From a virus, in IMG/VR virus record IMGVR_UViG_3300002460_000081, positions 1 to 39,337 of that record: a DNA stretch of 39,337 nucleotides; one strand, given 5' to 3'. The notes under the pieces were generated by a model. That model did no database searches, had not been told where the DNA came from, and was given only the letters and a program-made list of their open reading frames with translations. Below are positions 1-39,337 of the stretch, piece after piece (positions within the stretch are counted from its first letter, which is position 1; each line of letters begins with the position of its first letter). The translations under genes were made by a program, and so were the position numbers.

Positions 1-861
1 TTAACCGGGGAAGAATTCTTTGACGAGCCATTACGAGAGACGATTACCACGTTTGGGGAGCGGGAACCAAGGGAAGAGGTGGTCCGGCCCAGTCTGGAGC
101 CTCGACCTCCGCAATCCAGGGCCTTGCAAAATTACCTGGAACGACCCAGTTCAGTACCCAGAGTGCCGCCACCCGAGCCCTACCAGACACCTCCAGGCTT
201 GAGAGGGGAAACCCTGCCGGGATTGGAATACGGTCCTGCGCTGTACTCTCGTGAGGGAATCCGAGAAGCAGAAGAAGCCAACAGAAGACCGGCCTTGCAA
301 CCAACCACGCAAACCAAGGGGCAAGCTCCGCGCCTTGGCCCATCCGGGCCGGGGGTTGGCCCTCCCATGGGCAGGTCAGTCCCCACCATGGAACCGAGAG
401 TGCCGAGTGTATTCCGATATTTGGAGGAGCGGCAACCGGGAGAGGTTCCTGAGGACGTTGAAAGCCGTAAGACAGAAGAAGCAACCCTGACTGCCGGGAA
501 GCGCAGAAAGGCCCTGGAAGACATCCAGCCGGTTTCCAGGGCCGAGGCCAGGACGGAATACAACAGCCTGATGGCGGAAGCGCGGCGGCGCAAGGAGGGG
601 AAGGCAAACGAGCTCGGCGAGCCAGACCCTCGACCATTGGAAGAGATCCTGCAAGAGGTGGCCACAGAAGAAGGCTTGGACATTGAGGGGTTGAACCGGA
701 TACGGCTGGAAGGGTTGCCAAGGCTGGGTGGGCAGAGAAGGAGCACTACTGAAACCGGGAAGGTCTGGAGCAAGAGCCGCTGGCTAAAAGCAAATCCAGA
801 TGGAGATATAAGTGCTGCTGAAGCGGAAGCGACAAAGCAGGGCTATACGGTAATTGAATAA
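1..861 (+). CDS. Pro/Glu/Arg-rich virion-associated protein (5' truncated)
   Basis: The reading frame is already open at base 1 and has no stop before 859-861, so the true start lies outside the window; a GTG at 79 is only an internal candidate. The visible part is low in hydrophobics and rich in Pro, Glu and Arg in its first 130 residues. Charged helical segments follow (around the motif EARTEYNSLMAEARRRKEGK). The stop overlaps the start of the next gene (TAATG), so the two are translationally coupled. The position, directly before a very large internal-type protein, suggests a minor virion or ejection component. No family is recognised. Confidence 0.75.
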   Translation, partial: LTGEEFFDEPLRETITTFGEREPREEVVRPSLEPRPPQSRALQNYLERPSSVPRVPPPEPYQTPPGLRGETLPGLEYGPALYSREGIREAEEANRRPALQPTTQTKGQAPRLGPSGPGVGPPMGRSVPTMEPRVPSVFRYLEERQPGEVPEDVESRKTEEATLTAGKRRKALEDIQPVSRAEARTEYNSLMAEARRRKEGKANELGEPDPRPLEEILQEVATEEGLDIEGLNRIRLEGLPRLGGQRRSTTETGKVWSKSRWLKANPDGDISAAEAEATKQGYTVIE

Positions 862-3728
862 TGGCAAGCAGTCCGATTGACCTTACCGCAGGATTCGCGG
901 AAGAAGAAAAGAAGAGACCGTCCAGGATTGATTTGTCCGCAGGGATTGTGTCTCCTGGCGGAGAAGAAGAGCGGCGACCAGGGGAAGTGAGCGCCACAAA
1001 GCCGCCAGGGGCCGTCAGCCGGTTTGCGCGCGGAGTTGGGGAAGAAGCACTGAACATCCCCAAAATGCCCATCGAGATAGGCAAGGCGCTGGTCCCACGG
1101 ACTCTGGCAGAGCAATTCCTTCCTGGGTTGAGCTTGGTCAACAGGATGGTGATTGATCCTGCCAGGGAACAGTTCGGCAAGGCGGCGGGGCGATTCCAGG
1201 AAGGAAGGTGGGTGGAGGCTGCGGGACATGCTGCCGCTGGAGCCTTGCCCCTGCTGGGACCCATGGCGGCCAGTCTAGGAGAGCAGGCGGGAGAAGGCGA
1301 CATCGCAGGCGCGGCTGGCAGAGCTCTGGTGCTGGGAGGGTTGCCGTTTCTTCCAAGGGGCGTGAGGGCGTTGCGGGGGAAGGTGTCGCTGCCGAAAGCG
1401 CCAGCGCGCGCGCCACTGGCCTCAAGGTTGCGCGGGAAGGCTAGAAAGGCGGAAGGCCGGTTGGGTGAGATCACACAGGAGGGGAAGCCGCGATTGCCGG
1501 AGGAAATCTCCGCTGAGATACTGCGCGACGTTGCGACAATCCGTGAAACAGGAACCATCGGCGAAACAATCAAGCCTGCCGTGCGGGATGCGGCGCGAGA
1601 GGCATTTGGAAGCGAAGTGCGCGTTATTTCCGTGGAGAAAACCGTACGAACCAAGGAAATGCTCGTCGAACTTGACAAAAGATTCCAGGAGATCAAGAAA
1701 GCACCGGAAACCACCCCCGCCGATAAAATGAACCTGGAGCTTCTGAGCCATCAGCGCCGACTGCTAGCGGACCGCATAGCAGCCGAAAGGCGACAATGGG
1801 CCAGAATCGGACACGAGTACCAGAATGCGTTTGACGGGGTTTCGGAAGCTACTCTAAAGGAACTGGAACGCTTTGGAATCAACGTAAGGCAAATGGCTCG
1901 TCCGCGAGACCCCATTACGACCGGCTTAATTCGATCTATCAGGGATAGAAAGTGGGGCGAAGCGGCTAGGTACGCCACCGATCAAATAAGGCTCAATCTG
2001 TTCTCGATTGGCTCCTGGACCTTGGACATGGTCGGAAACGCCTCTGAGCTTTCAGGGCAGGCAGCACAGGCGATTGGGCGCGACCTGGTTTATGCCGCCA
2101 GGACAGGACAAGTCAAGTTCCCGGCCATTGAGGGAATAGGAAGAGCTTTCGGCGACCGCTGGCGCAAGGCGAGCTTGCCAATGGATGCGGCTATCGAGGA
2201 AGCCTTCGGGCAAACCGTTGGTGGAGAGATTGTGAGTGGAGCCGGGAAGGGTTCTCTGCTACGAAGGTTCCGCGAAGGGCAGGGCGGGTTGGCAAGAAGA
2301 GCTGGAAGGGCATTGCTTCCCGTTGGAGAACGCGGCGCTTTCACTTATCGCTCCACGCCAGCCAGCGCCGCTTTTGACGTTTTGCAAGGTACGCCGCTCT
2401 ATCTGAAAGGAACTATGGACATCATGGCGAAGCGGCTGTCAGCCACGGCAAATATCTGGAGGGACGCCATCAAAGCTGCGGACGCCAAAGGCTTGAAGGG
2501 CGTCGAGAGGCAAGACTTCTACAAAAACTATTTCGAGAACCTGCCTAAAGAAACTCTCGAAACCGCTATCCGGGAAGGCAATAAGGCCGGTTTCAATCGG
2601 CCCCTTTCCAACTTTGAAGAAGCGGTGGCGAGATCAACGCCAGCAAAGTTGTTCCTGATGGGCTTCCCGCGATGGGGTTTCCAGTTTACACGGTGGGCCG
2701 GGGAGATGCTCGGATATAACCCAGAACTTCTGTCAAAAATAAAGCGCGGTGCAGCAGGCCCAGAGGAAATTGGCGGCTATCTGGCAAAAACGGCCACCGG
2801 CTACGGCGGCCTGATGGCGATAGACCACTTCCTTTACGACAGGGTTGACTTTGATTCGATGGAGTACGTTACCGAGGATAATAACCGAGTGCGACTGAGC
2901 GGGCGGGAGCCGTTTGCAAGCGCCCTGTGGTTTTTGGCCTTGGTAAAAGGGGATGCCGACAAAGCATCTGCGGCTTTGAAATATGTCTCTGCGCCAGGAG
3001 CCGAAGTGTTGGGACAGAAAAAGATTGGTGGCCTACTGGGTGGAATCTTTACCTCGATAGGGCAGGCTATCGAGAATCCACAAAACAACCCGGTTGCTCT
3101 CAAGAGAGAGATGGAAAACATGCTGAACCGGATGCTTCCGGGACAGGCCATCCTGAGCACGATAGCTGGGATCATTGACCCAACTTACAGGGAAGGACTG
3201 GGTGCCGGATTGCCGGGAGTAGCGCAGACTCTACCGGCACGGCCAAGCCGAACTACCGGAGAGCCGTTCCGTCCGCGACAGCGACTTTTTTTGCCATTCG
3301 TCGGGGAGATTGGACCGAGCATTCCGGCGATTCGCGGAACCCCCATTCCGGGATTTGCGCGCCAGTTGGACCCTATCGAAAAACTGTTGACCCGGTACGG
3401 AAGAAACATTTATCGCGGCTTGCGCACACCCATTGCAGGATTTCCAGCAGGAGAAGCACCGCGAGAGCATCGCCGCGAGTGGGAAGAGGAATTTGGCAAA
3501 AACAGAAAGAAGGTTCTCGAATCACTGGCGGAGAGGTGGCAGAGCGGAGAACTGGAAAGGCTTGAAGATGAAAATGTCTTGGACCATATAAAGAAATTGG
3601 AAAGCCGAGCCAGCCAAGCGGCTACCAGAACCATCAACCAGAGGTACGGGACGCCCGCAAAATTGCCACGGCGACCAACCACAAGAGAATTGGCGCGCCC
3701 TAACATTTATCAGAGGTTGCAACCGTGA
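861..3728 (+). CDS. large internal virion / DNA-ejection-type protein
   Basis: A 955-residue protein starting at ATG overlapped by the previous stop. The N-terminus repeats a short motif (IDLTAG, IDLSAG), followed by a Gly/Ala-rich amphipathic stretch (about residues 80-180), then long charged helices. A central part has Trp-containing helices near FPRWGFQFTRW (about residue 610). The C-terminal 100 residues are highly charged and helical. Size, composition and position before the fibre-like genes match podovirus internal virion proteins that form the ejection conduit. No catalytic motif (for example a transglycosylase) was found. The function is inferred from position and composition. Confidence 0.7.
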   Translation: MASSPIDLTAGFAEEEKKRPSRIDLSAGIVSPGGEEERRPGEVSATKPPGAVSRFARGVGEEALNIPKMPIEIGKALVPRTLAEQFLPGLSLVNRMVIDPAREQFGKAAGRFQEGRWVEAAGHAAAGALPLLGPMAASLGEQAGEGDIAGAAGRALVLGGLPFLPRGVRALRGKVSLPKAPARAPLASRLRGKARKAEGRLGEITQEGKPRLPEEISAEILRDVATIRETGTIGETIKPAVRDAAREAFGSEVRVISVEKTVRTKEMLVELDKRFQEIKKAPETTPADKMNLELLSHQRRLLADRIAAERRQWARIGHEYQNAFDGVSEATLKELERFGINVRQMARPRDPITTGLIRSIRDRKWGEAARYATDQIRLNLFSIGSWTLDMVGNASELSGQAAQAIGRDLVYAARTGQVKFPAIEGIGRAFGDRWRKASLPMDAAIEEAFGQTVGGEIVSGAGKGSLLRRFREGQGGLARRAGRALLPVGERGAFTYRSTPASAAFDVLQGTPLYLKGTMDIMAKRLSATANIWRDAIKAADAKGLKGVERQDFYKNYFENLPKETLETAIREGNKAGFNRPLSNFEEAVARSTPAKLFLMGFPRWGFQFTRWAGEMLGYNPELLSKIKRGAAGPEEIGGYLAKTATGYGGLMAIDHFLYDRVDFDSMEYVTEDNNRVRLSGREPFASALWFLALVKGDADKASAALKYVSAPGAEVLGQKKIGGLLGGIFTSIGQAIENPQNNPVALKREMENMLNRMLPGQAILSTIAGIIDPTYREGLGAGLPGVAQTLPARPSRTTGEPFRPRQRLFLPFVGEIGPSIPAIRGTPIPGFARQLDPIEKLLTRYGRNIYRGLRTPIAGFPAGEAPREHRREWEEEFGKNRKKVLESLAERWQSGELERLEDENVLDHIKKLESRASQAATRTINQRYGTPAKLPRRPTTRELARPNIYQRLQP

Positions 3729-3761
3729 AAGGAACAGGCGAATAACGAAAGGAGCAAGATA

Positions 3762-4142
3762 ATGGCGATTGATTTTGACGAAGTTCGGCACATGAGATTT
3801 GGACAGAGTGAAAAGGTGGTGGTGGAGGCAACTGCCACGGGCACGGCCACCTCCCGCCCGTTCCGCCTGCCGCGACCCTACCGCCATGCCGGGGAGACAT
3901 GGCCGCAAGTCATGTTTCAGTTTGTGGTGGCGAATGGAAGCATTTCGGCCCTGATTGCCACTTTGCAGGTATCTTTGGACGGCGGGACGACCTATTCCAC
4001 CTTCGTAGCGGGAGTTGATTTTGCGGCGGTAGCGGCCCAGGCTCTGAACCTGAATGCCGGGAGTGACGCAATCTATCGCTGGAACATCACGACCTTTACC
4101 GGCGCGGATACCCCGAAGGCCAACATTTACGCTGTAGTCTAA
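3762..4142 (+). CDS. small beta-rich virion protein
   Basis: 126 residues, with an SD-like GAAAGGAG before the ATG. It is predominantly beta, with alternating polar and hydrophobic residues, and contains a DGGTTYSTF segment of the kind seen in phage head-tail joining or fibre-attached beta-sandwich proteins. There is no signal peptide, unlike the genes that follow. It sits between the large internal protein and the exported fibre-like proteins. A structural role is likely but unproven. Confidence 0.6.
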   Translation: MAIDFDEVRHMRFGQSEKVVVEATATGTATSRPFRLPRPYRHAGETWPQVMFQFVVANGSISALIATLQVSLDGGTTYSTFVAGVDFAAVAAQALNLNAGSDAIYRWNITTFTGADTPKANIYAVV

Positions 4143-4170
4143 GGCGCGGAGATCGAAAGGAACTGGACAG

Positions 4171-5682
4171 ATGAGAAAATCACTTTTTACCTTAATCGCA
4201 TTCGTCTTGCTGGGAATCCCTAAAGCCGAAGCGCAGTTCCCGCGCATCTTCTCCGCTGCCGCCGCGAAAACGGGGGGATGTACTATCCTCCAGTTGTGGA
4301 TTGGCACGGATGATCCAGCGTTCTACTACTGCGATCCGGTCGCAGGGGAATGGAAAAAACTGATTCCTTCCGGCAGCACAGTGGCGCTGGGCGATCTGCC
4401 GACGGGAACCGCGAACCAATACCTGAAAACCAACGCCGGGGAAACTTCTCTGGAGCATGTTACGTTATCGGTCGGAACCGCTGGAACTGATTTTGCCATC
4501 GCGCATGGAGTAGGGACGACCATTTTTAATCTGCCGGATGCCTCCGCTACTAATCGCGGCGCATTACTTTCGGCAGACTGGACTATATTCAACAATAAAA
4601 GTGATCTAACCGCCGATGCCACGCTGAACACTATCCAAAAAGGCGACGGCACGAACCTGGTGAATTCACAGATCACTGATAGCGGAAGTCTAATCACCTT
4701 GCCGGGCGCAGTAACATTTAGCAGCGTGGGAGCTATCACCATCCCCGACACCACCACTTCTACAACCGGTGTGATCTACAAGGGTGCGGATCGGTTCGTT
4801 CACAACTTCCACCATCCCACCGGGGATTCGGCTGTTCCTCTTGGACAGAACACCTTTGTGGGAGTTACTGCCGGAAATCTCACGATGGGGAGTACCGCCA
4901 CAAGCACATCCCATGGTTCTTTAAACTCCGTCCTTGGTTTTCAAGCGTTTTTTAATAATACCCTAGGCTATTACAATGCAGCCTTTGGTGTGAATTCTCT
5001 TTATACTAACACAACCGGCTACGAAAATGCAGTCTTTGGTGCGCTTTCTCTTTTTAGTAATACAACAGGCTACGAAAATGCAGCCCTTGGTTTGAGTGCT
5101 CTTTTTAGTAATACAACAGGCTTTAGCAATTCTGCCCTTGGCAGGGAAGCGGGTAGGTTCATAGCTGATGGAAGCACGCCAAATCAGACCAGCAACACTT
5201 CTGTTTACTTGGGTAATCTTACCAAGGCAAATGCGGATGGAGATGCCAACGAAATCGTCATCGGCTACAATGCTATCGGCGCAGGCTCGAATACGGCCGT
5301 ACTCGGTAATTCCAGCGTAACCAAGGTTTACCTGGGAAGTTCGGCGGGCACTTCGCTATTACAAACGCAGCGGGTTGACACCGCCACTAATTGCTCTGAC
5401 TCTGCCGGAGATGCGGCTTGTGTGGCCGCATCAGCAGGCTCCGTCGTGATTGACGCCGCCGACACCAACACGGTGGTAAGCACCACTGCCGTAACAGCCA
5501 ACAGCCAAATTTTTATTATGGAGGATTCCAGCCTGGGGACGCGGCTTTCCGTAACCTGCAACACAACGACAGGGCGGCTCTACACGATCACGGCCAGGAC
5601 TGCCGGAACTTCTTTCACGATTACGGCAAGCGCGGCTCCGACAACCAACCCGGCGTGCCTGAGCTATTGGGTGGTGAATTAA
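4171..5682 (+). CDS. exported tail-fibre-like repeat protein
   Basis: 503 residues. The N-terminus is a textbook type I signal peptide (charged MRK, a hydrophobic core, then KAEA before QFPR), odd for a phage fibre. The middle holds adhesin or fibre-type repeats: a 17-residue unit based on GYENAxxGxxSLFSNTT occurs about three times (roughly residues 265-320). An NEIVIGYNAIGAGSNTAVLG segment follows, which in many fibres precedes an intramolecular chaperone. No S74 chaperone is present here; instead there is a beta-rich Cys-containing C-terminal domain. The next gene starts 2 bases after the stop. It could be a virion fibre or a host-surface protein; the signal peptide favours export. Confidence 0.75.
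   Translation: MRKSLFTLIAFVLLGIPKAEAQFPRIFSAAAAKTGGCTILQLWIGTDDPAFYYCDPVAGEWKKLIPSGSTVALGDLPTGTANQYLKTNAGETSLEHVTLSVGTAGTDFAIAHGVGTTIFNLPDASATNRGALLSADWTIFNNKSDLTADATLNTIQKGDGTNLVNSQITDSGSLITLPGAVTFSSVGAITIPDTTTSTTGVIYKGADRFVHNFHHPTGDSAVPLGQNTFVGVTAGNLTMGSTATSTSHGSLNSVLGFQAFFNNTLGYYNAAFGVNSLYTNTTGYENAVFGALSLFSNTTGYENAALGLSALFSNTTGFSNSALGREAGRFIADGSTPNQTSNTSVYLGNLTKANADGDANEIVIGYNAIGAGSNTAVLGNSSVTKVYLGSSAGTSLLQTQRVDTATNCSDSAGDAACVAASAGSVVIDAADTNTVVSTTAVTANSQIFIMEDSSLGTRLSVTCNTTTGRLYTITARTAGTSFTITASAAPTTNPACLSYWVVN
4966..5145 (+). repeat. 51-bp tandem repeats in the fibre-like gene
   Basis: Imperfect 51-bp units encode the 17-residue repeat. Two central units both begin with GGCTACGAAAATGCAG and end with TTTAGTAATACAACA, and flanking units are more diverged. 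The segment is visibly more A+T-rich than its surroundings, suggesting recent expansion or import of this module. Confidence 0.75.
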
Positions 5683-5683
5683 C

Positions 5684-7105
5684 ATGAAAAAAACTTTTTG
5701 GGTCATTCTGCTCATATTAGGGATTACCAGTATGGGCTGGACACAATCTGATCCCGCAGGACAGATTGTTCCTCGCGGACCAACGCCACCGGCAAATTGT
5801 GATGTAGGCGAGATTTATTTCGACACGGATGCTACGGTTGGCCAGAACTGGCTCGGTTGTACTGCCGCAGATACCTGGACCTTGCTGGGCGATGGGGGGG
5901 CCGGTGGCGGATACGACACGGTTGACGATGAGAATGCTCCGCTCACACAGAGAACAACGCTGAACTTTGAAGGAGCGGGAGTATCCTGCGCTGATGACAC
6001 GGATCAGACGACCTGTACAATAGCTGGTGGGGGCTCTACGACGTTCGATCTGGTGGGAGCGGGGACCAACACGACTGCGGCAATGGTGGTGGGTTCGGGC
6101 GCGTCGCTGCGCAGCGCGGCGGGTATCTTAGGGCTTCCAAACTCTATTACTCCTCCGGCCACTTGCACGGTTGGGGATGTCTATTTCGATAGCGACGCGG
6201 CTGCCGGGCTTCGCTTGGGCATCTGTACGGCGACGGATACCTGGACATGGATGGACAACCCCTTCGGGAGTTCCATTGGGGCCTCGGAGGTGGACGCCGA
6301 TATTGCCACGCAAGCGGAACTGGACTCCCACACCGGGGCGACGGACGCCCACAGCGCCACTGCCGCCAACACAGCGGAGCGCATTGTCCTGCGGGATGCT
6401 TTAGGAGACTTCGCAGCGGGCACGATCACGGCAACACTGACGGGGAATGTAACGGGCGCTCTGACGGGCAACGCGGATACGGCGACAACCGCGACCACAG
6501 CCAATGCGGGCGACTCGGCAACGGACTTCTTCGCCTCCGGCACAATCGGGGCTGCCAGACTGCCCAACCTGGAAAGCCTGAATGGGGCGGTAACGGATGG
6601 GCAGGTTCCCGACAATATCACGGTCAGCTTGGCGGCGACAGCCACGGCGCTGGCTGCGGATGGAGCCAACTGCACGGCGCAATTCCCGCTTGGCGTGGAT
6701 GCCTCAGGCGCGGTGCAGGACTGCACCACGGTCAGTTCGGCGCAAATGGCGGCGGCCAACAAGTCATTCAACAAGGCCGTATCCTGGGAGACCCCGACCA
6801 CCGATGACAGTTACAAGTTCATGGCAATGCACGAGAGCCATGCCGTTACTCTGACGCGGGTATTCTGCGCGGTATTGGGCGGAACCAGCGCAACCATCAA
6901 CCTCCGCAAAACATCTGAGGCGGCTCCGTTCAGTGGGGGCACGGCGGCGCTGACTTCCAACTTGGTTTGTGATTTGGATGGCGCAAACAGCGTTACGTTT
7001 TCCAGCGCCGGGGTAGCCGCAAACACGCCTCTGATGGTTGAGGTAACGGCGGTGAGCGGCGTGGTTACCAACATCATCATCGGGATTCACGCGACGAGGG
7101 ATTGA
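5684..7105 (+). CDS. exported fibre-like protein with duplicated Cys module
   Basis: 473 residues. A signal peptide (MKKTFWVILLILGITSMGWT) is predicted to expose QSDP. Two homologous Cys-containing modules follow: one near residues 30-65 (CDVGEIYFDTDATVG ending in WTLLG) and one near residues 158-193 (CTVGDVYFDSDAAAG ending in WTWMD). A fibre-like low-complexity region follows (GNVTGALTGNADTATTATTA), and then a beta-rich C-terminal domain. The gene begins 2 bases after its neighbour and its stop overlaps the next start. A cell-surface or virion-fibre role is inferred; the export signal is visible. Confidence 0.7.
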   Translation: MKKTFWVILLILGITSMGWTQSDPAGQIVPRGPTPPANCDVGEIYFDTDATVGQNWLGCTAADTWTLLGDGGAGGGYDTVDDENAPLTQRTTLNFEGAGVSCADDTDQTTCTIAGGGSTTFDLVGAGTNTTAAMVVGSGASLRSAAGILGLPNSITPPATCTVGDVYFDSDAAAGLRLGICTATDTWTWMDNPFGSSIGASEVDADIATQAELDSHTGATDAHSATAANTAERIVLRDALGDFAAGTITATLTGNVTGALTGNADTATTATTANAGDSATDFFASGTIGAARLPNLESLNGAVTDGQVPDNITVSLAATATALAADGANCTAQFPLGVDASGAVQDCTTVSSAQMAAANKSFNKAVSWETPTTDDSYKFMAMHESHAVTLTRVFCAVLGGTSATINLRKTSEAAPFSGGTAALTSNLVCDLDGANSVTFSSAGVAANTPLMVEVTAVSGVVTNIIIGIHATRD

Positions 7106-7755
7106 TGAAAAAATACTTCCTGGCCGTTTTGATGCTGTCGGCCCTGAGTCTGTGGGCGGTAACTTATTCTCAGCCGTTTGCCGCTGGGCATGGCTTTGCA
7201 GCCACGCAGTCGGGGGCCTGCGATACCAGCCTGACCGATGCCGATGACGCAACGAATGGCAACCCGGCGGCCAGCGTAAAAACTACCTGCGTTGGCCGAA
7301 ACGATGCGCCTACCTCGACATGGAAGAAGGCGCTGACCTGGGAAGCGATGGGCGTTACGTCGGGGAACAACGTAACGCAGGTAGACGGTAAGTACGACCA
7401 CGCCATCATTGCCAGAAGCCATGCCTCGACGCCAGCAACTGGGCCCCTAGAGATTTGGAACAGCGCAGACACGGCAACCTGCATGGCCTCTGACCCGGAA
7501 GCGTTATTGCAATATGCTTCCGGCACGGGCGGTACGGCATGGGCCACAAGGGACGCTACGGGCGCTGTAGCGGTCAATGCGGGATGCCAGGCTTCTACAA
7601 CTACGGTTACTGTAAGAGGGGCTATCCGTCCAAATACGGGAAACAATGCCAGCGCCACTACCCAGGTCAACGTGGACAACCTAGTGCTTACCATTACGGA
7701 AGTAACCCCATCGGGCCGGAGCCGGGTGATTATCAGCAGGCTGGAGTTGGAATGA
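7105..7755 (+). CDS. exported beta-rich protein
   Basis: 216 residues from the ATG that overlaps the previous stop (TGATG); a TTG one codon earlier is also possible. The signal peptide MKKYFLAVLMLSALSLWAVTYS is predicted to expose QPFA. The mature part is Thr/Ala/Asn-rich and beta-like, with several Cys that could form disulfides in the periplasm. It overlaps the next start by 4 bases. No family is recognised. It belongs with the two preceding exported proteins by composition and linkage. Confidence 0.65.
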   Translation: MKKYFLAVLMLSALSLWAVTYSQPFAAGHGFAATQSGACDTSLTDADDATNGNPAASVKTTCVGRNDAPTSTWKKALTWEAMGVTSGNNVTQVDGKYDHAIIARSHASTPATGPLEIWNSADTATCMASDPEALLQYASGTGGTAWATRDATGAVAVNAGCQASTTTVTVRGAIRPNTGNNASATTQVNVDNLVLTITEVTPSGRSRVIISRLELE

Positions 7756-8297
7756 GAAGCAGTTTTGCAATTCTGTTTGTCGCAGTCGTAGTAGCTTCCG
7801 GCTGCGGCGGGGGGAGGGTGCCGGTGACCCAGCCAACACCCCCGGTAGCCTCCCCTGCTATTGAAACGGAAGAAGATGTAATTGTGCGCGAATCCCTGGA
7901 TGAGGCCATGGACAGGGTGCGCAGGATTGACTTGGAGGTCAAGGGGCCGGAAGTTTACCAAGTGATCTTCGTGGAGTCGAATTGCACCGGCAGAACTGGA
8001 GGGGGAGGATTCCTCGCGGGACATTTAATGAAAGAGGATGAGCTTAGCTACCTTCGGGCGAATCCCGATTACACAACCCTGATTGATGGGAACCCGTGTG
8101 TCCAGGGGTACTCCGATATTGTAGGGGTGGCGATCCCTACCCTCTACATGGTTAAAGGGGCCGCTCCGACTCATGAATTTATGCACTTGATCTGGTTTCT
8201 GAATCATGCCGGGAACATGTGTCCGAGTGGACTATTTTGGGAGTACCAGTTTATCGAGCATGGCGGAGAGTGCGATCCACTGAGGTATGAGCCATGA
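7752..8297 (+). CDS. putative HExxH metalloprotease-like lipoprotein
   Basis: 181 residues from an ATG overlapping the preceding stop. The N-terminus is a lipoprotein signal (hydrophobic core, lipobox ASGC, then Gly-rich linker). The C-terminal domain contains HEFMH at residues 141-145, a zincin-type HExxH zinc site. A Cys lies 12 residues after the second His, and HGGECDPL starts at His170. The same layout occurs in the next gene, so the motif is unlikely to be chance. The third zinc ligand may be His170 or the Asp of ECD. It is predicted to be membrane-anchored and periplasmic or surface exposed. The substrate is unknown; protease activity is inference from the motif. Confidence 0.65.
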   Translation: MRSSFAILFVAVVVASGCGGGRVPVTQPTPPVASPAIETEEDVIVRESLDEAMDRVRRIDLEVKGPEVYQVIFVESNCTGRTGGGGFLAGHLMKEDELSYLRANPDYTTLIDGNPCVQGYSDIVGVAIPTLYMVKGAAPTHEFMHLIWFLNHAGNMCPSGLFWEYQFIEHGGECDPLRYEP

Positions 8298-8935
8298 ACA
8301 ATAAAATCCAGCAACCGCTAAATGTTTTTCTTCACTGGTTTTTACTGGTTGCGGTTTTCGTTCTGGCCGTTAGGTTTGCAGCCGGGCAGGAAGCGGATTA
8401 TCCGCCGGAGTGGGTGAAAAACCGCATAGCAGTACCTCAAATCGTCAAGCGCTTTGGGAACAATTACAGTATCTATGTCCACCACGGCTCCACCATATTC
8501 ATCATTGGACCGATCAGCAAGGAGGACAGTTCGGTGGCGATGGGAACGGCGATCCGGGAACTTCGCGCAGTCGCGGAAACCATTGCCATACCCAGACGCT
8601 ATGCGGTAATTTATCATCGCTCGATCATTCAGGAAGATGGTTGTCTGGAGCAGGGAATATGGGACTACGAAGGCAGAAAATACGATCATTGCTACATTGG
8701 ACTTACAGATATGGGAACCTACGAGCTTCCCGTGATCTTCCTTGTTAGCCGGGACGTGGGTATCTTGATCCATGAAATCAGACACATGCTTTACTACCTG
8801 ATTCGGAAGGATGAGCGCTGTAAATTTTACCCGCAGATCACCACAACACACATGATCGGGCATGGCGGGGCTTGTGATCCCCTTGGTAGCGGAAGACCGT
8901 GGGGGGTGGCTTATGGAAGCCTGGAAAGGAGATAG
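8294..8935 (+). CDS. putative exported HExxH metalloprotease-like protein
   Basis: 213 residues starting in a 4-base overlap with the lipoprotein gene. A hydrophobic signal or anchor segment ends FAAG before QEAD. It contains HEIRH (160-164), a Cys 12 residues later and HGGACDPL starting at His190, in the same order and nearly the same spacing as the upstream lipoprotein. Both also share an upstream C-x-x-G-x-[ST]-D segment followed by a Pro about 7 residues on. These are therefore diverged paralogues, one lipid-anchored and one soluble or signal-anchored. A zinc peptidase fold is inferred; no known peptidase family was recognised. Peptidoglycan-crosslink, lysis or surface-protein cleavage are possible roles. 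Confidence 0.65.
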   Translation: MNNKIQQPLNVFLHWFLLVAVFVLAVRFAAGQEADYPPEWVKNRIAVPQIVKRFGNNYSIYVHHGSTIFIIGPISKEDSSVAMGTAIRELRAVAETIAIPRRYAVIYHRSIIQEDGCLEQGIWDYEGRKYDHCYIGLTDMGTYELPVIFLVSRDVGILIHEIRHMLYYLIRKDERCKFYPQITTTHMIGHGGACDPLGSGRPWGVAYGSLERR

Positions 8936-8941
8936 ACGCAA

Positions 8942-9235
8942 ATGGCTACCTGGAAATCCAGATCATTCCCGGTTCGGACGGCGGGCCACATTGTCGGGTG
9001 GTTTTCCACGGCATCCGTAATCGTCTATGTTGCCCGTGGGATAATTCCTGACCGCCTGACCGCGCTGATTGTGATGCTCCTGGGACAAGTCATCCTGATC
9101 TACCTGACCATTTTCCTTGAGCTTTTGGAGTTTGCCCAAGAGAAACAGGATCGCGGGAAGATGGTTTTGGACACGGCTTTCAAGCTGGCCAGCGTCATTG
9201 CGGGAGCCTGTACAATAGTCTGGTGGTGGAGGTAA
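8942..9235 (+). CDS. small membrane protein, holin candidate
   Basis: 97 residues with a strong SD (GGAGATAG) before ATG. Two or three hydrophobic segments are visible: about residues 15-33, 40-62 and a C-terminal AGACTIVWWWR stretch, with a charged loop EFAQEKQDRGK. Size and topology fit class I or III holins. It is followed by another exported peptide and a second holin-like gene upstream of the endolysin candidate. The holin call rests on topology and context only. Confidence 0.55.
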   Translation: MATWKSRSFPVRTAGHIVGWFSTASVIVYVARGIIPDRLTALIVMLLGQVILIYLTIFLELLEFAQEKQDRGKMVLDTAFKLASVIAGACTIVWWWR

Positions 9236-9250
9236 AGGAGGTGATATAAA

Positions 9251-9409
9251 TTGACAAAATCAAAGAGAACTGCTGGAGATTCGGGAACCGGACATTCCCC
9301 ACTGGGGAGAATCCGTCTCCTGACTGTGTTGGGGATTCTGTTTTTTGTAAATCTACTCCCTTCACAGTCCCACAGTGCTCAGATTGACCCGCGTTCGGAT
9401 GCTCACTAA
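9251..9409 (+). CDS. small exported peptide
   Basis: A 52-codon frame starting with TTG, 9 bases after a perfect AGGAGG. It encodes a basic N-terminus, a hydrophobic core (LLTVLGILFFVNLL) and a cleavage-like SHSA before QIDPRSDAH. Cleavage would release only about nine residues, or the peptide may stay as a membrane anchor. The excellent SD and the Gln+1 site shared with its neighbours argue that it is real. It may be a spanin-like or regulatory lysis peptide; no lipobox is present. Confidence 0.5.
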   Translation: MTKSKRTAGDSGTGHSPLGRIRLLTVLGILFFVNLLPSQSHSAQIDPRSDAH

Positions 9410-9451
9410 AGAACTGCGGGGTTGAGAGTGGGCAAGGTTCTGGTGGAGGAA

Positions 9452-9721
9452 ATGATGTCTTGGTTAAAGAACAAACTGTTTTACTGGTTCATTGGGAAGG
9501 AGGCAAAGAAATTGGCTGAGAAAACACCGAAGAGTTGGAGAACATCCCTGGGTGGGCTAGGCGCTTTGTTCGCGGCGCTCGGGGCAATCCTGCAACCTTT
9601 GTTTGACAATGATCCAGCGACCAACCCAGACTGGGCAGTTGTTTCGGGGTTGCTTGCTCTAGCATTTGCCGCATTCAAGGCCCGCGACCAGAAGGCGCAT
9701 GAGGAGGAGGCGAAGAAATGA
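9452..9721 (+). CDS. holin-like membrane protein
   Basis: 89 residues from the first of two adjacent ATGs after GGAGG. A short amphipathic N-terminal helix is followed by a Lys-rich linker. One hydrophobic segment (SLGGLGALFAALGAILQPLF) and a second weaker one (VVSGLLALAFAAF) follow, and the protein ends in a charged tail (KARDQKAHEEEAKK). This pattern is common for phage holins. The stop overlaps the next start (ATGA). Together with the genes at 8942 and 10191 it gives three candidate lysis membrane proteins. Confidence 0.6.
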   Translation: MMSWLKNKLFYWFIGKEAKKLAEKTPKSWRTSLGGLGALFAALGAILQPLFDNDPATNPDWAVVSGLLALAFAAFKARDQKAHEEEAKK

Positions 9722-10191
9722 TCCGCTTACTTATCGGTATGTTACTGGCCGGTATGTTACTGGCCGGGGAAGCTCTTCGGGCGCAGACCTACTCGGCCTT
9801 CCTGGGGGCCAGCGTGGACGGGGCGGCCCAAACGAACGCCGCCGGGCACGCCTGCCTGTTTGTCGAGCCGGAGTCCGCCAGCTTCTACTCGATCTCCTGC
9901 CTGAGCGCCAGGGGGCCGGATGTCAGGAATCCTGTGTATGACCTCGTGCAGGGCTTTGGGAGGCCCCTGTTCACCGCAGGGCGGTTTACGGTATCAGCTT
10001 TGACCGGCGGGGGCATCACCACGCGACCTGACGCCACCTACGGCCTATTCGACGGGGGGTTCATGCTGGAATACCGACTGAAAGACCAAATGGGGATCGT
10101 GGGCCTGTTCAAGGGGGCCTATTCGCCCGGTTTGGTGGGCCAGCGGTGGGTGCCGAGGTTTGGGGTGGGTCTACGGTACGGGGGGCGCTGA
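9718..10191 (+). CDS. putative outer-membrane beta-barrel protein
   Basis: 157 residues. The signal peptide contains an in-frame 15-bp duplication (GMLLA twice) and ends ALRA before QTYS. The mature part alternates polar and hydrophobic residues with short turns, and ends with FGVGLRYGG, resembling an outer-membrane barrel closing strand. There are two Cys in the mature part. Phage-encoded outer-membrane proteins of this type (for example Lom in lambda) alter the host surface, so superinfection exclusion is a possible role. The family itself is not recognised. The stop overlaps the next ATG. Confidence 0.55.
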   Translation: MIRLLIGMLLAGMLLAGEALRAQTYSAFLGASVDGAAQTNAAGHACLFVEPESASFYSISCLSARGPDVRNPVYDLVQGFGRPLFTAGRFTVSALTGGGITTRPDATYGLFDGGFMLEYRLKDQMGIVGLFKGAYSPGLVGQRWVPRFGVGLRYGGR

Positions 10192-10448
10192 TGGCGGCAG
10201 AACTGGACGGCATTTACGAGAAAATCGGAAGGCTGACGGGCGATATTAGTGGATTGTCGCATTCCCTGGACACTCTGCGCGATGAGTCGAATCGGCGCTT
10301 CCAGGAGCAGGGTGAGCGAATGGGCGCACTGGAAAAATATCTCACGCGAAACAACAGTAGGGCCCGCCCGATCTTTATTTCCGCCGGTTCTGGGGGAGTT
10401 GGGGCCGGACTGATATGGATTTTTATTAGGATGTTGGAGGGCGGATAA
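10191..10448 (+). CDS. coiled-coil plus C-terminal TM protein (XhlA-like topology)
   Basis: 85 residues starting in the previous stop (TGATG). The first 50 residues are a charged coiled coil (SHSLDTLRDESNRRFQEQGE region). The last 25 are a Gly-rich transmembrane helix (SAGSGGVGAGLIWIFIRML). This architecture matches small lysis-associated proteins of the XhlA or hemolysin-accessory type. Position before the endolysin candidate supports a lysis role. The assignment is by topology, not sequence identity. Confidence 0.55.
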   Translation: MAAELDGIYEKIGRLTGDISGLSHSLDTLRDESNRRFQEQGERMGALEKYLTRNNSRARPIFISAGSGGVGAGLIWIFIRMLEGG

Positions 10449-10508
10449 ATGTACCGTTACCGCTGCGCCCGAACTCGGAAGTATGTACTTTACGCAAGGA
10501 GTGATTAA
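10449..10508 (+). pseudogene. 19-codon truncated copy of the small gene at 10975
   Basis: ATG directly follows the stop of the preceding gene. The first 21 bases are identical to the start of the 38-codon gene at 10975 (both begin MYRYRCA), then the frames diverge and this one stops after 19 codons. Best read as a broken or partial duplicate of that basic small protein. Confidence 0.5.
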
Positions 10509-10523
10509 AGAGTCAATAGCCGC

Positions 10524-10547
10524 TATAATGATTCTTGGAGGAGGATG
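10524..10547 (+). promoter_or_regulatory. orphan -10 box, SD and ATG
   Basis: A perfect TATAAT is followed by GGAGGAGG and an ATG, but the frame stops after 23 codons inside the oppositely oriented tRNA. No good -35 box is visible. It looks like the remains of an expression signal cut off by the tRNA block. Confidence 0.3.
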
Positions 10548-10569
10548 CATTGGTGTGCTAGAGTAAAAC

Positions 10570-10673
10570 TGGTACGGGCGGCGGGAGTCGAACCCGCACG
10601 GGATGTCATCCCTTAACCAGGGCATCCCACTGGGACCCAAGCCCAGCGCGGCTACCGATTTCGCCACGCCCGC
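10570..10673 (-). tRNA. class II (Leu-type) tRNA with UGG anticodon and long variable arm
   Basis: Read on the minus strand. The acceptor stem is GCGGGCG with CGCCCGT, then A73 and an encoded CCA. T8 is present and the D-stem is GCG/CGC with GGTAG in the loop. The anticodon stem is CTGGG/CCCAG with loop CTTGGGT, giving anticodon TGG (reads CCA, Pro). The T-arm is GCGGG-TTCGACT-CCCGC. The 5' half is a leucine-tRNA body (GTGGCG, D-loop, CGCGCTGG), and the variable region is about 32 nt with GGGATG/CATCCC pairing, longer than usual. Isotype is therefore ambiguous: Leu body, Pro anticodon. Confidence 0.8.
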
Positions 10674-10682
10674 GTTTGACGT

Positions 10683-10753
10683 TGGTGGAGGTGAGGGGAT
10701 TTGCACCCCCGCCGCGTAGGGTCCAAAGTCCGGCGGCCCCCTTAGGCACCCCC
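10683..10753 (-). tRNA. degenerate tRNA-like sequence, possibly a tRNA pseudogene
   Basis: On the minus strand, GGGGGTG pairs with CACCTCC and is followed by ACCA. A T-arm-like GGGGG-TGCAAAT-CCCCT precedes the acceptor 3' side. Only 71 nt are available, the D-arm is short, and the segment around CTTTGGA (possible TTG anticodon, Gln) does not form a proper anticodon stem. The T-loop has G where T55 is expected. It is probably a deletion derivative and not a working tRNA. Confidence 0.4.
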
Positions 10754-10762
10754 ACAAGATAG

Positions 10763-10794
10763 AAGGCGGTTACATTTCAGTGACCGCCTTTTTC
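10763..10794 (+). terminator. rho-independent terminator
   Basis: AAGGCGGTTAC pairs with GTGACCGCCTT (11 bp, one wobble) around a short loop, followed by TTTTTCTTTT. The T-tract shows it acts on the plus strand, ending late transcription before the M15-peptidase gene, which would then need its own promoter. Confidence 0.8.
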
Positions 10795-10850
10795 TTTTGC
10801 CTCATTCAGAAGGCTTTGGATTTTTTGTTCGATCAAGTCAATAATAAACC

Positions 10851-10879
10851 TTGACACTGCTGTTACGCTGCCACACTCT
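10851..10879 (+). promoter_or_regulatory. candidate promoter for the endolysin-side genes
   Basis: A consensus TTGACA lies in an A/T-rich stretch just after the terminator. A weak -10 candidate (CACTCT) lies 17 bases downstream. The position makes biological sense, but the poor -10 leaves it uncertain. Confidence 0.35.
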
Positions 10880-10895
10880 GGAAATGAAGAATCGG

Positions 10896-10972
10896 CCCTC
10901 TCGTTACGCCCCTGATCCAAGTGGGTCATTGACCCCGCGCGATGAGAGGGTCAAATAATTAATAGGGGGTCA
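10896..10972. promoter_or_regulatory. nested inverted repeats with four GGGTCA half-sites
   Basis: The palindrome GGGTCATTGACCC (10923-10935) lies inside a longer inverted repeat, CCCTCTC (10896) with GAGAGGG (10944). Two further direct GGGTCA copies follow at 10948 and 10967, the last ending 2 bases before the ATG at 10975. This could be an operator or a leader-RNA structure controlling the following genes. Confidence 0.45.
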
Positions 10973-10974
10973 AC

Positions 10975-11091
10975 ATGTACCGTTACCGCTGCGCCGGAAC
11001 AGGGCGTTTCCTATCCGAGAAGCAGGCGAAGAAACGGAGGCCGTCCACATGGATCAGGGAAAGGATCAAGAAGCCCAAGAGGTGCTCCTAA
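10975..11091 (+). CDS. small basic protein
   Basis: 38 residues beginning MYRYRCAGTGRFLSEKQAKK and ending in a strongly basic tail rich in Arg and Lys. The SD AGGGGGTC lies 4-5 bases upstream. The start region is duplicated at 10449. It overlaps the first 43 bases of the peptidase gene in another frame, so the two may be translationally coupled. Short basic proteins with an MxRYR start are frequent in phages; the function is unknown, and nucleic-acid binding would fit the charge. Confidence 0.5.
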   Translation: MYRYRCAGTGRFLSEKQAKKRRPSTWIRERIKKPKRCS

Positions 11092-11573
11092 GCAATCATT
11101 TTCGCAAAGTCGAGTTTGAGCGAAGCGGGCCGATTCCGCCGGAAGCCTTGCCTTGCTTTACGGAAATGTGCGAGAAGATTTTAGAGCAGGTGCGGGCGAG
11201 GTGCGGCGGGAAACCCATCATCATCACGAGCGGGTATCGTTCCCCGGAAGTCAATGCGATGGTGAGCAAGACCCCCAACAGCCAGCATATCGCTACGGCT
11301 GAGCATTGCGCCTGCGACTTCAAGATTCCAGGAGTTGATCTGGAGGGTGTTTTTGACTGGATCAGGCTGGATTCCGGGTTGCCGTTCGACCAGGTGATTT
11401 TAGAGCGGTCCGCAGCGAATGAGCCGCCGCGAGTGATCCATGTTTCTTATACCAGGAGCCTGCCGCGCCGCCAGGCGCTGGAGGGCCTGACTTACGGACG
11501 CAGCAGCTATTTTGCCCGCGCCGTAGGGATCGGGCCGATCCCCAACACCCCGGAACTGTGGGGGGATTCCTAG
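11049..11573 (+). CDS. M15-family D-Ala-D-Ala peptidase-like endolysin
   Basis: 174 residues. It has the M15_3-type pattern: SGYRSPEVNAMV, then SQHIATAEHCACDF with zinc ligands His80 and Asp90, and the third ligand in VIHVSY (His131). The family cleaves peptide cross-links of peptidoglycan. There is no signal peptide, so it would need one of the upstream holin candidates for release. The loop between His80 and Asp90 has HCA in place of the usual small residues, but the ligands are intact. The stop codon interlocks with that of the convergent minus-strand gene. Confidence 0.85.
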   Translation: MDQGKDQEAQEVLLSNHFRKVEFERSGPIPPEALPCFTEMCEKILEQVRARCGGKPIIITSGYRSPEVNAMVSKTPNSQHIATAEHCACDFKIPGVDLEGVFDWIRLDSGLPFDQVILERSAANEPPRVIHVSYTRSLPRRQALEGLTYGRSSYFARAVGIGPIPNTPELWGDS

Positions 11574-11968
11574 TCGGCGGTTGGCGGACCGGATGCGGTG
11601 GCATCCTTCTCTCTTCTTTCCTCAAATGCGGCGATAGCGGCGAAGACGCGAGAAAGGCACTTTTCTGCTGCACAGGATGACATCGGGACACCTCGACCCC
11701 TTCTTAAGTTGCGGTAGTCCTTCGCGGCCTCAATCAACTCTTCCACTTCGTCGTTCATCCAATTACTCGCTTTCTTAACCACAGAGCGCATCTTCCTGTA
11801 GCCATCCAGGGATACGTTGCGATCATGATTGTTTTTAAGCGCGTTTGTGAGTTGGCGTTTCAATTTAGCATTCTTCCGATCCCGTTGAGCCAACACCTTT
11901 TCACATTCAATATGTGGATTCGGCATTAAAACAGGAAGACCAAAACCTTCTGGTGGGTATTCGCTCAT
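11570..11968 (-). CDS. hypothetical helical protein, last gene of early operon
   Basis: 132 residues starting at an ATG preceded by GAGGAGTGAGG. The central part is helical and charged (QRDRKNAKLKRQLTNALKNN, then MNDEVEELIEAAKDYRNLRR). There is no recognised domain. It is the promoter-distal end of the long minus-strand operon; its TAG overlaps the plus-strand TAG in the tetranucleotide CTAG. Confidence 0.65.
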   Translation of the reverse strand: MSEYPPEGFGLPVLMPNPHIECEKVLAQRDRKNAKLKRQLTNALKNNHDRNVSLDGYRKMRSVVKKASNWMNDEVEELIEAAKDYRNLRRGRGVPMSSCAAEKCLSRVFAAIAAFEERREKDATASGPPTAD

Positions 11969-11972
11969 TTCC

Positions 11973-12236
11973 TCACTCCTCCTCGAATAGTTTCACCGGC
12001 GCCTTCTCCCCGTCTGAATTTTGGCTGCGCCTAAACGCAGCAAGGGAACCTGTAGCCGTGGACCCGTCCGCAGGTCGGACGGACTGAGCGCCTTTTTGGT
12101 ATACCCTAGCGCCCTTCTCGTCATGCGATCTAAGGCCCACGGCATCTCGAATGGGACGGTGGCCGGGCTGGATACCGTCTTCGCTACTCAGCTTTCGCCT
12201 TTCATCTTTCGGTAGGGCGATAGTTTCCGAAACCAT
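11973..12236 (-). CDS. hypothetical polar protein
   Basis: 87 residues from an ATG inside the 3' end of the RuvC-like gene, so the two overlap by about 35 bases. It is hydrophilic, with no predicted membrane segment (MVSETIALPKDERRKL at the start, APVKLFEEE at the end). A longer start at 12272 would extend the overlap. Nothing is recognised. Its tight fit between two neighbours supports it, but codon support is modest. Confidence 0.45.
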   Translation of the reverse strand: MVSETIALPKDERRKLSSEDGIQPGHRPIRDAVGLRSHDEKGARVYQKGAQSVRPADGSTATGSLAAFRRSQNSDGEKAPVKLFEEE

Positions 12237-12720
12237 ACCGTCTCCGTAGAAATTCAGCCACCAGCAGCGCATCGGCTCTGCCGTGGTGCTTCTTTAGTTT
12301 CAGTTCGTCGGCGCACCCAGGAAACAAACGGCAGGCTACAACCCGGCTTGCATCCTTGTCTTTTCGCTGCCCATCCATCATAGCTTTCTTCCATCGTTGT
12401 GGGGAGACCAATTCATATGGAATTTTGAAGGCAACCAGGGCCATCTCCCAGGCCCGGAAGCCGCCACCAAACGAGAACATTGAGGCAACTCCCTGTCCCG
12501 GCATTGAGTGGACAAGCTCCAGCCCGGCCAGAACCTTGTAAGGAGCTACGTCAATGTCATCTAGCCGTCGCATAATCTCGGCCATCCCGGGCAAATCATA
12601 ATCTCTTTTCTTGCCAATTCGGACGGTCGGGGTATCGTGGAATTCTACCCGCCCGCCCTGATGGATGATTGCCACAGCCCCGTCCAGACCCGGATCAATT
12701 CCCACTGCTACCATACTCAT
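12202..12720 (-). CDS. RuvC-like Holliday junction resolvase
   Basis: 172 residues. The start is MSMVAVGIDPGLDGA, with the RNase H-fold catalytic Asp9 in IDPG. A second acidic residue is Glu68 (GLELVHSMPGQG), and HHGRADALLVAEF provides Asp150, the classic RuvC C-terminal acidic motif. It cuts four-way junctions in phage recombination or before packaging. A longer upstream frame exists, but the ATG at 12720 places the motif at the usual distance from the N-terminus. It lies in the same operon as SSB, the Sak4-like ATPase and the nuclease. Confidence 0.85.
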   Translation of the reverse strand: MSMVAVGIDPGLDGAVAIIHQGGRVEFHDTPTVRIGKKRDYDLPGMAEIMRRLDDIDVAPYKVLAGLELVHSMPGQGVASMFSFGGGFRAWEMALVAFKIPYELVSPQRWKKAMMDGQRKDKDASRVVACRLFPGCADELKLKKHHGRADALLVAEFLRRRYGFGNYRPTER

Positions 12721-12736
12721 CCTCCAGCCCTCCCTT

Positions 12737-13000
12737 TTAGCCTCCGTGCTTTGGGCATTCTTTCCTGACAGGTACGATGGGTGGCTTTTCAGCCGCCCAC
12801 CGCGCGATGTAACATGCACTGCCTGAAGTCGTGCCATCCTCGTGCAACCAAACGTGGCCGACATTCTGGAAGAAATAAACAGGTGCGCACACTCGCCGCC
12901 CATCTGGATGCTGGTAAGCCAAGGTTTTGTAAACCCTCCCTTCGTAACCTATCAGCCAGACAATGCGTCGCCGCAACAACTTAGACAATAACCAATACAT
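12737..13000 (-). CDS. hypothetical small protein
   Basis: 87 residues starting MYWLLSKLLRRRIVWLIGY, an amphipathic basic N-terminus that may touch the membrane. A compact beta-like part with aromatic residues and scattered Cys/His follows (CAPVYFFQNVGHVWLH, CYIARW, ECPKHGG). The Cys/His could bind a metal. It is tightly spaced (3 bases) from the alpha-CTD-like gene. No family is recognised. Confidence 0.6.
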   Translation of the reverse strand: MYWLLSKLLRRRIVWLIGYEGRVYKTLAYQHPDGRRVCAPVYFFQNVGHVWLHEDGTTSGSACYIARWAAEKPPIVPVRKECPKHGG

Positions 13001-13003
13001 TTT

Positions 13004-13459
13004 TCACCCCGTTTTTGGTTTGCTCATTTTTAGTCGCATCCCCACTTGCTTGAGCGCCGCTTCCATGTTCCGGACGCTGTGCGCACCGCAATTTCTCAAC
13101 CGCAACAACTCTTCACGGCTCCATTGCGACAATTCTTCTGCCGTTTGAATCGGCGTCCACGTTTTTAGGACGTTGAAAGCACGGACGGTCAGTTCCAATT
13201 CTTCAATCGGTGTCGTGCTTTTAATCTCAGTTTCGGGATTGATAGCAAACACCGGAGCCGGTTGTTCCGTTGTCCCATTCAAGGTTACGCCCGCCTCGTG
13301 CCGGATCGCCCCATACCACGCCAGCAGGCGGATCAGTTCCGAACGCCTGATTTGAGCATATTCACCGTCCAGCGCAACGTGGCCAGGCTTTTGCTCCGTT
13401 AAGACCAGGAACTGCTCCGCAGCGGCCAGTTGCTCTTTGGTACAGTCGCTTCCCTTCAT
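13004..13459 (-). CDS. RNA polymerase alpha-CTD-like domain protein
   Basis: 151 residues. Residues 83-144 closely match the C-terminal domain of bacterial RNA polymerase alpha: PIEELELTVRAFNVLK, then EELLRLRNCGAHSV and ALKQVGMRLK. Residues equivalent to E. coli R265 (here R93), N268 (N96), G296 (G125) and S299 (S128) are kept. These include DNA-contact residues of alpha-CTD; K298 is replaced by His. The N-terminal 80 residues are unrelated and contain a helical segment (RRSELIRLLAWYGAIRHEAG). There is no alpha-NTD, so it cannot join the polymerase core in the normal way. It may redirect or compete at UP elements or activator contacts. The start overlaps the upstream stop (ATGA). Confidence 0.75.
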   Translation of the reverse strand: MKGSDCTKEQLAAAEQFLVLTEQKPGHVALDGEYAQIRRSELIRLLAWYGAIRHEAGVTLNGTTEQPAPVFAINPETEIKSTTPIEELELTVRAFNVLKTWTPIQTAEELSQWSREELLRLRNCGAHSVRNMEAALKQVGMRLKMSKPKTG

Positions 13460-13776
13460 TCTTGAGCCCTCCTGATAGCAGCAGCTATACGGATGGTGGC
13501 TGCGGCGCTGGCTCCACCATCCAATCGCTCCTCAGCGCGTACAATTACCCCACGCACCCCATGCAAGTCGTTATCCGCAATTTCCGCACACCTCTCACGC
13601 TCGGCAGCTACAGCCTCTTTTATGACCTGCCTGGCATCATCTAGCGTGTTGTTTAACATGGTTTCCAATAGGCCACAGAGCCAAAGGAAATCGGGGCTCT
13701 GCCCATAGATGCTACCTGACGGGATGGTCCGTCTTATTGCAGTAATTCTCTCCAGGGCAGCCTTTTTATCAATCAT
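13456..13776 (-). CDS. hypothetical protein with AERERCAEIAD motif
   Basis: 106 residues from an ATG preceded by AGGAG. The region EAVAAERERCAEIADND is a recurrent motif in small phage proteins of unknown function. The C-terminus is Ala-rich and helical. It overlaps the alpha-CTD-like gene by 4 bases and the upstream zinc-ribbon gene by 4 bases, so all three are translationally coupled. Confidence 0.65.
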   Translation of the reverse strand: MIDKKAALERITAIRRTIPSGSIYGQSPDFLWLCGLLETMLNNTLDDARQVIKEAVAAERERCAEIADNDLHGVRGVIVRAEERLDGGASAAATIRIAAAIRRAQE

Positions 13777-13910
13777 TGCCTTTTCTCCTGTTTCCCGGTC
13801 GGGTTGCCGCAGTAAATGCAGCGGTACTTTCGCAGGATTCCGTCCCAATACCGGAATTTGTATTTCCTGCCGCAACTCTCGCAGATTTTCACGGTGATCT
13901 TTCCGCCCAT
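13773..13910 (-). CDS. 45-residue zinc-ribbon protein
   Basis: Begins MGGKITVKICESCGRKYKF, with C10-x2-C13 and C31-x2-C34 (CIYCGN), a complete four-Cys zinc ribbon in 45 residues. It has a basic C-terminus. The stop overlaps the next start by ATGA. It probably binds nucleic acid or a protein partner; no specific function is known. Confidence 0.65.
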   Translation of the reverse strand: MGGKITVKICESCGRKYKFRYWDGILRKYRCIYCGNPTGKQEKRQ

Positions 13911-13928
13911 CTCTAGTTATACCCCGTG

Positions 13929-14327
13929 CTAATTTGATTTGGTAGAACAGCCCCTTCGGAACGTATGCCGCATCAGTTCAGCTTTCCCGCTATCGCTTAG
14001 TTGCCACCAATACATTCCAGACAACCCTTGCCCCGGTGCCCGCATCTTAACTGGCCGCACCCAGCCGCGTTTTATGAGGGCCTTGAAAGTGGAGGTGTTG
14101 AGTTTCGGTGTACCGCCTTCCAAGTGCTCAATCGCTGGTTTTGTAATGCGGCCAACATGGGTTTCTTCGCCCATCACGGCGAGTGTTTTCAGCATGTGCT
14201 CGCGCCTACTCGGAGACGACCAGAAGCATGTCCACCTGGCACGCGGGACATTCGGAGGATCGTAGTTAATCTCGATCTCCGGGTAGTGATAGAGCCAGTT
14301 TAGAATGGCGAGCCAATGCGGTTTCAT
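13929..14327 (-). CDS. putative winged-helix-like protein
   Basis: 132 residues from an ATG after GGAGG. The C-terminal half (STFKALIKRGWVRPVK, YWWQLSDSGKAEL) resembles the recognition helix and wing of winged-helix DNA-binding proteins. The N-terminal half has aromatic residues and a segment like ones found in small phage early proteins. Sequence-specific regulation is possible but unproven. Confidence 0.55.
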   Translation of the reverse strand: MKPHWLAILNWLYHYPEIEINYDPPNVPRARWTCFWSSPSRREHMLKTLAVMGEETHVGRITKPAIEHLEGGTPKLNTSTFKALIKRGWVRPVKMRAPGQGLSGMYWWQLSDSGKAELMRHTFRRGCSTKSN

Positions 14328-14352
14328 TCCACATCCTCCCAAGTCTTTTCAC

Positions 14353-14712
14353 TCATCGGTTTGTTATCTTCAAATCGTGATCCTGCAATACCTTTGGGCT
14401 ATCGCAAAGATCGCTCACGAATCGTACCGCCATAGCCGCAACCTGGATGGCCTCATGGCGCATTTGCGCGACATCTCGGTTACTTTTCTTCGTCCAGACC
14501 CACGCTTTCAACTCGTCCAATTCTTCCAGGATAACCGCGTATCCCTCATGGGCTGAATTAAAAGGACCGTTTTCCTCTACAGCGAAAGCGTACTCAATAG
14601 CCACGTCAGTTAGAATCTTTTCCAATATCCAATTCCGGCTAGCTGGGGGCTCCTTCGGTGTTGGGCGGAATGTCATTCCTGCTCGCTCAAATTCGATTCC
14701 CTGTTTTTTCAC
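14353..14712 (-). CDS. MazG-like / EELDELK small protein
   Basis: 119 residues. A segment with EGYAVILEELDELKAW followed by MRHEAIQVAAMAVRFVSDL looks like the E-x2-E...E-x2-D metal-binding helices of all-alpha nucleotide pyrophosphohydrolases (MazG fold). Such phage proteins hydrolyse noncanonical or alarmone nucleotides, but many are uncharacterised. Only part of the acidic set is obvious, so enzymatic activity is uncertain. Confidence 0.55.
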   Translation of the reverse strand: MKKQGIEFERAGMTFRPTPKEPPASRNWILEKILTDVAIEYAFAVEENGPFNSAHEGYAVILEELDELKAWVWTKKSNRDVAQMRHEAIQVAAMAVRFVSDLCDSPKVLQDHDLKITNR

Positions 14713-14713
14713 C

Positions 14714-15079
14714 CTACACCTCCCCTGCTTTTTTCATCACGTCTGCCAACAACAGCGGCGCCCGCCGCCCCTTGTTGTAATTCTGCAAATAGTCGTAATG
14801 GGGTCCCGAGGGATCCCGCTTCGTCGCAATGGGCCAACACTCGCAACGATTGACCGCTCGGTAGTACATTACGCGGTGGTCCTCAAAAATCTCTGTTGTA
14901 GGCAGTTGCGAGCGAATCTTCCGATCATCGGGTAAGTTCACGATGTGTTTTTTCCCATCGAACCACGACGTAACTTTCTGGACCAGGTGGACCCAGCCAT
15001 CATCGCAGACACCGCAGGTGGGGATAAACTTGCGCTGGGATTCCTCGACTTTCTGAGCCTCCGCGTTTCGTTTTTTCAT
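14714..15079 (-). CDS. zinc-binding protein, helicase-loader-like N-domain
   Basis: 121 residues from the ATG overlapping the upstream gene. CGVCDDGWVHL near residues 23-33 and CECW later form a C-x2-C...C-x-C pattern like that in the N-terminal zinc domains of DnaC/DnaI-type helicase loaders. No ATPase part follows. It lies directly after the replisome-organiser-like gene, so a helper role in helicase loading is an attractive inference. Confidence 0.5.
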   Translation of the reverse strand: MKKRNAEAQKVEESQRKFIPTCGVCDDGWVHLVQKVTSWFDGKKHIVNLPDDRKIRSQLPTTEIFEDHRVMYYRAVNRCECWPIATKRDPSGPHYDYLQNYNKGRRAPLLLADVMKKAGEV

Positions 15080-15765
15080 TGCGGCTCCCCTGCCCGGCAA
15101 AGCCAGCTTTGGATGAAGCGCTTGGTGGGTCTTCGTCCGCGATGGGTGGCGAGCCAATTACCCATCTTCGCAAATTCCTTCTCGATGAAATTTCGATCAA
15201 TCCCGTGGCACGCGAGGGCCGTTCGCTCCCACCACTGGGCATCGAGAAGCGCCTCCAGTTCAACTTCCCGGAACTGGACAAGGGGTTGTTTTGTCAGAAA
15301 TTCAACCAGCCAGCGATCTTCAGGCTTGAAGTCATTTTCGGCAGACGGTTTCGGAGGGGTAGCAGGGAAAATATCTTTAGATATTTTATTCTTATCTCTT
15401 CTCTTCTCTTCTCCTCTCCTCTTAGACCGTAACGATTGCTGCCTTTGGGCAGTAGTGCTATCCTCTTGATACTTATGCCAGTTAGCCCATGTAACGACAA
15501 AACTACCGTTACGTTGTCCGACCTCATTAACAGACAAGTGCGGCAGCATTAGAATGGTGTTTTTGAGTGCTTCAATGGGTACGCCCATCTGCCCCGCAAG
15601 AACCACGTTTGTTTCGCTCACTTTTACCGTACCCTTCGTCCCGTGCTCTTTCGTGTAACACCCCAAGGCTGCCCAAGACCAGCGAAGCCCCGCAGGAAGA
15701 GCTAGCAGGTCATCGTCCCCAGGGGCCGAGCACCACAACTTGAACCAACGCTTTTGATCGGCCAC
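15076..15765 (-). CDS. DnaD / phage replisome-organiser-like protein
   Basis: 229 residues from GTG. It starts MADQKRWFKLWCSAPGDDDL, followed by a winged-helix-like N-domain (about 1-100, ending TWANWHKYQED). A basic low-complexity linker is rich in Arg and Lys, and a C-terminal helical domain ends GRRPTKRFIQSWLCRAGE. This two-domain layout is typical of phage replication-initiation proteins that bind origin DNA and recruit the host helicase. The SD is weak. The 3' end overlaps the zinc protein gene by 4 bases. Confidence 0.6.
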   Translation of the reverse strand: MADQKRWFKLWCSAPGDDDLLALPAGLRWSWAALGCYTKEHGTKGTVKVSETNVVLAGQMGVPIEALKNTILMLPHLSVNEVGQRNGSFVVTWANWHKYQEDSTTAQRQQSLRSKRRGEEKRRDKNKISKDIFPATPPKPSAENDFKPEDRWLVEFLTKQPLVQFREVELEALLDAQWWERTALACHGIDRNFIEKEFAKMGNWLATHRGRRPTKRFIQSWLCRAGEPQ

Positions 15766-15850
15766 ATCAATCCAATTAGTTTATTTGAAGGGACGAGCCA
15801 CAAGTCCCGTCCCCTTTGGTCGCACGCTCGTTTTTCACACATCTTGCAAG

Positions 15851-16030
15851 TTAGCGACCCGCTCGGCGGGTGCCCGGAGAATCCTTCAATAAACTTTTCC
15901 TGATTGCCGCCCGCGCGCTTTGCAGGCAATGCTCCAGCGTGGTGCCCTCCCAGTACCGATTGATCCAACAGAACAGTGGTTCCATGATGCGACGGGTTAT
16001 CTTGGCTTTGCGGCGCTCCGGCCTACTCAT
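15851..16030 (-). CDS. small basic protein
   Basis: 59 residues: MSRPERRKAKITRRIMEPLF, then an amphipathic Trp-containing segment (CWINRYWEGTT) and a basic tail (RKSLLKDSPGTRRAGR). The composition fits nucleic-acid binding. No family is recognised. The 85 bases to the next gene hold an inverted repeat (GGGACG...CGTCCC, about 15814-15832). Confidence 0.45.
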   Translation of the reverse strand: MSRPERRKAKITRRIMEPLFCWINRYWEGTTLEHCLQSARAAIRKSLLKDSPGTRRAGR

Positions 16031-16062
16031 GGCGCTTTCACCTTTCCGGCTTGTAAATTAGC

Positions 16063-16278
16063 TCACTCCGAAGAGTGGCCCGGAGAACTTATTAGACCGT
16101 GCGAACCTTGGCTTTCTTCTCTCCAATAGCGCTGTATGCCCGTCTCCCGGATTTCTTCCGTTGGCGGTATTCTATCAATCCAGGAGCGGATCGGATAAAG
16201 AGCCAGACTGCCACAGCGCAGACAGCCGCGCCTTGTCCCTTCCGGGGCCACTGAATCGCAATCAAGACAAAAGAGCAT
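16063..16278 (-). CDS. zinc-ribbon protein
   Basis: 71 residues beginning MLFCLDCDSVAPEGTRRGCL, with C-x2-C and a second C-x2-C (CLRCGSLALYP). This is a rubredoxin-like or zinc-ribbon knuckle pair followed by a polar tail. It overlaps the upstream gene by 17 bases. It is one of several such small proteins in this operon. DNA, RNA or protein binding is possible. Confidence 0.6.
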   Translation of the reverse strand: MLFCLDCDSVAPEGTRRGCLRCGSLALYPIRSWIDRIPPTEEIRETGIQRYWREESQGSHGLISSPGHSSE

Positions 16279-16555
16279 CAGCCTTCTCAATCATGTGGGC
16301 ACAAACATAACTCTTCAGGTCGGTGCCGAAACCGTTTGCGCGCAGCCATTCTTCGTTTACTTCGTATAAAGGACCAGCGCAGCAAAATTCGCCTTCCCCG
16401 CCCCAAACTCGCTCAATAGGTTTGTTTATAATTTCCACTTCTTTTCCTCGAAAAGATTTCCAAGCGGCTTTAAAGGAATCATGGGAAAGACCTTTCCGGA
16501 CACATCGAGAAATTTTAGAGGCGGGAACGTTACGAAACTTTGTGGTGATAATCAT
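16262..16555 (-). CDS. hypothetical protein
   Basis: 97 residues from an ATG following GGGAGGGGG. Begins MIITTKFRNVPASKISRCVR; a segment with KGLSHDSFKAAWKSFRGKEV looks helical, and the C-terminal part has a Cys pair and WLRANGFGTDLKS. No domain is recognised. A longer frame from 16627 exists, but the SD supports this start. Confidence 0.55.
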   Translation of the reverse strand: MIITTKFRNVPASKISRCVRKGLSHDSFKAAWKSFRGKEVEIINKPIERVWGGEGEFCCAGPLYEVNEEWLRANGFGTDLKSYVCAHMIEKADALLS

Positions 16556-16592
16556 TCCCCCTCCCGGTTCCTCGCAGCCTCCGTTTTGTCGG

Positions 16593-16916
16593 TTAATCGC
16601 ACACCCGGAAATCGCCCCCTTCGTCATACTCCTTGGCGATTACAATCTCGCCCTCCCACCCCTTCGGGAGCACACTGACAGAGCCGGACGGGTCATGGTC
16701 CTGGTGTTGGACGCGCAGGTCGCCCAAGGCTCGGACGTAGACCACTCCGTCTTTCTCGTACATTTCGCACAGGGGCACATCCTCTCCCACAACACAATGG
16801 GAATGTCCCGTCACTTCCCCCAGCGCGAACGGACGGAATGGTATCCGCTTCGCATCTTCTGGTACCTTCTTTTCGACAAACCCAACGTCGCCTTGCCGGA
16901 AATTAAGTTTCATCAT
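16593..16916 (-). CDS. conserved phage protein with GEVTGHSH motif
   Basis: 107 residues, preceded by GGGAGA and two adjacent ATGs. MMKLNFRQGDVGFVEKK is followed by LGEVTGHSHCVVGEDV, a motif recurrent in a small beta-rich family found in phages and bacteria, usually next to DUF6745-type genes as here. The domain ends with a GWEGEIVIAKEYDEGGDFR strand. The function is unknown. The family call is from memory of the motif. Confidence 0.6.
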   Translation of the reverse strand: MMKLNFRQGDVGFVEKKVPEDAKRIPFRPFALGEVTGHSHCVVGEDVPLCEMYEKDGVVYVRALGDLRVQHQDHDPSGSVSVLPKGWEGEIVIAKEYDEGGDFRVCD

Positions 16917-16917
16917 T

Positions 16918-17946
16918 TCACGTCTCCCAATCTGGCCGATAGTCAGCCGGTTTAATGTTGAACCTCCATCCGAGTGCCTCCACTGCGTCCCTGATATCGG
17001 GGGGTACTCGCTCATAATACACCTTCCCGGTGGACGGACAGGTTAGCTCCACCATCTTAATCTCTACGGGATCGCCTGGCAGGTGGAGTCGCAGCAACCG
17101 GCAGCCGTGTTTATCGCTGCGGCTGATTTCCTCTCCCCCTGCATCACGCATGAATCTCTCATTGCCGTAGAGATTTCTCATTGCCCGTCGAACTTCCGTG
17201 TTTTTTTCTGAGATTACTTGCTCCACTGTCAGCTTCTCGCGCTCCAGGATCACGCTCTTGGGAACGTGGATACCGTGCCACGCGAAAACTCCCCAGCCGT
17301 CTGGATACTCAATAGCGGCCCGGCTCTCCGAGTGGAGCCTCCCCCGCTCGTCTCGCGCAAGATGCACAGGGCGCTCCGTCAAGATCACGGCACCCCGTTT
17401 CGGCCACCACCACCCGCAGCATTCCGCGATCCGAATCAATCCGCTAGCCCGCTCAGTGGAAGCCACCGCCACCACGACGCGGAAATAATCCAGCCATGCC
17501 AACCAGCTTGCGTCGTGTTGCCCCCAGCACGCACTCGCGTAACCGACCTGATGAGCCCAGACCTGAGCCCAGACCTGAGCCCAGACCTGAGCCCAGACCT
17601 GAGCCCCGACCTGAGCCCGGACCTGAGCCCAGACCTGAGCCCCGACCTGAGCCCGGACCTGAGCTAGGACCTGAGCCCGGACCTGATCCCGGACCTGATC
17701 TCCGACCTGATCCGATTGCGAAAGCATCCAAGAACCCACCGCACCTTCCAGGGGGGACTGAAGCCACACAAACATTTCGGGTGCTTTGAGGTTCGCAGCG
17801 TGGTAGGCAGCAGCGACTCCAGCCTGTGCCGCTTTTCGATCAGCCGGATCGGTGCATAATCCAATTTGTAGCCACTTATCACGCCACTCGGCTAATCGTG
17901 CGCTTTGCCCGGCGTTCAGTTCTGTAATCTGCCCCGTGGAGTTCAT
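16918..17946 (-). CDS. DUF6745-like protein with AQVx tetrapeptide repeat insert
   Basis: 342 residues from an ATG after GGAGG. The C-terminal two thirds ([44 protein letters not shown], then [16 protein letters not shown]) resemble the family annotated as DUF6745. Around residues 79-134 it contains 13 consecutive tetrapeptides of the form [AD]QV[WRGL], encoded by 12-bp DNA repeats. The function is unknown. The repeats suggest a slip-prone, length-variable module. The next gene starts 1 base after the stop. Confidence 0.65.
17552..17712 (-). repeat. 12-bp tandem repeat encoding AQVx units
   Basis: About thirteen copies of a 12-bp unit, GACCTGAGCCC plus one variable base on the plus strand, decaying toward the right (GACCTGATCCC). 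The unit is a multiple of three, so copy-number changes keep the reading frame. Confidence 0.85.
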
Positions 17947-18098
17947 TCCCCATCCTCCGGCTGGTTCAACGGGTCCGGTATGGTTTCGGAGCAATCGTGC
18001 AGACACCAGCCAATTCCGAGGAGTTCCCCAGAGCTACAATCGCACTCGGAGCCACAATCGGGGCAGGAATGCCCGATGTATTTTGTTAACTCGCTCAT
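17943..18098 (-). CDS. Cys-rich small protein
   Basis: 51 residues beginning MSELTKYIGHSCPDCGSECD, with CPDCGSECDC and a later C-x3-C (CLHDC). The arrangement fits one or two zinc knuckles. A TTG-started longer version from 18134 is less likely than this SD-preceded ATG. The 3' end overlaps the DUF6745-like start by 4 bases. Confidence 0.6.
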   Translation of the reverse strand: MSELTKYIGHSCPDCGSECDCSSGELLGIGWCLHDCSETIPDPLNQPEDGE

Positions 18099-18130
18099 CC
18101 GCTTCCCTTTCTCTTCCTGCCAGTCGTTGG

Positions 18131-18655
18131 TCAAAATGGAATATCATCATCGGTTATCGCATCATTGTTTTGCACTGGGGCCAATTTGGAGGCTTTCGCT
18201 GGCTTGCTCAGCGATTTGCCGAACAGCGCATCCAACTTACGAGTCTCGGCAGGCTCTAACGGCGTGGTTTCAATTTCTCCACTGCCGATCCGAGCTATAT
18301 CCCACTTTTCGCGGTCCTCTCCGTTTTGGTCCGGCTCGTGTTTGCAGACTACGTTGACTGGCTGTCCTCTGAAGTCGCAATGGTCGCTCTCATTGGGATC
18401 AAGCTCTCTGAAGGACGTGCCCGCGAATCCAATACTTTCCAGCTTCTCGATGGTATAGGGAGCCGCACCTTCGGTGAGGTACATATAGATGGTGCGCTCG
18501 TATTGGTTGCGGACATTCATTCGTTCGCCGTTGACAAATTGATGCAGGATGCGGACCCGGAGAACAAACTGCGGGGTGCCTTTTTGGTTTTTACCCAGAG
18601 CCTGTTGAACAACCTCAGCTTCGTAGCTTCCTTCCTCGTAATATGGACCGGACAT
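18131..18655 (-). CDS. ssb: single-stranded DNA-binding protein
   Basis: 174 residues. The protein ends ITDDDIPF, the acidic C-terminal tip by which bacterial SSB recruits partner proteins. The first 110 residues form a beta-rich OB-like domain (EGSYEAEVVQQALG, QFVLRVRILHQF, RTIYMYLT). It would coat ssDNA in recombination and replication. It is adjacent to the Sak4-like ATPase and the nuclease, the usual phage recombination set. Its ATG overlaps the stop of the ATPase gene. OB-fold details are inferred; the tail is plain. Confidence 0.75.
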   Translation of the reverse strand: MSGPYYEEGSYEAEVVQQALGKNQKGTPQFVLRVRILHQFVNGERMNVRNQYERTIYMYLTEGAAPYTIEKLESIGFAGTSFRELDPNESDHCDFRGQPVNVVCKHEPDQNGEDREKWDIARIGSGEIETTPLEPAETRKLDALFGKSLSKPAKASKLAPVQNNDAITDDDIPF

Positions 18656-19545
18656 TACTGACCCCCTGTCTGGCCGTTTATCCGGCCTTGTTTGACCGCT
18701 TCCGCGAGCGCCTGGAAAGCGGCTTGCGGCGAGTTGCCCATTTCAATCTCAGGCGGCAAGCCAAGGCGGTTCTTGGCATCGTACGCGGCGTGGCGCTCGG
18801 TGTAGAGGATGCGGACGTTGCCGCCGATGCCTTTGCCTTTCCGCCCTGCCTTTTTATCGCCCACTTCGCCGCCAGCCACCACGGTCTCGAAGTTCCCAAA
18901 CAGTACCGCGTCGCTCCACTTCGCTGTCAGGCTCCAGGTGCCCGCTTGCATATCGGGCTGGTATCGGTCAAAGTCAGGACCTTCCGGGTTTTTGAACGTG
19001 CCAACCTTCGTGTGGAGCAGCATAAAGATGGTCATACGGCGTTCCAGCCGAATCGCATCCAGCCGGTTCAGGGCTTCCCGCCAGTCGGCAAGAGCGATCT
19101 GGTAGCCGCGCTTGTAGCCCTCGAATCCCTTATCGCTCCAATCGTTCGAGAAGTCGCGGCTGCAAACGTGCTCGTGGCACAGCCGTTCAAATCCATTCAT
19201 GGCGTCGAGGACCAGGGTTTTGTAATCGTGCGTGCCATTACGCACCCAATCCAGTATTTCCAGGAAGCCCTGCCAAGTCTCAGCCTCCGGGAAGTGTGGA
19301 GTTTCTGGAAGCCGTCCGTTCTGGATAAGAGTTTCGAGTCCCGTTTCTCCTTTGCTCTGCAAGAAGAGCGTTTTAGGGAACATTGCCCCGAGCGATGTCT
19401 TGCCCCAGCCCTCCACGGCGTGCAGGGCGTAGCGATTGGGAAGCCCGGAAGCTCCCGTCTTGATAAGAGCGGAATAGTCCTTCGCTGTGGGTGGGCTAAC
19501 TTGCGATCCCGGCCTCGATGACCGGGGCGCTGCTGTAGTTGCCAT
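18655..19545 (-). CDS. Sak4-like RecA-fold ATPase
   Basis: 296 residues from an ATG after GGAGGAAACG. The P-loop AVEGWGKTS (about 43-51) has Ala where the first Gly is usual. A Walker B-like YKTLVLDAMNGFERL has Asp114. A basic, glycine-rich C-terminal part follows. Length and context (SSB downstream, nuclease upstream) match the Sak4 single-strand-annealing ATPases of phages. The gene overlaps the nuclease stop by 50 bases. A generic AAA_24-type ATPase is the alternative description. Confidence 0.75.
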   Translation of the reverse strand: MATTAAPRSSRPGSQVSPPTAKDYSALIKTGASGLPNRYALHAVEGWGKTSLGAMFPKTLFLQSKGETGLETLIQNGRLPETPHFPEAETWQGFLEILDWVRNGTHDYKTLVLDAMNGFERLCHEHVCSRDFSNDWSDKGFEGYKRGYQIALADWREALNRLDAIRLERRMTIFMLLHTKVGTFKNPEGPDFDRYQPDMQAGTWSLTAKWSDAVLFGNFETVVAGGEVGDKKAGRKGKGIGGNVRILYTERHAAYDAKNRLGLPPEIEMGNSPQAAFQALAEAVKQGRINGQTGGQ

Positions 19546-20587
19546 CGTTTCCTCCTTGTGGAATGTAGCACCGCCACCATGCGGCCAGTGCTTTGTGCAT
19601 CAATGTGCCGAAGATGAGAGAATCCCGATCTTCGACTTCAACTCTTTCGACACCGAACTCGTAAGAGAACTGGTGTTTCCTTCGGCAGGTTTGCCAGGCG
19701 CGCACACGGGAATTTGTCAGTATTTCCGCGCCGCTCTTATCACTGAGCACCGGAAGCTCGGAATGCACCCAAGCTTTGCGCTGCCACTTATCGGAGTCAA
19801 TATCATCGTAGCCGGAGCACACGCCGAGAAAATGGCAGGGTGAACCGTAGAGCATGCAGGCCCCACTATTGCGCGGGTGCCGTCCTGTGCGGCGCGCCAC
19901 GATGATGTCCTGGGAGTGGTCCCAAAGCTCGCGGGCGTATTCCATGATCTCGCTATCCAGCCGAGGGATTGTGCGTCGCTGAAAGTAGCGTTCAGGGCGT
20001 TCTGTGATGCAGTCGTGAGCGAGACGCACTTCGTAGAGCAGGTAGGTTTCCCGACCGCTGGCGATGGCTTCCTGGATTTGATCTTCGGAGAGTTCGGAAC
20101 CGAACCAGGTCTTTGAAAATGTCAGTTCTTTTTGCTCTGGCTTGGTAAGCTGGCGCGGGGAGATGGAAGGCTTGCGGATTACGTCCCATACGGCGGCATC
20201 GGCTTTGCGCCCATTGAGCCATTCGAGCAACAGGTAGTGGGAGAGTTGCCCCTCCACGATAAGTTGCCGCCAGTATTGGCTGTTGGGATCGGTAATGTCT
20301 TCTGAAGTTGTCTTGTGATCTATCAAGACCGCCCTGTTGTCAAGCTCCGCTCGGACATCTATTTTTCCGGCGAGAGCAAACGTCCGCGATCTTGCTAGAG
20401 TTTCCGGGTTGTATAATTGTGCGGTCAGCACGTCCTCGACGGAGACGGCGGCATATTGCTGCGCGGACCAGCGAGCATCGTAGCCGCGCATCAAGCCGCG
20501 CGCCTTGGCCCGCATCAATGCCATTTCCGGCCTGCCTTCGGTTTCTTCGTCAATGGCTGCTAGCGCGTTATGTAGTGCCGTGCCCAT
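19496..20587 (-). CDS. PD-(D/E)XK nuclease with apparently permuted domain order
   Basis: 363 residues, with AGGAGGAAGGGG before ATG. Residues 74-93 carry the nuclease core (GKIDV with Asp77, IDHKT with Asp90 and Lys92), and QLSHY (114-118) is the QxxxY motif. A Cys set C244, C251, C257 follows, as in iron-sulfur Cas4/AddB-type nucleases. The protein starts with GTALHNALA (2-10), but the usual N-terminal piece, TNSRVRAWQTCRRKHQFSY plus a second GTLMHKALA (327-335), is at the C-terminus with the fourth Cys (301). It looks like a circular permutation after tandem duplication. It probably resects DNA ends for the Sak4/SSB system. Confidence 0.8.
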   Translation of the reverse strand: MGTALHNALAAIDEETEGRPEMALMRAKARGLMRGYDARWSAQQYAAVSVEDVLTAQLYNPETLARSRTFALAGKIDVRAELDNRAVLIDHKTTSEDITDPNSQYWRQLIVEGQLSHYLLLEWLNGRKADAAVWDVIRKPSISPRQLTKPEQKELTFSKTWFGSELSEDQIQEAIASGRETYLLYEVRLAHDCITERPERYFQRRTIPRLDSEIMEYARELWDHSQDIIVARRTGRHPRNSGACMLYGSPCHFLGVCSGYDDIDSDKWQRKAWVHSELPVLSDKSGAEILTNSRVRAWQTCRRKHQFSYEFGVERVEVEDRDSLIFGTLMHKALAAWWRCYIPQGGNDGNYSSAPVIEAGIAS

Positions 20588-20605
20588 CCCCTTCCTCCTG
20601 TTTTA

Positions 20606-20631
20606 GGGGTCCGGTCTCCACTCCGAACCCC
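20606..20631 (-). promoter_or_regulatory. hairpin before the nuclease gene
   Basis: A 9-bp inverted repeat (GGGGTTCGG with CCGGACCCC on the minus strand) ends about 11 bases before the SD of the nuclease gene. A second hairpin (CCCGGC...GCCGGG, 20678-20695) follows the upstream gene. Neither has a T-tract, so they more likely shape the mRNA than terminate it. Confidence 0.4.
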
Positions 20632-20698
20632 GCGATTGCAGAGCGAACGAAACTCTAGCCCTCCTTTCATCAGGATACCCGGCGCCATTGCCGGGAGG

Positions 20699-21019
20699 TC
20701 AATTCCTTCCCACCTCCCCTTCTTCCGCTTCCTGCGCTAATTCCATGGCCGTTTTCGGCTCTCGGACCATCTCCTTGAAAAGCCGCAGCGTTTGCAGGCG
20801 CATCGTGTACAGCTTGTTGGCCATTTGCTTGCTCACAATGCCGTTTCTGCTGAGCCAGTCCCGCTGCTTCGAGGTCATGGTGATATCCTTGATTGCCTGG
20901 CGATAGGTGCATAAATTCAAGAACACAAGTAGCCGGAATGCTTTTGCCTCAGTCGCTGGGTTCCACGCGTCAAGGGAAAAGAACTTCTTGTCTTTGTTGG
21001 CCCTGTTCGACCACTTCAT
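20699..21019 (-). CDS. hypothetical helical protein
   Basis: 106 residues beginning MKWSNRANKDKKFFSLDAWN. It is almost entirely helical, with several basic patches (TMTSKQRDWLSRNGI, QMANKLYTMRLQTLRLFKEM) and an acidic end (EAEEGEVGRN). It has no known domain. It overlaps the upstream membrane-protein gene by 4 bases. Confidence 0.6.
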   Translation of the reverse strand: MKWSNRANKDKKFFSLDAWNPATEAKAFRLLVFLNLCTYRQAIKDITMTSKQRDWLSRNGIVSKQMANKLYTMRLQTLRLFKEMVREPKTAMELAQEAEEGEVGRN

Positions 21020-21273
21020 AAAACGCTCACCAGCAGCATCAGCCCGAAGCCTATCCCCCAGCCGATCAGGAAAGCTGCGGAAAGTCGCACGCCGATTTTT
21101 TGTTTTTCAAAGTTGCGCCCGCTGGAAAAGCCATCCTCATAACCCATGCGGTAGATTTCATAATCGACCATGTGGGGCATTTCGGCTTTTTGGGTCATGT
21201 GGGAAGCTATCTCGTCGCATTCCAGACTCAAGTTCGGGCAATGGGACTCAAGAAACCCCTTAGATTCGTCCAT
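21016..21273 (-). CDS. small protein with C-terminal membrane anchor
   Basis: 85 residues. The polar N-terminal 60 residues (acidic start, Cys, YRMGYEDGFSSGRNFEKQK) are followed by a single hydrophobic helix LSAAFLIGWGIGFGLMLLVS ending the protein. It is tail-anchored and probably in the inner membrane. The overlap with its neighbours supports expression. No role is assigned. Confidence 0.6.
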   Translation of the reverse strand: MDESKGFLESHCPNLSLECDEIASHMTQKAEMPHMVDYEIYRMGYEDGFSSGRNFEKQKIGVRLSAAFLIGWGIGFGLMLLVSVL

Positions 21274-21469
21274 TTCGCTTTCTCCGTTCTCTTGCTATCG
21301 TCTCTTCCAGGCTTTCGTACACCCGCACTTTGCGCCATTGGCCCTCAATCAGCCGCAAGTTGAAGACCAGGCGTCTGTTCTTGTCCCGTTTCTGACGGGG
21401 TCGTGGTCCGATAAATAGCCCTTCCGTGCTGTGTATACCGACCATCGCAGGTTTTGCCGTGGTTCTCAT
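21260..21469 (-). CDS. small basic protein
   Basis: 69 residues, highly basic in the middle (PRPRQKRDKNRRLVFNLRLI) and near the end (TIARERRKRNGRI), with a beta-like strand between. It overlaps the next gene by 14 bases. Nucleic-acid binding fits the charge. No family is recognised. Confidence 0.5.
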   Translation of the reverse strand: MRTTAKPAMVGIHSTEGLFIGPRPRQKRDKNRRLVFNLRLIEGQWRKVRVYESLEETIARERRKRNGRI

Positions 21470-21516
21470 TTCCCACTATTCCTCTTTGCGTTTCCTGCTG
21501 GGTTTCAAAACCATCT

Positions 21517-21834
21517 CTAGTTTTGAGCCCGATTTCCGCTGCAATTTTCTGGACTCTGTCGCCTCACTTTCTCCAACAGTTCATCGCATTGGGCGATGTT
21601 GTGGAGCGTCTGTTGTTTGAGGATTTCCATGAGTTCGGGAAAGGTGAAACACTGGAGCGTCCAGAGAATGATCTCTTCGGCGTCCCGGTTGCGGGCTTGT
21701 TCAAGAAGATAGTCCGGGGGCCGACAAGCTACGGATTGTCGGCATGGCCCCCGGATCGGCAACCGCGAACTGCCATACTCAGTGTTTCGCCCTGCCGCAT
21801 GTTTGCTCTCAGTAGATGTCGAAGTAGTGCTCAT
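21517..21834 (-). CDS. hypothetical protein
   Basis: 105 residues. A Ser/Thr-rich start (MSTTSTSTESKHAAG), a Cys-containing linker, then a helical C-terminal half (AEEIILWTLQCFTFPELMEI, DELLEKVRRQ). It overlaps the winged-helix gene upstream by 4 bases. Nothing is recognised. Confidence 0.5.
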   Translation of the reverse strand: MSTTSTSTESKHAAGRNTEYGSSRLPIRGPCRQSVACRPPDYLLEQARNRDAEEIILWTLQCFTFPELMEILKQQTLHNIAQCDELLEKVRRQSPENCSGNRAQN

Positions 21835-22091
21835 GGCTGTCCTGCCCCATTCTTCTTCAGGCCGTAAACGTACAGTTTGCTCGTCCAGGGAACTTCTATC
21901 CTGTGCTTGCGGACGGGATACCCGTGCGCCCGAAGAGTCCGCAGGGAACAGGAAACGCCCGTCTGCTGGTAGGTGATCGTTTCATTGCTTGCGTGCCGCG
22001 TCAGCCACATAATTGTTTTCCAGCGCCCGTCTTTCAGTAGGTCCAGCACAGCGTAATCGCGCTGGCGAAGTGGCGCATCTGCGAGCCTCAT
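21831..22091 (-). CDS. small winged-helix DNA-binding-like protein
   Basis: 86 residues from an ATG overlapping the upstream small membrane gene. MRLADAPLRQRDYAVLDLLK, then WKTIMWLTRHASNETI and SCSLRTLRAHGYPVRKHRI, gives a helix-turn-helix plus wing layout. It ends with a short strand (KLYVYGLKKNG). It may be a regulator of the early operon; the target is unknown. Confidence 0.55.
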   Translation of the reverse strand: MRLADAPLRQRDYAVLDLLKDGRWKTIMWLTRHASNETITYQQTGVSCSLRTLRAHGYPVRKHRIEVPWTSKLYVYGLKKNGAGQP

Positions 22092-22231
22092 AGTGTCACC
22101 GCAACCGTGATGATGCAGGCTCCTGCCCAATACAAGGCGCGTTTCCAGTCGCCAGTAAACAAATAGGCCGCCGACAAAACGATGTAGTAAGCTATCAGGA
22201 CGCGCGGGCCGTAGAGGGCGATGTGGCTCAC
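22088..22231 (-). CDS. small membrane protein
   Basis: 47 residues from a GTG that overlaps the methyltransferase stop (GTGA). There are two hydrophobic segments: RVLIAYYIVLSAAYLF and LYWAGACIITVAVTL, separated by TGDWKRA. It is coupled on both sides. Small phage membrane proteins in early operons often disturb host membranes or block superinfection; no evidence here distinguishes these. Confidence 0.5.
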   Translation of the reverse strand: MSHIALYGPRVLIAYYIVLSAAYLFTGDWKRALYWAGACIITVAVTL

Positions 22232-23268
22232 AGCAGGGTCCCCTGTTCGGCGGTTTCCTTCCAGGGCTCGAATTGGAGCCGCGCCTGCGCGAGCCGCTTG
22301 ACCGCGATTTCGCAATATTTCTCCTCGATCTCGATGCCGATGGCCTTCCGGCCAAGCTGCTTTGCCGCAACCAGCGTTGTCCCACTGCCCATGAAAGGAT
22401 CAAGCACGGTTTCTCCTTCATCGCTGTGGAGTCGCACGAAAAAGGCTTTCAATTCGACCGGCTTTTCAGTTGGATGATGCGTTATCTGTGGGATGATTTT
22501 TCCGAATCTTATCACGTTTGGAGTTGCCAATCCGCCATTCCACTTGCTCGTCTGGCTCACCAGCACACACTCCCAATTGCGCCGATAGTGCCAACCCATG
22601 CCTAAGCCGCCCTTGTCCCATACAACACACATCTTGAAACCGAGAATTTCGTCCATCCATAATGACCAGCGAGCGAATTGTGGATCGGGACCGCCGCCGC
22701 AGCAGCAGCAGCAGCAGCAGCCTTTATCCAATAGACGTTTCGATTGAGTGAAAAGCAAACGCACCAATTCGTTTGCCTCCGGCCCATCATTCGCAATAGG
22801 GCGGGCCGGGCCGCTTTCGCCACGCCCCAGAGCGGCTTCCCGTTTCGCTATCAGGTCACCGTCATTATTGTTATGGCCATACGGCGGGTCTGTCAGCACC
22901 AGGTCCACGCTCTTGTCCGGCAGCAGGGGGAGGATTTCGCGGCAATCCGCGCAATAGATTACAATGCCCGGCTCTTCGTAGTAAGGTTTTGGTAGACTGG
23001 CATCAGGCGTATGGGATCGCAACCCACTAGATTTTAGTGTGTCAGGGGAGCTTGGCTTCACTGAGGCCGCCTGTTGGCGTCTCGCTAACTTCCGCTCCCC
23101 TTCCCCACCTTTCAGAGTTTGGGACTTGGGCAAGACTTCGCTCTGAAAACCTTTTTTCTCTGGCGTTCGTGATTGCCCATGTCCCAACATATCTATCGCA
23201 GAGTGCGCTTTCCCTAAGAACTTGTCAAGGAAATTCTCAACTATTATTACCAGTACCAGCAGGCCCAT
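22228..23268 (-). CDS. N4-cytosine/N6-adenine DNA methyltransferase (beta class)
   Basis: 346 residues. TDPPYG (DPPY at 127-130) precedes FMGSGTT near residue 296, the beta-class order. The target-recognition region lies between. A run of seven Cys followed by three Gly (KGC7GGGPDPQFARW) is encoded by seven GCA repeats on the plus strand. The 90 residues before PYYEEPGIVIYCADC have no counterpart in typical family members, and no good SD precedes this ATG, so the true start may be internal. A lone methyltransferase probably protects phage DNA from restriction. Confidence 0.8.
   Translation of the reverse strand: MGLLVLVIIVENFLDKFLGKAHSAIDMLGHGQSRTPEKKGFQSEVLPKSQTLKGGEGERKLARRQQAASVKPSSPDTLKSSGLRSHTPDASLPKPYYEEPGIVIYCADCREILPLLPDKSVDLVLTDPPYGHNNNDGDLIAKREAALGRGESGPARPIANDGPEANELVRLLFTQSKRLLDKGCCCCCCCGGGPDPQFARWSLWMDEILGFKMCVVWDKGGLGMGWHYRRNWECVLVSQTSKWNGGLATPNVIRFGKIIPQITHHPTEKPVELKAFFVRLHSDEGETVLDPFMGSGTTLVAAKQLGRKAIGIEIEEKYCEIAVKRLAQARLQFEPWKETAEQGTLL
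22699..22719 (-). repeat. GCA trinucleotide repeat encoding poly-Cys
   Basis: Seven consecutive GCA triplets on the plus strand encode seven cysteines in the methyltransferase. Length changes here keep frame, so they would alter the poly-Cys loop without inactivating the gene. Confidence 0.85.
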
Positions 23269-23289
23269 TTACGGTACTAGGATGTGCCT

Positions 23290-23928
23290 TCATTGGTACG
23301 GTTGCTTAAAAACCGAGGCAATATGCCGTGCCAAGGTGAAGGGTATCCTGGCAATCATCGCGGACGCGTGCTTGCGAGCCGCGGAGTGGGAGCCGTGCTT
23401 CGCTATCTCGTTATCGAACCAGCTTGGGCCGGAACCGTGCTGCTTGACGCCTTCAATCCCAGCAATCGGCATCAGCGCTGGCACATCGCCCCAAAGGTAG
23501 AAGCTGCCAAAATGGGCCTTAGCTTTACCAACCCACGGTTGCGCGCCCTTCACGTTCTCAACGACCATCGGAATATGATGTCTTGCCGCTTCGCAGGCTT
23601 CCCGCTGAATCCGAAAGCAGGCGTCAAAGAGTTCGTTAGACGGGGGCGGTAATGACTTCGCCCGCTTCCAGGGCATTGCCCGGTAGCTGTATGCTTGGCA
23701 CGGCGGCGAAGCAACAATGACAGTGGCGTCCCTGAATTGGGAGCCGTGCAGGGTGCGAATATCTTGAAGGACTAACTCGCAACCATCCGGTCGCGGTATC
23801 TCGAACTTTCGGCTCATATCTTCCAAATCAAAGCCGATCACGCGGAAGCCCTCTGCGGCAAAGGCAGTGCCCCAGCCGAACAAGCCAGCGTACATATCAA
23901 TGCAAAGAGGCTTTTTTGAAAGTTCCAA
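23290..23928 (-). CDS. C5-cytosine DNA methyltransferase
   Basis: 212 residues. Motif I-like LFGWGTAF is near residues 16-23, VIGFDLED follows, then SPPCQAYSY with catalytic Cys77, and VVENV (122-126). The compact size with a short target domain matches small Dcm-type phage enzymes. The C-terminal end (SAARKHASAMIARIPFTLA) resembles the standard closing helix. With the beta-class enzyme it gives two methylation specificities. It overlaps the upstream nuclease gene by 32 bases. Confidence 0.85.
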   Translation of the reverse strand: MELSKKPLCIDMYAGLFGWGTAFAAEGFRVIGFDLEDMSRKFEIPRPDGCELVLQDIRTLHGSQFRDATVIVASPPCQAYSYRAMPWKRAKSLPPPSNELFDACFRIQREACEAARHHIPMVVENVKGAQPWVGKAKAHFGSFYLWGDVPALMPIAGIEGVKQHGSGPSWFDNEIAKHGSHSAARKHASAMIARIPFTLARHIASVFKQPYQ

Positions 23929-24448
23929 ATGCCGTTCTCTCCCGTTGTCTAATTGGTGGAGTGTTGAATGCTTTTGCTATTGACCACCCAGCGCTCAATC
24001 TATCCCGCAAAGACGACCTTGCTATACCGATCCGCTCAGCCCATTCAGGCATCGTTAAAGATTCTCCATTAAAATGCAAAAGCACATTGCGATGTTTCCA
24101 ATTCCGTGCTTGTTCTTTGGCAGTAGCCCAGCGGCAATTCTCCGGCTCATAATTACCATCGCCATTCGGAAACCTGTCGAGGGAATGATACCGGGATGGC
24201 TTCACTCCCATGTCTGCATAAAAAGACTCGAAAGAAAGCCACTTGGCACAGACAGATATGCCACGTCCACCATAAAGCAGATAATCCTTAAAGTTTCTAT
24301 TTCTGCATCTGGTTAGCATTCCGGCCCATGCCCGATATTCATTTGGCCGCGTTCTATAGGTTGGTCCGGTATGGTCATACTTCCTGAGATTTTCTCCGCG
24401 TTTCATGGCAGCAATCTTACCATACGCCACACGGGAATAAAAGGTCAA
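23897..24448 (-). CDS. HNH-like endonuclease with C-terminal HTH
   Basis: 183 residues. YRAWAGMLTRCRNRNFKDY, LYGGRGISVCAKW and DGNYEPENCRWATAKEQARN form the pattern of HNH-like or homing-endonuclease proteins in phages. The C-terminal MPEWAERIGIARSSLRDRL is a helix-turn-helix. It starts in a 4-base overlap with the recombinase stop. It could be a selfish element or a packaging or recombination nuclease; position between recombinase and methyltransferase does not settle this. Catalytic residues are not certain. Confidence 0.65.
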   Translation of the reverse strand: MTFYSRVAYGKIAAMKRGENLRKYDHTGPTYRTRPNEYRAWAGMLTRCRNRNFKDYLLYGGRGISVCAKWLSFESFYADMGVKPSRYHSLDRFPNGDGNYEPENCRWATAKEQARNWKHRNVLLHFNGESLTMPEWAERIGIARSSLRDRLSAGWSIAKAFNTPPIRQRERTAFGTFKKASLH

Positions 24449-25362
24449 TACACAACAAGTGCTTCATTACCCGATTCCCTGTTTTTCAGTTTTTCCATGA
24501 GGGCCACGATCCGGTCCCGGTGCTCCGGCATGAATCGCGCATAATGCATCTCCGCGATCCGCGGACTGATGCCCAGGAATCTAGCACAGTCGGCTATGCT
24601 CCCGCCCACTAGCAGGATTTCACTTGCCCTGGAATGCCGAAATCTATGGTTCTGCGCCCCTTTCACCCCGGAAAGTAGATAGACTTTCCGCAGAAGCACA
24701 CTCAGGTCGTTCAGGACATAAGCCGGCTTGCGCTGGCCGTCCTGGAAATAATACTCCCCCGCCCCCGGCAGGCAGTCAAGTGCCTGTATGACTACCGGGA
24801 CTGTGGGGTGCTCGATCTGCGCCCCAGTCTTGATCGTTTTCAGTCGCAGGAACCCGTCCGGACAGAAGGCGTCCCTGCGAAGCTCCGCAACGTCGGAGAT
24901 TCGCAGGGCGTGGTGGCGCATCACTAGAATGGCAGCTTTAGCCACCAGGCGGGCCGTGGCTGGCTTACCGATGTGGTCACAGGCTTGGAGTATGGCAATG
25001 TTCTCTTCCTGGCTGTAGGGGCGCTTATCGGGCGGCTGATACCGGGGAGCTTTCAGGTTCCGGGCCGGGGAAATTTGTATGAGCTCGTTTTCCTCACAGA
25101 AGCGGAAGAAGGTCTTGTAGGTCTTGACCCGCGTAATTGCGGTGTTCTGGGAGATCGGCAGCGAAGCCATGAACTGCGACAGGTGCAGCGCTTTCAAATC
25201 TCCCAGGTCCAGATGCTTGCTCGCGGTCCAGGCCGATAACTGCCCCAGAATCAAGCGATAGTGTCTGGCAGTAGAGGGCTTGACGTACTGAGCTTTCAGC
25301 GAGTCCAGCCACAGCGATTGGGCAGTTGCGATGTCCATTAGTTTGCGCGGTTGTGTGGCCAT
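24445..25362 (-). CDS. int: tyrosine recombinase / integrase
   Basis: 305 residues with GGAG 9 bases before ATG. The N-terminal SAM-like domain is followed by HALRISDVAELRRD (Arg154), HRFRHS (His239, Arg242) and EMHYARFM with nucleophile Tyr274. The position usually held by the second His/Trp (LGH) is LGI here. It is probably a XerC/phage-type integrase or resolvase. It sits inside the early operon, not next to a tRNA, so dimer resolution or site-specific lysogeny are both possible. Its first bases and SD are duplicated at 26033. Confidence 0.85.
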   Translation of the reverse strand: MATQPRKLMDIATAQSLWLDSLKAQYVKPSTARHYRLILGQLSAWTASKHLDLGDLKALHLSQFMASLPISQNTAITRVKTYKTFFRFCEENELIQISPARNLKAPRYQPPDKRPYSQEENIAILQACDHIGKPATARLVAKAAILVMRHHALRISDVAELRRDAFCPDGFLRLKTIKTGAQIEHPTVPVVIQALDCLPGAGEYYFQDGQRKPAYVLNDLSVLLRKVYLLSGVKGAQNHRFRHSRASEILLVGGSIADCARFLGISPRIAEMHYARFMPEHRDRIVALMEKLKNRESGNEALVVY

Positions 25363-25697
25363 GTTCCACTCCTATCGGTTTCGGCCTTGGCGATGGCGGC
25401 TTCCAGCTCCGCCAAGTCATCCATGGCGTTCTTGATCGCTTTGGGATGCGTTACATTGGGATCGCGTCCGGTTGCCAGGACAACCCAAACGTGGCAAGCC
25501 TTCGCCGCTGCCAGCAGGTCATCGTGGGCGTTGACGGCACTCACAATCATGCGAGCTACAGCCTTTTTCGACGGATGGAACCGGGCGACTTCATCTCCGT
25601 AGCTGTCGCTCACAGAAATAGATACGACGTGCTCACAGTCCAGTGGGTCCAGCCGGAGAACGATGCGCCACGGTCTCGGAATTGCTTTACCGCTCAC
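25338..25697 (-). CDS. hypothetical protein
   Basis: 119 residues from a GTG overlapping the previous stop (GTGA). The N-terminal half is beta-rich (WRIVLRLDPL, VVSISVSDSYGDEVARF). The C-terminal part, HDDLLAAAKACHVWVVLATG, resembles the next small protein's AAPDLL segment. It overlaps the integrase start by 25 bases. No function is assigned. Confidence 0.6.
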   Translation of the reverse strand: MSGKAIPRPWRIVLRLDPLDCEHVVSISVSDSYGDEVARFHPSKKAVARMIVSAVNAHDDLLAAAKACHVWVVLATGRDPNVTHPKAIKNAMDDLAELEAAIAKAETDRSGTWPHNRAN

Positions 25698-25897
25698 AGC
25701 CCACCCCCTTTGCCTTGGGTGGCCTCCGCTATAGCGATGGCGGCGCGGATGTCCTCGCGCATCGCAGAGCACGGGAACACAGCGTCAACCGGCTCCATGT
25801 CCAGGCGCGCGAGAATCAGTTTCAGTTGTGCCAGTAGGTCCGGCGCGGCGGCGATCAGGCGAGCGTTGGCGTAGCTACGTTCTGATTCGTTTTCCAT
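25694..25897 (-). CDS. small NARLIAAAPDLL-type protein
   Basis: 67 residues: MENESERSYANARLIAAAPD and an Ala-rich helical C-terminus (REDIRAAIAIAEATQ). The YANARLIAAAPDLLAQLK motif is common in small phage proteins of unknown function. It is preceded by AAAGGAGAAAG. It overlaps both neighbours. Confidence 0.6.
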   Translation of the reverse strand: MENESERSYANARLIAAAPDLLAQLKLILARLDMEPVDAVFPCSAMREDIRAAIAIAEATQGKGGGL

Positions 25898-26054
25898 TTC
25901 TTTCTCCTTTTCCGCCCGCGCGGGGCGGTGTATTCCAGCTTCTAGTCTTACACTTCCCGCAGGTCTGCGGGTGTTCCGATTCGCTCACAAACGTCCGGTT
26001 GCACCTCAAGCAGAGATGCTCCCAGTACGTCAGTTTACGCGGTTGTGTGGCCAT
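25875..26054 (-). CDS. zinc-ribbon protein sharing its start with the integrase
   Basis: 59 residues: MATQPRKLTYWEHLCLRCNR, C15-x2-C18, then C32-x2-C35 (CGKCKTRSW), a four-Cys zinc ribbon. The first eight residues and the SD are the same as in the integrase gene. The SD AGGAGG is 7 bases upstream. The 3' end overlaps the NARLIAAAPDLL-type gene. The shared start argues for a recombination event joining a common 5' end to unrelated bodies. Confidence 0.7.
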   Translation of the reverse strand: MATQPRKLTYWEHLCLRCNRTFVSESEHPQTCGKCKTRSWNTPPRAGGKGERNGKRIRT

Positions 26055-26153
26055 GTTTACCTCCTATCGTTTTGGGGGCGGCTTGCGTACCGCCCCGGCG
26101 GATCATCACTCCGCACGTTCGGCAGGCCGGGGAATCGGCCTGGCCCGAAGTCG

Positions 26154-26432
26154 CTAAAGTTTCCGGCCAATGGCGATTGCGGTTTTCCCGTAGCAATTCT
26201 CCGCAAAGGCTGCAAACCTTGGATTCTCACCAGGCGTCAGGGCTTGCGCCAAAGCCCGCTTGAAATGCAACCGAACCTTTCCGAGCATACGCGGATCGGT
26301 GCCGGCCTTCGACGCCAATTCGGACACCTGCCAGATGAGCCGCTCGCTATCCGCCAACCCGTCAAGTGCTTGGCCGTGGCGGATGTACTCCGCAACCTTG
26401 CCGATGGTGTCCTCTATACATTCCCGGCTCAT
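26154..26432 (-). CDS. hypothetical helical protein
   Basis: 92 residues from an ATG after GGAGG. MSRECIEDTIGKVAEYIRHG, LIWQVSELASKAGTDPRMLG and a basic helix KVRLHFKRALAQAL are helical and look compact. No domain is recognised. A 99-base gap follows before the next gene and includes a GGGGCGG...CCGCCCC hairpin (about 26077-26098). Confidence 0.55.
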   Translation of the reverse strand: MSRECIEDTIGKVAEYIRHGQALDGLADSERLIWQVSELASKAGTDPRMLGKVRLHFKRALAQALTPGENPRFAAFAENCYGKTAIAIGRKL

Positions 26433-26464
26433 GTTACGCCTCCAAAAGCTCCCGCCCGAAGTCG

Positions 26465-26560
26465 TTATACTTCCCGGTCGAGCGGGAAAATTGTCTGACC
26501 GTCCCAAGTCGAGCCGGGACACTCGACCAGTTCCTCTTCGATGCTTTTTAGTTTACCCAC
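26465..26560 (-). CDS. 31-codon small protein
   Basis: A GTG frame preceded by GGAGGGAAAGGAAA encodes VGKLKSIEEELVECPGSTWD and then an acidic or polar tail. A longer frame from 26707 covers the same region without an SD. Its own strong SD supports it, but it is short and could be chance. Confidence 0.4.
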   Translation of the reverse strand: MGKLKSIEEELVECPGSTWDGQTIFPLDREV

Positions 26561-26586
26561 TTTCCTTTCCCTCCATTCGATAGTGG

Positions 26587-27207
26587 TTAAGACTCCAACA
26601 GCAAGCTCTCTAGAGAATTGAGCGCGCCGCGAAGGTTGTTTCCGCAGTTCTTCAGGATGCGGGTGAAGTCGGGCGGAAACAGAGGTTGCGCCTTCAGTTT
26701 GACACACTCCTTGCGCCAGACTTCAGCTAGAAACCTGGAACCGCAGCCGTTCATCCCGTAATTGGAAAACTCGATTACCATGCAGCGGGACAGAAATCGA
26801 GTCTCCAACCCGGTTGTTTCATTGCAGGTGAAAATGAAAATTGTCTTGACAGGCATGGAGTCCAGTAAGCTCAGGAAAGCTATCTGGGCCCCATCGGTCA
26901 TCCTATCGGCCTCGTTCACGATATAGACCCGAAAGTTCCCCCAAGGCAGATATTGAGTATCACGCCATAGTTGCTCGACGGTTTTCTGATCGCACTTCCC
27001 GGAGGGAATTTGGACAATCTCGCAAGCCTGTGCACCTACAGCTTTGCCTATCGCTTCCGCCATCGCCGTCTTGCCCGTTCCAGGCTTCCCAACGAATAGA
27101 AACGATTGGGTTTGCGGATTTTCAAGCCAATTTCCAATCATTTTTTTCGGTTTTTCAAGTCCAACAAATTCAGACAGTTGCATGGGTTTGTACTTTTCAG
27201 TCAGCAT
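26587..27207 (-). CDS. clamp-loader-like AAA+ ATPase
   Basis: 206 residues. Walker A GKPGTGKT (40-47), Walker B-like VYIVNEAD with Asn98 in place of the first acidic residue (Glu99 kept), sensor-1-like TCNE (Asn129) and SRC (140-142), the clamp-loader signature. It resembles a single small RFC/DnaX-type subunit, much shorter than a full clamp-loader subunit. No sliding clamp or polymerase gene is visible, so it may act on host components. The substitution in Walker B needs to be kept in mind before calling it active. Confidence 0.7.
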   Translation of the reverse strand: MLTEKYKPMQLSEFVGLEKPKKMIGNWLENPQTQSFLFVGKPGTGKTAMAEAIGKAVGAQACEIVQIPSGKCDQKTVEQLWRDTQYLPWGNFRVYIVNEADRMTDGAQIAFLSLLDSMPVKTIFIFTCNETTGLETRFLSRCMVIEFSNYGMNGCGSRFLAEVWRKECVKLKAQPLFPPDFTRILKNCGNNLRGALNSLESLLLES

Positions 27208-27291
27208 TGTTTTTCCCTTCCCTTGATATGGGATTTTCGCTACGAGGGTAAACCCTCAAGCCCGGACTCCGCAGAATCCGGGGTTCAGGGC

Positions 27292-27999
27292 TCAGGCTTG
27301 CAATGAGCGCCGCCCGCCAGCTCCCAACCCTCCGCGTGGCAGCCCGACACTAGACCCGGCCCGGTGTCCGTCACCGTAGCCACTTGTCCGCCCGCCGATG
27401 GGGTGAGTTGTATTCTGCAAGTGGGGGAAATGGGACTTGACGGCCCTGGCAAGCTCTTTCCCTGTTACCACCATTAAGGCAGTGCATTTTTCCGACACTG
27501 CTTCCGCCGCTGCTTTCTCTTCCCGTAACCGGGCCAGAATCCGGGAAGTTGCGCCGAAACAAAATTCCCTCTGGTACAAAGCCCGGTTACTGAACACCTC
27601 CCGGCTGGCTTCCATAGCCAAACGCTCGATTTGAGGGGTAATGGATTCCAGAAGATAGCATACCACGGAGACATTGGAGGGTTTCCCGATAATGGAAACC
27701 CGGCTGGTGCCGGAATGCCTCACAGCAAAACAGAAGTTGTGTTTCGCTAAGCCGTTTAGCAGTATGGACTTCCAGGTCATGGTGAGCCTGTTGGTGTTTG
27801 GAATGGAGTATTCCGTTTTACCGTAGGCTTCCAGTTGCTCATCGCAATGGTTATCTACGTCGGTCATGCTCAGGTTGTGTTCCCGTAAAAGCTCCTGTAC
27901 TTTCGCCGCAGCCGCCGTTGCTTCTGCTTCACTGGGGTTGCTTCCAGCCAGGGCTTGTAGTTTTTTAATCTTAGAGAGTATCCCGTTTCCGTTTTCCAT
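27292..27999 (-). CDS. DUF2786-domain protein
   Basis: 235 residues, with an SD (GGAGGTGG) before the ATG. The first 45 residues (ILSKIKKLQALAGSNPSEAE, then ELLREHNLS) match the short DUF2786 helical domain. The rest is a beta-helical body (WKSILLNGLAKHNFCFAV, SIIGKPSNVSVVCYLLESI), and the C-terminus is Gly/Arg/Ser-rich. DUF2786 proteins occur in phages and near stress systems; the molecular role is unclear. Confidence 0.7.
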   Translation of the reverse strand: MENGNGILSKIKKLQALAGSNPSEAEATAAAAKVQELLREHNLSMTDVDNHCDEQLEAYGKTEYSIPNTNRLTMTWKSILLNGLAKHNFCFAVRHSGTSRVSIIGKPSNVSVVCYLLESITPQIERLAMEASREVFSNRALYQREFCFGATSRILARLREEKAAAEAVSEKCTALMVVTGKELARAVKSHFPHLQNTTHPIGGRTSGYGDGHRAGSSVGLPRGGLGAGGRRSLQA

Positions 28000-28000
28000 G

Positions 28001-28291
28001 TTAGGCCACCTCCGCTTCCAGCAGGGTGGCCTGGATAACCCCATAAACCTCTTTGGGGTTATGGTGAGCATGGTGGCGGAAAACCCCTCCGCAGTGTTGC
28101 CAAGCCGAACGCTTGCGATTCCAGATAAATCCCTCTGCTTTCAGGAAATCCCGAACGGCAGAGCTAGGAATGGAGTCAAAGGAAAGCCAGACCCAGACTC
28201 CTACAACCTCAGCACGTTCAAACAAAGCAGGTTGCGCTTCACGCATCCGCCTTAAAACCTCATCGGTCTTATTCATTCTGTTTTCGTTCAT
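28001..28291 (-). CDS. small protein, first gene of early operon
   Basis: 96 residues from an ATG after CGGAGGG. An N-terminal helix (TDEVLRRMREAQPALFERAE) is followed by VWLSFDSIPSSAVRDFLKAE, then GFIWNRKRSAWQHCGG and a His-rich FRHHAHH. The GFxW...AWQH pattern recurs in phage proteins of unknown function. It lies one base before the DUF2786 gene and is the promoter-proximal gene of the minus operon. Confidence 0.6.
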   Translation of the reverse strand: MNENRMNKTDEVLRRMREAQPALFERAEVVGVWVWLSFDSIPSSAVRDFLKAEGFIWNRKRSAWQHCGGVFRHHAHHNPKEVYGVIQATLLEAEVA

Positions 28292-28311
28292 TGTTTCCCT
28301 CCGTTTGATAT

Positions 28312-28458
28312 ACGGTTACGACACTACTACAGCAGCAATTGTGCTACCAAAGCAGCATTGTTGCAAACAAACCCATTTACGCTCCCACGGTAACTATCCG
28401 TGCATGGCTATATCACACACTTGCGCACTTCACCCAGCGTATTTTCACCCACGGTTAC
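28312..28458. promoter_or_regulatory. three ACGGTWAC boxes
   Basis: ACGGTTAC at 28312 and 28451 and ACGGTAAC at 28387, all in the same orientation. The 28387 copy lies within the inverted repeat CACGG-N7-CCGTG. Two of them extend to CCCACGGTWACTA. They flank the early minus-strand promoter, so they are candidate operators for a phage regulator. Confidence 0.5.
28338..28366 (-). promoter_or_regulatory. candidate early promoter
   Basis: On the minus strand, TTGCAA and CACAAT are separated by 17 bases, giving a sigma70-like promoter about 47 bases before the first ATG of the long operon. Each box matches consensus at four of six positions. Confidence 0.45.
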
Positions 28459-28528
28459 TAAATCCCGATAGTACCGCTGGGACTGAAAAATAGCGAGCAG
28501 ATTGACTCCCGTGCTACCCTATTGTGGT

Positions 28529-28795
28529 ATGCCAACCGTTTGCACTGCCCGCCGCAAACGCTCTAAGCTGCCATGCCGCAATCCGGCAGTCCTGGGTGCT
28601 AACGTCTGCCGATTTCACGGCGGTTCTGCTCCTCAAGTCAAGCGCAAAGCCAACCAGCGACTCGCCCAGGCTATGCTGCCAGATCTCACAGCATCCATGC
28701 AGCGCATCCTCTCCGGCCATCCCACAGCCGAGGATGTACGACGAGCTACACGCGCCCTACGACTCATTGCCTCTAGCCAGGAAAATCAGGGGTAA
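28529..28795 (+). CDS. CRxHGG zinc protein
   Basis: 88 residues. MPTVCTARRKRSKLPCRNPA, then GANVCRFHGGSAPQVK: a C-x10-C...C-x2-H motif found in small phage and bacterial proteins often near terminase or integrase genes. The C-terminal part is helical and basic (ANQRLAQAMLPDL). A TTG start at 28502 is possible. Transcribed divergently from the early operon. Nucleic-acid binding is inferred. Confidence 0.6.
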   Translation: MPTVCTARRKRSKLPCRNPAVLGANVCRFHGGSAPQVKRKANQRLAQAMLPDLTASMQRILSGHPTAEDVRRATRALRLIASSQENQG

Positions 28796-29249
28796 ATGGG
28801 GTGAAGGTGGGCGGTGTTTCGATACCCGACTGGGTAACAGGCCGAGGGCCAGGTCGGGTCGGTAATCTACCCTCGATATACCCCCGATCTACACCACAAT
28901 CTCCGTTTGAGTGTATGATAACACTGTATTTTCAATCACTTACAGCAAATAAAGTGTATTCGAGTGGAATACCATTACTCTCGCGTGTGCCCTCTGGCTT
29001 CGACCAGGCCGGGGTATGGGGCCACGTGGGGCCGCCCGGTTCCGTGGAGCGTATATGGGCTACGGGCGTTTATTTCCGATAGGTTGTGATGTGTGGGTGG
29101 GGATAACCTTAAAAAATCGCAGGAATTATTTTTATAGTTGGAATGTTTTTGGGCGAATTTCAGCTAACCACCTTAGCAATTCACGTTTTATCGTGAATCC
29201 GGGCTAGTTTGGCCCCGGTGTTGGCCTTTCGGCGGCAGGTCCGGTTGTT
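28796..29249. other. intergenic stretch without a supported gene
   Basis: No frame with a convincing start and SD was found. It contains a 16-base palindromic site AGTGT-ATGATA-ACACT at 28910-28925, a second AGTGTAT copy at 28952, and a GC-rich segment near 29016-29032. The rest is A/T-richer than coding DNA. It probably carries regulatory sites between the divergent operons. Confidence 0.5.
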
Positions 29250-29513
29250 TTAGATGCGCCCAAACACCAATTCACTGAATTTCCCTGGCAGTTGCACGGA
29301 CCCGAAAACCGGAGCACCGTAGGAAGTTGCAAGGCTCGGTGGCGGAGCTTGGCACATAGTGCGGTGATTGATTGCGATACAGGGTTGTTCAGTTACTTCC
29401 GGCAGGATAACCAACGCATCCCGAACCGTGCGCACCCACTGAAGGCTTGCGGCGTTTAGGTTCGGCTCAACTGATTGTGGGCTTGAAATGATTGCCTTTT
29501 GAACTTCCATCAT
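29250..29513 (-). CDS. hypothetical protein, possible regulator
   Basis: 87 residues from the ATG after GAGGCTGAGG. MMEVQKAIISSPQSVEPNLN, then SLQWVRTVRDALVIL and a beta-like end (VFGSVQLPGKFSELVFG). There is no HTH that I recognise. It is divergent to the small genes and promoters at 29631 and 29819, the position where lysis-lysogeny regulators often sit. Confidence 0.4.
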   Translation of the reverse strand: MMEVQKAIISSPQSVEPNLNAASLQWVRTVRDALVILPEVTEQPCIAINHRTMCQAPPPSLATSYGAPVFGSVQLPGKFSELVFGRI

Positions 29514-29630
29514 CCTCAGCCTCTCTTTAGCCATCCATCAATCCGTCAGGCTAAAGGGGGACGACCCATGCCGTCCCCGGCTAGATGACGAATTGTTGAA
29601 CTAAGAGCAGACTACCGGGCAAATTTCTCC

Positions 29631-29657
29631 TTGTCAAGAGTTTTTTTGTGCTATGGT
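29631..29657 (+). promoter_or_regulatory. candidate extended -10 promoter
   Basis: TTGTCA, 15 bases, then TATGGT preceded by TGC (extended -10). It drives the 36-codon gene at 29683, whose SD AGGAG lies about 13-14 bases downstream of the box. The short spacer is offset by the extended -10. Confidence 0.45.
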
Positions 29658-29682
29658 GGGGGCGAGGTATAGGAGTTTCTAA

Positions 29683-29793
29683 GTGGACAACTGCACCGAT
29701 ACGCCGGAAGCATTCAATGAATTGCTGGCCGGGGAACTGGCAGTTTTTCTGGAAGATTTGAAAACACCGGAAAAATTCTTCCAGCCAGCATAG
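29683..29793 (+). CDS. 36-residue acidic peptide
   Basis: GTG 7 bases after AGGAG. It encodes VDNCTDTPEAFNELLAGELA and then an acidic helix ending KFFQPA. A promoter lies immediately upstream. It could be a leader or anti-host peptide; no family is recognised. Confidence 0.5.
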   Translation: MDNCTDTPEAFNELLAGELAVFLEDLKTPEKFFQPA

Positions 29794-29818
29794 GGTTTGA
29801 GGTACGACAAAAAATGTC

Positions 29819-29847
29819 TTGACAGGACAAAATTTGCCTGTTATTGG
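29819..29847 (+). promoter_or_regulatory. candidate promoter with overlapping palindrome
   Basis: A consensus TTGACA is followed by a 17-base spacer and TATTGG. The spacer forms an imperfect palindrome (CAGGACAAAATTTGCCTG), suggesting a repressor site. It precedes the Trp-rich gene at 29869. Confidence 0.5.
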
Positions 29848-29868
29848 TTATCTTGAAAGGTACGTTTC

Positions 29869-30030
29869 ATGTCGAGATGGCATTGGAAGCCTAATTCAGT
29901 TGGAGGATTCTGGAAAGATTGGGTTCCGCTTTGGTTTCGGAGGTGGTGGGGAATGATAGGAGAGCAAAACAGGAAACCGCTTCCCTGGTTTTCAATAAAA
30001 CCACTCACGAAAAAGAGTCGAATCGCATAA
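29869..30030 (+). CDS. Trp-rich basic small protein
   Basis: 53 residues: MSRWHWKPNSVGGFWKDWVP, then WFRRWWGMIGE and a basic tail (KPLTKKSRIA). Eight Trp in 53 residues is striking. It follows its own promoter-like sequence and an AAAGG SD. No family is recognised. It is possibly membrane-active or anti-host. Confidence 0.5.
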   Translation: MSRWHWKPNSVGGFWKDWVPLWFRRWWGMIGEQNRKPLPWFSIKPLTKKSRIA

Positions 30031-30107
30031 TTGAGCAGGTCTGGACGAACGAGCGCCGGGACTCTCGTTAAACTCTTTCCCGCATCCTGTCATTAGGAGT
30101 TCTTTCT

Positions 30108-30296
30108 GTGTCAGACTTTATAAGTTCCGAAGATGAGGCAACAGACGGAGCCACATTTCTTTGTCAGTATTGCGGAACCAGGCAGCCGGTCAATCTAATG
30201 ACCCCTAATCCCCCTGGGAATATCTACTGTCCAAATCCTGATAAAAAGAGATGCTTGCCTTGCTCCGGGGCGCTTAGGATGCTTGACATTTTCTGA
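30108..30296 (+). CDS. zinc-binding small protein
   Basis: 62 residues from GTG after AGGAG. CQYCGTRQPVNLM and then CPNPDKKRCLPCSG give four metal-ligand-like Cys. The N-terminus is acidic. It is one of several zinc knuckles in this genome. The function is unknown. Confidence 0.55.
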   Translation: MSDFISSEDEATDGATFLCQYCGTRQPVNLMTPNPPGNIYCPNPDKKRCLPCSGALRMLDIF

Positions 30297-30318
30297 AGGA
30301 TTTTTGTTCCCCAAAAGC

Positions 30319-30627
30319 ATGAGCAAACTGGTTCCCGTATATTCAGCCAGCAGCAACCTGGAGGAAAGGGCGACGGAAGGCCGGATCGCTGCGCTCCAAG
30401 AGCGCGGCATGATTGCGCGAGTTGTGCGGCACAAAAAGGGGCACCTGAACCGAGTCATCTTGCGGTGGAGGAGCGGGGACGGGACGGTATTGGCGAGGAT
30501 ACCATCGAGCACGAAGTATAGTTTCAAGGAGCGTCTTGAGGGGGGTGGCAGGGTGTGGACGTTGATGCCGTTGAGGAAGCTGCTCTTGCACGAGGGGATT
30601 GAGGATGTTCAACGAATGGAGGTTTGA
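30319..30627 (+). CDS. hypothetical basic protein
   Basis: 102 residues from ATG (an upstream TTG at 30304 is possible with GAAGGA). SNLEERATEGRIAALQERGM, then ARVVRHKKGHLNRVILRW and a strand-rich C-terminal part. The basic middle suggests nucleic-acid contact. The stop overlaps the next ATG. Confidence 0.55.
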   Translation: MSKLVPVYSASSNLEERATEGRIAALQERGMIARVVRHKKGHLNRVILRWRSGDGTVLARIPSSTKYSFKERLEGGGRVWTLMPLRKLLLHEGIEDVQRMEV

Positions 30628-30962
30628 TGTCTTTGGATGAGAAAGAAAGATTACTTGGAATTTTGAAAAAGTTGTCTTTGGATTTCCCTCTGGGAGTTCG
30701 TTTCTATCACGGTCATCAAGGAATGTGCGGGTGTGGGATGGCACAAGCTCTAAGCACGATGTACAGCCCAGAAACCGGAATTCCTACGGTCGATTTCGCG
30801 CTATGTCTTGAAAAACGATGGGGATCCGTTGCCGCAGCAAAGATCAGGTTTAATGATTCGGAAGAGAAAATCCAAGATGCCGTTAAAAGGATTCTCTCTA
30901 AATTAGAATCAAAAGAAGCGAGGGACAGTTATGTGGATGGAGGGGACATTCCACTTGTGTGA
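30627..30962 (+). CDS. hypothetical protein
   Basis: 111 residues starting in TGATG with the upstream stop. Helical N-terminus (SLDEKERLLGILKKLSL), a CGCGMAQAL segment, and a charged C-terminal helix (KIQDAVKRILSKLESKEARD). It overlaps the next gene by 4 bases. No domain is recognised. Confidence 0.55.
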   Translation: MSLDEKERLLGILKKLSLDFPLGVRFYHGHQGMCGCGMAQALSTMYSPETGIPTVDFALCLEKRWGSVAAAKIRFNDSEEKIQDAVKRILSKLESKEARDSYVDGGDIPLV

Positions 30963-31192
30963 TAACGGCCATGTTCAACGAGCGACAGATTGAGCAGTTG
31001 TACGAATACGATCTCAGGCCGCAGTTGTCAGGCGCGGCGCGAGAGCGGTTTTTGGACGAGGCTCGCCCCTTCGACGGGCGGCGGGCTGCTCTGGTTGCAG
31101 CTTTTCGCGTGAGCCTGAAGGAGTTGCTGAAACCGGGGGTGTTTGAGGAAATCTGCCGCATTTCGGCAAGGGGAGGCGTGGAAAATTGTTGA
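30959..31192 (+). CDS. hypothetical protein
   Basis: 77 residues from GTG (the ATG at 30971 is an alternative, MFNERQIEQLYEYDLRPQLS). It is mostly helical and charged, with a Cys near each end of the last helix. It overlaps the next gene by 7 bases. Nothing is recognised. Confidence 0.5.
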   Translation: MITAMFNERQIEQLYEYDLRPQLSGAARERFLDEARPFDGRRAALVAAFRVSLKELLKPGVFEEICRISARGGVENC

Positions 31193-31458
31193 ATTTGTTG
31201 AGGAAGTTTTTAGGGAGCGTTGGGGTAAGGAGTCTACTGGTGTGCAAACGCCCGGAGCTTGAGCATCGCAGTAAAAACGTGACTGCATTACCAAATTGTC
31301 CTCGCTGTGGGTGTATTGAGAAGGACGGATTTCGGGCCAAGAAGGTAACGGTGTCTGAAAACGGAATAGTCTGCCAAGCGACTGCGTGCCCTTGTTGCGG
31401 CTATGAATTCTCGATTCCAGTAATGTCAAACATGGCTGGAGCTTATGGAAAATCCTGA
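31186..31458 (+). CDS. zinc-ribbon protein
   Basis: 90 residues from TTG. CPRCGCIEKDGF and CPCCGYEFSI form a C-x2-C...C-x2-C ribbon in the C-terminal half, separated by an Ala/Thr strand. It overlaps the following gene by 14 bases. It lies just before the terminase module. Confidence 0.5.
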   Translation: MLNLLRKFLGSVGVRSLLVCKRPELEHRSKNVTALPNCPRCGCIEKDGFRAKKVTVSENGIVCQATACPCCGYEFSIPVMSNMAGAYGKS

Positions 31459-31708
31459 AAATGGTGCCAACGGGAAAGAACAGCAGCCGGAAACGGTTAC
31501 TGTGGTAATCCAGCACGAGCCTGCTACGGGGCGGCTGAACATTCAGGCGCAGGTTGGCCCAACGTTTGTCATGGGCATCCTGCGCGATGCTCTGATCCTG
31601 CTGGAAGAAAACCGCAAGGAGGGTATCCGGCTGGCCCGCATTGCTGAAAAAGCGCAGAGCCGCCACAAGATTCTCACGCCGGATATGCTGGTTCCGAGAC
31701 ATGGCTGA
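31445..31708 (+). CDS. hypothetical protein
   Basis: 87 residues: a polar start (MENPENGANGKEQQPETV), a strand-rich centre (TVVIQHEPATGRLNIQAQVG) and a helical end (ALILLEENRKEGIRLARI). There is no known family. It is placed between the zinc ribbon and the putative terminase partner gene. Confidence 0.55.
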   Translation: MENPENGANGKEQQPETVTVVIQHEPATGRLNIQAQVGPTFVMGILRDALILLEENRKEGIRLARIAEKAQSRHKILTPDMLVPRHG

Positions 31709-31722
31709 GGCGATGATGGAGC

Positions 31723-32166
31723 ATGGGCAACACGCGCCGCGATCTTGAAAAAGGGAAAACCCCCCGGCTTTCCAGGAAGAAAACTCCCATCCCGGAAGGC
31801 ATCAGCATCCCGGAATACCTCACCAGAATTGACAGGCTGGCAGTGGGGGTGTTGCCGCACGGCCTGACCGACCCGCGCTTTTACAACTGCATCAAGGCGG
31901 CGATTAACTACCTGACCGGGCGCGGGATTCTGCTGCGGGCGGGGCAATCGCAACCCGCGCAGCAAAACACAACGATCTACAACCAGGTATTGATTTTGCA
32001 AAGCATGTCCGAGCCGGAAAAGGAGAAAATGCTTGCCGACTTCAGTAAAGGGCTTCTCGCAGGAACAGTTGAAAGAGTTGGCCTTGATCGAAGCGACGCA
32101 GCAGACGCTTCAGAAGATCAAGGAATCCCCTCTCTGGTGGCTGCGGAAATACACAAAAACAGCTGA
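31723..32166 (+). CDS. putative terminase small-subunit candidate
   Basis: 147 residues. MGNTRRDLEKGKTPRLSRKK, then PEGISIPEYLTRIDRLAVGV and a C-terminal helical tail. It overlaps the large terminase gene by 134 bases in another frame; the tail after about residue 103 could be shorter if its real end is earlier. Position suggests the DNA-recognition subunit, but no HTH signature is obvious. Confidence 0.4.
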   Translation: MGNTRRDLEKGKTPRLSRKKTPIPEGISIPEYLTRIDRLAVGVLPHGLTDPRFYNCIKAAINYLTGRGILLRAGQSQPAQQNTTIYNQVLILQSMSEPEKEKMLADFSKGLLAGTVERVGLDRSDAADASEDQGIPSLVAAEIHKNS

Positions 32167-33760
32167 CCAGCAATGGTCGGAACATGGATTGCCGACGGCC
32201 TGCAACTCGTTTCCTGACTACGAATACCTGGACATTGTTTTCGATTTCCTGGAACATCGCCCCACGATGATTCCTACAGCCAACACGCGGATTCGGCTGC
32301 TTCCCAAGGCGCGAAAACTTCTGATGTCCTGGGCCGTGATCGGGAAACTGGTCCACGCCTGCCAGACGAAAGAGCACCAGGAAGTCATTGTTCAGTCCAA
32401 GACCGAGGATGACGGCATCTATCTGATTGACTATGCCAAAACGCTTTACAAAAATCAGCCGGAATGGTTAAAGAGGGCATATCCGCTCAAAGACAACAAG
32501 GACTTGAGCGCTTTCCCAATGACTTCCCTGGAATGGGCTAACGGGTCGTTCATTGAGGCCATCCCGCAAGGAGCTTCCAAGCTGAACACCCGGCATCCCA
32601 GCTATCACTTCATGGATGAGGCATCATTCCATGACGAGGGCCGCGAGGCATACAACTCTTCCGTGGCCGCATCGTCTTTCATCATCGTGGTGTCATCTGC
32701 TTATCCGGGCTGGTTTCACGAACTGCTAAATGAAGATCAGTTTCCCTTGCACGGAAAGAGAATAGCGACGGGAGTTGCCTACACGGAGACCAACCGTGGG
32801 CTGCCCGCGCTTTGGATTCATCATACCGCGCACCCTGAGCGCAGGTCGCAAGAATGGCGCGATGCGGAGGAGATGAATTACACCAGCAAAGCGGAGTTTT
32901 CACGGCAGCAGGACATCAACTTCACGGCGGGCGGCGGTGAGAAGGTTTTGAGGGAACGGCTGGAGACCAGGTGGAACGATATTGTCATTACGGATCCGGA
33001 GTGGAGACCGCATTCAGAATGGAATTACGATGCCGGGTTTGACTACGGGAAAAACCATCCTACAGCGTTTGAAGTGCTGGCGCGGGACCGCGATGGGGTG
33101 ATGATCGCGGTGCAGGAGCACTATCAGTCCAAGCTCACGCCCGGTGAACATGCGCAGATTATCAGGAAAATGCGGCTGCCATGCGCAGGGGAGCCTTTGA
33201 CGCTGGACAAGATTGGTCTGACGTGGGCTGACCCGTCTATCTTCCCAGACACAGTTGCCGGAGACGATAAATTCACAAGCTACCAGCAATTGTTGGAAGC
33301 GAATGGGAGCCTGAAACTTGTGAAAGGCTTGCGGGGAATGGACTTGTGGGTGGCGGATGAGATTCTCAGGATGTGGCCCGCGCAAGGTGAAATCCGGTTC
33401 AAGATATGGTGCCCCAAGCCGATTACGAGGAAAGCGGAAGGTACATACCAGCAGGGTTGTCCCAACCTGCTGTGGGAATTGCTGAATTTGAGGCGACGTG
33501 AGGTTTCGCCCACGGTTGCGGAGAAAAAGGGCCAGCCGGAAGGCTTGGTGGATACAAAAAACGACGCCTTTGACGCGCTGAAATACCTTTTGACTGGCGG
33601 TGGTCCGCGCGAATTGCTGGAAACAGACGAGGAAAGGTGGCGTAACCGCGTGGCGGAAATCAAGAAGCGCAACCCAAAGATAGGAGTGATGGGGCTGAAC
33701 CGGCAGTACATGAAGTTTGCTGCGGAAATGGCAAAGGAAGAAGTGGTGACGTACCGATGA
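32033..33760 (+). CDS. terL: terminase large subunit
   Basis: 575 residues. A TTG start 7 bases after AAGGAG gives PTSVKGFSQEQLKELALIEA. LLPKARKLLMSW is the ATPase P-loop-type region of this terminase class, HFMDEASFHDEG the Walker B/DEA motif. The nuclease half has FDYGKNHPTAFEV, ADPS and DAFDALKYL with acidic metal ligands. It packages DNA through the portal and cuts it. The long overlap with the upstream gene makes the start the least certain part. Confidence 0.85.
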   Translation: MPTSVKGFSQEQLKELALIEATQQTLQKIKESPLWWLRKYTKTADQQWSEHGLPTACNSFPDYEYLDIVFDFLEHRPTMIPTANTRIRLLPKARKLLMSWAVIGKLVHACQTKEHQEVIVQSKTEDDGIYLIDYAKTLYKNQPEWLKRAYPLKDNKDLSAFPMTSLEWANGSFIEAIPQGASKLNTRHPSYHFMDEASFHDEGREAYNSSVAASSFIIVVSSAYPGWFHELLNEDQFPLHGKRIATGVAYTETNRGLPALWIHHTAHPERRSQEWRDAEEMNYTSKAEFSRQQDINFTAGGGEKVLRERLETRWNDIVITDPEWRPHSEWNYDAGFDYGKNHPTAFEVLARDRDGVMIAVQEHYQSKLTPGEHAQIIRKMRLPCAGEPLTLDKIGLTWADPSIFPDTVAGDDKFTSYQQLLEANGSLKLVKGLRGMDLWVADEILRMWPAQGEIRFKIWCPKPITRKAEGTYQQGCPNLLWELLNLRRREVSPTVAEKKGQPEGLVDTKNDAFDALKYLLTGGGPRELLETDEERWRNRVAEIKKRNPKIGVMGLNRQYMKFAAEMAKEEVVTYR

Positions 33761-34074
33761 ACTGGCAGCAGATCGTTATTCAGTCTGTTTTTCTCGTTCT
33801 CCAAATTGCAGCGTTGCTTTTCGTGGCCCACCGAATGATTGCGGCAGTGCGGGCCTTGCCGCCCGCCGAGGCAGAGAGCGAGAGGGAGCGGGAACCGGAA
33901 GAACTGGAGTTGCCGGAAATCTCGGAAGATTCAAAGCCGGTTAAAAACAAGCCTAGAACCGCCTCCTACCGGAGCCATTTTGTAAATGCCGGGCAACTGG
34001 CTGAACACTTGGAGGAGCGTGCGCTGGAACTCGCCAGGCGCGGGGAACAATACCTCAAGAGGGGGGCGCGGTGA
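33757..34074 (+). CDS. membrane-anchored small protein
   Basis: 105 residues from an ATG overlapping the terminase stop. One N-terminal TM helix (IVIQSVFLVLQIAALLFVAH), then a long acidic linker (AEAESEREREPEELELPE) and a charged helix (LAEHLEERALELARRGE). Its job is unknown; lysis accessory or membrane attachment are both possible. Confidence 0.55.
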   Translation: MNWQQIVIQSVFLVLQIAALLFVAHRMIAAVRALPPAEAESEREREPEELELPEISEDSKPVKNKPRTASYRSHFVNAGQLAEHLEERALELARRGEQYLKRGAR

Positions 34075-34232
34075 TACCGGCATGGGAAATTCCCAATGAG
34101 AGATTTTTACAAGTCCTCCGTCTTTTTGAAAAGTTCTTCGATGGAAAGAACAATGGAGAAATCATCGTAAGGTTTAGGGATGGTCTGCCGGTGCAGGTCG
34201 TGCCCAGCCCCGTCATTCCTCTTGGCAAGTAA
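34071..34232 (+). CDS. small hypothetical protein
   Basis: 53 residues from GTG in a GTGA overlap. VIPAWEIPNERFLQVLRLFE, then NNGEIIVRFRDGLPVQVV. Compact, with helix plus strand. It is followed after 9 bases by another small gene of similar size, with an AAGGAG SD. Confidence 0.55.
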   Translation: MIPAWEIPNERFLQVLRLFEKFFDGKNNGEIIVRFRDGLPVQVVPSPVIPLGK

Positions 34233-34241
34233 GGAGATGGA

Positions 34242-34391
34242 TTGAAAATAACAGGCAGAAAATTTAGGAACCTTGCAGAAGCCCGCGATTTCTTGATGCG
34301 ATTGAATCCGACGCCCGCTCCTGGGGAGTGGGTTGAAGTGAAGATTGAAACCTTGTGGGACAAGGTTAAACGATTCTTTGATCGGCGGTAG
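34242..34391 (+). CDS. small hypothetical protein
   Basis: 49 residues from TTG with AAGGAG 5 bases upstream. LKITGRKFRNLAEARDFLMR, then WVEVKIETLWDKVKRFFDRR. Short basic helical end. The neighbouring 53-residue protein has the same style, so they may be diverged copies, but the similarity is weak. Confidence 0.5.
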   Translation: MKITGRKFRNLAEARDFLMRLNPTPAPGEWVEVKIETLWDKVKRFFDRR

Positions 34392-34440
34392 TTTGGCTTC
34401 ATAGGCCAACCAAGACTCGCTCGGAGAGCGACCAATCTTA

Positions 34441-34480
34441 GGCCCTGTGACCGGAAACGGTTGCAGGGCCTTTTTGTTTT
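34441..34480 (+). terminator. strong rho-independent terminator
   Basis: GGCCCTG pairs with CAGGGCC and an inner ACCG-GAAA-CGGT is closed by a GAAA tetraloop. TTTTTGTTTTT follows. It separates the terminase module from the portal-capsid module; the SD of the next gene begins right after the T-tract. Confidence 0.85.
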
Positions 34481-34494
34481 TAGGGAGGAAACCA

Positions 34495-34683
34495 ATGCCC
34501 GCTGAATTCAGGGCGCAACAGAGTCTTGCGGCAATGGCGCTGCACAATCCCTCGAAAATTCACAAGAAAAATCGCGGCATCCTGAGCATGAGCCGGGAGA
34601 AGTTGAGGCATTTTGCCACGACCTCCACGAAGGGAATGCCGAAACACAAAAAGCCAAGCATGGACCTTGTCAGTGGCAAATAA
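34495..34683 (+). CDS. small basic protein before portal
   Basis: 62 residues with GGGAGG 8-9 bases before ATG. MPAEFRAQQSLAAMALHNPS, then a Lys/Arg-rich end (SMSREKLRHFATTSTKGM, HKKPSMDLVSGK). It resembles the short basic proteins (MSREKL...HFA) found before portal genes in related phages. It overlaps the portal start by 11 bases. Confidence 0.6.
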   Translation: MPAEFRAQQSLAAMALHNPSKIHKKNRGILSMSREKLRHFATTSTKGMPKHKKPSMDLVSGK

Positions 34684-36817
34684 ACCCGGAGTATTCAAAG
34701 ACGAGAAAATCTCCGGGGCGATCAAGAAGATCATCGCTTCTTACCCCGAAGAAGAGCGGCAGGACCGTTTTTACAGGCTGCGCGCGGTGATGTATCTGCG
34801 CTCCAGGCTGCGCGGCAATCCCTATTCCTGGTTTGATCCTGTCCGCATGGTGTGGCGCTCTCCGCAAGAGCATATTGACTGGTCTGGCTGGGAAAGCAAC
34901 GCGGAATCGCCCAACCTGATTCAAGCGACTTGGCAGATATTACAGGCTGCATTAGCCACCACGGGCATTCCCTCGGCAATCTTTGAGCCGCAAAATCCCC
35001 GGTCGCCTTCCGACTCTGAAGTGGCCCGCATCGCCCAGCCGATAGTGGAATACGAGGAGTCAGAGATTGACTTCTACCGGCTGTGGCTGCGCAATTTCCG
35101 CTATCAGTTCACCGACGGTCTCGCGCTGTTCCATACCCGGCACGTCCGCAACAAAGACTATTTCGGGTTGCGAGAAGTAGAGACCCGCAGCATGTATTCC
35201 AAAACGTTGCGCAAGGCCGGATACGACTGCCCTACCTGCGGGGAATTTATGGAAGAAGAACGTATGGGTGATGACGGGCTATGCCCGGAATGCCGCTTCC
35301 CCGTGGACAGGAACAGGATGGAGCGGCAGGAGCCGATTAAGGCCAACATCCCTATCAAGGAAATAACGTTTGAGCCGCGCGGAAAAGAGGTGGTGGACTG
35401 CTACGGCGTGGTGGAAACCCGCTTTCCGCATTGGGCGCCAACCCTTCAGCGCTCTCCCTACGCGGCCATTGAGGTGATTGTGGACAAGGCCAGCGTATTA
35501 GCGGCCTTTGGCGAAGAGGAAGAGGCGCTGTCCGCCGATTCAAACTCGGAGAGCGAAGACCTGGACGGTGATTTTGCCCGGCGCATGACCGTATCGCCTT
35601 CCGGCATTTCCATTCGGAGCGGCCTGGTAACGTACCGCCGATGGTGGCTGCGCCCGGAAGCGTTTTACCGCGAGCAAGACAAGGGCCTGCGAAAGGAATT
35701 GCTGGATGAATACCCCAATGGCTGCTTAGCGCAGATGGCCGACAGCGTGTTTCTGGACTGCCGCCCGGAAAGCATGGACGAGCACCTGCAACTGGTCCGT
35801 GCTTATGATTCTGACGGGATGTACCCGCCAGCCTACGGTGACAATGCGGTTCCCATCCAGAAGGCGGTTGACAAGGCGTTTCCGGCAGAGATTGATGCAG
35901 CAGAGTTCGCCGCCTTCCCGCCGGTGCTGGCGGATAAAGGGGTACTTTCCAAAGCGATCAAGAACATCGTGGTGCGGGCCGCGCAGATTATTTTCCTGGA
36001 ACTGCCACCTGGAAAGACCTTGAAGGATTCCTACCACCAAATGCAGATTAAGGAAAGCTCGCAGGCCAATCAAAAGATTATGGATAAAGCGTTCCGCTGG
36101 CTGGAAGTCTTGGTGGGCAGCGCGGAATCGTTGCTAGGTTCCTCGGTGCCGGGCGTTCGAGCCAACTCGCAGTACCAGGCAGTCAAGAACCAGGCATTAC
36201 AGCGGCTTGGGCCGCCATACGAAACCGCAAAAAAGGGTTTTGCGGAGATCAAGAGACAACTGGTGGTCGAGTTTTTGTCGAAGCGCAGCGATGACGAGAT
36301 CAAAGAAGTGGTTGGGCCGATGCTGATGGAAAAGATAGCCCTGATGGAAGGCGTGGACCTTAGCAAAGGCAAGTTGGTGGCGAAGGTGGAGGATACCGAG
36401 GCGGTCCCGGCCACTTGGGGGCACCGCGTAGCGGCTATGCAGGCGTTACTCGCCAGCCAAAACCCATTTGTGCAGCGCTGGCTGGAAGACCCCAACAATG
36501 CGGAGGCGGCGCAACGCTTGCTGGGAGTTCGCGGCCTGATAGCTCCGGGAAAAATGGCGCTGGAAAAGATTCGCCGCATGGTGCCGCTCATGCTGGCAGG
36601 CCAGCAATTCGTGGTGAACCAAAACCTAGACAATGCTCAAACCATTCTGCGCTATTTACAGGAATGGTCTGCCAGCCCTGAGGGAATTGAGGCGCAGGGA
36701 GAAAACCCCAATTTTCGGATGGTAGAGGAGTACGCGGCCCAGGCCCAAGCGATATTGCAGCAAGCGGCTGTTGCAGCGCAGCAGCTAGAGACACAACAAA
36801 ATCAAGCCGTCCAATAG
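34673..36817 (+). CDS. portal protein with zinc-ribbon insertion
   Basis: 714 residues from GTG. FYRLRAVMYLRSRLRGNPYS, AIFEPQNPRSPSDSEVARI and a helical C-terminal half ending in a Gln/Ala-rich tail match podovirus-type portals, the dodecameric DNA-entry ring. At about residues 186-207 it contains C-x2-C...C-x2-C (CPTCGEFMEEERMGDDGLCP), a zinc-ribbon insert unusual for a portal. Upstream ATG at 34613 is possible but overlaps the previous gene more. Followed by scaffold and capsid genes. Confidence 0.8.
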   Translation: MANKPGVFKDEKISGAIKKIIASYPEEERQDRFYRLRAVMYLRSRLRGNPYSWFDPVRMVWRSPQEHIDWSGWESNAESPNLIQATWQILQAALATTGIPSAIFEPQNPRSPSDSEVARIAQPIVEYEESEIDFYRLWLRNFRYQFTDGLALFHTRHVRNKDYFGLREVETRSMYSKTLRKAGYDCPTCGEFMEEERMGDDGLCPECRFPVDRNRMERQEPIKANIPIKEITFEPRGKEVVDCYGVVETRFPHWAPTLQRSPYAAIEVIVDKASVLAAFGEEEEALSADSNSESEDLDGDFARRMTVSPSGISIRSGLVTYRRWWLRPEAFYREQDKGLRKELLDEYPNGCLAQMADSVFLDCRPESMDEHLQLVRAYDSDGMYPPAYGDNAVPIQKAVDKAFPAEIDAAEFAAFPPVLADKGVLSKAIKNIVVRAAQIIFLELPPGKTLKDSYHQMQIKESSQANQKIMDKAFRWLEVLVGSAESLLGSSVPGVRANSQYQAVKNQALQRLGPPYETAKKGFAEIKRQLVVEFLSKRSDDEIKEVVGPMLMEKIALMEGVDLSKGKLVAKVEDTEAVPATWGHRVAAMQALLASQNPFVQRWLEDPNNAEAAQRLLGVRGLIAPGKMALEKIRRMVPLMLAGQQFVVNQNLDNAQTILRYLQEWSASPEGIEAQGENPNFRMVEEYAAQAQAILQQAAVAAQQLETQQNQAVQ

Positions 36818-36835
36818 GACGAGATAAGGAGAAAG

Positions 36836-37921
36836 ATGCCTGAACTGGAAAGCGCAGTGCTAGACCCAAAAACGGAAGAGGGAGCCACTTCCGAGGAGTC
36901 GCGCGCCGAAAAGCAAGCTCTAACTGCCGAAGGAAAAGAGACGCCGAAGGCGAAGGAAGGCGAAGAGGAAAAGCCGCAAAACCTTACCCCGAATCAGGAT
37001 GAAGCATGGAACCGGATCAAGGCGCGGGGAGAAAAGGCTTTGACGGAAAAGGCGGAACTGGAGACCCGGTTTGCCGCCTTGGAAGAGCGCGGGATTACGA
37101 ATGCCGAAGATGTTGATCGGCTGATAGAAAAATTGCAGCGAGGCACGGACCTGGAAGCGAGTCTGGCAGAGCCGGAAGCGTTTATTGGGTTGATGTCGAA
37201 AGTGGCAAGCGAGCATCCCGCCAGTTATGACGCCTTTGGAAGCGCGGTAATTAACGCTTACCTGGAAGCCCAGGCAGCCGAATACCGCAAGTCAGGCGAT
37301 GAGGCTGAAGCCAAGTTCCTGGAAGAACAGAAGCTGGGCGGCAAGAAAGCAGATCGGCAGGACCGTGAAGCGGATGCGGTGAGATCAGAGCGCGAGAGCC
37401 TGAACAATGAAAAGTACGCGGATTTTAACGGGCGCCTGCGCGAAGAGACACATACCGCCATCCATACCGATATTGACAAGCTCATTGGCGACGCCAATTT
37501 TCCGAGCGAAAGACAGAAACAGAACTTCTACTTGGACGTGCGCAACGAAATTGGCGCGATCCTGAACAAAGACCCGATATTCGTAGCCGACCGTGCAGAG
37601 AAAATGAACCCCAGGCGGGGCTTGGGTGTAGCTCAGCGCAAAGAGGTGCTGGAGTTGCACATGGCGCGCATCCGCAAGGGCGGAATGCTGGCAAAGGCTG
37701 TTGCCGAAGTCTTAAAAGACTATGGGGTAACGCCCGGCAAGAAGGCTGACGAGGGTAAAAACGGGAACCGGGAAGTTCTGGGCGGAGGCGGCGGCGGGCA
37801 AGCGTCCGCAGAAAGCCGCGAGACGCTGGAAAAACAAATCCAAAAAGATTTTGCCGACGGAAAGATTGACGCCCCTGAGCGCAGGCGCAGGCTGTGGCAA
37901 TTACCGCCGCCTGCCGGATAA
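36836..37921 (+). CDS. scaffolding-like protein
   Basis: 361 residues with AAGGAG before ATG. Highly charged and helical throughout (AETRF, RERESLNNEKYADFNGRLRE), with a Glu-rich start, a Gly-rich linker (GGGGGGQASAESRETL) and a basic C-terminal end (PERRRRLWQLP). The composition and position between portal and capsid protein match phage scaffold proteins that guide procapsid assembly. Function inferred from these. Confidence 0.7.
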   Translation: MPELESAVLDPKTEEGATSEESRAEKQALTAEGKETPKAKEGEEEKPQNLTPNQDEAWNRIKARGEKALTEKAELETRFAALEERGITNAEDVDRLIEKLQRGTDLEASLAEPEAFIGLMSKVASEHPASYDAFGSAVINAYLEAQAAEYRKSGDEAEAKFLEEQKLGGKKADRQDREADAVRSERESLNNEKYADFNGRLREETHTAIHTDIDKLIGDANFPSERQKQNFYLDVRNEIGAILNKDPIFVADRAEKMNPRRGLGVAQRKEVLELHMARIRKGGMLAKAVAEVLKDYGVTPGKKADEGKNGNREVLGGGGGGQASAESRETLEKQIQKDFADGKIDAPERRRRLWQLPPPAG

Positions 37922-37933
37922 AGGAGCATTGAA

Positions 37934-39235
37934 ATGGCAGACGTAACCAACAACGTGGAACGGATTATGACGGAGCGATTGCAGCCGAACCTGGCGACCG
38001 CCTACGCGGACGATCCGGTCCTGACAAACTTTTTCAAAACGGTAACAGACCTTCCGAGGGTTTCTGAGAAGGCGGTACGCTTGGTGCTGGAAGTAAGCCC
38101 CGGCGGGCAGACTGGCTCCGTGGACCTGGATGGTGGAGACAACCTGGACGGTGGCCGCTCGTACAAGGTGCAGCCGACTTTGACCTGCGTAACCATTGCG
38201 CACGCCCGCAACGTAACCCGGCTGGCGCACCTGGCAACCCAAACCAAGGAGCAGGCGCTGTTCGACGATCTGACGAGGGAAATGGATCACGCGATGCGGG
38301 AGATGAAGATTGCCGAATCGCAACTGCTCAACATCGGCACGGACGGGATTCTAGCGAAGATTTCCGACATTGGCAGTGCCCCGGTCTATTCTGTGAATCA
38401 TGCGGACAACCCGTTCGGAACTTCGCTGCTGCGCGAAGGCAACAAATACGACATCTTCGCGGAGGCAGCTTTTCCGGCAACGGAGCGGGCGGACGGACCT
38501 TACCGGGTGGACCCGGATGGCGGGCTGGACAGAACCGCAGAAACAGTAACCTTCGACCAGGGCGGAGCGGCGGATGATGGAGAAATTACCGCCGACGCCG
38601 TGGACGACTGCATCGTCATGCACGACATGGCGAATGCGTCGCTCCAGGGGTTGCCCTACCACCTGGGACCGACCACGGGAACCTGGCAAGGGCAAAGCCG
38701 CCTGAAACGTTATGCGCGGTGCGAGGTGGTGGACGCGGACAACGAGACGTTGCAGCGCTACCACATCTTCCGCATGAAGACCAAGCTGCGGGACCGGAGG
38801 AACTCGGAAGAGATTGACAAGTTGACTCCGTACTACTCCCCGGCGCAGGAGCATAACTACTTCGACCTGACCGAAGGGTTTATGCTGATGCAGAAAACTT
38901 CGGACGGCAAGCAGGACTTCGACCTGATGTACGGCAACGGGACGATGTTCAATCGCAAGCCGATCATTGATGCCTGGGCGAACCCGAACAAGATGTTCTG
39001 GCTCGACAAGACGGCATTCGTGAAGGCGACAGTAGCGCCGTTGGCGTTCTACAAAGACCCTGGAACCGGGAAGACCACGTTCCACGGAGTCTCCACAACG
39101 AACGGCAAGCCCGACAATAACATCTGGTTCCAAGTGGAGCACAGGTGGCAGTTGGGGGTGCGGCACCTGGAGAGCATGGGAGTGATCGAAAACCTCCAGA
39201 CGCCGGATGACACCTACGTCGGATTCCTGGCGTAA
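37934..39235 (+). CDS. major capsid protein, HK97 fold
   Basis: 433 residues, AGGAG before ATG. MADVTNNVERIMTERLQPNL, then a beta-rich body and an alpha region (KEQALFDDLTREMDHAMREM) followed by insertion-domain-like strands and TTNGKPDNNIWFQVEHRWQL near the end. Length, location after the scaffold and the alternation of spine helix and P-loop-like parts fit HK97-type capsid proteins. No unusual features in the frame. Confidence 0.85.
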   Translation: MADVTNNVERIMTERLQPNLATAYADDPVLTNFFKTVTDLPRVSEKAVRLVLEVSPGGQTGSVDLDGGDNLDGGRSYKVQPTLTCVTIAHARNVTRLAHLATQTKEQALFDDLTREMDHAMREMKIAESQLLNIGTDGILAKISDIGSAPVYSVNHADNPFGTSLLREGNKYDIFAEAAFPATERADGPYRVDPDGGLDRTAETVTFDQGGAADDGEITADAVDDCIVMHDMANASLQGLPYHLGPTTGTWQGQSRLKRYARCEVVDADNETLQRYHIFRMKTKLRDRRNSEEIDKLTPYYSPAQEHNYFDLTEGFMLMQKTSDGKQDFDLMYGNGTMFNRKPIIDAWANPNKMFWLDKTAFVKATVAPLAFYKDPGTGKTTFHGVSTTNGKPDNNIWFQVEHRWQLGVRHLESMGVIENLQTPDDTYVGFLA

Positions 39236-39273
39236 AAACGGGCGTAAAACAGTATGTGGCTAAGACCTTACGC

Positions 39274-39309
39274 GGGTGGCGCATGGAAGGAAGTGTCTGT
39301 GCGCCACCC
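39274..39309 (+). terminator. strong hairpin after capsid gene
   Basis: GGGTGGCGCA pairs perfectly with TGCGCCACCC (10 bp). Only a weak T-run follows (TTCTTTAA). It may attenuate late transcription or protect the capsid mRNA; its end at the window edge limits interpretation. Confidence 0.5.
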
Positions 39310-39337
39310 CGATTCTTTAACGATCCTCGCCCCCAAA

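Follow-up and report, generated by a model that had tools for sequence, protein, structure and literature searches.

What kind of protein is encoded by two adjacent phage genes that each carry an HExxH motif, and do these genes serve host lysis? The window analysed here is the whole 39,337-nucleotide stretch of IMG/VR virus record IMGVR_UViG_3300002460_000081. Gene A (7752..8297, plus strand, ATG to TGA) encodes a lipoprotein of 181 residues with an HExxH domain, and gene B (8294..8935, plus strand) encodes its paralogue of 213 residues. The two genes adjoin in an ATGA overlap, and the start of A overlaps the stop of the preceding gene in the same way; the three genes are therefore probably translated as a coupled set. 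The N-terminus of A, MRSSFAILFVAVVVASG-C, reads as a lipobox (ASG-C18), in which the Ala at -3 is less typical than Leu. The Gly at +2 suggests an outer membrane location. A short Pro-rich linker follows the lipobox, and the domain begins at about residue 44. In B, residues 11-31 or so are hydrophobic and AAGQEAD comes next; this region may contain a site for signal peptidase I or serve as a membrane anchor. The sequence-only reading had placed the pair at 7752-8935 and described one protein as lipid-anchored and the other as exported. The coordinates are correct, and the N-termini, as we read them, agree with that description.

A and B share four motifs in identical order. All lie on the plus strand. 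In A these are a C-x-x-G-x-S-D segment (C116VQGYSD, 8097..8117), HEFMH (residues 141-145, 8172..8186), an invariant Cys157 located 12 residues past the second His of HExxH (8220..8222), and HGGECDPL (residues 170-177, 8259..8282). The counterparts in B are a C-x-x-G-x-T-D segment (C133YIGLTD, 8690..8710), HEIRH (residues 160-164, 8771..8785), Cys176 at the same distance of 12 residues (8819..8821), and HGGACDPL (residues 190-197, 8861..8884). The number of residues between HExxH and the HGG block is 24 in A and 25 in B. Each of these motifs and spacings had been pointed out before, and we find them in both proteins as described. A single BLASTP comparison of A with B aligns 70 residues at 27% identity (E=5e-6), and none of 5000 shuffles reached the A-B similarity score. 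Only A and B, 2 of the 225 open reading frames of at least 60 residues in the window, contain HExxH. Judged by their sequences, A and B are diverged paralogues, as the sequence-only reading had held. A recent tandem duplication can be rejected, as the best local identity is just 27-29%.

A third member, L006, is a 224-residue lipoprotein encoded in IMGVR_UViG_3300031999_000005 (103,756 bases), a phage contig that looks unrelated to the window; it was found by a motif scan of viral contigs. It contains LAG-C, a long Pro-rich linker, CVHG, HEVLH, a Cys at +12 and HGGACDPF. A profile made from A and B alone retrieves L006 at E=1e-12; L006 is absent from this profile, yet it was first spotted with a pattern derived from A and B. 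That pattern selected for HExxH and HGGxCD, and it did not select for the Cys at +12, CxxG, the lipobox or the order of the four Cys. L006 is 33% identical to A and 19% identical to B. Its upstream segment keeps CxxG without [ST]D, and its HGG block lies 22 residues after HExxH and has P-F in place of P-L. Its lipobox (LAG-C16) has Gly at +2, as has that of A, and by their sequence motifs both read as phage lipoproteins.

CxxG, HExxH-x11-C and HGGxCDP are invariant across the three proteins. The invariant columns of the whole domain are C, G, P, V, H-E-H, C, HGG, C, D and P, plus a few upstream residues; in the catalytic half, where identity is 19-33% over the three proteins, the invariant residues are chiefly C, G, HExxH, C and HGGxCDP. 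The mature domains have exactly four Cys each, in the same order, a pattern that fits two disulphides in an oxidising compartment. The conservation of Cys remarked on in A and B thus holds in three of three members and extends to four residues, with which the disulphide proposed earlier would be compatible. The pair itself, which was to be looked for in other phages, is not conserved: the second phage carries just one gene of the family, with no partner.

The sequence-only reading had called the family unrecognised, and we found no credible match for the domain of A, B and L006 in Pfam, PHROGs or NCBIfam. None of the known peptidase families matches the domain, and there is no match among PDB sequences. 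Close-relative scans of viral contigs with A alone, B alone or a two-row A+B profile returned no relative. Two motif patterns gave one true relative in viral contigs (L006), the remaining matches being out of frame or due to chance, and a looser motif gave 77 places, all chance-like. A three-row profile again found L006 alone in viral contigs and nothing in genome contigs, where the motif pattern matched 76 places with no convincing homologue on inspection. There was no credible tblastn match among phage and plasmid records, and no match in a profile search of ~1,900 sampled genomes from five phyla, outside which the phylum of the host may lie. The searches for a fourth member were partly pattern-based, and such patterns would miss diverged members. 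A, B and L006 can fairly be called a small, previously unlabelled phage family that is rare in what was searched.

HExxH, the motif of zincins (clan MA), is invariant in three of three members. It can also occur in proteins that are not peptidases. The AlphaFold models of A and B are poor (pLDDT 51.6 and 48.8) because the alignment holds just three sequences. Foldseek, VIA-align and BFVD comparisons with these models returned no zincin among the matches, which says little at a pLDDT of ~50. In both models HExxH sits in a long helix that directly follows a strand and is preceded by a helix and further strands. This modelled order is the one expected for the N-terminal subdomain of zincins (PMC3890501) and lends weak support to such a fold.

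The metzincin and Asp-zincin signatures HExxHxxGxxH and HExxHxxGxxD are absent, the six residues after HExxH being LIWFLN, MLYYLI and GIWWSN in the three members. There is also no invariant Glu after HExxH in the three members, as would be expected of gluzincins; a Glu precedes HGG in A and L006, and B has Gly there. If the proteins are zincins, their third metal ligand would therefore be the His or the Asp of HGGxCDP, both of which are invariant and C-terminal to HExxH. The likeliest third zinc ligand in A would be His170 of HGGECDPL. Zincins (MEROPS clan MA), including mini-zincins such as DUF1025 (PMC3890501), resemble our family in having HExxH in a predicted long helix, a small domain with a short region past the motif, and a possible downstream His or Asp ligand. 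Apart from the missing signatures, A, B and L006 differ in being extracytoplasmic with four conserved Cys, whereas DUF1025 proteins are presumed to be intracellular (PMC3890501), and zincins show no detectable sequence or structure match to A and B, for which the models are poor.

Our preferred reading is that the family consists of extracytoplasmic, disulphide-stabilised, metal-dependent hydrolases of phage, the metal being probably zinc, and most likely of zincin-type peptidases. We give this a probability of roughly 0.55, and any one target a much lower one. In such an enzyme, the metal would be bound by HExxH, whose Glu would be the catalytic one. The third ligand would be the invariant His of HGGxCDP, or else its Asp, brought near by a disulphide that links the Cys following HExxH to the one in the HGGxCD block. 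A would be exported and lipid-anchored, and B either exported or anchored by its N-terminus. If the proteins are active, the HGGxCDP frame would define a new small zincin subfamily.

Where such enzymes might act can be considered from the neighbouring genes. A and B are the last of a run of five genes for exported proteins (4171-8935), in which neighbours overlap by 4 bases or stand 1 base apart. The run begins with a spike-like protein (4171..5682, plus strand; PHROG tail spike) that has a signal-like N-terminus ending in AEAQ and a weak K1-lyase C-terminal match, below the Pfam cut-off. It continues with a fibre-like protein (5684..7105, plus strand) and a smaller exported protein (7102..7755, plus strand) whose start overlaps the preceding stop; both have signal-like N-termini. 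Signal-peptide-like or lipoprotein-like starts on five consecutive phage genes, one of them tail-spike-like, are unusual for virion proteins. A similar run of signal-bearing genes recurs in L171 (9796-15048). The L006 gene is preceded by three signal-bearing genes (436-445, 931 and 126 residues) and followed by genes matching head and structural families, and no lysis gene was recognised in its surroundings. The lipoprotein is the sole gene common to the window and the 38 kb compared of the L006 contig, and the upstream exported proteins of the two phages have no detectable similarity to each other. From these two loci, we lean towards the view that the association kept in both phages is with exported fibre-like genes and not with lysis.

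A and B would probably be made late, co-translated with the fibre-like and spike-like exported proteins, and would target a protein at the envelope of the host. Two such roles are favoured over lysis: cleavage of a receptor or other surface protein, which would prevent re-adsorption or superinfection, or processing of the co-expressed exported fibres. Destruction of a receptor or processing of exported proteins appears to fit better than a lysis device. Stated in full, and only tentatively, with the odds clearly against it as a whole, our proposal is a new family of extracytoplasmic proteins of zincin type, HExxH-x11-C-x(10-13)-HGGxCDP, in which an outer-membrane-anchored enzyme and a soluble paralogue, together with exported spike and fibre proteins, would at a late stage of infection reshape or destroy receptors on the host surface.

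The other of the two roles, that A and B are maturation factors that trim or release the spike-like and fibre-like proteins encoded directly upstream, is possible if doubtful. It is in line with the tightly coupled run of five exported proteins and with the signal-bearing, fibre-like genes that likewise lie just before the L006 lipoprotein, but no cleavage site was identified in the upstream proteins, and a common substrate would need some other means of recognition, since the upstream proteins of one phage show no detectable similarity to those of the other.

The sequence-only reading had named a lysis device as one possibility. We consider it rather unlikely that the lipoprotein and its soluble partner form such a device and cut protein links between outer membrane and wall as infection ends, replacing spanins or assisting them. 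In the window, 2 kb separate A and B from a downstream M15 peptidase endolysin (11049..11573, plus strand) in a neighbouring lysis region, with genes for small membrane or exported proteins in between, and the late region has no other convincing lipoprotein. The endolysin region is probably separate from A and B, and the sole other family member speaks against a lysis role: it is located amid structural genes with no recognised lysis gene nearby, its record has no match to the M15 endolysin, and its phage has no partner gene. The N-terminus of L006 weakly resembles Rz-like spanins (E=0.012), but this resemblance is confined to the lipobox and the Pro-rich linker. Rz/Rz1 spanins (PMC6139136) are similar to A and B in combining a Pro-rich lipoprotein with an adjacent exported protein, overlapping genes and conserved periplasmic Cys, whereas A is a homologue of B, both carry an HExxH domain, and the second phage has one counterpart only. 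A two-component spanin made of an unrelated coiled-coil inner-membrane i-spanin and an o-spanin lipoprotein was rejected on account of the homology of A and B and the single copy in the second phage.

A further argument for lysis comes from Listeria, where a pair of phage origin, the metzincin Mtz and a TIMP-like lipoprotein, alters the envelope and sensitises cells to lysis (PMC8235301). As in our locus, adjacent phage-derived genes encode a secreted HExxH protein and a lipoprotein with an action on the envelope. The Listeria lipoprotein is a substrate, however, described as TIMP-like and not as a protease, and the host is Gram-positive; A and B both carry HExxH, are paralogues and lack the metzincin signature. 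The likeness of the two pairs is one of arrangement only.

A and B could also be non-enzymatic lipoproteins that block receptors, as in Cor/Llp/Ltp-like exclusion, with HExxH as a structural metal site. To our knowledge, the known exclusion lipoproteins are non-catalytic blockers of receptors or injection and have no HExxH. Such a role would suit a phage that is probably temperate, as judged from an integrase (24445-25362) and a DNA methyltransferase (22228-23268), both on the minus strand. It would also suit an outer-membrane-type lipoprotein in a late structural cluster, since tested exclusion lipoproteins of coliphages such as mEpimmI Lpp are placed within structural gene clusters (PMC11893012). 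Ltp is likewise a superinfection-exclusion lipoprotein of a temperate phage (PMC3952083); the analogy to these phage-encoded lipoproteins is one of arrangement only. Invariance of HExxH in three proteins in which most other positions vary would be unusual for a mere plug, and paralogue B is not a lipoprotein, so we regard this explanation as unlikely too. If the preferred reading of A and B as enzymes is right and they are active, they would be a catalytic counterpart to passive exclusion lipoproteins, namely an internally made surface protease anchored in the outer membrane. That HExxH is coincidental and the family an unrelated disulphide-rich exported protein would agree with the lack of a zincin match from the structure models, but is very improbable, as all three members, though diverged, retain HExxH, its Cys spacing and the HGGxCDP block.

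Several other genes deserve mention. A tblastn search of 50,697 phage records gave no match to the terminase large subunit of the window (32033-33760, PHROG), and no relative turned up in viral contigs, so the phage looks very divergent. A 157-residue protein (9718-10191) with no family match starts with a signal-like sequence, and its C-terminal part could be read as a small outer-membrane β-barrel. Near the endolysin, a 100-residue protein (10146-10448) with a coiled-coil-like body and a C-terminal hydrophobic segment is a holin or spanin candidate. In L171, the major capsid gene is immediately followed by a gene for 359 residues (3276-4355) whose product looks like a LAGLIDADG-type homing endonuclease.
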